From a virus, in the IMG/VR virus record IMGVR_UViG_3300034355_001172, positions 1 through 24,823 of that record: DNA of 24,823 nucleotides; one strand, 5' to 3'. Within the stretch, counting starts at the first letter, position 1. Every line of letters starts with the position of its first letter. This document shows positions 1 through 24,823 of this stretch, piece after piece. The notes under the pieces were generated by a model. The model ran no database searches, was not told where the DNA came from, and worked only from the letters and a program-made list of their open reading frames with translations. A program made the translations under genes and the position numbers.

Positions 1-262
1 TCAAGACGACCCGATGTTTCGAGACATCGTCAGGCACGCCGCACAAGCCGGCGCGGACCGAGTGTTTGGCATATTGGACAACGCTTTCGACGACCCGGCT
101 CGCTGCATGGTGGGGTCGGTGACTACCCTCCAACTGATGCTGACCTCGTGCCTAAAGTCGTTGGTGATGATGGAGGCGCTCAAGCAAGACACCGCTCACG
201 AGGCTGTTGACGCGTTACACGAGTACCTTGACCAACTGATCAATGAGGAGACCAAGAAATGA
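1..262 (+). CDS. Hypothetical protein, possibly 5'-partial
   Basis: I do not recognise this protein. The first ATG is at 14 and gives 82 aa, but the frame stays open back to the window edge, so the true start may lie outside. The product is mostly helical by eye, with a hydrophobic stretch around residues 35-50 and an acidic C-terminus ending EETKK. Its TGA overlaps the next ATG in an ATGA arrangement at 259-262, so it belongs to the same transcription unit as the following small genes. There are no catalytic motifs that I can see, and no function is proposed. Confidence 0.6.
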   Translation, partial: QDDPMFRDIVRHAAQAGADRVFGILDNAFDDPARCMVGSVTTLQLMLTSCLKSLVMMEALKQDTAHEAVDALHEYLDQLINEETKK

Positions 263-468
263 GACTATACAGCGTAGACGTGAACACGCACGACGGTTAT
301 AATAAGTCCTTCATCAAGTGGGCCGCCACTCAAAAAGAGGCTAAGGCCATGGTGCGCATTTTTAAAGAGTCGTACCCAAGCGCCACGATCACGTGGAGGC
401 AACGCGAAATCCCGACCACCAAGGACGGCCTGTTGCGTTGGCTCAACCACCACGTTGACAAGCCATGA
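259..468 (+). CDS. Hypothetical small protein (69 aa)
   Basis: This 69-aa basic protein opens with a beta-like segment (MRLYSVDVNT) followed by a helical stretch rich in Lys and Ala, around residues 20-38. It starts inside the previous stop (ATGA, 259-262) and its own stop overlaps the next ATG at 465, which supports a translationally coupled run of early phage genes. The preceding gene's end carries a GAGGAG Shine-Dalgarno-like sequence at about 245-250. I recognise no family. It could be a small host-interaction or DNA-associated protein, but nothing in the sequence shows that. Confidence 0.6.
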   Translation: MRLYSVDVNTHDGYNKSFIKWAATQKEAKAMVRIFKESYPSATITWRQREIPTTKDGLLRWLNHHVDKP

Positions 469-689
469 AATACGACCCCTCATGGAGGGAGGCCGTACGC
501 CGGCCCCCTCTTCGTCGCCACGACAAGGAATCGTGGTTCGACTGTTTGAAGCGGCATTGTGACCAGTATGGCGTGGATCATCTGCGGGTGATGGAGCTGT
601 ACCAGTCGTTGCGCGGGGTGGGGGTTCATTCGGACAAGGCGGCGAGCGACGCCGCATGGACGTATGGTTTGACGGACGAGGAGAATTGA
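465..689 (+). CDS. Hypothetical small protein (74 aa)
   Basis: This 74-aa product has a basic N-terminal half (residues 4-30 rich in Arg and Lys with several Trp) and an acidic end (TDEEN). The start codon overlaps the stop of the gene before it (ATGA at 465-468), giving the same coupled arrangement as its neighbours. The antisense frame over this region is also open, but it lacks a plausible ribosome binding site and runs against the operon, so the + strand reading is preferred. I do not recognise a family. Confidence 0.55.
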   Translation: MKYDPSWREAVRRPPLRRHDKESWFDCLKRHCDQYGVDHLRVMELYQSLRGVGVHSDKAASDAAWTYGLTDEEN

Positions 690-690
690 C

Positions 691-906
691 GTGGCCGAGC
701 CTTTTCACCACCTTTTACATGTAGAGTACGACTACAACCAGATAGTCATATGCGGCCAAACGGTCACGCGCCCGTCGGGCATCTCGCCCAAACAGTGGCT
801 CGACCTGTGGGACGACGTGATGCAAAAGACAAGGGGATGGGGAGATGAGCCAGAGTGCGAAGACTGTGAATACGAAGAAGGGTGTGACGGGGAAGGGGAG
901 GAATAG
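691..906 (+). CDS. Hypothetical acidic protein, GTG start (71 aa)
   Basis: Translation begins at a GTG one base after the previous stop. A GAGGAGAA sequence at about 678-685 is well placed as ribosome binding site and decides the start. The protein is 71 aa. Its last 20 residues are strikingly acidic and contain two or three Cys (ECEDCEYEEG), which could bind a metal or mimic DNA charge, though both are guesses. The tail overlaps the longer possible form of the next gene (start at 845). No known domain is visible. Confidence 0.5.
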   Translation: MAEPFHHLLHVEYDYNQIVICGQTVTRPSGISPKQWLDLWDDVMQKTRGWGDEPECEDCEYEEGCDGEGEE

Positions 907-913
907 GATCAGC

Positions 914-1117
914 ATGGGCGAGCTCGGCGCGCACACTGCTCACATATTCGAAAAGTGGAGACCGTCGAACCCCAAGCCAAGGCCCATCGTCGGCAAGCCG
1001 AACCCGTTCATCAAGGAATCGGTTAACGCGTTTGCAAAGGGCGAAATCACACGTGAAGAATTATCATACAGACTGAGGACGGGGCATGCAAAAGGGGATC
1101 ATTCGCATTGGGGCTAG
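914..1117 (+). CDS. Hypothetical protein (67 aa; 90 aa if started at 845)
   Basis: Two starts are possible. ATG 914 follows the previous stop by seven bases and has AGGA at 905-908. ATG 845 would add 23 basic residues but overlap the previous gene by 62 bases, although AAGGGGA at about 830-836 is well spaced for it. The shorter form is preferred because its overlap fits the local pattern. The product is rich in Pro, Lys and Arg in the middle ([11 protein letters not shown]), followed by a predicted helical end. No family is recognised. Its 3' end overlaps the DnaA-like gene by 32 bases, so the two are probably translated from one message. Confidence 0.5.
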
Positions 1118-1493
1118 GATCGTGCTCAAGGCCGCCTGCCAATATTACAAGTGCACCAAAGAGGAGTTCATCAAGCCTCACACTCAGAGCCGGGTGCGAC
1201 AGCGTCAAGCGGCGTTCTACGTGGCCCGCATTTTAACGCAAGACTCGTTGCCGCAAATCGGCCGGGTGTTTGGCAAGGACCACACGACGGTCTTGCACAA
1301 CGTCAGAATGGCGCGAATGTGGATAGCCGTGGATGAACGGTTTAGTAAGGACGTGTACCGGCTCGAGCGCCTTACACAGGAGATCGCACAGGACGAGTTA
1401 TCCAACATATTGCAATGGACTAGCCCAACATGTTATAACGTCCAAGATCGTGCCCAAGTAGAGGTAAGCAATGGCGAGCGGCGACTGGATTAA
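1086..1493 (+). CDS. DnaA domain IV-like DNA-binding protein
   Basis: The 135-aa product aligns by eye with the C-terminal helix-turn-helix domain (domain IV) of the replication initiator DnaA. It has an N-terminal helix ending [10 protein letters not shown] (19-28), then [14 protein letters not shown] with [10 protein letters not shown] (38-63), and the DnaA signature [10 protein letters not shown] (65-74). The AAA+ ATPase and the other DnaA domains are missing. In DnaA this domain contacts the DnaA box (consensus TTATCCACA). A stand-alone copy in a phage replication region suggests recognition of an origin, or competition with host DnaA. That role is inference; the domain call is strong. 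Residues after about 85 show no known domain. The 3' end overlaps the next gene by 23 bases. Confidence 0.85.
1410..1439 (+). promoter_or_regulatory. Candidate sigma70-type promoter P1
   Basis: TTGCAA (1410-1415) and TATAAC (1434-1439) are separated by 18 bases, with TGT immediately before the -10. It lies inside the end of the DnaA-like gene and 31 bases before the ATG at 1471. The -10 region matches the elements before 6798, 9233 and 11195. A near-consensus DnaA box, TTATCCAAC, lies just upstream at 1398-1406. Confidence 0.45.
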
Positions 1494-1785
1494 AGACCTT
1501 CTTCAAACCTCGGTGTATGAGGGCGCTGGTCGCAAACGCAAGGTCAGCTTCGACCGCGTGTTCGAAGTGGCCCTGCTTAACGGAGGCGACGAGTCGGTGG
1601 AGCGCATGCGCGAGATGCGCCAACTCGGAGACCTGACTGCTGGTCAGGCGGTCATGATATTGAGCAATCTTCTGCGAGGGGCTGCGCGGAAGAACAGGGG
1701 CGTCAAGACGTTGGACCACAAGGGCAAGGTTCGTACGGTTGACGCCCCACCGGAATGGCTGCGCCACTATGGCATAGCAGCCTGA
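1471..1785 (+). CDS. Hypothetical protein (104 aa)
   Basis: This 104-aa protein has a Lys/Arg-rich patch ([10 protein letters not shown], about 20-29), helical segments, and a second basic stretch (ARKNRGVKT). GAGG at 1460-1463 serves as ribosome binding site for ATG 1471. The gene overlaps the DnaA-like gene by 23 bases but has its own promoter candidate at 1410-1439. Composition is compatible with nucleic-acid binding, but I see no recognisable fold. It is the last gene before the 220-base gap that holds a strong hairpin, so it probably ends an early transcription unit. Confidence 0.6.
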
Positions 1786-1874
1786 TTTACGTTGCGTTCG
1801 CGTAGAGTCGGGCGTAACGTAGGCGGATAGTAGGAGGATCCCCGGCCGAGAGGCTGCTCTGAAATCCCCGTTTA

Positions 1875-1920
1875 GATGGCGTGATGTGGTTCGATTGGTC
1901 TCCTGCCGCGTCACGCCATC
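1875..1920 (+). terminator. Strong RNA hairpin, probable terminator or leader structure
   Basis: A perfect 10-base inverted repeat (GATGGCGTGA at 1875-1884, TCACGCCATC at 1911-1920) extends inward to a 16-pair stem. The three inner non-identities at 1885, 1887 and 1890 are all U opposite G in the + strand RNA, leaving a 14-base loop (1891-1904). It is followed only by GTCGTATTTG, so there is no clean U-tract. It could be a weak intrinsic terminator, or a processing or regulatory structure ahead of the next unit. The rest of the gap (1786-2005) holds a 6-base inverted repeat TACGTT/AACGTA at 1788-1793 and 1816-1821, plus promoter P5. Confidence 0.55.
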
Positions 1921-1950
1921 GTCGTATTTGACTCCTTCCTTTACAGCATA

Positions 1951-1979
1951 TTGCAACGCATTGATGGCTGTGCTTTAGT
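1951..1979 (+). promoter_or_regulatory. Candidate promoter P5 before the recombination genes
   Basis: TTGCAA (1951-1956), a 17-base spacer ending TGTGC, and TTTAGT (1974-1979) form the same architecture as the other shared promoters, with a weaker -10. The 10 bases CATATTGCAA around the -35 are identical at 1406-1415 in P1. It lies 26 bases before the gene at 2006, which has AGGGAG as ribosome binding site. Confidence 0.35.
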
Positions 1980-2005
1980 AGTCAGGTCAAAAAAGGGAGC
2001 ACCTT

Positions 2006-2560
2006 ATGACCTTAACGTTAGCACAGAAAAGAGAGTTAGCGACTGACAAGTTGGCAGTGATGACCGCCAAGATGGAAGAAGCTCGCAGCATAATCAGCGA
2101 ACTGGTAGACGCCGTCAAAGCCAATGCTGGTGAAGACGGTTCGAACATGAAGACTGGCAATCTCGCAGAGGCGTGCCGGTTGTACTTCTATCTCTCCGAG
2201 GAGTATGACCGCATGGACGATGTTCGTAAGAAGATCGGCATGCAACTAGAGCACATGTCGCGCGAGGTGATCCCGGAGATCATGTCCGAGGAGGAGACGT
2301 CCTCAATCACGCTCGAAGACGTCCAGCGTCGCTTCACCAAGTCAACCCGCACCACCGCATCGATGGCCGACAAAGAGGTCGCGATGGATTGGTTGCGCGA
2401 GATTGGCAAGGGCGACCTGATCCAACAGTCCGTCAATTCGAGCAGCCTGTCATCGTTCGCAAAGCAGTACATGATAGAGAACCAAGTCGAACTGCCCGAG
2501 TGCATCAAAGTCAACCATATGACGATCACGTCGATCAACAAGCTTAACAGAGGAGCGTAA
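2006..2560 (+). CDS. Phage protein of the recombination/replication region (184 aa)
   Basis: This 184-aa, largely helical and charged protein has a likely coiled-coil N-terminal half: residues 5-40, and 60-95 with heptad-like spacing. The C-terminal region includes the stretch WLREIGKGDLIQQSVNSSSL. Its position directly before a likely ssDNA-binding protein, with only four bases between stop and next start, resembles gene pairs in other phages where a coiled-coil partner sits beside the binding protein. That is a contextual inference; I cannot assign a named family. The start at ATG 2006 is supported by AGGGAG about 10 bases upstream and by promoter P5. Confidence 0.75.
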   Translation: MTLTLAQKRELATDKLAVMTAKMEEARSIISELVDAVKANAGEDGSNMKTGNLAEACRLYFYLSEEYDRMDDVRKKIGMQLEHMSREVIPEIMSEEETSSITLEDVQRRFTKSTRTTASMADKEVAMDWLREIGKGDLIQQSVNSSSLSSFAKQYMIENQVELPECIKVNHMTITSINKLNRGA

Positions 2561-2564
2561 CATC

Positions 2565-3392
2565 ATGGCTAATAAGAACGCGGTTGCAGAGGTCAAGGAC
2601 GGCGGTGTGCCGGCTTATCTCGCGGGCTACAAGGGCCCGGCCACCAACACGATGATGGAGAACGAGGACCGCATCGTCCCTCGCATGAAGCTGTTGCAGG
2701 CGATTTCGCCCGAGCTCAAGAGCTTCAATGAGGCGAAAGAAGGCGTCTTTTGGCACTCCATCCTCAATGAGTCGTTGGGTTCGGAGGTGCGCTTCGCCGT
2801 CATCATGGCGCGCAAATCGTACGTCCTGTTCGCCCCGCGCGGCGACGACCGCATGATCTTGGCCCGCTCTGCCGACGGCAAGACGTGGGACCGCCCGAAT
2901 GAGTCCTTCGAGGTGAAGATCAAAGGCTACGCCAAGCCCATCGAGTGGAACACGAAAGGTAGCGTCGTGGAGTCGGGTCTGGCCAATTTCGGCTCGTCCA
3001 TCCCCGGTGATCCGCAGTCGCCGCCGGCCGCTACGTTGGTCTACGAGTATCTGGTTTACTTGCCGGATTATCCGGACTGCAGCCCGGCCCTGATTTCGCT
3101 GAGCCGCAGCGGCATCAAGCGGGGTAAGGACCTGAACTCCAAAATCTCGCTGCGCGCGGGATCGGTGCCTCAGTTCGCCCAGCTGTACAAGGCGGTGGTG
3201 ACGAGCGAGCAGAGCGCTGAAGGTGGCTACAACGGTTGGTCGTTCAAGTCGGACGGCGTCGCTGACGAGGCTACCTTCAATACGGTTCTGGCGCTGGCGA
3301 AGAGCTTCGAAACGACGAGCTACCGCGCGTCTGACGAAGACATGAGCGACGAGGCGACGGCCGCTCCGGCGGATTCCGGCGGCGCGTACTAA
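2565..3392 (+). CDS. Likely ssDNA-binding/recombination-associated phage protein
   Basis: The product is 275 aa. A globular, beta-rich core (about 30-230) is followed by a flexible acidic end (ASDEDMSDEATAAP) of the sort that recruits partners in ssDNA-binding proteins such as T7 gp2.5 and bacterial SSB. The region LQAISPELKSF with VFWHSILNES resembles phage proteins commonly annotated as ssDNA-binding or recombination-associated, but I cannot confirm homology here. AGAGGAG upstream of ATG 2565 is a good ribosome binding site. The neighbours are a coiled-coil protein before and the DNA polymerase after. In this phage it would act on Z-containing DNA during replication, if the role is right. 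Confidence 0.65.
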   Translation: MANKNAVAEVKDGGVPAYLAGYKGPATNTMMENEDRIVPRMKLLQAISPELKSFNEAKEGVFWHSILNESLGSEVRFAVIMARKSYVLFAPRGDDRMILARSADGKTWDRPNESFEVKIKGYAKPIEWNTKGSVVESGLANFGSSIPGDPQSPPAATLVYEYLVYLPDYPDCSPALISLSRSGIKRGKDLNSKISLRAGSVPQFAQLYKAVVTSEQSAEGGYNGWSFKSDGVADEATFNTVLALAKSFETTSYRASDEDMSDEATAAPADSGGAY

Positions 3393-3403
3393 GAGACCGC
3401 GTG

Positions 3404-3460
3404 GCCCCGGCGATACGGGGCATTCCTCCCTCAACTGTCGGGGCTAGATGGAGAGCCCCG
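3404..3460 (+). terminator. Tandem GC-rich hairpins, terminator or attenuator
   Basis: Hairpin 1 is GCCCCG (3404-3409) with CGGGGC (3416-3421). Hairpin 2 is CGGGGCT (3439-3445) with AGCCCCG (3454-3460), followed by GCCCTTTT. The arms are interchangeable: the right arm of hairpin 1 can pair with the right arm of hairpin 2, and the left arms can also pair. Hairpin 2 with its short U run looks like a leaky intrinsic terminator between the abundant ssDNA-binding-like protein and the polymerase unit. Confidence 0.5.
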
Positions 3461-3481
3461 GCCCTTTTGGAGCACCAGATT

Positions 3482-3697
3482 ATGGCCAAGCGCCTCACCT
3501 ATATTCAGAACTATGATGGCAACCGTGGATGGGTCCTAGAGCCGTTCACCGACGAAGACCACAAGTCCGGCGACTACATTTTCCTTTGCCAGCACTCGGA
3601 TGGCAACGCCACCGAGCTTGACATCGTCAAGATTCCTCGTCACCTGTGGGATAAGCTGGTGAATGAAGTGAACGAGAAGATGAAGGACTTCAAATGA
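3482..3697 (+). CDS. Hypothetical small protein before dpoZ (71 aa)
   Basis: This 71-aa protein begins MAKRLTYIQNYDGN. A longer in-frame reading from GTG 3401 would run through the two hairpins, so ATG 3482 is preferred, with GGAG at 3469-3472 as ribosome binding site. The sequence alternates beta-like segments with an acidic patch (FTDEDHKSGDY) and ends in a Lys/Glu-rich helix. Its stop overlaps the polymerase start (ATGA, 3694-3697), so it is probably translated with the polymerase. No family is recognised, so a link to polymerase function is only positional. Confidence 0.65.
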   Translation: MAKRLTYIQNYDGNRGWVLEPFTDEDHKSGDYIFLCQHSDGNATELDIVKIPRHLWDKLVNEVNEKMKDFK

Positions 3698-5568
3698 CTA
3701 CATCACTCGGTGACCGGGTGGATGGGGCTCTGCGCGCTGTCGCAAAGTCTCCCGTCATCGCCTACGACGTAGAGACCAGTGGAGTGGATTGGAGGCGGAA
3801 TGCGGTTGTTGGTTATGTCATTACTGTTGATGAACAGTCTAATTGGTACATCCCCGTGCGCCATGGTGGCGGAGGAAATCTACTCGATGGAGCGCCTCTC
3901 ACCGACGCAGTCGTTCCTCGACCCATGCCCGTCCACCCCTTCGAAGAGGCCCTCGCCCGAGCCTTTTCCGAACGTAACCGACGAGGATACGTTACGGTGG
4001 GCCATAACATTAAGTTCGACGTTCACCTATCCGCTAACCACGGGGTCATGCTGGGACGGAACCTTAACTGTACCCAAATAACCGAGGCCCTGATCGACGA
4101 GTACGCCGGCTCCTACAGCCTCGACGCCTGCTGCAAGCGCCATGGCGTGACGGAGAAGAAGGGCGACGCGCTCTACGCCCACATGGCTCAATTGTTCGGG
4201 GGCGAGCCCGAGCGCAAGATCATGCAGCACTTTTGGCGACTGGCCGGCGACGACGCTGTGGCGGTGGACTACGCCATGGGCGACGGCACGTCTACGCTCG
4301 ACCTGTGGCGCAGTCAGGCCGAAGACGTCACGGCGGAGGACAAGGACGGTAAGACGCTGGAGAACATCTTTCGCCTTGAGAACGAGCTGATATGGACCGT
4401 TTTTCGCCTTGAGCGCATCGGCATGAAGGTGGACGAAGGGCGACTGGATTGGGCGTTCCGGGAGGTCAAGCGCTTGGTGAGCGAGGCCCGCGCCGACGCC
4501 GGCTTCGATGAGTCATTCAACGTCCGGTCCACCTCCGCCGTGAAGGACTGGCTGATCTCGAAAGGCGTCGTGGACTTTCCTCGCACTGAGCCCACCGCTC
4601 GCTTTCCGGACGGCCAGATTTCGATACGAGCGAAATGGCTGGAGGGCCATGCAGTGGGCCAACCAGTCGTGGCGATTCGCAACGCGCTCGATCTGGAGTC
4701 CAAGTTCTTATCACCGCTCAAGGAGCGCCACCTGTTCGAGGGGCGCGTTCACGCGTCGCTGAACCAACTGAGGCAGGACGACTATGGCACCGTCACGGGC
4801 CGTTTTTCGTGTAACGAACCGAACCTTCAGCAAATCTCTAAGCGTAATAAGAAGCTCGGCAAGATCCTTCGTTCGGTGTTCGTGCCGGACGAAGACAAGA
4901 TCCTGTACGAAGCGGATTACAGCCAAGCGGAGCCGCGCACTTTCGCTCATTACACACAGAGTCCCAAGATCATGGAGGGTTACCTCCGAACTCCGTTCGT
5001 GGATATGCACTCGGTGGTGGCGCAGGAATTGGGCGTAGATCGTGGCACCGTTGGCAAGCGCCTGAACATGGGCATGCTTACGGGGCTGGGCCCGACTACT
5101 CTGGCCGAACATATGGAGTGGCCGGTGGCGAGGGCGCGCGAGGTCTGGGACTGGTACATGACTAAGTTCTTTCCAGAGCTCAAGCAGTTCCATGGCAACG
5201 CCAGTAAGATATATAAGAGCCGGGGCTTCGTGCGCACGATGCTCGGCCGGCGTTGCAATCTGAAGGACCCCAAGTTCGCCTACCAAGCGGTGAGCCGGAT
5301 CATTCAGGGCTCGGGTGCCGACATCATCAAGTACAAGCTGCTAGAGGCCGACAAAATGTGCGAGGCCGACGGCGACGAGGTGAACGTCATCATGACCATT
5401 CACGACTCTTTCGTCTTTCAGGCCCCGCCCGAGAAGCAGGAGTTTGTGGACCAACTGATCGCTCGCATGAGCTCGGTTCAAGAGGACCCGTTCAACATGA
5501 GGGTGCCCTTCCTCATGGACGTTGGCAAGGGCGAGAATTGGGCTATCGCATCGTATGGAGACAAGTAA
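3694..5568 (+). CDS. dpoZ: DNA polymerase, family A, DpoZ type, with 3'-5' exonuclease
   Basis: The 624-aa enzyme copies the phage genome. The N-terminal DnaQ-like proofreading domain is intact: Exo I D25 and E27 (AYDVETSG), Exo II N105 and D109 (GHNIKFDV), Exo III Y193 and D197 (YAMGD). The polymerase domain has motif A DYSQAEPR (D408, E413), motif B K455 and G464 (GKRLNMGMLTG), and motif C IHDSF (H570, D571). There is no 5'-nuclease domain. The O-helix positions that are Phe and Tyr in Pol I (762, 766) are Met459 and Thr463 here. In Z-genome phages with PurZ, a polymerase of this family (DpoZ) accepts Z opposite T. The dpoZ name here follows from co-occurrence with purZ, datZ and mazZ. Start ATG 3694 overlaps the previous stop. 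Confidence 0.93.
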   Translation: MTTSLGDRVDGALRAVAKSPVIAYDVETSGVDWRRNAVVGYVITVDEQSNWYIPVRHGGGGNLLDGAPLTDAVVPRPMPVHPFEEALARAFSERNRRGYVTVGHNIKFDVHLSANHGVMLGRNLNCTQITEALIDEYAGSYSLDACCKRHGVTEKKGDALYAHMAQLFGGEPERKIMQHFWRLAGDDAVAVDYAMGDGTSTLDLWRSQAEDVTAEDKDGKTLENIFRLENELIWTVFRLERIGMKVDEGRLDWAFREVKRLVSEARADAGFDESFNVRSTSAVKDWLISKGVVDFPRTEPTARFPDGQISIRAKWLEGHAVGQPVVAIRNALDLESKFLSPLKERHLFEGRVHASLNQLRQDDYGTVTGRFSCNEPNLQQISKRNKKLGKILRSVFVPDEDKILYEADYSQAEPRTFAHYTQSPKIMEGYLRTPFVDMHSVVAQELGVDRGTVGKRLNMGMLTGLGPTTLAEHMEWPVARAREVWDWYMTKFFPELKQFHGNASKIYKSRGFVRTMLGRRCNLKDPKFAYQAVSRIIQGSGADIIKYKLLEADKMCEADGDEVNVIMTIHDSFVFQAPPEKQEFVDQLIARMSSVQEDPFNMRVPFLMDVGKGENWAIASYGDK

Positions 5569-5837
5569 TGGCCAGTGAATCACGCAATCCGGAAGCTCGT
5601 GAAGCCATCGATTTGGCTATTGAGCATTTGAATGAAACGGTAGACATTTTAATGTGGCTACACGATTGGGACAACGTTGAGTGTTCGACGCTGATGCAAG
5701 CCGATGAACTACACGGGTTACTGATGAGCATTCTGGCCAACATGCCGGACGCGCTCGACAGGTCAACCAAGAACGTACTCACCCGTTTGGCCCAGCAAAA
5801 ATCGGGCCTAGCTCATGGTCGTCGTTGGAGGGACTGA
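5568..5837 (+). CDS. Hypothetical helical protein (89 aa)
   Basis: The ATG at 5568 shares its first base with the polymerase TAA (TAATG), and the TGA at 5835-5837 shares one base with the next ATG, so the gene is tightly coupled on both sides. An upstream extension of this frame runs antiparallel in composition to the polymerase codons and is discarded. The 89-aa product is acidic and predicted all-helical (residues 8-65), ending in a basic tail (HGRRWRD). I do not recognise it. Position alone suggests an accessory to replication. Confidence 0.6.
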   Translation: MASESRNPEAREAIDLAIEHLNETVDILMWLHDWDNVECSTLMQADELHGLLMSILANMPDALDRSTKNVLTRLAQQKSGLAHGRRWRD

Positions 5838-6097
5838 TGGCGTTTAAGAAAGAATGGATCGAAATAGAGGGCACCATCGAGCGCCAAACGGAGAAGGCCA
5901 TGTTCTTCTTTCGTTCGGACCTTGAAAAGCCGGAATGGTACCCTAAGTCGCAACTGGAGATCGTCAGGGAGTCCACCCCTGACGACCCTCTCACCATCCT
6001 GCGCGTGACCAAGTGGATATATGATCAAAAAGAGCAGGAACGAATAGAGAAAGCGAAGGCTGATGAAGGAGCTGGACTTCCAAAAGAAGGTTATTGA
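5837..6097 (+). CDS. Small phage protein with WYPKSQ motif (86 aa)
   Basis: The pattern of this 86-aa protein (EIEGTIERQTEKAMFFF, then EWYPKSQLEIV) is like small phage proteins that carry a T-x-K-A followed by W-x-P-K-S-Q. They are common beside replication genes and usually annotated as hypothetical. GGAGGG at about 5827-5832 precedes ATG 5837 by a good distance. The C-terminal third is a Lys/Glu-rich helix. It overlaps the VRR-NUC gene by 35 bases. The beta-rich core could be an OB- or SH3-like barrel, but that is a guess. Confidence 0.65.
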   Translation: MAFKKEWIEIEGTIERQTEKAMFFFRSDLEKPEWYPKSQLEIVRESTPDDPLTILRVTKWIYDQKEQERIEKAKADEGAGLPKEGY

Positions 6098-6542
6098 CCT
6101 TATTCGCGAAGAGGGGGGTTACGGGTACAAGCTCTCCAACCGTTTCAAAGTGGGCATACCTGACCTCCTCATCGCTGCTCCGATGAGGGGCGTTGTGTTT
6201 TTTGAGTGTAAGTGTTTAAACGATGTGCCGGCGCAATTTGACAAAAAGACCGGCATCACGCCCATTCAGCAGGAGCACCTCAATAAGCTTAATTCGACCC
6301 AAGAGCACCCTATTGGCTGCCAGTTGGTGTTCATGGTTCACAAAGGCGAAGAGAGGGCGGTGGTGTGGCCGGCGCATTGGGACAGAATAAACTCGGACTA
6401 CGAAAGGGACGAAGCGCTATGGGTAGGAAGACAGCCAAGATCAAGGGGCCGGTGGAACGTGATGAAGCTCGTGGAGGCGGTCAGACTGACGAGATCGGGG
6501 CGATTCTCGCAGAGCGTGGCAACACCCATGGAGATTTCGTAG
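6063..6542 (+). CDS. VRR-NUC domain nuclease
   Basis: The product is 159 aa. Residues 1-106 form a VRR-NUC (PD-(D/E)XK superfamily) nuclease: an N-terminal helix with E3, the core GIPDLLIAAP with D34, and FFECK with E48 and K50. Stand-alone VRR-NUC proteins of phages are typically about 90-130 aa and are thought to cut branched or recombination intermediates. The last 50 residues (after WPAHWDRINS) are Arg-rich, look unlike the family and overlap the next gene by 124 bases in another frame. They may be a run-on extension after loss of an earlier stop. The catalytic residues appear complete. Confidence 0.85.
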   Translation: MKELDFQKKVIDLIREEGGYGYKLSNRFKVGIPDLLIAAPMRGVVFFECKCLNDVPAQFDKKTGITPIQQEHLNKLNSTQEHPIGCQLVFMVHKGEERAVVWPAHWDRINSDYERDEALWVGRQPRSRGRWNVMKLVEAVRLTRSGRFSQSVATPMEIS

Positions 6543-6745
6543 TTCAGGCTTGGGTGGCGCAGGAACTTAAGGCTTGCGTCGAAAACGGGCCGAACTGGAT
6601 CCTGATGACCGCTGACAAACGCGAAGCCATTCACATGATCTTGCACAAGGTCTCGCGCGTCGTGTGTGGCAACCCAGACTTCAAGGACACATGGGACGAC
6701 ATTCAGGGTTATGCTCGCCTGATATCCAACAAGCTATCCGACTGA
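6419..6745 (+). CDS. DUF6378-like phage protein (108 aa)
   Basis: The core reads ILAERGNTHGDF, then about 30 residues later ADKREAIHMILHKVSRVVCG, then DTWDDIQGYARL. This is the pattern I associate with DUF6378, a small helical phage protein of unknown function found beside nucleotide and replication genes. ATG 6419 is chosen (AAGGGA at 6404-6409). An alternative GTG at 6452 would shorten the 124-base overlap with the nuclease, but more than 90 bases would remain. It is the last gene before promoter P2 and purZ. The His/Asp/Glu-rich helices recall all-alpha NTP pyrophosphatases such as MazG, but I would not call it one. Confidence 0.75.
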   Translation: MGRKTAKIKGPVERDEARGGGQTDEIGAILAERGNTHGDFVVQAWVAQELKACVENGPNWILMTADKREAIHMILHKVSRVVCGNPDFKDTWDDIQGYARLISNKLSD

Positions 6746-6750
6746 CTACT

Positions 6751-6778
6751 TTTACAACGCGTTACAATGTGCTATAAT
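6751..6778 (+). promoter_or_regulatory. Strong sigma70-type promoter P2 driving purZ
   Basis: TTTACA (6751-6756), a 16-base spacer ending TGC (extended -10), then consensus TATAAT (6773-6778). It begins six bases after the previous stop. Transcription starting near 6785 would give a very short leader with AGGAGG (6787-6792) five bases before ATG 6798. This is the best promoter match in the window and implies high purZ expression. Confidence 0.75.
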
Positions 6779-6797
6779 CAGCGCATAGGAGGACCAT

Positions 6798-7862
6798 ATG
6801 CCATTTAAATTCAGCGCCAGCAGCATCGAAGACGCCTTATATGAAGACGGGTGGTTCGCCAAGGGGGCCCATTTCATCGTGGACGGCCAATACGGCTCGA
6901 CCGGCAAAGGGGCTCTGGCGGCGGTCATCGCCCGCGCCGGCCGACGCGACATCGAAATATACGCCACCAATGCCGGCCCGAATTCGGGTCACACCGCCGT
7001 ATTAGGTGCGGCCAAGATCGTCACCACGCAGTTGCCGGTGGGCGCGGCCGTGGCGAAGCTCCTGCCGGGCCCGCAGTTCGACGTCTACCTTACGGCCGGC
7101 GCGATCATATACCCCAAGATGCTGCAGAAAGAGGTCGAGGAATTTGGCGTCGTGCCGACCATCCACCCGTGCGCGGCCATCATCGAGGCGCACCACGTCG
7201 AGCAGGAGCAGAGCAACGGCTCTTCGAAAGTCGCCGGCACGGCCAAAGGGGTGGGCGCGGCGCTGGCCGACAAGGTCAACAGAGAGGGCAACCTTTGGGG
7301 CCGACAAGACGTCTGGTACGGTTATAGCGGCGTATTGGATCTGGCTAACCGGTGCGTCCTCCACGAGTCAGCGCAGGGGTTTTCACTGGGCGTCAATGAG
7401 GCCCTTTTCGCTCCTCACACAACGAGCCGCGAGTGCACGGTGCAGCAGGCCCTCTCCGACGCCCGCATCCCGCTTAGTCAGGTCCACAAGGTGGCGATGA
7501 CGCTGCGTACGGCACCGATAAGGGTCGGAAATACGCAGGTGGGCTACAGTGGCGATTTCTACGACGACCAGAAAGAGACGTCGTGGGAGGAGCTTGGCCT
7601 TCAGGAGGAGTACACCACCGTCACTAAGCGCGTGCGTCGCGTTTTCACGTGGTCGTGGTCGCAGTTCGTCGACGCGCTGCGCGTCAATGAGCCGGACCTG
7701 CTCAACATTAACTTCATGGACTACCTGAAGAAAGAGGAGCAGGAGCCTTTCGTCCGCGCCGTCATCGCCAAGTATCAATCGATCCTGCCGCACAAAGGCA
7801 TGCCGACGGTGCTTTGCGGATTTGGTCCTGACATCGAGCACATGGGGGTGTGGGTTGACTGA
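6798..7862 (+). CDS. purZ: PurZ, aminoadenylosuccinate synthetase
   Basis: The 354-aa enzyme belongs to the PurA/PurZ family. In PurA the P-loop is GDEGKGK; here residues 33-38 are GSTGKG, so the catalytic Asp is Ser34 and the following Glu is Thr35. This is the accepted signature of PurZ, which uses dGMP rather than IMP and, with aspartate and NTP, makes N6-succino-2-amino-dAMP. The catalytic His is kept (NSGHT, H65). Other family blocks are GTAKGVGAALADK (about 147-159), ESAQGFSL in place of the PurA EGAQG loop, HTTSREC and KRVRRVFTWS. At 354 aa it is shorter than bacterial PurA (about 430), as in phage forms. AGGAGG and promoter P2 precede it. Host PurB and kinases would complete dZTP. Confidence 0.95.
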   Translation: MPFKFSASSIEDALYEDGWFAKGAHFIVDGQYGSTGKGALAAVIARAGRRDIEIYATNAGPNSGHTAVLGAAKIVTTQLPVGAAVAKLLPGPQFDVYLTAGAIIYPKMLQKEVEEFGVVPTIHPCAAIIEAHHVEQEQSNGSSKVAGTAKGVGAALADKVNREGNLWGRQDVWYGYSGVLDLANRCVLHESAQGFSLGVNEALFAPHTTSRECTVQQALSDARIPLSQVHKVAMTLRTAPIRVGNTQVGYSGDFYDDQKETSWEELGLQEEYTTVTKRVRRVFTWSWSQFVDALRVNEPDLLNINFMDYLKKEEQEPFVRAVIAKYQSILPHKGMPTVLCGFGPDIEHMGVWVD

Positions 7863-7875
7863 CACAGACGAATTG

Positions 7876-8064
7876 ATGGTAAAGGGCGTCCCTATATGGG
7901 TGCTGGATCCTGAGGCGAACATCACCGTTCGCGAAATGGCGGAGATCCTACGGGGTCTTCGCATTATGGCTAAAGGTGAAAAGACGCTGGAGCGGTTTCA
8001 CCGCTCTACGCATCGCCATTTTAAGAGGATGAACAATGGAGACCAAGCTAATGATGTACAGTGA
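7876..8064 (+). CDS. Small unknown protein between purZ and mazZ (62 aa)
   Basis: From ATG 7876 this is a 62-aa basic protein. TTG 7855, whose frame overlaps the purZ stop, would add seven residues, and TTG 7822 is less likely. No start has a strong ribosome binding site, so translation may depend on coupling with purZ. The middle (ITVREMAEILRGLRIMAKG) looks helical, followed by a His/Arg-rich segment (RFHRSTHRHFKRM). It overlaps mazZ by 29 bases. I recognise no family. Its place inside the Z cassette makes it a candidate accessory gene, but no function is visible. Confidence 0.5.
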   Translation: MVKGVPIWVLDPEANITVREMAEILRGLRIMAKGEKTLERFHRSTHRHFKRMNNGDQANDVQ

Positions 8065-8365
8065 AAAAGACCAAAAAGCCGCTCAAGCTATAGTAGACGC
8101 CATCGATGCAGGAAATGTGGCCGCCATGGTGCGGCCCGTTCTGGCTGATTTTGCCGTTTTGATGGAGGCCAAGCTTCAGAAGAACGACCACAAAACCAGT
8201 TGGACTAACCTGCCGGTCGAGGCTCTTTTTCGAATGCTGACGCTGGAGATCGAGGAGTTCAAGGTGGCACACGAATTCCTCGGACCCGACGAGGCGATGA
8301 AAGAACTGGTGGACGTCGCCAACTATTGTATGATCCTTCACGACCGACTGAAGAAGCTGAAATGA
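8036..8365 (+). CDS. mazZ: MazZ, MazG-like (d)GTP pyrophosphohydrolase
   Basis: The 109-aa all-helical protein has the MazG-family metal motif: ExxE at E71-E74 (LEIEEF) and ExxD at E90-D93 (ELVDVANY). In Z-genome phages a MazG-type enzyme, MazZ, hydrolyses dGTP (and GTP) to dGMP and pyrophosphate, supplying the PurZ substrate. That assignment here comes from family plus position between purZ and datZ; the sequence itself proves only the MazG fold. AGAGG about eight bases before ATG 8036 supports the start. The stop overlaps the next ATG (ATGA, 8362-8365). A general housekeeping MazG role is the alternative. Confidence 0.87.
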   Translation: METKLMMYSEKDQKAAQAIVDAIDAGNVAAMVRPVLADFAVLMEAKLQKNDHKTSWTNLPVEALFRMLTLEIEEFKVAHEFLGPDEAMKELVDVANYCMILHDRLKKLK

Positions 8366-8625
8366 GCGACAACGACATCGGCATGGCCGTACTCCAAGCG
8401 TGCATCGAATTCCAAATCACCATCAGTAGGTTGACCGAGGGAATGAGCGACGAGGATAAGGCCATGGTGAAGGTCAAGGCCGCCTTGCACATCGGTTGTT
8501 TCCCATTAACGTCGGTGGAGCAAAGCGAATGGCCACGCATGAAGAAGTTCATGCTTGAGAACCTCGCTGAGCGCATCGATCACTTCATGGGGTTCGCTGG
8601 CACTGACAACATGACGGGGCACTGA
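8362..8625 (+). CDS. Small unknown protein between mazZ and datZ (87 aa)
   Basis: ATG 8362 overlaps the mazZ stop; a longer reading from 8326 lies inside mazZ and is rejected. The 87-aa acidic, helical product includes LQACIEFQITISRL (about 10-23), MSDEDKAMVKVKAALHIG, and a C-terminal MENLAERIDHF-like segment with several Met. The stop is one base before the datZ start (TGATATG). I do not recognise it. Its conserved-looking position in the Z operon suggests it could work with MazZ or DatZ, but there are no catalytic residues I can name. Confidence 0.6.
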   Translation: MSDNDIGMAVLQACIEFQITISRLTEGMSDEDKAMVKVKAALHIGCFPLTSVEQSEWPRMKKFMLENLAERIDHFMGFAGTDNMTGH

Positions 8626-8626
8626 T

Positions 8627-9190
8627 ATGGATGACACTTGGTTGCTGGGGCGCTTCGAGCGCAATCTGGCTGACATTCGCCGCTGGTCAATCGTGCGCAC
8701 GACGCGCGAGCAGTCGGTGGTGGAGCACTCTTTTTACGTGGCCCTGATGGTGCCGCGCCTGCTGCGCCAGTATGGCTTCGAAGACCCGCAAATGTTGCTC
8801 GACGCCACGCAATACGCGCTGCGCCATGATATGAGCGAGGTCCTGACGGGCGACATCGCCACGCCTATCAAAAAGCGCTTGCCTGAGGGGGCGTTCACCA
8901 TGATGGAGATGGAATTCGGCTTTCCACCGGAGGAGATCGACCCAATCGTCCAGCAGGCGGTGAAGGTGATCGACCTTTTCGAAGCGGCCGCCTTTTTGGC
9001 CGAGGAGATCGCAATTGGCAACTCCCGCGTCGTAGACGTGCAACGCGTCATCAAGTACAAGCTCGAAAAGGCGTGCGTGGCGTTCGAAAAAGCGGTTGGC
9101 AAAAGCGACGGTCTGTATCGCGTGATGAGCACCGTATTATACCACTTGCAGTACTCCATGGTCGATCCGCTGGAGCCAGACTTGTCCTGA
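8627..9190 (+). CDS. datZ: DatZ, HD-domain dATP triphosphohydrolase
   Basis: This 187-aa HD phosphohydrolase is close in layout to E. coli YfbR. Metal ligands are H34 (VVEHSFYVA), H67-D68 (ALRHDMSEVLTGD) and D116 (VKVIDLFEAA); E71 and D76 are also in place. The length and spacing match DatZ of Z-genome phages, which strips dATP to deoxyadenosine so that A is kept out of phage DNA. The segment RRWSIVR places W20 and I22 near the start; as I recall, in cyanophage S-2L DatZ equivalent residues shape the base pocket that excludes 2-amino purines. A general 5'-nucleotidase is the alternative, but beside purZ and mazZ DatZ is much more likely. Confidence 0.93.
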   Translation: MDDTWLLGRFERNLADIRRWSIVRTTREQSVVEHSFYVALMVPRLLRQYGFEDPQMLLDATQYALRHDMSEVLTGDIATPIKKRLPEGAFTMMEMEFGFPPEEIDPIVQQAVKVIDLFEAAAFLAEEIAIGNSRVVDVQRVIKYKLEKACVAFEKAVGKSDGLYRVMSTVLYHLQYSMVDPLEPDLS

Positions 9191-9215
9191 CGTCCTCAAT
9201 GTGTTATAACACATT
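9182..9215 (+). promoter_or_regulatory. Promoter P3 with 18-base palindromic operator
   Basis: TTGTCC (9182-9187), a 17-base spacer and TATAAC (9205-9210). The -10 lies at the centre of a perfect 18-base palindrome, AATGTGTTATAACACATT (9198-9215), which could be bound by a dimeric repressor. It sits between the datZ stop and the helicase start, with AGGAGA about ten bases before ATG 9233. Confidence 0.55.
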
Positions 9216-9232
9216 AGACACAGGAGATCATC

Positions 9233-10645
9233 ATGTCTTATCGTTGGATGCTCAATGGCTCGCCGCGCCCGGTGCAAATCGAGGCGCTCACTAAATCGTA
9301 TGGCCATAAGGGGTGGGGCCACTGGTTGGAGATGCGACTTGGCAAGACCGCCACGGCGCTCAACGAGTTTGCGCAGTACATTCACGATTTCGACATGCGA
9401 TACATGGTGGTCTTGGCCCCTAACAAGTTCAAGCCTGACTGGATATTGGCGGCTCAAAAATGGGGCCTGCAAGTGCCGTTGCACGAATTCAATTCGTCCG
9501 ATGAAAAAGCGCTCACCAAGTTCTTGAAGGACAACGCGCACGGCATGATCGCCGTGAACTACGAGGCGCTCACGTACAAGAAGAATTTCGACGTGATCAA
9601 GCAGGCATGTGGTCCGCAGACCTTTTTGGTGGCCGACGAGTCGATCAAGCTCAAGAACCCTAGCAGCACCACGTACAAGAATGCCTTGCGCCTGTCGAAA
9701 GAATGCGGCTTCAAGCGCACGCTGTCTGGCAAGCCGTTGACGCAAGGCGCGCAGGACCTATACGGCCAGCTGCGCTTCATGGGCGAATTGAACGGTTGGG
9801 AGTACGCGTTGTTTAAGGCGGCTTTTTGTATCATGGGTGGATACATGGGCAAAGAAATCATCGGCACCAAGAACGAGCCGCGCCTGCGCGAAATCCTCGA
9901 CCGGTGTTCGTTCACGGCCCGCAAAATCGACTGGATCGAAGGCTTTGAGAAGCCTGATTATTCGACCCGTCGCGTACGCCTGAGCAACGAGCAGGCCACA
10001 ATGTATGCCCAAATGCAGAAGGATTTCGTGGCGCTCATCAAAAACGGGGCCATGATCACCGCCGAGCAGGTCATCACTAAGCTCATCAAGCAGATGCAAA
10101 TAGCGTCTGGCTTCATCATCGACGACAACGGCAACGCCCACGACATCGTGCCGCCCAAGGACAACCCGCGCATCCTTGCGGTGCGCTCCATCCTTGAGGA
10201 CGAGCTAGACACCAAGCTCATCATTTTCGCTCATTATCGCCATTCCATCAGCCTGCTTGAAAAGGCGCTGGCCGACTTTAATCCAGCCCTTATTCGCGGG
10301 CAGGCGAACGACGTGATCGAACAAAAACGCAAGTTCAACGAGGACGAGACATGCCGGGTGCTCATTGGCCAGATCGACGCGTCTAAGTACGGCCACGAGC
10401 TCATCGGATCCGACAAGTCGCCGTGCCTCACCACGGTCTTTTACGAATCGACATACAGTAATGACGCCCGGTCTCAATGTGAAGAAAGGAACCAGTTTGG
10501 AGATCGAGTGCGTCCATTATCCATCATAGACTTGTCGTCTACCGACTTAGATGATACAATCATACGAGCCCTACAGAGAAAAGAAGACGTAGCTTCTATG
10601 ATTCTAGGGTATAGCCGAGAAACCGGGATATTACCCCATGTCTAA
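9233..10645 (+). CDS. SNF2-type superfamily 2 DNA helicase/translocase
   Basis: The 470-aa protein has the SF2/SNF2 set: motif I MRLGKT (K38, T39), motif Ia VVLAPNKFKPDW, motif II ADES (D135, E136), motif III LSGKPLT (165-170), and a C-terminal RecA-like domain ending in a motif VI form QCEERNQFGDR instead of the usual QxxxRxxRxGQ. It is smaller than cellular SNF2 proteins and typical of phage-encoded SNF2 helicases that sit beside polymerases and nucleases. Expected roles are replication, recombination or DNA packaging support. Promoter P3 drives it. From about 10440 to its end, codon use shifts toward A/T-rich and AGA/AGG codons, like the HNH gene that overlaps its last eight bases. Confidence 0.9.
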   Translation: MSYRWMLNGSPRPVQIEALTKSYGHKGWGHWLEMRLGKTATALNEFAQYIHDFDMRYMVVLAPNKFKPDWILAAQKWGLQVPLHEFNSSDEKALTKFLKDNAHGMIAVNYEALTYKKNFDVIKQACGPQTFLVADESIKLKNPSSTTYKNALRLSKECGFKRTLSGKPLTQGAQDLYGQLRFMGELNGWEYALFKAAFCIMGGYMGKEIIGTKNEPRLREILDRCSFTARKIDWIEGFEKPDYSTRRVRLSNEQATMYAQMQKDFVALIKNGAMITAEQVITKLIKQMQIASGFIIDDNGNAHDIVPPKDNPRILAVRSILEDELDTKLIIFAHYRHSISLLEKALADFNPALIRGQANDVIEQKRKFNEDETCRVLIGQIDASKYGHELIGSDKSPCLTTVFYESTYSNDARSQCEERNQFGDRVRPLSIIDLSSTDLDDTIIRALQRKEDVASMILGYSRETGILPHV

Positions 10646-11147
10646 GACATGTAAAAGGTGTAAAACGGAAAAAAACGACAACGAATTCGCAAAAGGTCAA
10701 GTTTGGTGTAGGAAATGCAAAGCAGATTACAGTGTTGGGTATTATTCTCGCCCACACGTTAAGGCTAGGCAGGCCGCACACAGCAAACACCACCAAGCTA
10801 AATCGCCTAGGCATGGGTTATTGATAAGACTCATCAAAGCACTGAAAAGGAAGCCTACATCAAATCCTGTAACCATCGATGAGATAATGGAAATGTGGAA
10901 TCGCCAAGGAGGCAAATGTGCCTTGACGAATTTGCAAATGGTATGGGGCGGCGATGGAAATGGAAACCACAAAATTAGGCCACATTCTGTATCCATAGAC
11001 AGAATAGATAACAACGAGGGATACACACTGCAAAACGTCAGGCTTATATGCCACGCTATTAATTCATTCAAAGGAAGCATGACTGACGATGAAATGAAAG
11101 AGATGGCTAGGCATCTAATTGACGATCCCATCTCTAATGTGTTATAA
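10638..11147 (+). CDS. HNH homing-type endonuclease
   Basis: The product is 169 aa. The N-terminus carries a zinc ribbon (CKRC at about 5-8 and CRKC at about 24-27). The C-terminal half carries the HNH core: GGKCALTN, then HSVSIDRIDN, then YTLQNVRLICHAIN. Such free-standing HNH enzymes in phages are usually mobile elements that nick or cut intronless alleles. Start ATG 10638 overlaps the helicase stop by eight bases. Codon use is markedly more A/T-rich than most of the + strand, which fits recent acquisition. A second enzyme with a similar zinc ribbon is at 22236-22724. Promoter P4 begins within its last codons. Confidence 0.88.
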   Translation: MSKTCKRCKTEKNDNEFAKGQVWCRKCKADYSVGYYSRPHVKARQAAHSKHHQAKSPRHGLLIRLIKALKRKPTSNPVTIDEIMEMWNRQGGKCALTNLQMVWGGDGNGNHKIRPHSVSIDRIDNNEGYTLQNVRLICHAINSFKGSMTDDEMKEMARHLIDDPISNVL

Positions 11148-11148
11148 C
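11119..11148 (+). promoter_or_regulatory. Candidate promoter P4
   Basis: TTGACG (11119-11124) and TATAAC (11143-11148) lie 18 bases apart, with AATGTGT immediately before the -10, identical to P3 over 13 bases (AATGTGTTATAAC). A GCGCC/GGCGC hairpin follows in the leader (11157-11170), then AAGGAG before ATG 11195. Confidence 0.5.
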
Positions 11149-11194
11149 GTGTTGTAGCGCCGAGGGGCGCGAGCAGAGTCTTAAGGAGACCACC

Positions 11195-11521
11195 ATGAAA
11201 TCAAGAAGCGTTCTCAGCCAAGCCGAAAAGTTCGAGGTGGGAGAGTATATTCGCAAGCGGATCAAGCGCCGGGCCAATGGTACGTTCAAGTACATAGATG
11301 GAATGAACGACGCCCGCATCGCCGTGCACTTTAACATCACAGAGCAAAACGTTCGCGCCGTGCGCATGGCGGCGTTTGGATCCCTCATTAGTTACAAGGA
11401 CCCAGAGGTTTCTAAGGCCAAGCCAGCCGATAACACTGGGGCCGGCATCATCAAGCGCCTCGAAAAGGTCGAGTCCATTATGGGCCGCTTGTGCAATGAA
11501 TTGGGTGTCGACTATGAGTGA
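11195..11521 (+). CDS. Possible DNA-binding protein (108 aa)
   Basis: The 108-aa basic protein includes YIRKRIKRRANGTFKY (about 18-33). It then has DARIAVHFNITEQNVRAVR (about 39-57), which reads like a helix-turn-helix with a recognition helix at NVRAVR, and finally a C-terminal helix that could form a coiled coil (IIKRLEKVESIMGRL). This pattern suggests a small regulator or nucleoid-type protein. The HTH reading is by eye and not certain. AAGGAG precedes the ATG, and promoter P4 with a leader hairpin lies upstream. The stop overlaps the next start by eight bases. Confidence 0.65.
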   Translation: MKSRSVLSQAEKFEVGEYIRKRIKRRANGTFKYIDGMNDARIAVHFNITEQNVRAVRMAAFGSLISYKDPEVSKAKPADNTGAGIIKRLEKVESIMGRLCNELGVDYE

Positions 11522-11696
11522 CGCTTACTCCATCATCAAGGCCATGCGCATCGGTTACGACCTAATTCAGGACGAAGACGGGCTATACTGGCATCGCAAG
11601 AACGACAAGATGGAGGGGCCGTTCCCCTCCATCGACGACGCGGCGCGCAACGCCATCATCGACCACGAATACGAACAAGGACAACAAAATGCTTAA
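11514..11696 (+). CDS. Hypothetical protein (60 aa)
   Basis: ATG 11514 begins inside the previous gene (ATGAGTGA overlap). The longer open frame from 11376 is an out-of-frame shadow of that gene. The 60-aa acidic product has a beta-like middle (LIQDEDGLYWHRKND) then helical DDAARNAIIDHEYEQ. The pattern of a short two-strand hairpin plus helix is common among small phage proteins that lack an assigned family. The stop overlaps the next ATG by eight bases. No function is visible. Confidence 0.6.
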   Translation: MSDAYSIIKAMRIGYDLIQDEDGLYWHRKNDKMEGPFPSIDDAARNAIIDHEYEQGQQNA

Positions 11697-12030
11697 GGCT
11701 CTCAAAGATATGCTAGGTCTAACGCTGGCGGCGATAATGTTGCTGTCGCCCTTCATCCTCGGAGTGTCGGCTCTCTTTTTCGCTCTGTCAGCGATCCTGT
11801 TTTACGCAACTCCATGCGGAGCCGCGTCTCTTGGTGAGATGTCGGCAAACCAATGGCGCTACGAGTCCACCTCGAACGCCTATGGTCCTCACGGCTCCGA
11901 ATGGACCTATGGTAGCGTTAACAATCCCTACGGGCCAAATGGCTCGGAGTGGAGCACGTCTAGCGCCACCAACCCCTACGCCATTGATCCGCCGACGATC
12001 AATTCGAGCGGCATCTACGAGGGAGATTAA
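11689..12030 (+). CDS. Membrane or secreted protein with NPYGPxGSEW repeats
   Basis: This is a 113-aa protein. Residues 8-42 are strongly hydrophobic (signal anchor, or signal peptide ending near ATPCGAA). The remaining 70 residues form about three degenerate repeats: NAYGPHGSEW, NNPYGPNGSEW and TNPYAIDPP, each spaced about 19 residues with Ser/Thr linkers. Repeats with the NPYGxxGSxY pattern occur in small exported bacterial proteins of unknown role. The Cys near residue 43 is not in a clear lipobox. Expected location is the inner membrane or periplasm. It could modify the host envelope during infection, which is inference. Start and stop overlap the neighbours (TAATG at 12028-12032). Confidence 0.7.
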   Translation: MLKALKDMLGLTLAAIMLLSPFILGVSALFFALSAILFYATPCGAASLGEMSANQWRYESTSNAYGPHGSEWTYGSVNNPYGPNGSEWSTSSATNPYAIDPPTINSSGIYEGD

Positions 12031-12233
12031 TGGACTATGTCATCGCAGGACTTGCAGGACTTTCTATGATCATTTGGGCGTCGGGCTTAGCCGATGCCCT
12101 CCTTTCGCCAGTTAAACGAACCGTTTGGGCTAAGCGCTCCGGCCCGCGAGTTCGCACCACGATCAGGATGCGCGAGATGGAGACTATTAATGGATATGAT
12201 GACTTTAAGCGCCATCACCAGCGGCGAAGCTAA
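12030..12233 (+). CDS. Small membrane protein with basic tail (67 aa)
   Basis: A single hydrophobic segment at residues 3-26 (VIAGLAGLSMIIWASGLADALL) is followed by an Arg/Lys/His-rich soluble tail, which by the positive-inside rule would face the cytoplasm. The ATG shares a base with the previous stop (TAATG). The size and single span are compatible with a lysis accessory or host-membrane effector, but a holin call would not be justified. It overlaps the next gene by 44 bases in another frame. Confidence 0.6.
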   Translation: MDYVIAGLAGLSMIIWASGLADALLSPVKRTVWAKRSGPRVRTTIRMREMETINGYDDFKRHHQRRS

Positions 12234-12546
12234 TGCCGGCTGGGGGCCGCAGGCGATCGAAAACCGCTTGCGCGCCATCGCCACCAACGCGGTGCGCGAG
12301 GCCCGAGTGGCGCTTGGCCAAGACGCCGGCCCGTGGCTAGATGATCACGCTCGTCGCCTCAACATGATTTTTGACCTTCTGCATCTAGACGGCGCGTCGG
12401 TGGACATGGCGACGGAAGCTCTTCCTATGGCCGCTTCTCAACAGGCCGCAAGGAATCCAGCTCTTGACGCAGTAGAGAAGGCGCTGCTTAAACTGCAAGA
12501 CGTTGAAGAGCCTGCGGCGACGCCATCCAAGGCTGCGCGCAAGTGA
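12190..12546 (+). CDS. Hypothetical helical protein (118 aa)
   Basis: ATG 12190 is preferred over 12094 because GGAG at 12178-12181 is well placed and the upstream extension is an Arg/Pro-rich shadow of the previous gene. The 118-aa product is Ala-rich and predicted helical throughout (for instance IENRLRAIATNAVREAR and NPALDAVEKALLKLQ), ending with a basic PSKAARK tail. I recognise no family. It ends 11 bases before a strong intrinsic terminator and so closes the unit that starts at P4. Confidence 0.6.
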   Translation: MDMMTLSAITSGEANAGWGPQAIENRLRAIATNAVREARVALGQDAGPWLDDHARRLNMIFDLLHLDGASVDMATEALPMAASQQAARNPALDAVEKALLKLQDVEEPAATPSKAARK

Positions 12547-12553
12547 CGAAATG

Positions 12554-12575
12554 GGGCGGCTTCGGCCGCCCTTTT
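12554..12575 (+). terminator. Intrinsic terminator with UUCG tetraloop
   Basis: GGGCGGC (12554-12560), TTCG loop (12561-12564), GCCGCCC (12565-12571), then TTTT (12572-12575). The C(UUCG)G tetraloop and seven G-C pairs make this the clearest rho-independent terminator in the window. It lies between the gene ending at 12546 and the dcd-like gene, whose AGGAGG follows directly. Confidence 0.8.
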
Positions 12576-12589
12576 CATAGGAGGAAACG

Positions 12590-13186
12590 GTGTCTCAATT
12601 AAGCGCTCAAAGCATCAAGAAGCTGTGCCAACCGACCAAATGGTGCGGATTGATGAAGCAACAACCGATGATCGTCCCATTCGTGGGTGAGAAAACGGTG
12701 GTCAATGGCAAAAGTTATGGCCTGTCTGCCGCCAGTTATGACGTTCGCATTGCGCACGACGTCATACTTGGGCCCGCCCCGTCGTACGTTTTGCGTAATA
12801 TGTTACAATACAGCAAAGGCATGCCAGTGGCTGGCACCATAGAAGGGTGGCGCGACAATATGAAGGGCTACCCTCCAAATCACGCTCTGGCGCACACGAT
12901 TGAGGACTTTTACATTCCGCACAACGTCGTTGGATATGTGTGCGACAAGTCCACCTATGCCCGCATTTTCGTTTCAGCGTTCAACACTCTTTTCGACCCC
13001 GGATTCTGCGGTAACGCCACGCTGGAGCTCGTGAACCTAAGCGACAAGATCGTCAGCATCAAAGCCGGCGACCCTATTTGCCAATTCACGTTCCACTGGC
13101 TCGACCGCAAAACAGATAGGCCCTACAATGGCAAGTACCAGAACCAAACCAAAGCCGCACACCCCGCAAGGTTTGAAGGCGTCTGA
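12590..13186 (+). CDS. dcd: dCTP deaminase-like (DCD/dUTPase family) enzyme
   Basis: GTG 12590 is the start, set by a perfect AGGAGG six bases upstream. The 198-aa protein follows the DCD/DUT trimer fold: SAASYDVR (47-53), IPHNVVGYVCDKSTYAR (109-125), FDPGFCGNATLELVNL (135-150) and AGDPICQFTF (159-168). S121, R125 and E146 match the Ser, Arg and Glu used by E. coli dCTP deaminase, so deamination of dCTP to dUTP is likely. A dUTPase activity cannot be excluded. It would feed dTTP synthesis. DCD-like enzymes are also found in phages with altered bases, so a modified substrate is possible. The 3' end overlaps the GcrA-like gene by 59 bases. Confidence 0.85.
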   Translation: MSQLSAQSIKKLCQPTKWCGLMKQQPMIVPFVGEKTVVNGKSYGLSAASYDVRIAHDVILGPAPSYVLRNMLQYSKGMPVAGTIEGWRDNMKGYPPNHALAHTIEDFYIPHNVVGYVCDKSTYARIFVSAFNTLFDPGFCGNATLELVNLSDKIVSIKAGDPICQFTFHWLDRKTDRPYNGKYQNQTKAAHPARFEGV

Positions 13187-13610
13187 CTTCAAAGATAAGA
13201 TCCGCGACGACATTAATGCCGGCCGCACGTATGGCGAAATAGCCGACGAAATCGGCATAAGTCGCAGTTCTGTGGCCGGAATGGTGGGCCGACTCAAAGT
13301 ATTGGGCGAAATCACCTACACAAACCCGGCAAAGAGCATGGGCAAACGCTTGGCCCCTGCAAAACGCGTGACGGCGCTTAGACGTCCGCCAAAAGTGGTT
13401 GTGGACGTCAGTTCGATCACGCCACTGGAGGTGGACCTTTTGGATCTTGGACATCGTCAGTGTAGGTATCCTGTTCGCAGTCACGGATCAAGGCATTGGT
13501 TCTGTGGTTTGCCGACTGACGAGATGGCTTCGTATTGCTCAGCACACGACCACATCACGCGCGTTCCGTCTAAGATAAACATTAAAAAGACCGGCCATTA
13601 TAGGGGATGA
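13128..13610 (+). CDS. GcrA-like transcriptional regulator
   Basis: The 160-aa protein has an N-terminal helix-turn-helix (RTYGEIADEIGISRSSV, 33-49, then GMVGRL), a variable basic linker, and the GcrA C-terminal block LLDLGHRQCRYPV with FCG and YCSAH. C112, C126, C137 and H140 are in the conserved spacing. GcrA of Alphaproteobacteria binds sigma70-RNA polymerase and acts at promoters carrying N6-methyladenine in GANTC. A phage version would be expected to steer host or phage transcription. The start is uncertain: ATG 13128 has no strong ribosome binding site and overlaps dcd; TTG 13171 is the alternative. The stop overlaps the lipoprotein start. Confidence 0.85.
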   Translation: MASTRTKPKPHTPQGLKASDFKDKIRDDINAGRTYGEIADEIGISRSSVAGMVGRLKVLGEITYTNPAKSMGKRLAPAKRVTALRRPPKVVVDVSSITPLEVDLLDLGHRQCRYPVRSHGSRHWFCGLPTDEMASYCSAHDHITRVPSKINIKKTGHYRG

Positions 13611-13786
13611 CGGTGTACCGGGATCAAGAATGGTGGGTGTTGTTCACACAAGCTATGGCGATCATACTAGTGGTGACCGTCTTGGCGTCGTTGTTAACCG
13701 GTTGCAGCTACAAGCTAAATCGGGTCGAAGATGATGTGGTAGGTGGCTTGCCCGCATCGAAAAGCGAAAAGAGCGACCGCCGCTAA
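13607..13786 (+). CDS. Small lipoprotein (59 aa), o-spanin-like size
   Basis: ATG 13607 overlaps the GcrA-like stop (ATGA). The 59-aa product has a hydrophobic signal (residues 11-30) and a lipobox LLTGC with the lipidated Cys at 33, leaving a 27-residue hydrophilic mature part ending SEKSDRR. Signal peptidase II processing would place it on the outer membrane or inner-membrane face. Size and terminal position resemble outer-membrane spanin subunits (Rz1-like) of Gram-negative phages, but no matching inner spanin is seen beside it, and mature Pro enrichment is absent, so the lysis role is only possible. Confidence 0.7.
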   Translation: MTVYRDQEWWVLFTQAMAIILVVTVLASLLTGCSYKLNRVEDDVVGGLPASKSEKSDRR

Positions 13787-13800
13787 AACCAAGAACCTTA

Positions 13801-13835
13801 GCATCCTGACGACCTTTTCGTAGTCGTCGGGATGC
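13801..13835. terminator. Convergent (bidirectional) terminator hairpin
   Basis: GCATCCTGACGAC (13801-13813) and GTCGTCGGGATGC (13823-13835) form a 13-pair stem with a single U-G pair and a 9-base loop. It lies exactly between the last + strand gene (ends 13786) and the last - strand gene (ends 13837). The flank is moderately T-rich for - strand transcripts. It probably stops both opposing transcription units. Confidence 0.65.
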
Positions 13836-13836
13836 A

Positions 13837-14580
13837 TCATGACCAACTAATCACCACGTATCCAGTACCTCCGGTGCTGCCGCTCCCGGAGTTGCCAAAA
13901 ATAGGCCATCCCAAATAGTAGTAATAACCGCCCGCGCTGCCACCACCTGCGCCGCCAGCGCCGCATGACACATAGACGGACGAACCCACTGGAGGGCCAG
14001 AACCGCCAGAAATGGGATTAGTGAAAGTATAGGTGTTCTTACCACCGGGGCCACCCGCTCCACCCGAAATGCCGCCGTTGTAACCGCCACCGCCCGCACC
14101 GCCGGCAGGCGACCCGTCAGACCCAGCACCCGCTGAACCACCACCACCGGTGTTAGCGCCGCCGCCACCGCCCGGTGCGGAATACCCGGCCAGCCAAAAA
14201 TAGCTGGAATTGCCGCTACTGCCACTGCCACCGAACGTGTAAGACTGTTGGTTACCACCAGCGTCCGTGCCTCTGGCCGCGCCTCCGGCCCCGCCACCGC
14301 CAGCCCCTCGAACCACCACCGTCAAATTGCTGTATAAAACCACAGTCCAATTCTGGCTGCTGGAAATCGTGGTGCTGTTAGGCACGACCGGCGTGTTATA
14401 CCGCTTGGAGTAAAAGTCGGAGAATCGCAAATTAGTGGAAGAAAACAGCCCTGTAGCGGTGTTGTCTTGATACCAACGCACGCCGCGATATGACCCCATT
14501 TGATAAGGATTAGACACAACCGGCGAAAATTCAGCGCCGATTTGTTGCAACGTGATCGTGCCGCTACTAGGAAGCGTCAT
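13837..14580 (-). CDS. Glycine-rich tail fibre/adhesin
   Basis: The 247-aa protein has an N-terminal segment (MTLPSSGTITLQQIGAEFS) typical of phage tail adhesin-like proteins, then FSDFYSKRYN and a transition to a Gly-rich domain from about residue 90 to the end. That domain has runs such as GAGGGGAGGAARG and GGSGSSGNSSY, with aromatic residues spaced between them. Gly-rich domains of this kind form polyglycine-helix receptor-binding tips in phage adhesins such as the T2/S16 type, so a host-recognition role is likely. ATG 14580 shares a base with the stop of the S74 fibre before it (TAATG), which fits a fibre plus tip or alternative-adhesin pair. It is the last gene of the - strand block. Confidence 0.75.
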   Translation of the reverse strand: MTLPSSGTITLQQIGAEFSPVVSNPYQMGSYRGVRWYQDNTATGLFSSTNLRFSDFYSKRYNTPVVPNSTTISSSQNWTVVLYSNLTVVVRGAGGGGAGGAARGTDAGGNQQSYTFGGSGSSGNSSYFWLAGYSAPGGGGGANTGGGGSAGAGSDGSPAGGAGGGGYNGGISGGAGGPGGKNTYTFTNPISGGSGPPVGSSVYVSCGAGGAGGGSAGGYYYYLGWPIFGNSGSGSTGGTGYVVISWS

Positions 14581-15371
14581 TACTTGGCCTCCAGCGCCTC
14601 GACGCGCTCAGACAGTTCGTTGACGGCGTTGATCAGAACGGCCACAAGATTGGCGTAAGCCACATACATCGTTCCTTCTTCGTCCTCCGCCACAAGCTGG
14701 GGCAAGACCTTTTGAAGCTCTTGAGCAATGAGGCCAACGCCGGGCGAACCATCCTTTTTCATAGTATAGGTGACGCCGCGCAGCATTTTGTTTATCGTCA
14801 GGGCGTTTGGAATCGTTTCGACGTTTTCTTTGAGGCGTGCATCTGACGTGTTGAAAGCCGTGATGTTGCTGTTCGAAAAGAACTGTCCAGTAGCGTACAC
14901 GTTGCCACCCGACACCTGTAATTGGCCCGACCCAACGTTGAGACCATTAGACGGCAGGGCGAGAGCGCCGGTCATTGTGTCGCCGGTGCGCTTAACGAGG
15001 TTATTTGAACCCGCTTCGTACATGTTAGCGCCATCTGGCGAAAACACCGCGCCCTTGTACCCCGCCTGAATGGTGACCACCGCGCCAGAATAAGCAGTGG
15101 CATACACGTTGAGGTCGTTGGCGCTGTTATTGAACACCATCCACGTACCAGTGACGCCAGCCGTAGCAATCGATCGGGTAGCGCCTGAAGAATTAGACAC
15201 CACAATCATGGCGTTCTGAGCTTCGGAGGCGCTCATCGAATAGTTAGAAGACGCATTGAGACTGGCGTTGCCGCCCGCAGAGTTGTTTATGATGCCAAAA
15301 TTCGAATTGAGCGGCGAGTCCCAGTTAAGGCTGTTGTATGTCGGCTGGGCGAGGTTGGTCTTGGTCGTCAT
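14580..15371 (-). CDS. Tail fibre with S74 intramolecular chaperone domain
   Basis: The product is 263 aa. Residues 1-165 are Ser/Asn/Gly/Thr-rich beta-type fibre sequence. The C-terminal about 88 residues are a peptidase S74 intramolecular chaperone, beginning at TSDARLKENV with the nucleophile S176 and the helper K181, then PGVGLIAQELQKVLPQLV, and ending in a coiled-coil NELSERVEALEAK. In this family the C-terminal domain trimerises the fibre and then cuts itself off before the Ser. GAGG lies seven bases before the start on the - strand. It sits just before the Gly-rich adhesin and after the ejection-protein-like gene. Confidence 0.9.
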   Translation of the reverse strand: MTTKTNLAQPTYNSLNWDSPLNSNFGIINNSAGGNASLNASSNYSMSASEAQNAMIVVSNSSGATRSIATAGVTGTWMVFNNSANDLNVYATAYSGAVVTIQAGYKGAVFSPDGANMYEAGSNNLVKRTGDTMTGALALPSNGLNVGSGQLQVSGGNVYATGQFFSNSNITAFNTSDARLKENVETIPNALTINKMLRGVTYTMKKDGSPGVGLIAQELQKVLPQLVAEDEEGTMYVAYANLVAVLINAVNELSERVEALEAK

Positions 15372-15380
15372 ACTTTAGCC

Positions 15381-18179
15381 TCAAATGTGCTGATTGGCCA
15401 CGCGGAGCGCGCTCACCACCGTTTCATCGTCTTCGTTAAGGATCGGCTTGGTGTCCGACTGAATCTTTTTCTTCGAACGTTCGGCCGCTTTGATCATCAT
15501 GTCTGCCGTCATTTCGCGAGGACGCGGTGCGCCGCCGGTAGCGAAGCCTTGACGGTCTTCAGCCGAATTGATTAGGCCATAAGCCGGAACGCGGCGCAAG
15601 CTCTCTTTGATGCCCGCTTCGACCTCTTTTGGCTTGATCGGCATTTTCTTGAGCAAACGATGGGCGACGTCGGGATTGAGCAGCGCCTCGGTGACGAGGT
15701 CATTGACGTTTTGCAGACCTTCGTGACGAAGACCTTCAATGATGTGGTGAGCCACCGCGCTAGTCGTAGACAGGGCTCCGAGCACCGGGTGAGAGCTCAT
15801 CATCGCTAGACCGCCGCCGCCGACGATCACGTCGAAAAGCGACTTGAGGTCCACCTTTTTATCTTTGATGGACGGCAAAAGGTCCTGAGCCGTGGTTGAG
15901 CGGCCCGGCAAAGCGGTGGAGCGAACGGAGCGATTGGTGCGATGAAGGTCGGCCGCGATGCGCTGCATCGACGCCACCTCCTCAGGAGTGAACACCTCTT
16001 TTAGCGCCGACGCGTTGTTCTTCAAGAACGTTTGGAACGAGTCGGATTTGATCAAATTCACGCCCGTCGTGCCGGCCTCGGCGTTCGAAATGAACTTGTC
16101 GCGGATGAACTCGGCCACCGCCCGGCGCAAGCCGTTGCGAGCATCAGGGTTCGTGTTCGTCTTTTGCACCAAATCCCGGATCTGGCCAACGGGGTTGCGC
16201 TGACCAAAAATGGAGCCTACCGTCTTTTTGACGTCATCGGCGCTGGTGAGACCCATGATGCTGCGGACGGCCTTCGACTGCTGCTCCTCAAGGACTTTTT
16301 TCGTCGCTTCAGTCGCCGCCGCGACGCGCTCCGAGGCGTTCAGCGCCGTATCGAATTTGCCAGACAATTCCGGAAAAGCGCGCAGCGCATCTTCGTGACG
16401 CTTGCGCCAATTGGCGAACTTGGCCGGATCTAGGCCACCCTTGGCGTCGGTCGCCTCTCTGCGCAACGACGCTACGATGTAGTCGTGCATCGTGTCGATG
16501 GCTTCCTTGTCGGTGCCCGCCGCATTGCGAAAAGCAGTCGCAGCCTCAAAGCCTTTTGGCCCCGCTGGAAAGAATTTAGCGACCGCTGCGGCGTCTGGAG
16601 CCCTATATTGGCCCGCAAACCCCTCGGTGCGCAGGGCTTCTCCCACCGGGCCCCGTCCAAACTTTTGTTTATATTCGCCGTGCTTAGCCTTGGCCGCCGC
16701 CAGCGCCTCGTTCTCCACCGACGTATTAAGAACGTCCATGATTTTGCTTTTGATGGCCGTCAGGCGGCCCCAAGTCGGCGTTTCGCCGCGTTGACGCTTT
16801 TCGGCCGCCATTTCGGCGGTGACGTAAGTGTCAAATTCGCGAAGATCCTTGAACGACGCGTCGGGACCAAGAGTGGCCGCCTTTTCGAAAATGTCTCGTT
16901 CAGCGGAAGATAACGGCGCAGCAAGGGGGCCCTGCTTTGATACGGCTCGCGCCGACGCCGCGATGGGCGACGCGTTCACCGTCACGGTGCCAGTCGGATC
17001 GACCTCTTTGTACAAGTCTTCGCGCTCTTCGCGCATCGTCTTTTTGGCGTCTTCGAGCTTGGTGCGAAGAATCCGGCCGTAGTCCTCGGGCGTGCCTGCG
17101 CCGCCCAGCTTGCGAACCTCTTCTTCCGCCGCGCGCTCGGCCTCGGCCACATAACGGGCCGCGTTGGCGTCCAATTCCTCGTGACGCTCGCGAAGAAAGG
17201 TCGGCAGGTCGGTGATTTCGCCAGACGGGGCGACCTTGCTGAGCTCTTCGGCTCTTGCTGCCGCTTGTTCGCCCTTGCGCTCCAAAAAGCGCTCGGGGGA
17301 CAACGTCTCGGCGCGGCGCTGAGCCTGTCCGAGGCCGACGTCGCCGGTGAGCTCGAAAGTGGTGGGCTGCGAGCCGGGCACGATTTCGCGCGGCTTCGTC
17401 TCGATGGCCTCCATCGTAGCCAAGGGGCTCTCAACGCCCTCGCCCAAACGACGGGCGGCGGCGCGCTCTACGCCAGCAGCGGTGACGGGCTCCAAATATT
17501 CCATGCCGCGCTGCGCCAAAGTGGCGAGCGAACGGCCGCCAGCAAGACCAAGCGCGCCAAGACCACCGCCAACCATGCCGCCGGCAAGACCAGCAGTCGG
17601 CTTCCAGTGCTCGGGCACCATCTCCATGGCGATTTCCGACCCAGCGCCGCCAGCAGCGCCGAGACCCGTCAATTCGGCCATCGGAGCGACGCCTGCCGCG
17701 CGAGGGGCGAAAAGGGTCTCAGCTGCCTCGGCAAAGCGAGGGTAAAGGCCAGCTACTTTTGGTAACATGGTCTCAGCTGCAACGGCTGGAATCGCCGCGC
17801 CGGCCGCACCTTTGCCCATATGATAAAGGATGCGCTCGCCCTCAGTAGTGGGTTCAATCGGACGCGCGCCAATCGTCTCCATATACTTGCGGCCAAGAGC
17901 CCTGAGAGACTCCGAACCGCCAACAGGCATTTTTCCAATAGGGAGACCGGCCTTCCTAAGCGCCCAAGCCGTCACGTCAACCGGCATGCCGGCCAATTCG
18001 GCCGCTCCGACATAAGCGCCAGTGACCGGAGAGCCAAGCGTAGTCAGCAACGTGGGCTCGCGGGCCTCCGTGCCCTTTTCGAAAGCCTCTGCAAATGAGG
18101 GACCGGCACTAGTAGCAGCCTTTGCTTTAGGCTCATCCGTAGCCGTCTCAAAGGCCTCGAAAAAAGATTGGTCAACCAT
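15381..18179 (-). CDS. Large internal virion/ejection-like protein (932 aa)
   Basis: I do not recognise a named family. The N-terminus carries two copies of an F-x-E-A-F-E motif (SFFEAFETATDE and SFAEAFEKGTE, about residues 5-35). Gly/Ala-rich hydrophobic stretches at about 130-150 and 195-235 could span a membrane. Long charged helical regions follow (about 290-480 and 560-720). A further hydrophobic segment (DVIVGGGGLAMMSS, about 795-810) precedes the basic C-terminus. This mix of amphipathic helices and hydrophobic patches is typical of ejected internal proteins of short-tailed phages. The position after the muramidase-containing protein and before the fibres agrees. The start shares one base with the previous stop, with AGGA eight bases upstream. 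Confidence 0.7.
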   Translation of the reverse strand: MVDQSFFEAFETATDEPKAKAATSAGPSFAEAFEKGTEAREPTLLTTLGSPVTGAYVGAAELAGMPVDVTAWALRKAGLPIGKMPVGGSESLRALGRKYMETIGARPIEPTTEGERILYHMGKGAAGAAIPAVAAETMLPKVAGLYPRFAEAAETLFAPRAAGVAPMAELTGLGAAGGAGSEIAMEMVPEHWKPTAGLAGGMVGGGLGALGLAGGRSLATLAQRGMEYLEPVTAAGVERAAARRLGEGVESPLATMEAIETKPREIVPGSQPTTFELTGDVGLGQAQRRAETLSPERFLERKGEQAAARAEELSKVAPSGEITDLPTFLRERHEELDANAARYVAEAERAAEEEVRKLGGAGTPEDYGRILRTKLEDAKKTMREEREDLYKEVDPTGTVTVNASPIAASARAVSKQGPLAAPLSSAERDIFEKAATLGPDASFKDLREFDTYVTAEMAAEKRQRGETPTWGRLTAIKSKIMDVLNTSVENEALAAAKAKHGEYKQKFGRGPVGEALRTEGFAGQYRAPDAAAVAKFFPAGPKGFEAATAFRNAAGTDKEAIDTMHDYIVASLRREATDAKGGLDPAKFANWRKRHEDALRAFPELSGKFDTALNASERVAAATEATKKVLEEQQSKAVRSIMGLTSADDVKKTVGSIFGQRNPVGQIRDLVQKTNTNPDARNGLRRAVAEFIRDKFISNAEAGTTGVNLIKSDSFQTFLKNNASALKEVFTPEEVASMQRIAADLHRTNRSVRSTALPGRSTTAQDLLPSIKDKKVDLKSLFDVIVGGGGLAMMSSHPVLGALSTTSAVAHHIIEGLRHEGLQNVNDLVTEALLNPDVAHRLLKKMPIKPKEVEAGIKESLRRVPAYGLINSAEDRQGFATGGAPRPREMTADMMIKAAERSKKKIQSDTKPILNEDDETVVSALRVANQHI

Positions 18180-21100
18180 TATGGCATCCTGCGATGGGCG
18201 GAATAAGCCTCAGAGCGGCCGATGGGCTTCATGATGGGCTCATTGCCTTCGCCCCAACCACCGAACATGAACATGTCGCCGGCTTTGAGACCGCGCTGCG
18301 ACATGTGAGACGCCTGCGCCGCCGAAAGGTGAGACGGCACGACGTAAATCGCTCCCTCCGCCCAATCTTTGGCCGGCGGCAACGGCATGCCCTTGAAATT
18401 GCCCAACTGGCGCGACGCCGACTTGACGAAAGCGTCAAGCGGGTTGGCCTCGGACCAGCTCTGCCAAAACGACGTGGGCGACACCCACCCTTCCTTCTGA
18501 GCCTGCGCCCAATCCCGCGAAAACGCCAACTGTCGGTCTAGCGTGCCGACGGCCTCCGACACCATTTCGAAATTGGTGCGCGGCAGACGCTCCGGGGAAG
18601 GTACGCCCTGATCCGACAAGCGAGTGAATTCCTGCTGAGCAAAGCGAGGAGTCGCTGCCTTAAGCGTGTCAAGAACCGCATTAAGCGCATTTTTCTTCAC
18701 GAGCTCCAGAGCGGCTGGGTCACCTTGAGTGACCTTTTCGGCCAAATCCTGATACCCCATCGTTGAGGCCAAGGCGCTGAACGCCAAGCGCTGATCAGCG
18801 GTCGAACCGGACTCCGCGACTTTGAGCGCCTGAGCGATGTTCTTGTATCGCTGCAACGCCGTCTCGGTGGCCGGCATGCGCTCCATGAAATCGCCAAAGA
18901 ACTTCTTGTCGTTTTCGACGATGGCCGCGTTCTGAGGGCTAAGTTCCGAAATCTCGGCACCCGGCGGCAACGACGGGTCGATCATCATGCCGCCGCCACG
19001 AGGAGCAGCCGGAATCGCCGTGCTGATTTTGCCAGACTTGGGCTCCATTTCGACGCGAGCGGGACGACCCTCCGGAGGAGCCTGAGGCGTCGTAACCTCG
19101 GTCGGCGCAGCCACGCCACCTTCTGGTGGGATGAACTTGGTGCCGGTCGGGCTGACGCGCGGGGCGTACTTGCGGCCGACTTTGGCCTTAGCCTCTTCGA
19201 TGGCCGTCTCGGTCGGCACTTTGACGCCGGCCGCCGCCTCTTCTTCCATACGCTTGACGTCGGCCGCCGCTTCGCCAAAACCGGGGATCAAAGCGATTTC
19301 GCCACGATTGGTGAGGACTCGACCCTCTTTACGGATGCTAGACGCCGCCGTGCGGTATTGCTGCGCCGACGACAAAAGCGACTTTACGTACTCGGGATCT
19401 CCCGCCTGCCCCGCTGCAGCGGCGGCGTTTTCATAACGTTGCGCCGTGGCGTCGAGAATGTGCGGGTTGGACTGCGGGTCAACGTTAGCCCAAAAAGCGT
19501 TGTTCGGCGTCGACAACGGATCCGTGGCGACGACCGGAGCTTCGCCAACCGGAGCTGCCTCGGACGTTCTGGCGGCAGGCGGCCGCACGTCGATCGGAGC
19601 GCCGCCCGCAGGGGCACCGCCAGCCGGAGCCGTCGGCGCAGACGTGTAAGGAACCGCACCCGCGCCGCCAGACAGGGCCTTGGAAATGGCCGCCGCCGCG
19701 TCGAGCTTGCGCTTCATATCTTTTTCTTTTAAGGCAAGCTCTCGTTCGGCAACGTCCGCGCCGCGAGTACGGATGCCAAGCTCGCCTTTGCGAAGACCTA
19801 GCTCTTCGCCCATTTTTTCGCGTTCGAACTGCTGCTGCGCCATTTCGGCATACGCTTTCGCGCCGCCGCCAATGCCTTGCAAGATCGACGGGCCGAGGAA
19901 ACGGCTGCTAGATGACGCCATCGTGCCCAAACCGACGAGGGCCGGGATGATGAACTGCTCTGGATTTTGCGTGAACTTGTCGGACAGGCGCTCACCAAAA
20001 CCGCGCTCGTCGACGGTTGGCGTGGACGCCGACCATTTACGCGCGCCGGCCGGGAGGTTAGATAACACTTCGTCCACGTTACCAGATCCGAGACCGGCGC
20101 TGGAGCGTAGTTCTTCGTTGCGATTGGCCCAAGACTTGGCGTACTTACCGAAACGCTCCGGATTGGAGGCGACAAGATTGTTAAGAAACTTTTCGCGCGC
20201 CGCCATGTAAGCGTCCGGGTCGGTGCCAGCCACCTCAAGGAGCTGTTTAGCGCGGCGAGGCCCGGCCATCACGGCAGTGTCGTAAACCATGTCGCGAACA
20301 TTGGCCGGGAGCTGATCGGCTCCTACGCCCTTCCAGTATTCGTTCAGATAAATGTCGCGAGTCTGAGGCTCAGTAAGCTTGGTCACGTCGATGCCGGGAT
20401 GCGCCGCCTGATTAATGCCGCGCATAGACGGGCCTCGGCCGGCGTCATTGGGGTTAAGTCCACCTTCGAAGCGAAGAGTGCGCTTGTAGGCTTCCTCAAA
20501 ACCGCCACCGGGCGTCTGTTCAACATCCTCAGTCGTAGTCTCATCGACGTCTTCAGCGCCGGGGCGCACGCCCATGCCGCCAGCAGCACCGGGGCGCACG
20601 CCGGTCTTAACACGCGGGTCGGACAGCGACATTATGAACGGAGCCGCCGCCGAGCCAATGTCGAAAAGGGTCTTCGCAGCACCGGCAAGGCCGGCCGCCG
20701 TCTTGACGCCACTGCCGATTTTGCCGAGCGTGCTTTCGTCCTCTTCGTCTTCGTCGCGATTATACGAAAGAGAAGGGCCCTTGAGCATATCTAACGGGCG
20801 AACGCCAGAATACGGCACATACCCGCCGTCGGCCTCTTTTGGGACTGACTTTTTAGGAGCGCCCGTGATCGACTTGTAATCGCCATACAGCTCTTTGCCC
20901 GTTTGGTATAAACCAAGAGCGTTCGACAGCCCCGATTTCAACAGGTCGAACTTGGACGTCTGCTTTTCGGGAGCCGTGTATGACAGCGAGGGAGACGAAA
21001 GGGGCGACATCGGAGAAACGCCGCCCATCGGGACGTATCCCACCGCCGCTTCCCCATACGGAGAAGAGCCGCCTTCGGCGTAACCACCGCGCCAATAATC

Positions 21101-22234
21101 TTTGCCCGGCTCCATGTCAACGACAGCACCACCCATGCGCGACATAACATCGGCGTCCTCATCAGACGCGCGCTTGTAGTCGAGCGTAAGCAAACCGTCG
21201 GGGCGCTGGCCCACTGCATCCGGCGTATCCTCCAGACGCTCATCAGCCATCATGCCGAATTCAACCGGCCCTAATTCGCCCGTCTCGGGGTTGATTTTGC
21301 GATAACGGTAAATCGTCTTGCCAGTGGGCGTCGTGGCGATGGGCTCGGGAGCTTCGCTTCCTTCGACGCCCTCTTTGACACGATGATCTGACAGCGGGTT
21401 GCCCCAATACGAAAGAGGCGTGAGGCTCTGCTGAACGCCGCTCGTCGTGGAGCCAAAGCCCGGCCCAAGACCTTGCGCCGCCTGAGTGAGGAACTGCGAA
21501 GTGAGGAACGGGTACGCCTGCTCCTGCATGAACTGGCGGTACATCGCGTCGCGCATCGCCTGTTCGGTCTGCTGCTGAGCTTGGCCGGCGACGAGGCCCG
21601 TTTGAACGCCTTGCGCTGCTGCGGCTTGCGCCCCGGTGCCGAGTTGGCCAAAAGTCTGACCGGCCTGCAACTGACGAGCAAGGTCACCCTGCGCCGCCCC
21701 GAGCGCTTGACCATAACCGGTTTGATACAAAGGCGAAAGAGTCTGACCCAGAGCTAAATTCTGTTGTCCTCGCAAAATGGCGCGCTGCTGTTGGCCACGC
21801 TGTTGGCCAAAAGCGCCCGCTCTAATTTGCTCCGCCGCCTGTTGCTGACTTTGCATCGCCTGCTGTTGCTCAAGGCCGGCTCGAACCGGATCAACAACCT
21901 GCCTCATGTATGGCGACATGTACTGGCCGACAACATCAGCCGTGGACGTCGTGCCGGCTGCACCAGTGAGACCGGCTGCTGCACCATAATAGGGCTGATA
22001 CGCGCCCATCGTTGCGCCAGCCTGCCCAATGGCTTGCTGCTGAGTGGGGCTAAGACCCGCCACAAAAGCGTTGGGATCGGTGCTATAACGCTGAAACGGA
22101 CGTGCCGCCGCCGCGCTGGCTTGTTGCCACGCCTGATTATACATGGCCTGCGCCTGCGGCGACGCGGTCGTCGTCTGCGTAGTATACTGCGAAGAAGGAG
22201 CCGAGGGGCCGGACGACGAACCAAAAGAGCACAT
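18179..22234 (-). CDS. Very large virion protein with embedded GH108-type muramidase
   Basis: From ATG 22234 the protein is 1351 aa. An in-frame ATG at 22300 lies inside the HNH gene and is rejected; GGAG lies about nine bases before 22234. The layout is as follows. Residues 1-270 are Gln/Ala/Gly-rich. An S74-like segment at about 280-355 (LSDHRVKEGV, then EFGMMADE) lacks a terminal position and probably does not self-cleave. Linker repeats contain GGYVP and PSLSY, and a second LSDPRVKTGV follows. A GH108 N-acetylmuramidase-like domain at about 579-700 carries the catalytic Glu590 in FEGGLNPNDAG. Long helical and Pro-rich regions run to the end. It probably cuts peptidoglycan during DNA entry. 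Confidence 0.8.
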   Translation of the reverse strand: MCSFGSSSGPSAPSSQYTTQTTTASPQAQAMYNQAWQQASAAAARPFQRYSTDPNAFVAGLSPTQQQAIGQAGATMGAYQPYYGAAAGLTGAAGTTSTADVVGQYMSPYMRQVVDPVRAGLEQQQAMQSQQQAAEQIRAGAFGQQRGQQQRAILRGQQNLALGQTLSPLYQTGYGQALGAAQGDLARQLQAGQTFGQLGTGAQAAAAQGVQTGLVAGQAQQQTEQAMRDAMYRQFMQEQAYPFLTSQFLTQAAQGLGPGFGSTTSGVQQSLTPLSYWGNPLSDHRVKEGVEGSEAPEPIATTPTGKTIYRYRKINPETGELGPVEFGMMADERLEDTPDAVGQRPDGLLTLDYKRASDEDADVMSRMGGAVVDMEPGKDYWRGGYAEGGSSPYGEAAVGYVPMGGVSPMSPLSSPSLSYTAPEKQTSKFDLLKSGLSNALGLYQTGKELYGDYKSITGAPKKSVPKEADGGYVPYSGVRPLDMLKGPSLSYNRDEDEEDESTLGKIGSGVKTAAGLAGAAKTLFDIGSAAAPFIMSLSDPRVKTGVRPGAAGGMGVRPGAEDVDETTTEDVEQTPGGGFEEAYKRTLRFEGGLNPNDAGRGPSMRGINQAAHPGIDVTKLTEPQTRDIYLNEYWKGVGADQLPANVRDMVYDTAVMAGPRRAKQLLEVAGTDPDAYMAAREKFLNNLVASNPERFGKYAKSWANRNEELRSSAGLGSGNVDEVLSNLPAGARKWSASTPTVDERGFGERLSDKFTQNPEQFIIPALVGLGTMASSSSRFLGPSILQGIGGGAKAYAEMAQQQFEREKMGEELGLRKGELGIRTRGADVAERELALKEKDMKRKLDAAAAISKALSGGAGAVPYTSAPTAPAGGAPAGGAPIDVRPPAARTSEAAPVGEAPVVATDPLSTPNNAFWANVDPQSNPHILDATAQRYENAAAAAGQAGDPEYVKSLLSSAQQYRTAASSIRKEGRVLTNRGEIALIPGFGEAAADVKRMEEEAAAGVKVPTETAIEEAKAKVGRKYAPRVSPTGTKFIPPEGGVAAPTEVTTPQAPPEGRPARVEMEPKSGKISTAIPAAPRGGGMMIDPSLPPGAEISELSPQNAAIVENDKKFFGDFMERMPATETALQRYKNIAQALKVAESGSTADQRLAFSALASTMGYQDLAEKVTQGDPAALELVKKNALNAVLDTLKAATPRFAQQEFTRLSDQGVPSPERLPRTNFEMVSEAVGTLDRQLAFSRDWAQAQKEGWVSPTSFWQSWSEANPLDAFVKSASRQLGNFKGMPLPPAKDWAEGAIYVVPSHLSAAQASHMSQRGLKAGDMFMFGGWGEGNEPIMKPIGRSEAYSAHRRMP
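20110..20500 (-). other. GH108-type lysozyme domain within the 1351-aa protein
   Basis: This part of the large virion gene encodes about 130 residues starting FEEAYKRTLRFEGGL. The block with the predicted catalytic Glu in EGG, then MRGINQAAHPG, YLNEYWKGVGADQLP and VYDTAVMAGPRRAKQLL follows the GH108 (muramidase, ZliS-like) order of helix, catalytic EGG, substrate loop and a C-terminal helix pair. Free endolysins of this family are about 160-200 aa. Here the domain is buried in a virion protein. Confidence 0.8.
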
Positions 22235-22235
22235 A

Positions 22236-22724
22236 TCAACAGCTCCAAGCCATGCGCAAATCTTTTTCAGGCAGGCGATTGTGTTTACGTATATTATCAC
22301 ATGCAGGAATTACCCGCAAATTCCAAGGCACGTGTAAACCGCTAAAATCCCGGCCTTGTAACGGGTGAATGTGGTCAACATGGTAGTCAGTTCCAGTAAT
22401 GTCGCTTAAACAGGCTGCCACTTTGTAATACCAGTTTATGATTTCTTCGTGGTTTTCATTAAGCCACAACGGAGTAGCATTTAACTTGGTAGCCCTCCGC
22501 TTGGCGTTTTTGTGTGCTATCCGACCTTTGTTGCGAGACTCCCACATTGGCCTATACGTGACTATGTAACTTTTGAAGTAAGAGTCATCGGATTTTCGCC
22601 TTTCTAATTGCCGACGCGAATTACACGCCTTGCAATAAGGCATTTTACCATCTTTTGCCGAGGACTTTTTGTGAAAGTCCGTTAAAGGTTTTTCAACGTT
22701 GCACTTAGTACATGTCTTAGTCAA
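22236..22724 (-). CDS. HNH homing-type endonuclease with zinc ribbon
   Basis: The 162-aa protein has an N-terminal CxxC...CxxC zinc ribbon (CTKCNVEK, CKACNSRR) and a basic middle. The HNH core DYHVDHIHPLQG ends at NLRVIPACDNIRKHNR. It resembles the other HNH enzyme (10638-11147) in its first 35 residues (T/SKTCxxCxxEK). Its sequence is more A/T-rich than the flanking virion genes, which suggests insertion as a mobile gene between the acetyltransferase and the large virion gene. The start overlaps the previous stop (ATGA at 22721-22724), and the stop is one base from the next ATG (TGATATG), so insertion preserved translational coupling. Confidence 0.9.
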   Translation of the reverse strand: MTKTCTKCNVEKPLTDFHKKSSAKDGKMPYCKACNSRRQLERRKSDDSYFKSYIVTYRPMWESRNKGRIAHKNAKRRATKLNATPLWLNENHEEIINWYYKVAACLSDITGTDYHVDHIHPLQGRDFSGLHVPWNLRVIPACDNIRKHNRLPEKDLRMAWSC

Positions 22725-23230
22725 TTTGCGGCGCTTTCATGCGACAACCCCGTTTTACCATTATACAAAAAGAAAGCGCCGGCCTGCGGGCCCAGAAGCC
22801 TTTCGTACGTTTTAATTTTGCCTTTGGTGCGTTCGTTGGACAACACCCCAATCACCAATGGCATTTCCAATTCATCAGATGTTTTTTTAGCAAATTCGCA
22901 CAACTTAGCGGCGCGGCCACCTTTGGCGCTACGAAAATCTGGGTGTACGTACACTAATTTTTCGGTTATCACGGGGTCATCGCTATACCACAACGACTCT
23001 ATTCGCAGCAAAATTACGCCTTCCGGCTGTTGGCCCGGCTCACCGATGATGCCAATTATGCCGCCATCTTGGTGAAGAGACGGCCAAACGATATGAAACA
23101 GCTTGTCGCGATCAAGCAGAGCTATGCCGTTTTCTTCATTAGCTTGTATAAACAGGCGAAGACAACCCTCAATATCTTCAGGCGTCGCCACCCTCACTTT
23201 CACTTCAGTATTAGTCAACTCGACCTCCAT
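22721..23230 (-). CDS. GNAT-family N-acetyltransferase
   Basis: The 169-aa protein has the GNAT order. It begins with beta1-alpha1 (VRVATPEDIEGCLRLF, about 12-27) and central strands (GGIIGIIGEP, EGVILLRIE). Motif A follows a beta4 strand ITEKLVYVHPDFRS with acetyl-CoA loop KGGRAAKLCEFA (about 98-117). A later strand MPLVIGVLSN and a C-terminal FFLYNGKTG complete it. Acetyltransferases occur among head-tail genes of some alphaproteobacterial short-tailed phages; the substrate is unknown. It could act on virion or host proteins. The start shares its base with the previous stop (TGATG at 23228-23232), and the 3' end overlaps the HNH gene by four bases. Confidence 0.85.
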   Translation of the reverse strand: MEVELTNTEVKVRVATPEDIEGCLRLFIQANEENGIALLDRDKLFHIVWPSLHQDGGIIGIIGEPGQQPEGVILLRIESLWYSDDPVITEKLVYVHPDFRSAKGGRAAKLCEFAKKTSDELEMPLVIGVLSNERTKGKIKTYERLLGPQAGAFFLYNGKTGLSHESAAN

Positions 23231-23751
23231 CAGTCGCGTTTGGGACCCGGTAGACTTTTCAACGTTTTAACCGTTTGCGCACGGTATTTCTTGATAAATT
23301 CGTCCAAGTGGTTGTGACCACGATCCATGTCGCCACCGCCAATACGAAAAACGGAAGAAGGCGCAATGACGTATTCACCGCCAGCCGCAACAATCTCCGT
23401 CGCAGGTTCGTCGCCAAGCTGTTGCACCCCGAACATGTCGTTGAGAATGCGAAAGCCAGCCATCGTGTTGCCTTCGCCAAGCGCCGAAACGATGTCGGCC
23501 GGGATGACGTAAGCTCCCGACGGCACATGCATCGGCAAATGGTCGGTGCGGCCCGCTACGTTGCTGTGAATAGGTCCGACGTGCGTGCGAGCCTTCGTCA
23601 TTGCAACGCCGCCTGTGGCGCGCGATCTGCGCGCCTGACTAAGAGACGCCGCGACGGCCTGCTTTTGTGGATACCCGGCGTGCATCATTTCGCTGATGTT
23701 GTGCGATATGATTTTGCGAGACTTGCCTTTTTTGAGCGGCATGTTAGGCAT
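23230..23751 (-). CDS. Virion-region protein with DUF6496-like N-terminus (173 aa)
   Basis: ATG 23751 gives 173 aa; ATG 23742 is nearly as good, and the longer frame from 23913 is a shadow of the upstream gene. Residues 4-42 (LKKGKSRKIISHNISEM, then PQKQAVAASLSQARR) match the short basic motif of DUF6496-like phage proteins. The rest (HLPMHVPSGAYVIPADIVSAL, followed by Gly-rich and beta segments) is a domain I have seen only as unannotated phage protein. Because one gene joins the two, it may be a fusion. It sits with tail/head genes, so a virion or assembly role is likely, not proven. Confidence 0.7.
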   Translation of the reverse strand: MPNMPLKKGKSRKIISHNISEMMHAGYPQKQAVAASLSQARRSRATGGVAMTKARTHVGPIHSNVAGRTDHLPMHVPSGAYVIPADIVSALGEGNTMAGFRILNDMFGVQQLGDEPATEIVAAGGEYVIAPSSVFRIGGGDMDRGHNHLDEFIKKYRAQTVKTLKSLPGPKRD

Positions 23752-24316
23752 CCAACGAATAAATGACGTTGATGGACTGTCCTGCACCCGGCTCGATGAC
23801 GAGGCCAGTAGTGAAGGGAGCCCCAACGATGTGGGTGTCCACCGTGGTGGACGTGGCGCAAATGCGATTAGCAGCTTTTTGGTTAAATACGATGCCCGCC
23901 GCCGTTTGGTCACCAGTAGTGGCGTTTGCGTAAGAAACGGTGTTAGACGTGAACGCTGAGACTGCGGTGCCAGCCGTTTGGTACCCAGCCGGGGCGATGT
24001 TTTTGACTACCAGCGTGTCGCCCACAACAAAGGCGTAATTAGGCGAAAAGGTCAACGTAGCGGTCGCACCTGTGCCAGTCGCGCGCGTTGTAGTCGGAGT
24101 GATGGAATCATAAATCCATCCCGCCGCGCCGCCGACCACCGTGGTGTAAGCGATCATTATTCCAGATCCGCGCGCCACCTCAGTTAGGGTGGTCACGGTT
24201 AATGACCGATATTGGCCCGCTAACCGCCCGGTTTGAAACACTGTGGACTGATAAATGTTGTTAAGAGCGACGACGCCGTTCTTTTGGGCTGTAAGAATGT
24301 CGTCTAAAGTCGCCAT
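23744..24316 (-). CDS. Probable virion structural protein (190 aa)
   Basis: The 190-aa product has an N-terminal helical region (LDDILTAQKNGVVALNNIYQ) followed by a beta-rich Thr/Ala/Gly-dense part such as TTTRATGTGATATLTFSP and VVGDTLVVKNIAPAG. It has few charges in its C-terminal half. This composition is typical of small tail or decoration proteins. The start shares its base with the stop of the preceding gene (TAATG at 24314-24318), and its stop overlaps the next start by eight bases. No named family is recognised. Confidence 0.75.
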   Translation of the reverse strand: MATLDDILTAQKNGVVALNNIYQSTVFQTGRLAGQYRSLTVTTLTEVARGSGIMIAYTTVVGGAAGWIYDSITPTTTRATGTGATATLTFSPNYAFVVGDTLVVKNIAPAGYQTAGTAVSAFTSNTVSYANATTGDQTAAGIVFNQKAANRICATSTTVDTHIVGAPFTTGLVIEPGAGQSINVIYSLDA

Positions 24317-24823
24317 TAGAATTTACCGTCCTGCTGAAAGCGATAACGCGTCGCGCCGATGCGCCAGAACGATCCGGGATCGGTGCTCTCCATTTTAATA
24401 GACATCAGACGGCCACGGAATCTGGGCGTCACGTACTGTGTTTGGTAGTTTATGGCGAAGGGGCCATAAGTGCGAGGAGTGTCGGTCGGATAATCGGCCA
24501 CGTAAAACGTGAGCGCCAAGTCGGCGTCAGGCGCACCAGCATAATAACCCCATTTCATGTCTGGCCACACTTGGTCTACAAACACTTTGTACTCGCCTTC
24601 AGAAATGGCAAAATAACCAGTTTGGAAGCTCGACGTCATGGCCGCGCCGTCGGCGTCGGTGGACGTTTCGTGCTGAAATATGAAATTCTCTTCGTCGGAT
24701 GGCGCAGTGGGACCGGCCCCTATTGGCTGACCAAGAATGGACTGGTTGATCCAAGCCGTGCGCGTCAGGGTGCCAAAATCCCACTGGTTGAGCAGGACGT
24801 TGTACTTCACGTACTTAGTAGGT
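24316..24823 (-). CDS. Tail/stabilisation-like protein, C-terminal part only
   Basis: The frame stays open to the right edge, so only the last 168 residues are present. GTG 24810 could start translation but is probably internal. The visible part is beta-rich with many aromatics (VLLNQWDFGTLTRTAW, GEYKVFVDQVWPDMKW). It ends with an RGRLMSIKMESTDPG, then SFWRIGATRYRF segment. That ending resembles the C-terminal blade of P22 gp10-like packaged-DNA stabilisation or tail hub proteins, where a phrase of the form RxRxMSxKxES is usual. That match is by eye and moderate. It starts the visible part of the - strand virion block; its promoter lies outside. Confidence 0.6.
   Translation of the reverse strand, partial: PTKYVKYNVLLNQWDFGTLTRTAWINQSILGQPIGAGPTAPSDEENFIFQHETSTDADGAAMTSSFQTGYFAISEGEYKVFVDQVWPDMKWGYYAGAPDADLALTFYVADYPTDTPRTYGPFAINYQTQYVTPRFRGRLMSIKMESTDPGSFWRIGATRYRFQQDGKF

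Follow-up and report, generated by a model that had tools for sequence, protein, structure and literature searches.

A stand-alone DnaA domain IV protein of a purZ phage fragment: a possible transcription regulator with histidine in place of the usual minor-groove arginine

The window, meaning the whole stretch of DNA analysed, is a 24.8-kb virus fragment. An open reading frame on the plus strand (1086..1493), beginning with ATG, encodes a stand-alone DnaA domain IV protein of 135 amino acids. The gene belongs to a run of small overlapping ORFs, and its codon-position GC (0.56/0.38/0.67) is like that of the adjoining genes. Residues 13–74 match PF08299 (Bac_DnaA_C) with 58.9 bits (E 4.9e-16; cut-off 31.5; profile positions 4–67 of 69); on the DNA the match covers 1122..1307 (+) with 60 bits. 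When it is withheld from the profile, the window protein scores 68.6 bits, and none of 2000 shuffled versions of it exceeds 9.9 bits. The recognition helix opens with DHTTVLH (1278..1298, +; E. coli residues 433–439), canonical by sequence and alignment. Profile searches of the protein found no AAA+/ATPase domain and no DnaA N-terminal domain. The full-length DnaA profile TIGR00362 gives 56.9 bits, where 343.9 would be needed; PF08299 alone passes.

The solved chains nearest in sequence are DnaA domain IV of M. tuberculosis and E. coli (3pvp and 1j1v). The AlphaFold2 model, made from an alignment of the window protein with 31 viral relatives, has a mean pLDDT of 87.7 and is all helical over residues 11–110 (block means 89–98). 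Foldseek matches this predicted model to 3pvp (TM 0.92 by target, rmsd 1.2 Å) and to 1j1v (TM 0.82 by target, rmsd 1.3 Å); the training of AlphaFold2 probably included these DnaA folds, so the match counts as agreement and not as independent proof. Past the domain the model predicts a C-terminal helix at residues 84–111, then a low-confidence tail. The protein is thus a genuine DnaA domain IV, and very probably a DNA binder. The preliminary description, in which only the DNA-binding domain of DnaA is encoded and the DHTTVLH signature is present, is borne out by the profile match, the fold and the lack of an AAA+ domain.

Bacterial DnaA domain IV shares the fold and the DHTTVLH helix with the window protein, to which the DnaA proteins of E. 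coli and Sinorhizobium are 31–35% identical. Unlike bacterial DnaA, the window protein is devoid of the ATPase and N-terminal domains, has histidine at the position of R399 and a shorter basic loop, and carries the extra C-terminal helix and tail. A family tree from 73 columns did not yield its place.

The next gene (1471..1785, +) has no family match and is weakly like gp23 of Ochrobactrum phage OH (phmmer E 6e-4). An inverted repeat, possibly a terminator, lies at 1875..1920 (+) in the non-coding gap 3' of the gene run. A hairpin of another sequence occupies the corresponding gap of phage OH (L012 11477-11508), and in both phages the repeat lies between the gp23-like and Gam-like genes; the two are likely terminators or regulatory hairpins. 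A search against RNA families gave no match. From the gp23-like gene up to the helicase, the genes of the window are arranged as in OH, a purZ phage, and among the listed phages that of OH is the purZ nearest to the window's own.

Candidate genes of 2-aminoadenine (Z) metabolism follow on the plus strand. They encode a DpoZ-like DNA polymerase A (3694..5568; NF038380 310 bits, below the cut-off of 500), a PurZ-like 2-amino adenylosuccinate synthetase (6798..7862; phrog_1211 E 4e-56; NF038379 214.5 bits, below the cut-off of 300) and a DatZ-like dATP triphosphohydrolase (8627..9190; phrog_7076 E 1.5e-25). Since PurZ and DpoZ stay under their NCBIfam cut-offs, a Z genome is presumed for this phage. 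At the place of the OH pyrophosphohydrolase gp33 lies a frame for a small protein (8036-8365, +; phmmer E 4e-5, no Pfam family over cut-off), possibly a diverged MazZ. Further downstream, at 13128..13610 (+), is a GcrA homologue of the sigma-70 cofactor family (PF07750 58.8 bits against a cut-off of 26.9), a possible partner of the DnaA domain IV protein. It is adjoined by a dCTP deaminase-like protein (12590-13186, +; PF22769 58.5 bits). Gene spacing and GC of the window show no sign of a chimeric contig.

E. coli DnaA recognizes TnCACA in the major groove through a helix that begins at residue 434, and 5'-TTA-3' in the minor groove through Arg399; R399A is impaired in box binding (PMC5742627). 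All seven major-groove positions (P423, D433, H434, T435, T436, L438, H439) are identical in the window protein and E. coli. The usual, not universal, minor-groove arginine is absent; by alignment its place is taken by His32 (codon at 1179..1181, +). In most relatives the basic loop leading into helix 3 has one residue more than here. Of the other sequences that align at position 399, some cellular DnaA included, 116 of 121 have arginine; the figure is 70 of 75 once the set is made non-redundant at 80% identity. The count of 121 omits L001, which is the window's own copy, and a single truncated row, and the set is biased, the main scan having required a canonical helix. The exceptions besides the window are two viral sequences with Q, one with H (L176) and one with K, and a GafY candidate with S, whose loop alignment is unsure. 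Arginine is kept in the relatives L132, L134, L136, L158, L144 and L131. Its loss in the sole purZ-phage copy gives a Fisher p of 0.079, on one sequence.

Stand-alone DnaA domain IV proteins are an already known kind, common in phages. Among the 599 pattern matches listed, at least 449 encode relatives of the query alignment. The DnaA ATPase domain is present in 12 and absent in 40 of the 52 viral proteins scanned (52 of 60 called genes, eight near-duplicate or truncated ones being left out; 20 of 80 loci had no gene call). Like the window, the Bradyrhizobium phages ppBeUSDA76-2 and ppBjS10J-1, pelagiphages and many IMG/VR contigs encode domain IV alone with a canonical helix. The window differs from the records of these other phage proteins in having a PurZ-like gene: PurZ was found in none of 84 such virus records, many of them fragments. 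A local PurZ control scan was positive for 80 of 80 purZ loci and for none of the DnaA domain IV loci. The survey of purZ phages for such proteins, as proposed in the preliminary description, returned the window as the only copy. No PF08299 match over cut-off occurs in 130 other purZ contigs (80 + 50, many of them fragments), the scan of 50 having detected the window itself as its positive control, nor in four named purZ phages, OH among them. A PF08299 hint in OH (13.9 bits) was dropped, the protein concerned matching DUF2786/DUF7168.

DnaA boxes are not enriched on the phage DNA. The window contains no exact TTATNCACA, 10 sites of TTATNCACA with at most one mismatch against 11.45 expected, and 44 sites of TTATCCACA with at most two mismatches against 43 expected. 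Across 97 loci of phages with DnaA domain IV proteins, exact boxes number 18 against 17.3 expected. In a published genome scan of alphaproteobacterial phages, DnaA sites likewise showed no positional asymmetry (PMC9437464). With no excess in the window or in the relatives' loci, these phages do not display canonical box clusters. The proposal that the protein marks a phage origin made of canonical DnaA boxes is thereby rejected, for the window and for the relatives as a group. A local surplus of TTATNCACA with two mismatches near the gene (nine within 600 bases, where the mean is 4.2; 8 of 500 shuffles reach nine) was set aside because another stretch has an equal count and about 40 stretches are in play.

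GcrA accompanies part of the family. It is a sigma-70 cofactor whose residues 1–45 bind methylated DNA and whose residues 108–173 bind sigma domain 2 (PMC7403470), and a phage-encoded copy is known from phiCbK (PMC3556154). GcrA scores over cut-off in 10 of 45 other virus records with DnaA domain IV and in 0 of 38 purZ records besides the window (Fisher p 0.0015), in a comparison whose two sets differ in hosts and hold some near-duplicate records. The 45 records come from 90 loci, picked by stand-alone size or closeness; the 38 comprise 36 of 80 contigs and two of four named phages, mostly the longer ones, with one further GcrA match under cut-off. A GcrA-like ORF lies within the fetched stretch in 16 of 97 loci, mostly overlapping or adjacent to the DnaA domain IV gene, according to an iterated profile that is possibly generous; when tested against Pfam, nine of ten such ORFs pass and the tenth falls 0.1 bit short. 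In IMG/VR contig L158, a 301-residue frame (3293-4195, +) joins the C-terminal third of GcrA (profile positions 101–147), the stretch where the sigma-binding domain lies (PMC7403470), to a DnaA domain IV. The DnaA part has a canonical helix and is 36% identical to the window protein over 97 columns; in the window, by contrast, GcrA has a gene of its own at a distance of 12 kb. Among alignments of at least 90 columns, those with the highest identity to the window protein include L132, L134, L136, L158 and L144, all linked to GcrA. Among other neighbours, downstream ORFs include DNA methylases (PF01555, 6/77) and GapR (1/77), upstream ORFs HTH_3 regulators (4/70) and GapR (2/70); 77 of 118 downstream and 70 of 112 upstream ORFs were scanned, duplicates and many antisense frames being left out by eye. 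The link of DnaA domain IV with GcrA, seen in neighbouring genes and in a single fusion, suggests that phages of Alphaproteobacteria have taken over at least two parts of their hosts' cell-cycle circuit. GcrA reads N6-methyladenine, which would be missing from Z-DNA, so the phage GcrA may act on host DNA only.

The nearest studied stand-alone protein is GafY (HdaB), grouped with GafA as an alphaproteobacterial activator of gene transfer agents. It is a small DnaA domain IV protein that lacks an ATPase, as does the window protein, for which an alphaproteobacterial setting is presumed. GafY activates gene-transfer-agent promoters and contacts RpoD (PMC11150451, PMC9632790); in the proposal of the authors of PMC9632790 it is not an oriC replication regulator. 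GafY works with GafZ, a DUF6456 protein, whereas no DUF6456 was found in the window, and a GafYZ-type operon was dropped as a candidate after the PF20057 (DUF6456) search of this fragment came back empty. The same family was detected in roseophage RDJL Phi 1 and beside a Shinella DnaA domain IV gene. The GafY candidate of Shinella has a diverged helix, DRTTVGH, and 24% identity to the window protein.

The window protein is best explained, on a tentative footing, as a single-domain DNA-binding transcription regulator derived from DnaA domain IV. It would bind DnaA-box-like sites mainly through its canonical TnCACA-reading helix in the major groove and, once bound, would control transcription at host (cell-cycle) promoters or at the phage's own. 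The host would be alphaproteobacterial, and the phage GcrA would perhaps act alongside. The basis is computed: the fold, the canonical helix, the lack of an ATPase, the GcrA gene of the same genome, and GcrA beside or fused to relatives. DNA binding, RNA polymerase contact, target promoters, timing and host are conjectured from it. Transcription control did not figure among the functions first suggested for the gene; the context favours it, with GcrA in the genome, among neighbours and in a fusion, and with GafY as precedent. The PF08299 match and fold, the seven canonical positions and the lack of box clusters on phage DNA also speak for it. Points against it are that the window GcrA gene is 12 kb off and not adjacent, that the neighbours of the DnaA domain IV gene in the window have no known transcription role, that no target motif or promoter was found, that the window, a fragment, has no DUF6456 (GafZ), and that 35 of the 45 relatives' records have no GcrA over cut-off. 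The co-occurrence with GcrA may also reflect alphaproteobacterial hosts alone.

The canonical helix is equally needed by a competitor of host DnaA, and the protein could be such a dominant-negative competitor, occupying the DnaA boxes of the host origin and of promoters under DnaA control, blocking ATP-DnaA assembly and halting host replication during infection. Domain IV alone, devoid of an ATPase and retaining the TnCACA-reading helix, would suit this role, and since boxes do not stand out on the phage DNA, those of the host would be the natural targets. Host-takeover genes often stand in runs of small overlapping ORFs, as this gene does. Repression of host initiation by box occupancy, as first suggested for the gene, is neither borne out nor contradicted, and the competitor role ranks second, as a serious rival that is less likely than transcription control. 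Loss of the minor-groove arginine should weaken binding to canonical boxes, as the defect of R399A in E. coli indicates (PMC5742627), an action of GafY on oriC is argued against (PMC9632790), and fusion or adjacency to GcrA in the relatives is not expected of a plain competitor. A phage origin-binding protein, marking or remodelling the phage replication origin and recruiting the phage replisome, is quite improbable, there being no boxes in the window and no excess in the 97 relatives' loci, and the purZ relatives (the 130 contigs and four phages above) replicating with no DnaA domain IV protein detected. In its favour are the position of the gene, some 2.2 kb 5' of the one for the polymerase, and two bare annotations, 'DNA replication initiation' on the pelagiphage homologues and replisome organizer on the next gene of ctOK67.

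The altered contact bears on how proteins read Z. The amine of 2-aminoadenine (diaminopurine) sits in the minor groove (PMC8599871). Major-groove reading should therefore be indifferent to this 2-amino group, whereas the minor-groove arginine R399 should feel it. The only DnaA domain IV copy found in a purZ phage is, by its sequence, without the very contact that Z should disturb, which is suggestive only. Histidine could serve as a bond acceptor for the amine of Z. The protein might accordingly be a regulator rebuilt for adenine-free DNA, with the helix kept and arginine replaced by histidine, that binds Z-substituted boxes, or boxes in both DNAs, and lets the phage address its own DNA, which host DnaA would bind poorly. 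The arginine's reading of TTA in the groove where the diaminopurine amine sits (PMC8599871) fits this idea, as does the contrast between histidine in the sole purZ-phage copy and arginine in 70 of 75 non-redundant others. It is nonetheless distinctly improbable: the contrast comes from a single sequence (Fisher p 0.079), the arginine is missing from five other non-redundant sequences as well, one of them (viral L176) with histidine, plain loss of specificity explains the change equally, the window contains no boxes, and the Z content of its genome is itself presumed.

In the accessible literature on 2-aminoadenine phages, DnaA, the minor groove of Z-DNA and PurZ, no study of Z-phage proteins that act in transcription or initiation was found. 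How sequence-specific proteins deal with a genome bearing an extra minor-groove amino group on every adenine seems little studied. DnaA domain IV lends itself well to such a test, its DNA-bound structures being solved and its contacts mapped. The natural purZ-phage variant alters the minor-groove contact and leaves the major-groove set canonical, and the Z question is now sharply testable, on one sequence.

NF004687 (PRK06030) was discarded as a marker of GafY: its only matches in two Sinorhizobium records were long frames at the dnaA locus. The Shinella GafY candidate adjoins a DUF6456 (GafZ-type) frame scoring 150 bits. In Sinorhizobium record L125 (1465-2807), a stand-alone DnaA domain IV gene is divergent from that of an S24-type (LexA/cI-like) repressor, an arrangement that recalls the GafY/RogA pair.

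Follow-up and report, generated by a model that had tools for sequence, protein, structure and literature searches.

A putative Z-DNA polymerase, probably outside the described DpoZ clades, in a phage cassette of the vB_OspP_OH type

We find that a 24,823-base virus fragment (the whole of IMG/VR record IMGVR_UViG_3300034355_001172, hereafter the window) probably carries the complete gene set of a vB_OspP_OH-type cassette for DNA in which 2-aminoadenine (Z) replaces adenine, set in a conserved replication module, and that its family A polymerase probably forms a lineage of its own that copies T with Z. That the region is a Z-cassette is, by homology, close to certain, and we strongly expect substantial Z in the virion DNA. 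Every gene that the initial annotation had named is present in frame on the + strand between 3694 and 9190 with catalytic residues intact, and its reading of these genes as a polymerase with an intact exonuclease, PurZ, a MazG-type protein and DatZ on one strand was borne out; the gene matches are far beyond chance. The window also carries GcrA and dCTP-deaminase-like genes. The features of the module are as follows.

2006..2560, + strand: Pam3 gp33-like protein (DUF7307), which opens the conserved replication module; Pfam 3.2e-26; same place in related loci
2565..3392, + strand: Pam3 gp34-like protein, second gene of the module; Pfam 9.7e-32
3694..5568, + strand: family A DNA polymerase with 3'-5' exonuclease, 624 amino acids; third lineage found with PurZ
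5068..5070, + strand: Met459 codon, at the position of Klenow Phe762 and phiVC8 DpoZ Leu455
5080..5082, + strand: Thr463 codon (ACG) in the O helix, at the position of Klenow Tyr766 and DpoZ Phe459
5293..5295, + strand: Ser534 codon (AGC), at the position of Klenow Asn845 and DpoZ Gly548
5568..5837, + strand: small ORF with no assigned function, not found in related loci
5837..6097, + strand: small conserved ORF (PHROG 8389, unknown function), in 94/146 PurZ loci
6063..6542, + strand: nuclease (PHROG 93 endonuclease), in 117/146 PurZ loci
6419..6745, + strand: DUF6378 protein, a predicted four-helix bundle; start codon uncertain
6798..7862, + strand: PurZ, by homology a succino-aminodeoxyadenylate synthetase (dGMP + Asp)
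7876..8064, + strand: small ORF with no assigned function, particular to this phage
8036..8365, + strand: MazZ-2-type nucleotide pyrophosphohydrolase, by homology
8362..8625, + strand: small ORF with no assigned function, particular to this phage
8627..9190, + strand: DatZ, by homology an HD-domain dATP triphosphohydrolase
9233..10645, + strand: SNF2-type helicase, which closes the module; Pfam 1.3e-12; same place in vB_OspP_OH and relatives

The PurZ homologue matches PHROG 1211 (4e-56) and the NCBIfam PurZ model (1.8e-63, 214 bits against a curated cut-off of 300), and its best PDB matches are the PurZ structures of phiVC8 and S-2L. The GSTGKG motif of the annotated PurA-family protein was found at residues 33–38. 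When aligned with 11 reference phages (residue lists from PMC8342488, PMC8065100 and PMC8599892), the protein has Ser where PurA has its catalytic Asp, and its GHT and TTVT motifs are conserved, as is the dGMP-pocket Val beside the sugar; its pocket differs from the references at Ala50 (Ser), Gly130-Ser131 (Ala-Gly) and Gln308 (Asp), and most of these changes are common to vB_OspP_OH. PurZ and DpoZ are the top NCBIfam models for the two large proteins of the cassette, both under their curated cut-offs; on sequence, such scores are those of putative divergent members or sister groups. A PurZ search on plasmids gave no match.

The other two nucleotide enzymes are equally recognizable. The annotated ExxE/ExxD protein proved to be of the MazZ-2 type and sits between purZ and datZ: its motif reads LExxE...ExxD, all four MazZ-2 acids (E, E, E, D) align, and an HMM iterated from it recovers the MazZ proteins of vB_OspP_OH, ZP6 and phiVC8 (96, 63 and 57 bits, respectively). 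Likewise, the DatZ layout of the HD phosphohydrolase holds up on PHROG (7076, dATP triphosphohydrolase, 1.5e-25), PDB (DatZ, 8.6e-09) and residue matches, being identical at R19, W20, I22, H34, H66, D67, E70, D75, P79, K81, K116 and D119 (S-2L numbers), so that every metal-, phosphate- or base-contacting residue on the lists is kept. These include the Trp20 and Ile22 by which S-2L DatZ excludes ribonucleotides and the 2-amino group (same residue lists).

The suggestion in the initial annotation that the gene order may be a distinct arrangement did not survive, as the same order (polymerase, nuclease, DUF6378, purZ, mazZ, datZ, helicase) is found in Ochrobactrum phage vB_OspP_OH and in dozens of IMG/VR contigs. 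In vB_OspP_OH (a Wolominvirus; PMC7139368), gp33/gp34-like genes, polymerase, small ORF, nuclease, DUF6378, purZ, mazZ, small ORF, datZ and helicase follow one another, with structural genes after the helicase on the other strand, as in the window. The polymerases of the two phages are 41% and their PurZ proteins 45% identical. As for differences, the Tyr766 position holds Ser in vB_OspP_OH and Thr in the window, and the window has extra small ORFs and the GcrA and dCTP-deaminase-like genes; megablast of the window against phages, including vB_OspP_OH, gave no nucleotide match. The paper on vB_OspP_OH lists adenylosuccinate synthase, pyrophosphatase and nucleotidase and does not mention aminoadenine or a Z pathway (PMC7139368). 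phiVC8 and SH-Ab 15497 share PurZ, DatZ, a family A polymerase and (in phiVC8) MazZ-2 with the window, and they too have replaced Tyr766 and Asn845, by Phe and Gly, whereas the window polymerase is without their insertions 2 and 3, Phe459, Leu455 and Gly548, and its polymerase and PurZ clades differ from theirs. The PurZ, MazZ and DatZ active-site residues of cyanophage S-2L match those of the window, but S-2L uses a PrimPol and MazZ-1. The PurZ0 phages (Wayne and Ghobes, with Huckleberry in the comparison) resemble the window in having a PurZ-type synthetase with Ser and a family A polymerase, yet their polymerase is a Wayne-like DpoZ with Phe, and DutZ/DmtZ stand in for DatZ/MazZ (PMC12884076).

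The polymerase matches the Pfam models DNA_pol_A (8.9e-54) and exonuclease (3.4e-08), has the exonuclease acids D25, E27 and D109 as well as the HD catalytic pair, and is predicted by AlphaFold to be Klenow-like over its full length (pLDDT 91). Its annotation as dpoZ held in so far as it is a family A enzyme adjoining purZ, but not in the marks of the phiVC8 type (that is, Phe459 and insertions 2 and 3). In phiVC8-type DpoZ, the O-helix Phe459 replaces the family A Tyr (Klenow Tyr766) and is the sole mutation common to both known DpoZ clades (PMC8599892); the window polymerase has Thr463 at this position (Ser in vB_OspP_OH). Membership of the phiVC8-like clade was further rejected on the fingers insertions 2 and 3, which measure 1 and 3 residues against 7 and 19 (both are missing from the window and vB_OspP_OH polymerases), on Met459 and Ser534 instead of Leu455 and Gly548, and on an NCBIfam DpoZ_1 score of 310 bits against a curated cut-off of 500. 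Membership of the Wayne-like clade fails on Thr rather than Phe in helix O and on NCBIfam DpoZ_2, where the score is 17 bits and the cut-off 350. By its sequence features, the polymerase thus very likely represents a lineage outside both described DpoZ clades, one that is apparently undescribed so far.

Scans of IMG/VR and GTDB genome contigs yielded 146 distinct polymerases (a set without the polymerase of phiJL001, a known non-Z relative). At the Tyr766 position, the window lineage (n = 68) has Thr in 65 members, Ser in two and Asn in one, all 22 phiVC8-type sequences have Phe, and all 65 polymerases without PurZ have Tyr. The Asn845 position is mostly Ser in the window lineage, with Asn kept in 9 of 67; the Klenow Phe762 position is Met in 55 of 68, and Glu710 is kept in the window polymerase. 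Of the 26 columns that are at least 98% conserved in the 65 polymerases without PurZ, two are lost in the window lineage and three in the phiVC8 lineage; the losses that they have in common are only Tyr766 and Asn845, a two-column overlap with a chance of approximately 3/325 (0.009) by simple counting. As loci fetched through PurZ are PurZ-positive by design, the check for bias was limited to the A3 scans, whose patterns include no part of PurZ or of the O helix, and to the 71 loci long enough to judge (short contigs being set aside): there, 43 of 44 Tyr polymerases are without PurZ, and all 27 non-Tyr (Thr or Phe) polymerases are with it. The one exception (L196), a Tyr polymerase far from the window lineage, is accompanied by a PurZ0-like gene (GSEGKG). 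A tree-based test found 2–3 independent pairs, and because these are so few, the link between residue and PurZ, striking by count, falls short of formal significance there.

In a polymerase tree built with the trait columns removed, the window lineage and four Tyr polymerases (L124, L135, L138 and L199) form a clade (100/100) and the phiVC8-type sequences form a separate one (100/99). The PurZ tree splits in the same way, and the PurZ genes adjoining T-type polymerases form one clade (98). In the phylogeny, which had been proposed as a check on the annotation, the window PurZ groups with PurZ and not PurA, and the polymerase and PurZ clades are other than those of phiVC8. A single origin of all non-Tyr polymerases is rejected by the AU test when the Tyr sisters are left out (p = 4e-69) and is not rejected when they are included (p = 0.28), nor is a single T/S/N clade (p = 0.10); therefore, both independent gain and later reversion to Tyr stand. 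Three of the sisters (L124, L135 and L138) have the gp34-like gene (a conserved polymerase neighbour even where the Z block is absent), polymerase, nuclease and helicase arranged as in the window, but the stretch from nuclease to helicase is free of DUF6378, PurZ, MazZ and DatZ, and their whole contigs (51–66 kb) hold no gene of the PurA family. As the polymerases of these sisters have both Tyr and Asn, the Z genes appear to be gained or lost as a block, with the two polymerase residues moving along with them.

Judging from homology and intact residues, MazZ would convert dGTP to dGMP, to which PurZ would join aspartate, host enzymes would complete dZTP, DatZ would destroy dATP, and the polymerase would place Z opposite T. 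We infer the last enzyme's putative preference for Z over A from its co-occurrence with purZ. In the open state of Klenow polymerase, Tyr766 is stacked against the template base; when the enzyme closes, this residue pairs with Glu710 and so sets the geometry of the nascent base pair (PMC4882331). Ser at this position gives an open, error-prone enzyme (PMC3121766), and Asn845 has been proposed to sense the shape of the terminal pair (PMC3347538). With Thr and Ser at these positions and Glu710 kept, the geometry check may have been loosened, such that closing would rely more on base-pair strength: the three-bond Z:T pair would close, and the weaker A:T pair would be a poor substrate that is passed more often to the strong exonuclease. 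This proposal agrees with the pair-stability idea of PMC8599892. We put forward tentatively that Z polymerases include a third, widespread lineage, in which Thr has taken the place of the near-universal Tyr766 and Ser, as a rule, that of Asn845; that these two positions are the main basis of the choice of Z is a possibility to which we give slightly less than even weight. A Taq mutant with Phe for this Tyr works with normal DNA (PMC8599892), so loss of the Tyr is no proof of Z preference.

Z-DNA could also be made by an unselective polymerase, with Thr or Ser at the Tyr766 position tolerated because the Z:T pair is strong and with A excluded from the pool by DatZ and MazZ. S-2L, with its unselective PrimPol, excludes A in this way (PMC8065100), the window phage does have DatZ, and the mutator behaviour of Klenow Tyr766 mutants suggests that the position is perhaps merely relaxed (PMC3121766). 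A relaxed position, however, would be expected to show more variety than the window lineage does (Thr in 65 of 68), and the distribution of DatZ argues against such a division of labour. The helicase lies downstream in 73 distinct PurZ loci. MazZ and DatZ occur together in 37 of them (in four of these with MazZ upstream) and DatZ without a recognized MazZ in 6, whereas 30 (approximately 40%) have MazZ without DatZ. The whole contigs of nine DatZ-less records of 24–45 kb gave no match to a DatZ profile (positive in 6/6 control records) or to the HD_3 family, yet keep the same polymerase. We thus consider an unselective polymerase unlikely, while taking it seriously.

Rather improbable, in our view, is a cassette that yields only partial substitution (that is, mosaic A/Z DNA) or mainly drains host dATP and dGTP: the S-2L cluster, when expressed in E. 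coli, did give partial replacement (PMC8342488), but PurZ and the changed polymerase are conserved together, and the purZ phages studied have been reported to be fully substituted (PMC12884076). That the PurZ homologue is an ordinary, IMP-using PurA in a cassette that only boosts adenine nucleotides can be given very little credence. The PurA-family fold and the pocket residues unlike those of phiVC8 and S-2L PurZ are compatible with it; the Ser for the catalytic Asp, the TTVT loop, the dGMP-pocket Val, the place in the tree and the adjoining mazZ and datZ are not what it predicts. Against a complete Z-cassette with a Z-selecting polymerase, the reading that we prefer, stand the exception L196, the Asn845 kept in 9 of 67 and the differences in the PurZ pocket.

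The paper on the DpoZ crystal structure could trace the preference of a DNA polymerase for Z over A to no single cause, and Phe459 was the one mutation that it named as common to both known clades (PMC8599892). The lineage with Tyr replaced by Thr offers a testable clue to how polymerases make this choice. A separate lineage that alters the same residue otherwise, together with Tyr-keeping sisters without the Z block, provides natural test pairs. If our proposal is true, Tyr766 and Asn845 would be the core of Z-over-A selection, swapping both should switch the preference, and in the many DatZ-less relatives the polymerase itself would keep A out. The loci described here would also supply new starting enzymes for making Z-DNA, and they show that DatZ is missing from a large group of putative Z phages.

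A further gene of the Z-cassette may be that for the DUF6378 protein. The initial annotation was right in naming this domain, for which the window protein gives a weak signal in Pfam (4.1e-05, under the cut-off) and a clear one in PHROGs (1.5e-20); the domain is clear in its relatives too. A fold search of the PDB with its model (pLDDT 88) gave no confident match, and a MazG-like role was considered, with nothing to support it. By Pfam, DUF6378 is present in 12 of 14 T-type records as against 1 of 14 Tyr records without PurZ.

Across the compared polymerase loci, the association between polymerase residues and PurZ (that is, Tyr766, in Klenow numbering, without PurZ versus Thr, Ser, Asn or Phe with PurZ) has a sole exception, L196, in which the polymerase retains Tyr766, with Gln at position 845, and lies beside a PurZ0-like gene with GSEGKG. 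Two further loci, from Gammaproteobacteria MAG and Desulfobulbus contigs (L202 and L213), encode PurZ-like proteins in which the nucleotide loop is changed (GSEGKR and GSESKR) and NSGG replaces N(A/S)GH; Phe-type polymerases and DatZ adjoin these genes.

L196 6920-10271, PurZ0-like gene and adjoining polymerase
L202 10406-11359, PurZ-like protein
L213 5571-6716, PurZ-like protein

Gene order also varies, as MazZ is located upstream of the polymerase module rather than after PurZ in L064, L074, L089 and L137, and the polymerases of the first three have Gln at position 762.

Outside its Z-cassette, the window encodes the following:

1086-1493, protein carrying the C-terminal DNA-binding domain of DnaA (Pfam, 4.9e-16)
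10638-11147 and 22236-22724, on opposite strands, putative free-standing HNH-type endonucleases (by-eye likeness)
12590-13186, dCTP deaminase/dUTPase-family protein
13128-13610, homologue of the cell-cycle regulator GcrA (Pfam, 1.1e-15)

The DnaA-domain protein has no counterpart in the related loci compared, and the first HNH-like ORF (10638-11147) has no Pfam match. No dCTP deaminase/dUTPase-family gene was found in the relatives of the window within the compared stretch; given that DutZ, which breaks down dATP and dGTP in PurZ0 phages (for example, Wayne and Ghobes), is a dUTPase relative, the substrate of this protein is of interest. The GcrA homologue, also present in related loci L079, L080, L081 and L085, points to an alphaproteobacterial host. 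GcrA reads GANTC with a methylated A, and this sequence is under-represented in the window (51 observed versus 93 expected from base composition).

Follow-up and report, generated by a model that had tools for sequence, protein, structure and literature searches.

PurZ is the phage enzyme that starts synthesis of the alternative DNA letter Z (2-aminoadenine). The question raised by this locus is whether its PurA-family gene encodes such an enzyme or one that still acts on IMP. The window, meaning the whole stretch of DNA analysed, is one 24,823-bp IMG/VR virus record; it is classed as linear and is therefore probably a fragment. Profile, PHROG, PDB and structural-model matches, with diagnostic residues and gene neighbourhood, indicate that positions 6798–7862 (plus strand, as for all sites within the gene) very probably encode PurZ, a predicted (2-amino)deoxyadenylosuccinate synthetase of 354 aa, in a phage that probably swaps adenine for Z in its DNA.

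The purZ gene and its diagnostic residues

The ORF is intact and its product is a PurA-family protein, matching Pfam PF00709 (3.6e-19) and phrog_1211. The NCBI PurZ model NF038379 gave an E value of 1.8e-63; PurA models reached 1.1e-32 at best. Its bit score of 214.5 lies under the NCBI PurZ cut-off of 300, which is a naming rule rather than a biochemical criterion, and PurZ was still the top model. Scores under the cut-offs, both here and for the neighbouring polymerase (310, where the NCBI DpoZ model requires 500), mark a divergent protein. The closest cultured relative was the PurZ of Ochrobactrum phage vB_OspP_OH (phiOH_p32), at ∼44–45% identity. Megablast of the whole window against phage records returned no match, and a single-protein scan of viral contigs returned no relative; finding relatives required an alignment-based scan. 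By its sequence, the gene is a new and divergent member of PurZ.

The top PDB sequence matches were the PurZ enzymes of vibriophage phiVC8 (6fm1, 1.3e-39) and cyanophage S-2L (7odx). A predicted model built from 68 related sequences (pLDDT 92.4, pTM 0.92) superposed best on phiVC8 PurZ (Z 41.3, rmsd 1.9–2.0), followed by S-2L PurZ (Z 39.5), Pyrococcus PurA (38.4) and PurZ0 (37.4). The Pyrococcus value is so close to those of PurZ that the two families are not split by fold alone, and it is residues and neighbourhood that separate them.

The earlier note read a P-loop-like motif, GSTGKG, at residues 33–38 (6894–6911), exactly as found in the translation, and proposed that an Asp-to-Ser change within it splits PurZ from PurA. 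The proposal holds. When 99 PurZ/PurZ0 sequences were aligned with E. coli PurA, Ser34 (codon 6897–6899) fell on the column of Asp13 in the E. coli motif GDEGKG, and Ser occupied that column in all 99, many of them from loci collected by a pattern requiring GSTGKG, which favours Ser and Thr. Ser was also present in 12 loci caught only via another pattern, around N[AS]GHT, and in phage records found by whole-protein tblastn. The possibility that some other Asp takes the catalytic position found no support: the model is nearest phiVC8 PurZ, and sequence alignment puts Ser34 there. Published surveys agree, reporting Ser at this site in 100% of 147 phage PurZ (PMC12884076) and at the PurA Asp site of PurZ "without exception" (PMC8515928). 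As judged from these alignments, the change is real and diagnostic, and it is already published. Taken alone, the Ser switch shows the known rule holding in one more, divergent PurZ.

In PurA, this Asp is the residue that deprotonates IMP at N1. Substitution by Ser would take away the carboxylate at IMP N1 and leave a neutral polar residue by the 2-amino group of guanine. The suggestion that Ser suits a 2-amino purine stands in part: a neutral polar group does adjoin the 2-amino group, since Tyr21–Ser23 lie there in the crystal structure of S-2L PurZ with dGMP (PMC8342488), but the effect appears less direct than had been supposed, the Ser hydroxyl being 3.7 Å from the 2-amino nitrogen, a distance that the same paper considers too long for hydrogen bonding.

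Twelve active-site residues are kept as in all compared PurZ (Ser34, Asn62, His65, Thr148, Arg162, Gln193, Thr209, Arg242, Thr273, Thr274, Thr276 and Arg280). The loop over the aspartate substrate, Thr273-Thr274-Val275-Thr276 (7614–7625), supplies a second diagnostic pair; Thr273-Thr274 is invariant in PurZ and is Gly298-Ala299 in E. coli PurA. The E. coli K-12 enzyme shares the fold and the equivalents of Asn38, His41, Thr129, Arg143, Gln224, Thr239 and Arg305, and differs in these two diagnostic places and in length (431 vs 354 residues). The phiVC8 enzyme (6fm1, 6fko, 6tnh) has Ser14 at the Asp13 site, the same fold (Z 41) and the invariant active-site residues, at about 34–37% identity. 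S-2L PurZ shares Ser23, the Thr273 loop and the dGMP base pocket; Ala146, Gly147, His207 and Thr208 of the window PurZ are unlike the S-2L dGMP-pocket residues, and these positions vary widely among PurZ. Phage OH PurZ has GSTGKG, N[AS]GHT with Ser63, and Ala146-Gly147, all as in the window.

One part of the earlier reading did not survive. Thr35 (codon 6900–6902) had been taken as the possible mark of a sub-branch, and we dropped the idea that it sets apart a special branch containing the window PurZ, since Thr is the norm: GSTGKG is present in 84 of the 99 sequences and GSTGKA in one more. The other 14 have Glu, Cys or Ser. Among them, Glu belongs to ten metagenomic PurZ and to Huckleberry, an Arthrobacter phage whose PurZ0 reads GSEAKG, thus to PurZ0 and one other PurZ branch; the last three have Cys or Ser. 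The site changed about five times over the tree.

The Z-cluster and a family-A polymerase

A Z-cluster has been defined by mazZ lying between purZ and datZ (PMC8342488), and this arrangement is present in the window, with the MazZ call resting on the phage MazZ profile. The mazZ-like gene (8036–8365, plus strand) encodes a 109-aa NTP pyrophosphohydrolase of MazZ-2 type with E71, E74, E90 and D93 conserved, for which no Pfam family passed. Following it, datZ (8627–9190, plus strand) encodes a 187-aa HD-domain dATP triphosphohydrolase (phrog_7076, E 1.5e-25; YfbR-like PF12917; H34/H67/D68 conserved), and a SNF2-type helicase comes after it. The order polymerase-purZ-mazZ-datZ recurred in 39 PurZ loci, and with the helicase added it is also the order in phage OH, which has in addition a PrimPol that was not seen in the window fragment. 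S-2L differs in having MazZ-1 rather than MazZ-2, and no family-A polymerase. Small ORFs at ∼7822–8064 and 8362–8625 had no relatives among the compared loci.

Upstream of purZ is a putative sigma-70-like promoter (6751–6778, plus strand; TTTACA-16-TATAAT, 11/12 matches, its second hexamer preceded by TG), and AGGAGG stands 5 bases before the ATG. This promoter would make purZ the first gene of its transcript. Promoter-like matches numbered 13 against 7.8 expected in shuffles; the class is not strongly enriched, so the strong match before purZ is no more than suggestive. An upstream 126-aa ORF (DUF6378) seemed PurZ-linked in a single-sequence search and was dropped when its profile found many loci without PurZ.

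By analogy with studied PurZ, the window enzyme would consume a nucleoside triphosphate to join aspartate to the 6 position of the dGMP base; the product, dSMP, would then be converted to dZTP by enzymes of the host. The dGMP would come from dGTP by the action of the MazZ-like enzyme, and dATP would be cleared by DatZ. Copying with Z would fall to the family-A polymerase nearby. We infer these activities, the Z content of the virion DNA and any selection of Z by the polymerase from the genes and their relatives.

The polymerase (3694–5568, plus strand, 624 aa) has a 3'-5' exonuclease domain. Its predicted model (pLDDT 92.3) matched phiVC8 DpoZ best in Foldseek, then Klenow. It shares with phiVC8 DpoZ (7pbk) the exonuclease and family-A polymerase domains and the linkage to purZ, but insertions 1–3 of phiVC8 DpoZ are absent from it. 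At the helix-O position of Klenow Tyr766, where phiVC8 DpoZ has Phe459 and both described DpoZ groups have Phe (PMC8599892), the window enzyme has Thr463 (codon 5080–5082, plus strand), phage OH has Ser, and metagenomic relatives have mostly Thr.

Occupancy of this position followed PurZ. Tyr was present in 67 of 95 polymerase loci, none with PurZ in the locus, an absence that is soft, since some loci are short fragments. PurZ was present in all of the remaining 28 loci (14 Thr, 12 Phe, 1 Ser, 1 Asn). The set was mostly collected via the polymerase itself. For the two nearest Tyr enzymes, no PurZ was found in records of 64 and 66 kb. The association of Tyr loss with purZ comes from two or three independent changes or pairs, a number at which a sign test cannot reach significance.

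A careful tree was built with the helix-O columns left out, and in it the Thr lineage grouped with the two nearest Tyr enzymes as one clade (100/100). Joining the Thr and Phe (phiVC8-type DpoZ) groups as one clade was rejected (AU p 0.0002, and 0.00045 with a larger, quickly built tree). Joining the Wayne-like DpoZ gave an AU p of 0.039, a weak rejection in which that group is represented by one very long branch. A monophyletic Thr clade was not rejected (AU p 0.21), while the careful tree puts those two Tyr-bearing enzymes, L101 and L108, inside it; their Tyr may be either ancestral or a reversal. On these trees the window polymerase is PurZ-linked, and its lineage stands apart from phiVC8-type DpoZ. 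Two DpoZ groups have been described (PMC12884076, PMC8599892), and this third Z-linked lineage is apparently undescribed in the openly readable literature, though it may be noted elsewhere. It is widespread in metagenomes, with one cultured member found.

We give an even chance to the reading that Z-genome phages took up a family-A polymerase at least three times, the window lineage having adapted through change of the Tyr766 position to Thr, Ser or Asn and the two described lineages using Phe. It is possible, though less likely than not, that PurZ is active here while the Thr463 polymerase is unselective for Z; as in S-2L, the dNTP pool and DatZ would then be all that sets the Z content. This would fit the want of both phiVC8-type insertions and Phe at the Tyr766 position, and S-2L copes with an unselective PrimPol (PMC8599892); against it, no PurZ-linked polymerase seen retains the Tyr, and none without a nearby PurZ has lost it. 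If repeated uptake and adaptation is true, loss of the helix-O Tyr would mark, by convergence, polymerases that copy Z:T pairs. It may also be a path by which polymerases commonly come to tolerate or select Z, a question that PMC8599892 leaves undecided for DpoZ. The third lineage could be of use for making Z-DNA in the laboratory.

Phosphate donor and PurA- or PurZ0-like alternatives

In E. coli PurA, Asp333 contacts the guanine of GTP. The corresponding donor-base pocket residue of the window PurZ is also acidic, Asp308 (7719–7721), as located by alignment with pocket residues taken from PMC8342488; the equivalents are Gln308 in S-2L, Asn297 in phiVC8, Asn308 in phage OH and Glu303 in Huckleberry. 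Across the 99 PurZ/PurZ0 sequences, Asn (58) and Asp (38) predominate at this site, next to two Glu and one Gln, and the tree shows about ten changes. The phiVC8 and S-2L enzymes take ATP or dATP as phosphate donor, and they have Asn or Gln here; the PurA-like Asp308 therefore predicts that the window PurZ may use a guanine nucleotide, GTP or dGTP. The repeated changes between Asn and Asp among relatives suggest donor switching, with residue 308 as a possible toggle between guanine and adenine nucleotides. According to the dutZ/dmtZ section of PMC12884076, ATP is preferred by PurZ0 and GTP by PurZ ("respectively"); this sentence is probably inverted, since it disagrees with what the paper says in its introduction and with the studies of S-2L and phiVC8.

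Asp308 is one of three features that the window enzyme has in common with PurA, the others being the PF00709 match and the structural nearness of Pyrococcus PurA. They could be taken to mean a PurA-like enzyme still acting on IMP or ribonucleotides in phage purine salvage, with Ser34 neutral or tuning. We consider this very unlikely, given that the PurZ profile is far stronger than the PurA profiles, that Asp13, Gly298 and Ala299 of PurA are swapped for the PurZ-invariant Ser and Thr-Thr, and that Z-cluster genes adjoin purZ. That the enzyme is instead a PurZ0 of the Wayne/Huckleberry kind, as its acidic donor-base residue might hint (PurZ0 and PurA share this trait), is scarcely credible: the motif is GSTGKG and not GSEAKG, identity to Huckleberry is 36% against 44% for phage OH, the tree groups the enzyme with other PurZ, and the cluster has DatZ and MazZ, with none of the PurZ0 partner dutZ identified within the 24.8-kb fragment. 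We accordingly retain the assignment as PurZ.

Host and other genes of the window

A GcrA-like cell-cycle regulator gene was found at 13128–13610. GcrA is normally alphaproteobacterial and in those hosts reads methylated GANTC, which makes the gene an odd one for a phage in which adenine may be replaced. Over the whole window GANTC occurred 51 times, a twofold shortage relative to the 102.5 expected, and no shuffle was as low; the site is thus avoided despite the likelihood of Z-DNA. From the regulator, the GANTC shortage and the Ochrobactrum phage relative, we infer an alphaproteobacterial host.

Several other genes were noted. Positions 12590–13186 encode a dCTP deaminase-like protein, here in a PurZ phage and not found among the related loci compared. 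A 135-aa protein (1086–1493) has the C-terminal DNA-binding domain of DnaA without the ATPase domain. On the minus strand, 18179–22300 encodes a 1373-aa protein that begins like a DNA-ejection protein and has a central glycosyl hydrolase 108 (lysozyme) domain. The genes at 2006–2560 and 2565–3392 are homologues of cyanophage Pam3 gp33/gp34, which have no function assigned; the second member of the pair (2565–3392) was present in 66 of the PurZ loci compared.

Follow-up and report, generated by a model that had tools for sequence, protein, structure and literature searches.

A diverged, accessory GcrA homologue encoded by a phage with a probable Z genome

The window, by which is meant the whole 24,823-nucleotide stretch of viral DNA analysed here, encodes a GcrA-family protein of 160 aa (13128-13610, plus strand) in a phage that probably carries Z in its genome. 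Compared with its relatives, the protein has the domain order of the family, has lost the canonical recognition residues of host GcrA and is encoded at an accessory location. The reading we prefer, with a probability of somewhat less than 0.6, is that of an accessory, diverged GcrA homologue serving as a sigma70 cofactor that redirects the host polymerase without canonical m6A-GANTC reading. The sigma-interacting domain (SID), which keeps the sigma70-interacting core, would dock on region 2 of host sigma70, and the helix-turn-helix (HTH) would bring the polymerase to promoters through a sequence preference other than canonical GA(m6A)NTC, for use either in host takeover or in the control of phage middle and late genes. 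The action on the host proposed for gp222 of phiCbK (PMC3556154) provides a phage precedent, and the host in question is presumably an alphaproteobacterium. A phage that pairs such a protein with a probable Z genome provides a natural setting for asking whether a sigma70 cofactor functions on adenine-free templates.

The GcrA-like open reading frame reported in the initial annotation was found exactly where it had been placed. Its match to PF07750 extends across HTH and SID and scores 58.8 bits against a curated cut-off of 26.9 (E 1.1e-15), which establishes family membership, and a profile of its relatives matches the GcrA chains in the PDB. With the NCBIfam equivalog sig70cofacGcrA (NF050816) the score is 35.3 bits, and the protein is considered a diverged member rather than a canonical GcrA because this is far under the equivalog cut-off of 280. 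An alternative TTG start at 13173 is possible and would drop just 15 unconserved residues. The predicted HTH spans aa 18-58 (13179-13301, plus strand), as judged from the alignment with host GcrA and from three helices modelled with pLDDT of about 88-93, and contains the recognition helix ISRSSVAGMVGRL. The predicted SID spans aa 98-150 (13419-13577, plus strand) with the pattern CRYP..FCG..YC..H and pLDDT of about 93-96 over aa 101-140 and 76 over aa 141-150. AlphaFold2 supplied with 49 aligned sequences gave both domains with high confidence and a flexible linker between them, while single-sequence prediction gave the HTH alone. The arrangement of an N-terminal HTH and a C-terminal SID is borne out by Foldseek matches to 5yix_B and 7ye2_G, an agreement that is partly circular since the input alignment of the model consisted of GcrA sequences. 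The SID superposes on 5yix_B with an rmsd of 2.3 over 47 columns (TMt 0.72, prob 0.99), and the weak E-value of 0.18 is to be expected for a domain this short; in the VIA-align rows of Foldseek, GcrA appeared only as 7ye1_G with a meaningless rmsd of 15.6. The modelled resemblance of the SID to 5yix_B and 7ye2_G supports, without proving, docking on sigma70.

The SID retains the core CR-P, FCG, YC and H, while GDP and the AYQP tail are gone and CRWP has become CRYP. Identity to canonical GcrA is 0.23 in the SID and 0.24 in the HTH, compared with 0.41 and 0.61 among canonical proteins themselves. As the SID too has diverged, sigma70 binding may have been lost or altered. Another possibility is that the protein is a sigma70 decoy or anti-activator. 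Its SID would then sit on sigma region 2, blocking host GcrA as well as the transcription of the host cell cycle, and the HTH would play a secondary part. In favour of this, the PurZ record G016 encodes a GcrA-like product of 72 aa (L096:1462-1680, minus strand) that consists of an SID alone, has the CRYP variant too and lacks an HTH, and SID-only family matches are found also on host chromosomes (L101). The G016 match is, however, under the Pfam cut-off (23.0 versus 26.9 bits), and the window protein retains an HTH that folds confidently in the model, so that a decoy is a possible but unlikely explanation. The DpoZ of G016 is also the best match to the window DpoZ among the loci tested (51%).

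The HTH pointed out as atypical, TYGEIADEIGISRSSV, is indeed present and differs in alignment from that of host GcrA. The recognition helix of the host proteins reads V-T/S-R-N-A-V-I-G-K-V-H-R-L and that of the window I-S-R-S-S-V-A-G-M-V-G-R-L, the canonical RNAVIGKVHRL being replaced by RSSVAGMVGRL. At the positions where N, K and H are found in 48, 48 and 44 of 51 host proteins, and which are taken as DNA-contacting from conservation and not from a complex, the window protein has S, M and G. Three modes of action had been envisaged for the phage copy, namely on host promoters only, independently of methylation, or by reading Z as a mark of phage DNA. Independence of methylation fits best, because the conserved host recognition residues (RNAVIGKVHRL) are replaced, and nothing favours Z as a phage mark. 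A functional GcrA that reads m6A-GANTC at host promoters only and drives the cell cycle of the host, the role suggested for phiCbK, would agree with the shared family and domain order, with the phage precedent and with a host that probably has a GcrA of its own. Yet the N, K and H of nearly all host GcrAs are gone from the window helix, and most of the phage GcrAs fetched keep this motif (N in 72 and K in 70 of 86, shares that are biased upwards by a scan pattern that itself held NxxxGK). We consider this explanation rather improbable.

The loss of both N and K is not confined to the window. It was seen also in the Agrobacterium phage Atu_ph08 and its prophage relatives, in RHph_X2_24, CcrRogue and BL10, in two Brevundimonas phages, in the IMG/VR GcrA L183 and in three chromosomal paralogues, and no PurZ was found in the records of Atu_ph08, RHph_X2_24, CcrRogue and Bajun. 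Because this kind of change is shared by a chromosomal paralogue and by adenine phages that lack PurZ, divergence of the HTH arises without Z, and no link of the atypical HTH to base chemistry is supported. The chromosomal GcrA paralogue, with the recognition helix MSRDVVAGLVNR, occurs in three alphaproteobacterial genomes (G355:C10, G259:C105 and G432:C318) and adjoins ftsK and aminotransferase genes in G355.

That the phage has a Z genome, as claimed initially, is probable, as homology backs a Z-DNA cassette of DpoZ-, PurZ- and DatZ-like genes about 5 kb upstream of gcrA. All cassette genes are on the plus strand. The DpoZ-like family A DNA polymerase (3694-5568) matches NF038380 with E 2.7e-92 and 310 bits against a cut-off of 500. 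It is followed by a PurZ, or 2-aminoadenylosuccinate synthetase-like protein of Z biosynthesis (6798-7862), matching NF038379 with E 1.8e-63 and 214 bits against a cut-off of 300, and phrog_1211; its motif QYGSTGKG carries Ser. The PurZ of Ochrobactrum phage vB_OspP_OH (hereafter OH) likewise falls under the NCBIfam cut-off with 241 bits. A candidate MazZ-like pyrophosphohydrolase (8036-8365) is suggested by its position and by a weak 30% alignment with OH gp33, annotated as an NTP pyrophosphohydrolase; Pfam MazG had no match in this product. A DatZ-like HD dATP triphosphohydrolase (8627-9190; phrog_7076 E 1.5e-25, PF12917) precedes the SNF2-type helicase (9233-10645; PF00176, phrog_62), which is the final gene of the syntenic replication and Z cassette and has relatives in 55 of 82 loci. 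The gene set expected of a Z phage (PurZ, DpoZ and a dATP-removing enzyme) is thus present as best families with clear E-values. Because PurZ and DpoZ are under the curated NCBIfam exception cut-offs, the presence of Z in the virion DNA, as judged from sequence, is graded as likely only. The description of OH (PMC7139368) reports three nucleotide-metabolism genes, and no test of the base was found in the passages of it that were searched. Elsewhere in the window, 1086-1493 encodes a stand-alone DnaA C-terminal domain protein without the ATPase part (PF08299 E 5e-16), and the phage Ssp-JY42 (L007) has an annotated DnaA C-terminal gene 3.7 kb from its gcrA.

The position of gcrA shows no sign of its belonging to the Z system and indicates an accessory gene. 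It is the last plus-strand gene, after which minus-strand genes run to the window end. A dCTP deaminase-like gene (12590-13186, plus strand; PF22769 E 1e-15, phrog_1663 E 3e-43) ends within the 5' part of gcrA, and the left edge of this accessory block, 10638-13610, is an endonuclease VII or HNH-like gene (10638-11147, plus strand; phrog_1035 E 2.5e-20). In OH the helicase is directly followed by minus-strand structural genes, and as no genes lie between them there, the window gcrA is assigned to an extra 3-kb block at the helicase/minus-strand boundary. By tblastn, window genes from 2006-10645, cassette included, had matches in dozens of PurZ loci, and the endonuclease VII-like, deaminase and gcrA genes of the block had none in the 82 loci, which extend up to 10 kb from purZ. 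This PurZ set excludes the window and comprises 80 loci from an IMG/VR profile scan together with OH and Burkholderia phage Bm1, many of them fragments and some near duplicates. Full-length GcrA over the PF07750 cut-off was found in 0/82 of these other PurZ records, with none in OH or Bm1; among the 80 IMG/VR records the matches consisted of one weak SID-only match (G016) and two HTH-only matches (G001 and G002, 14.9 bits), the latter rejected as generic HTH. Direct IMG/VR scans with the window GcrA alone and with the window PurZ alone retrieved no relatives, and the sole match among genome contigs (L099) was a fortuitous hit in an antisense ORF. Scans for promoters and terminators, covering the surroundings of gcrA and 1700-2050, did not exceed chance expectation.

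The GANTC count that had been proposed as a check gave no signal in the window, where 42 sites were seen and 48.4 expected under synonymous-codon shuffling (sd 5.5, z -1.2), so that the site is not significantly avoided. A depletion suggested by the Markov estimate (0.72) is unsupported by the shuffle, and the intergenic sites (3 versus 1.6 expected) are too few to be informative. In OH the same shuffle revealed strong avoidance, with 17 sites against 78.0 expected (sd 6.4, z -9.5). By the Markov ratio, depletion is seen in many of the PurZ contigs closest to the window (for example L018 0.11, L052 0.28 and L016 0.36) and not in those farther away, whose median is about 1.0; it declines with distance from the window (Spearman 0.52, p 2e-6, a guide only as the contigs are related). 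PurZ phages near the window (L002, L016-L052, including OH, L018 and L052) hence strongly avoid GANTC despite the presumed replacement of A by Z, and GcrA-bearing contigs without known Z genes are similarly depleted (median 0.53). As OH-related PurZ phages avoid GANTC strongly, like GcrA-bearing adenine phages, CcrM sites may stay under pressure even when Z takes the place of A. The N6/N4 methylase PF01555 was found in 0/46 PurZ records and 11/50 GcrA records (Fisher p 0.0006, uncorrected for record length, completeness and relatedness), an absence that agrees with Z phages making no use of adenine methylation of their own. Another site, CCNGG, is the most depleted of the XYNYX type in the window (57 versus 100 expected), with low counts in many PurZ contigs as well.

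None of the GANTC and methylase results shows the window GcrA responding to base chemistry. Discrimination between Z- and A-DNA, in which Z is read as a mark of phage templates or Z templates are avoided, would call for an HTH site where 2-aminoadenine shifts affinity, so that the activity of the sigma70 cofactor would depend on whether the template is that of the phage (Z) or that of the host (A or m6A). In favour of such a Z-sensing role, GcrA and a Z cassette co-occur in this one phage and the HTH is without canonical recognition residues, but the role is most improbable: comparative evidence for it is absent, the same kind of HTH change is found in PurZ-less phages, full-length GcrA is missing from 82 other PurZ records, PurZ was found in 0/50 GcrA-bearing IMG/VR phage records, and GANTC is without bias in the window.

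The diverged sigma70 cofactor favoured here belongs to a family common in phages. A scan with canonical GcrA matched 288 IMG/VR stretches, and 33 records of an annotated phage collection, mostly Caulobacter phages, had a GcrA match; the Caulobacter GcrA sequence used in the latter search and for the identity of about 20% given below agrees with the compared stretches of PDB chain 7ye1_G save for one short linker stretch. OH resembles the window phage in the syntenic DpoZ-PurZ-MazG-DatZ-helicase order and differs from it in having no GcrA and in avoiding GANTC. Caulobacter GcrA (PDB 7ye1, 5yix and 5yiu) shares the domain order and the SID fold with the window protein, whereas its RNAVIGKVHRL helix and its GDP and AYQP SID motifs are not kept. 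The phage-encoded PF07750 proteins of the phiCbK gp222 type are alike in combining HTH and SID; gp222 itself was reported in 2012 with the suggestion that it changes the replicative state of the host (PMC3556154), and the CcrRogue GcrA is also without the canonical N and K; phiCbK and CcrRogue lack PurZ, however, and their proteins are just about 20% identical to the window GcrA. Among the annotated phages, the best match is gp05 of Agrobacterium phage Atu_ph08, with its relatives; it has the recognition helix ISRSSVISHYNR and the same SID core, and the Atu_ph08 record is without PurZ.
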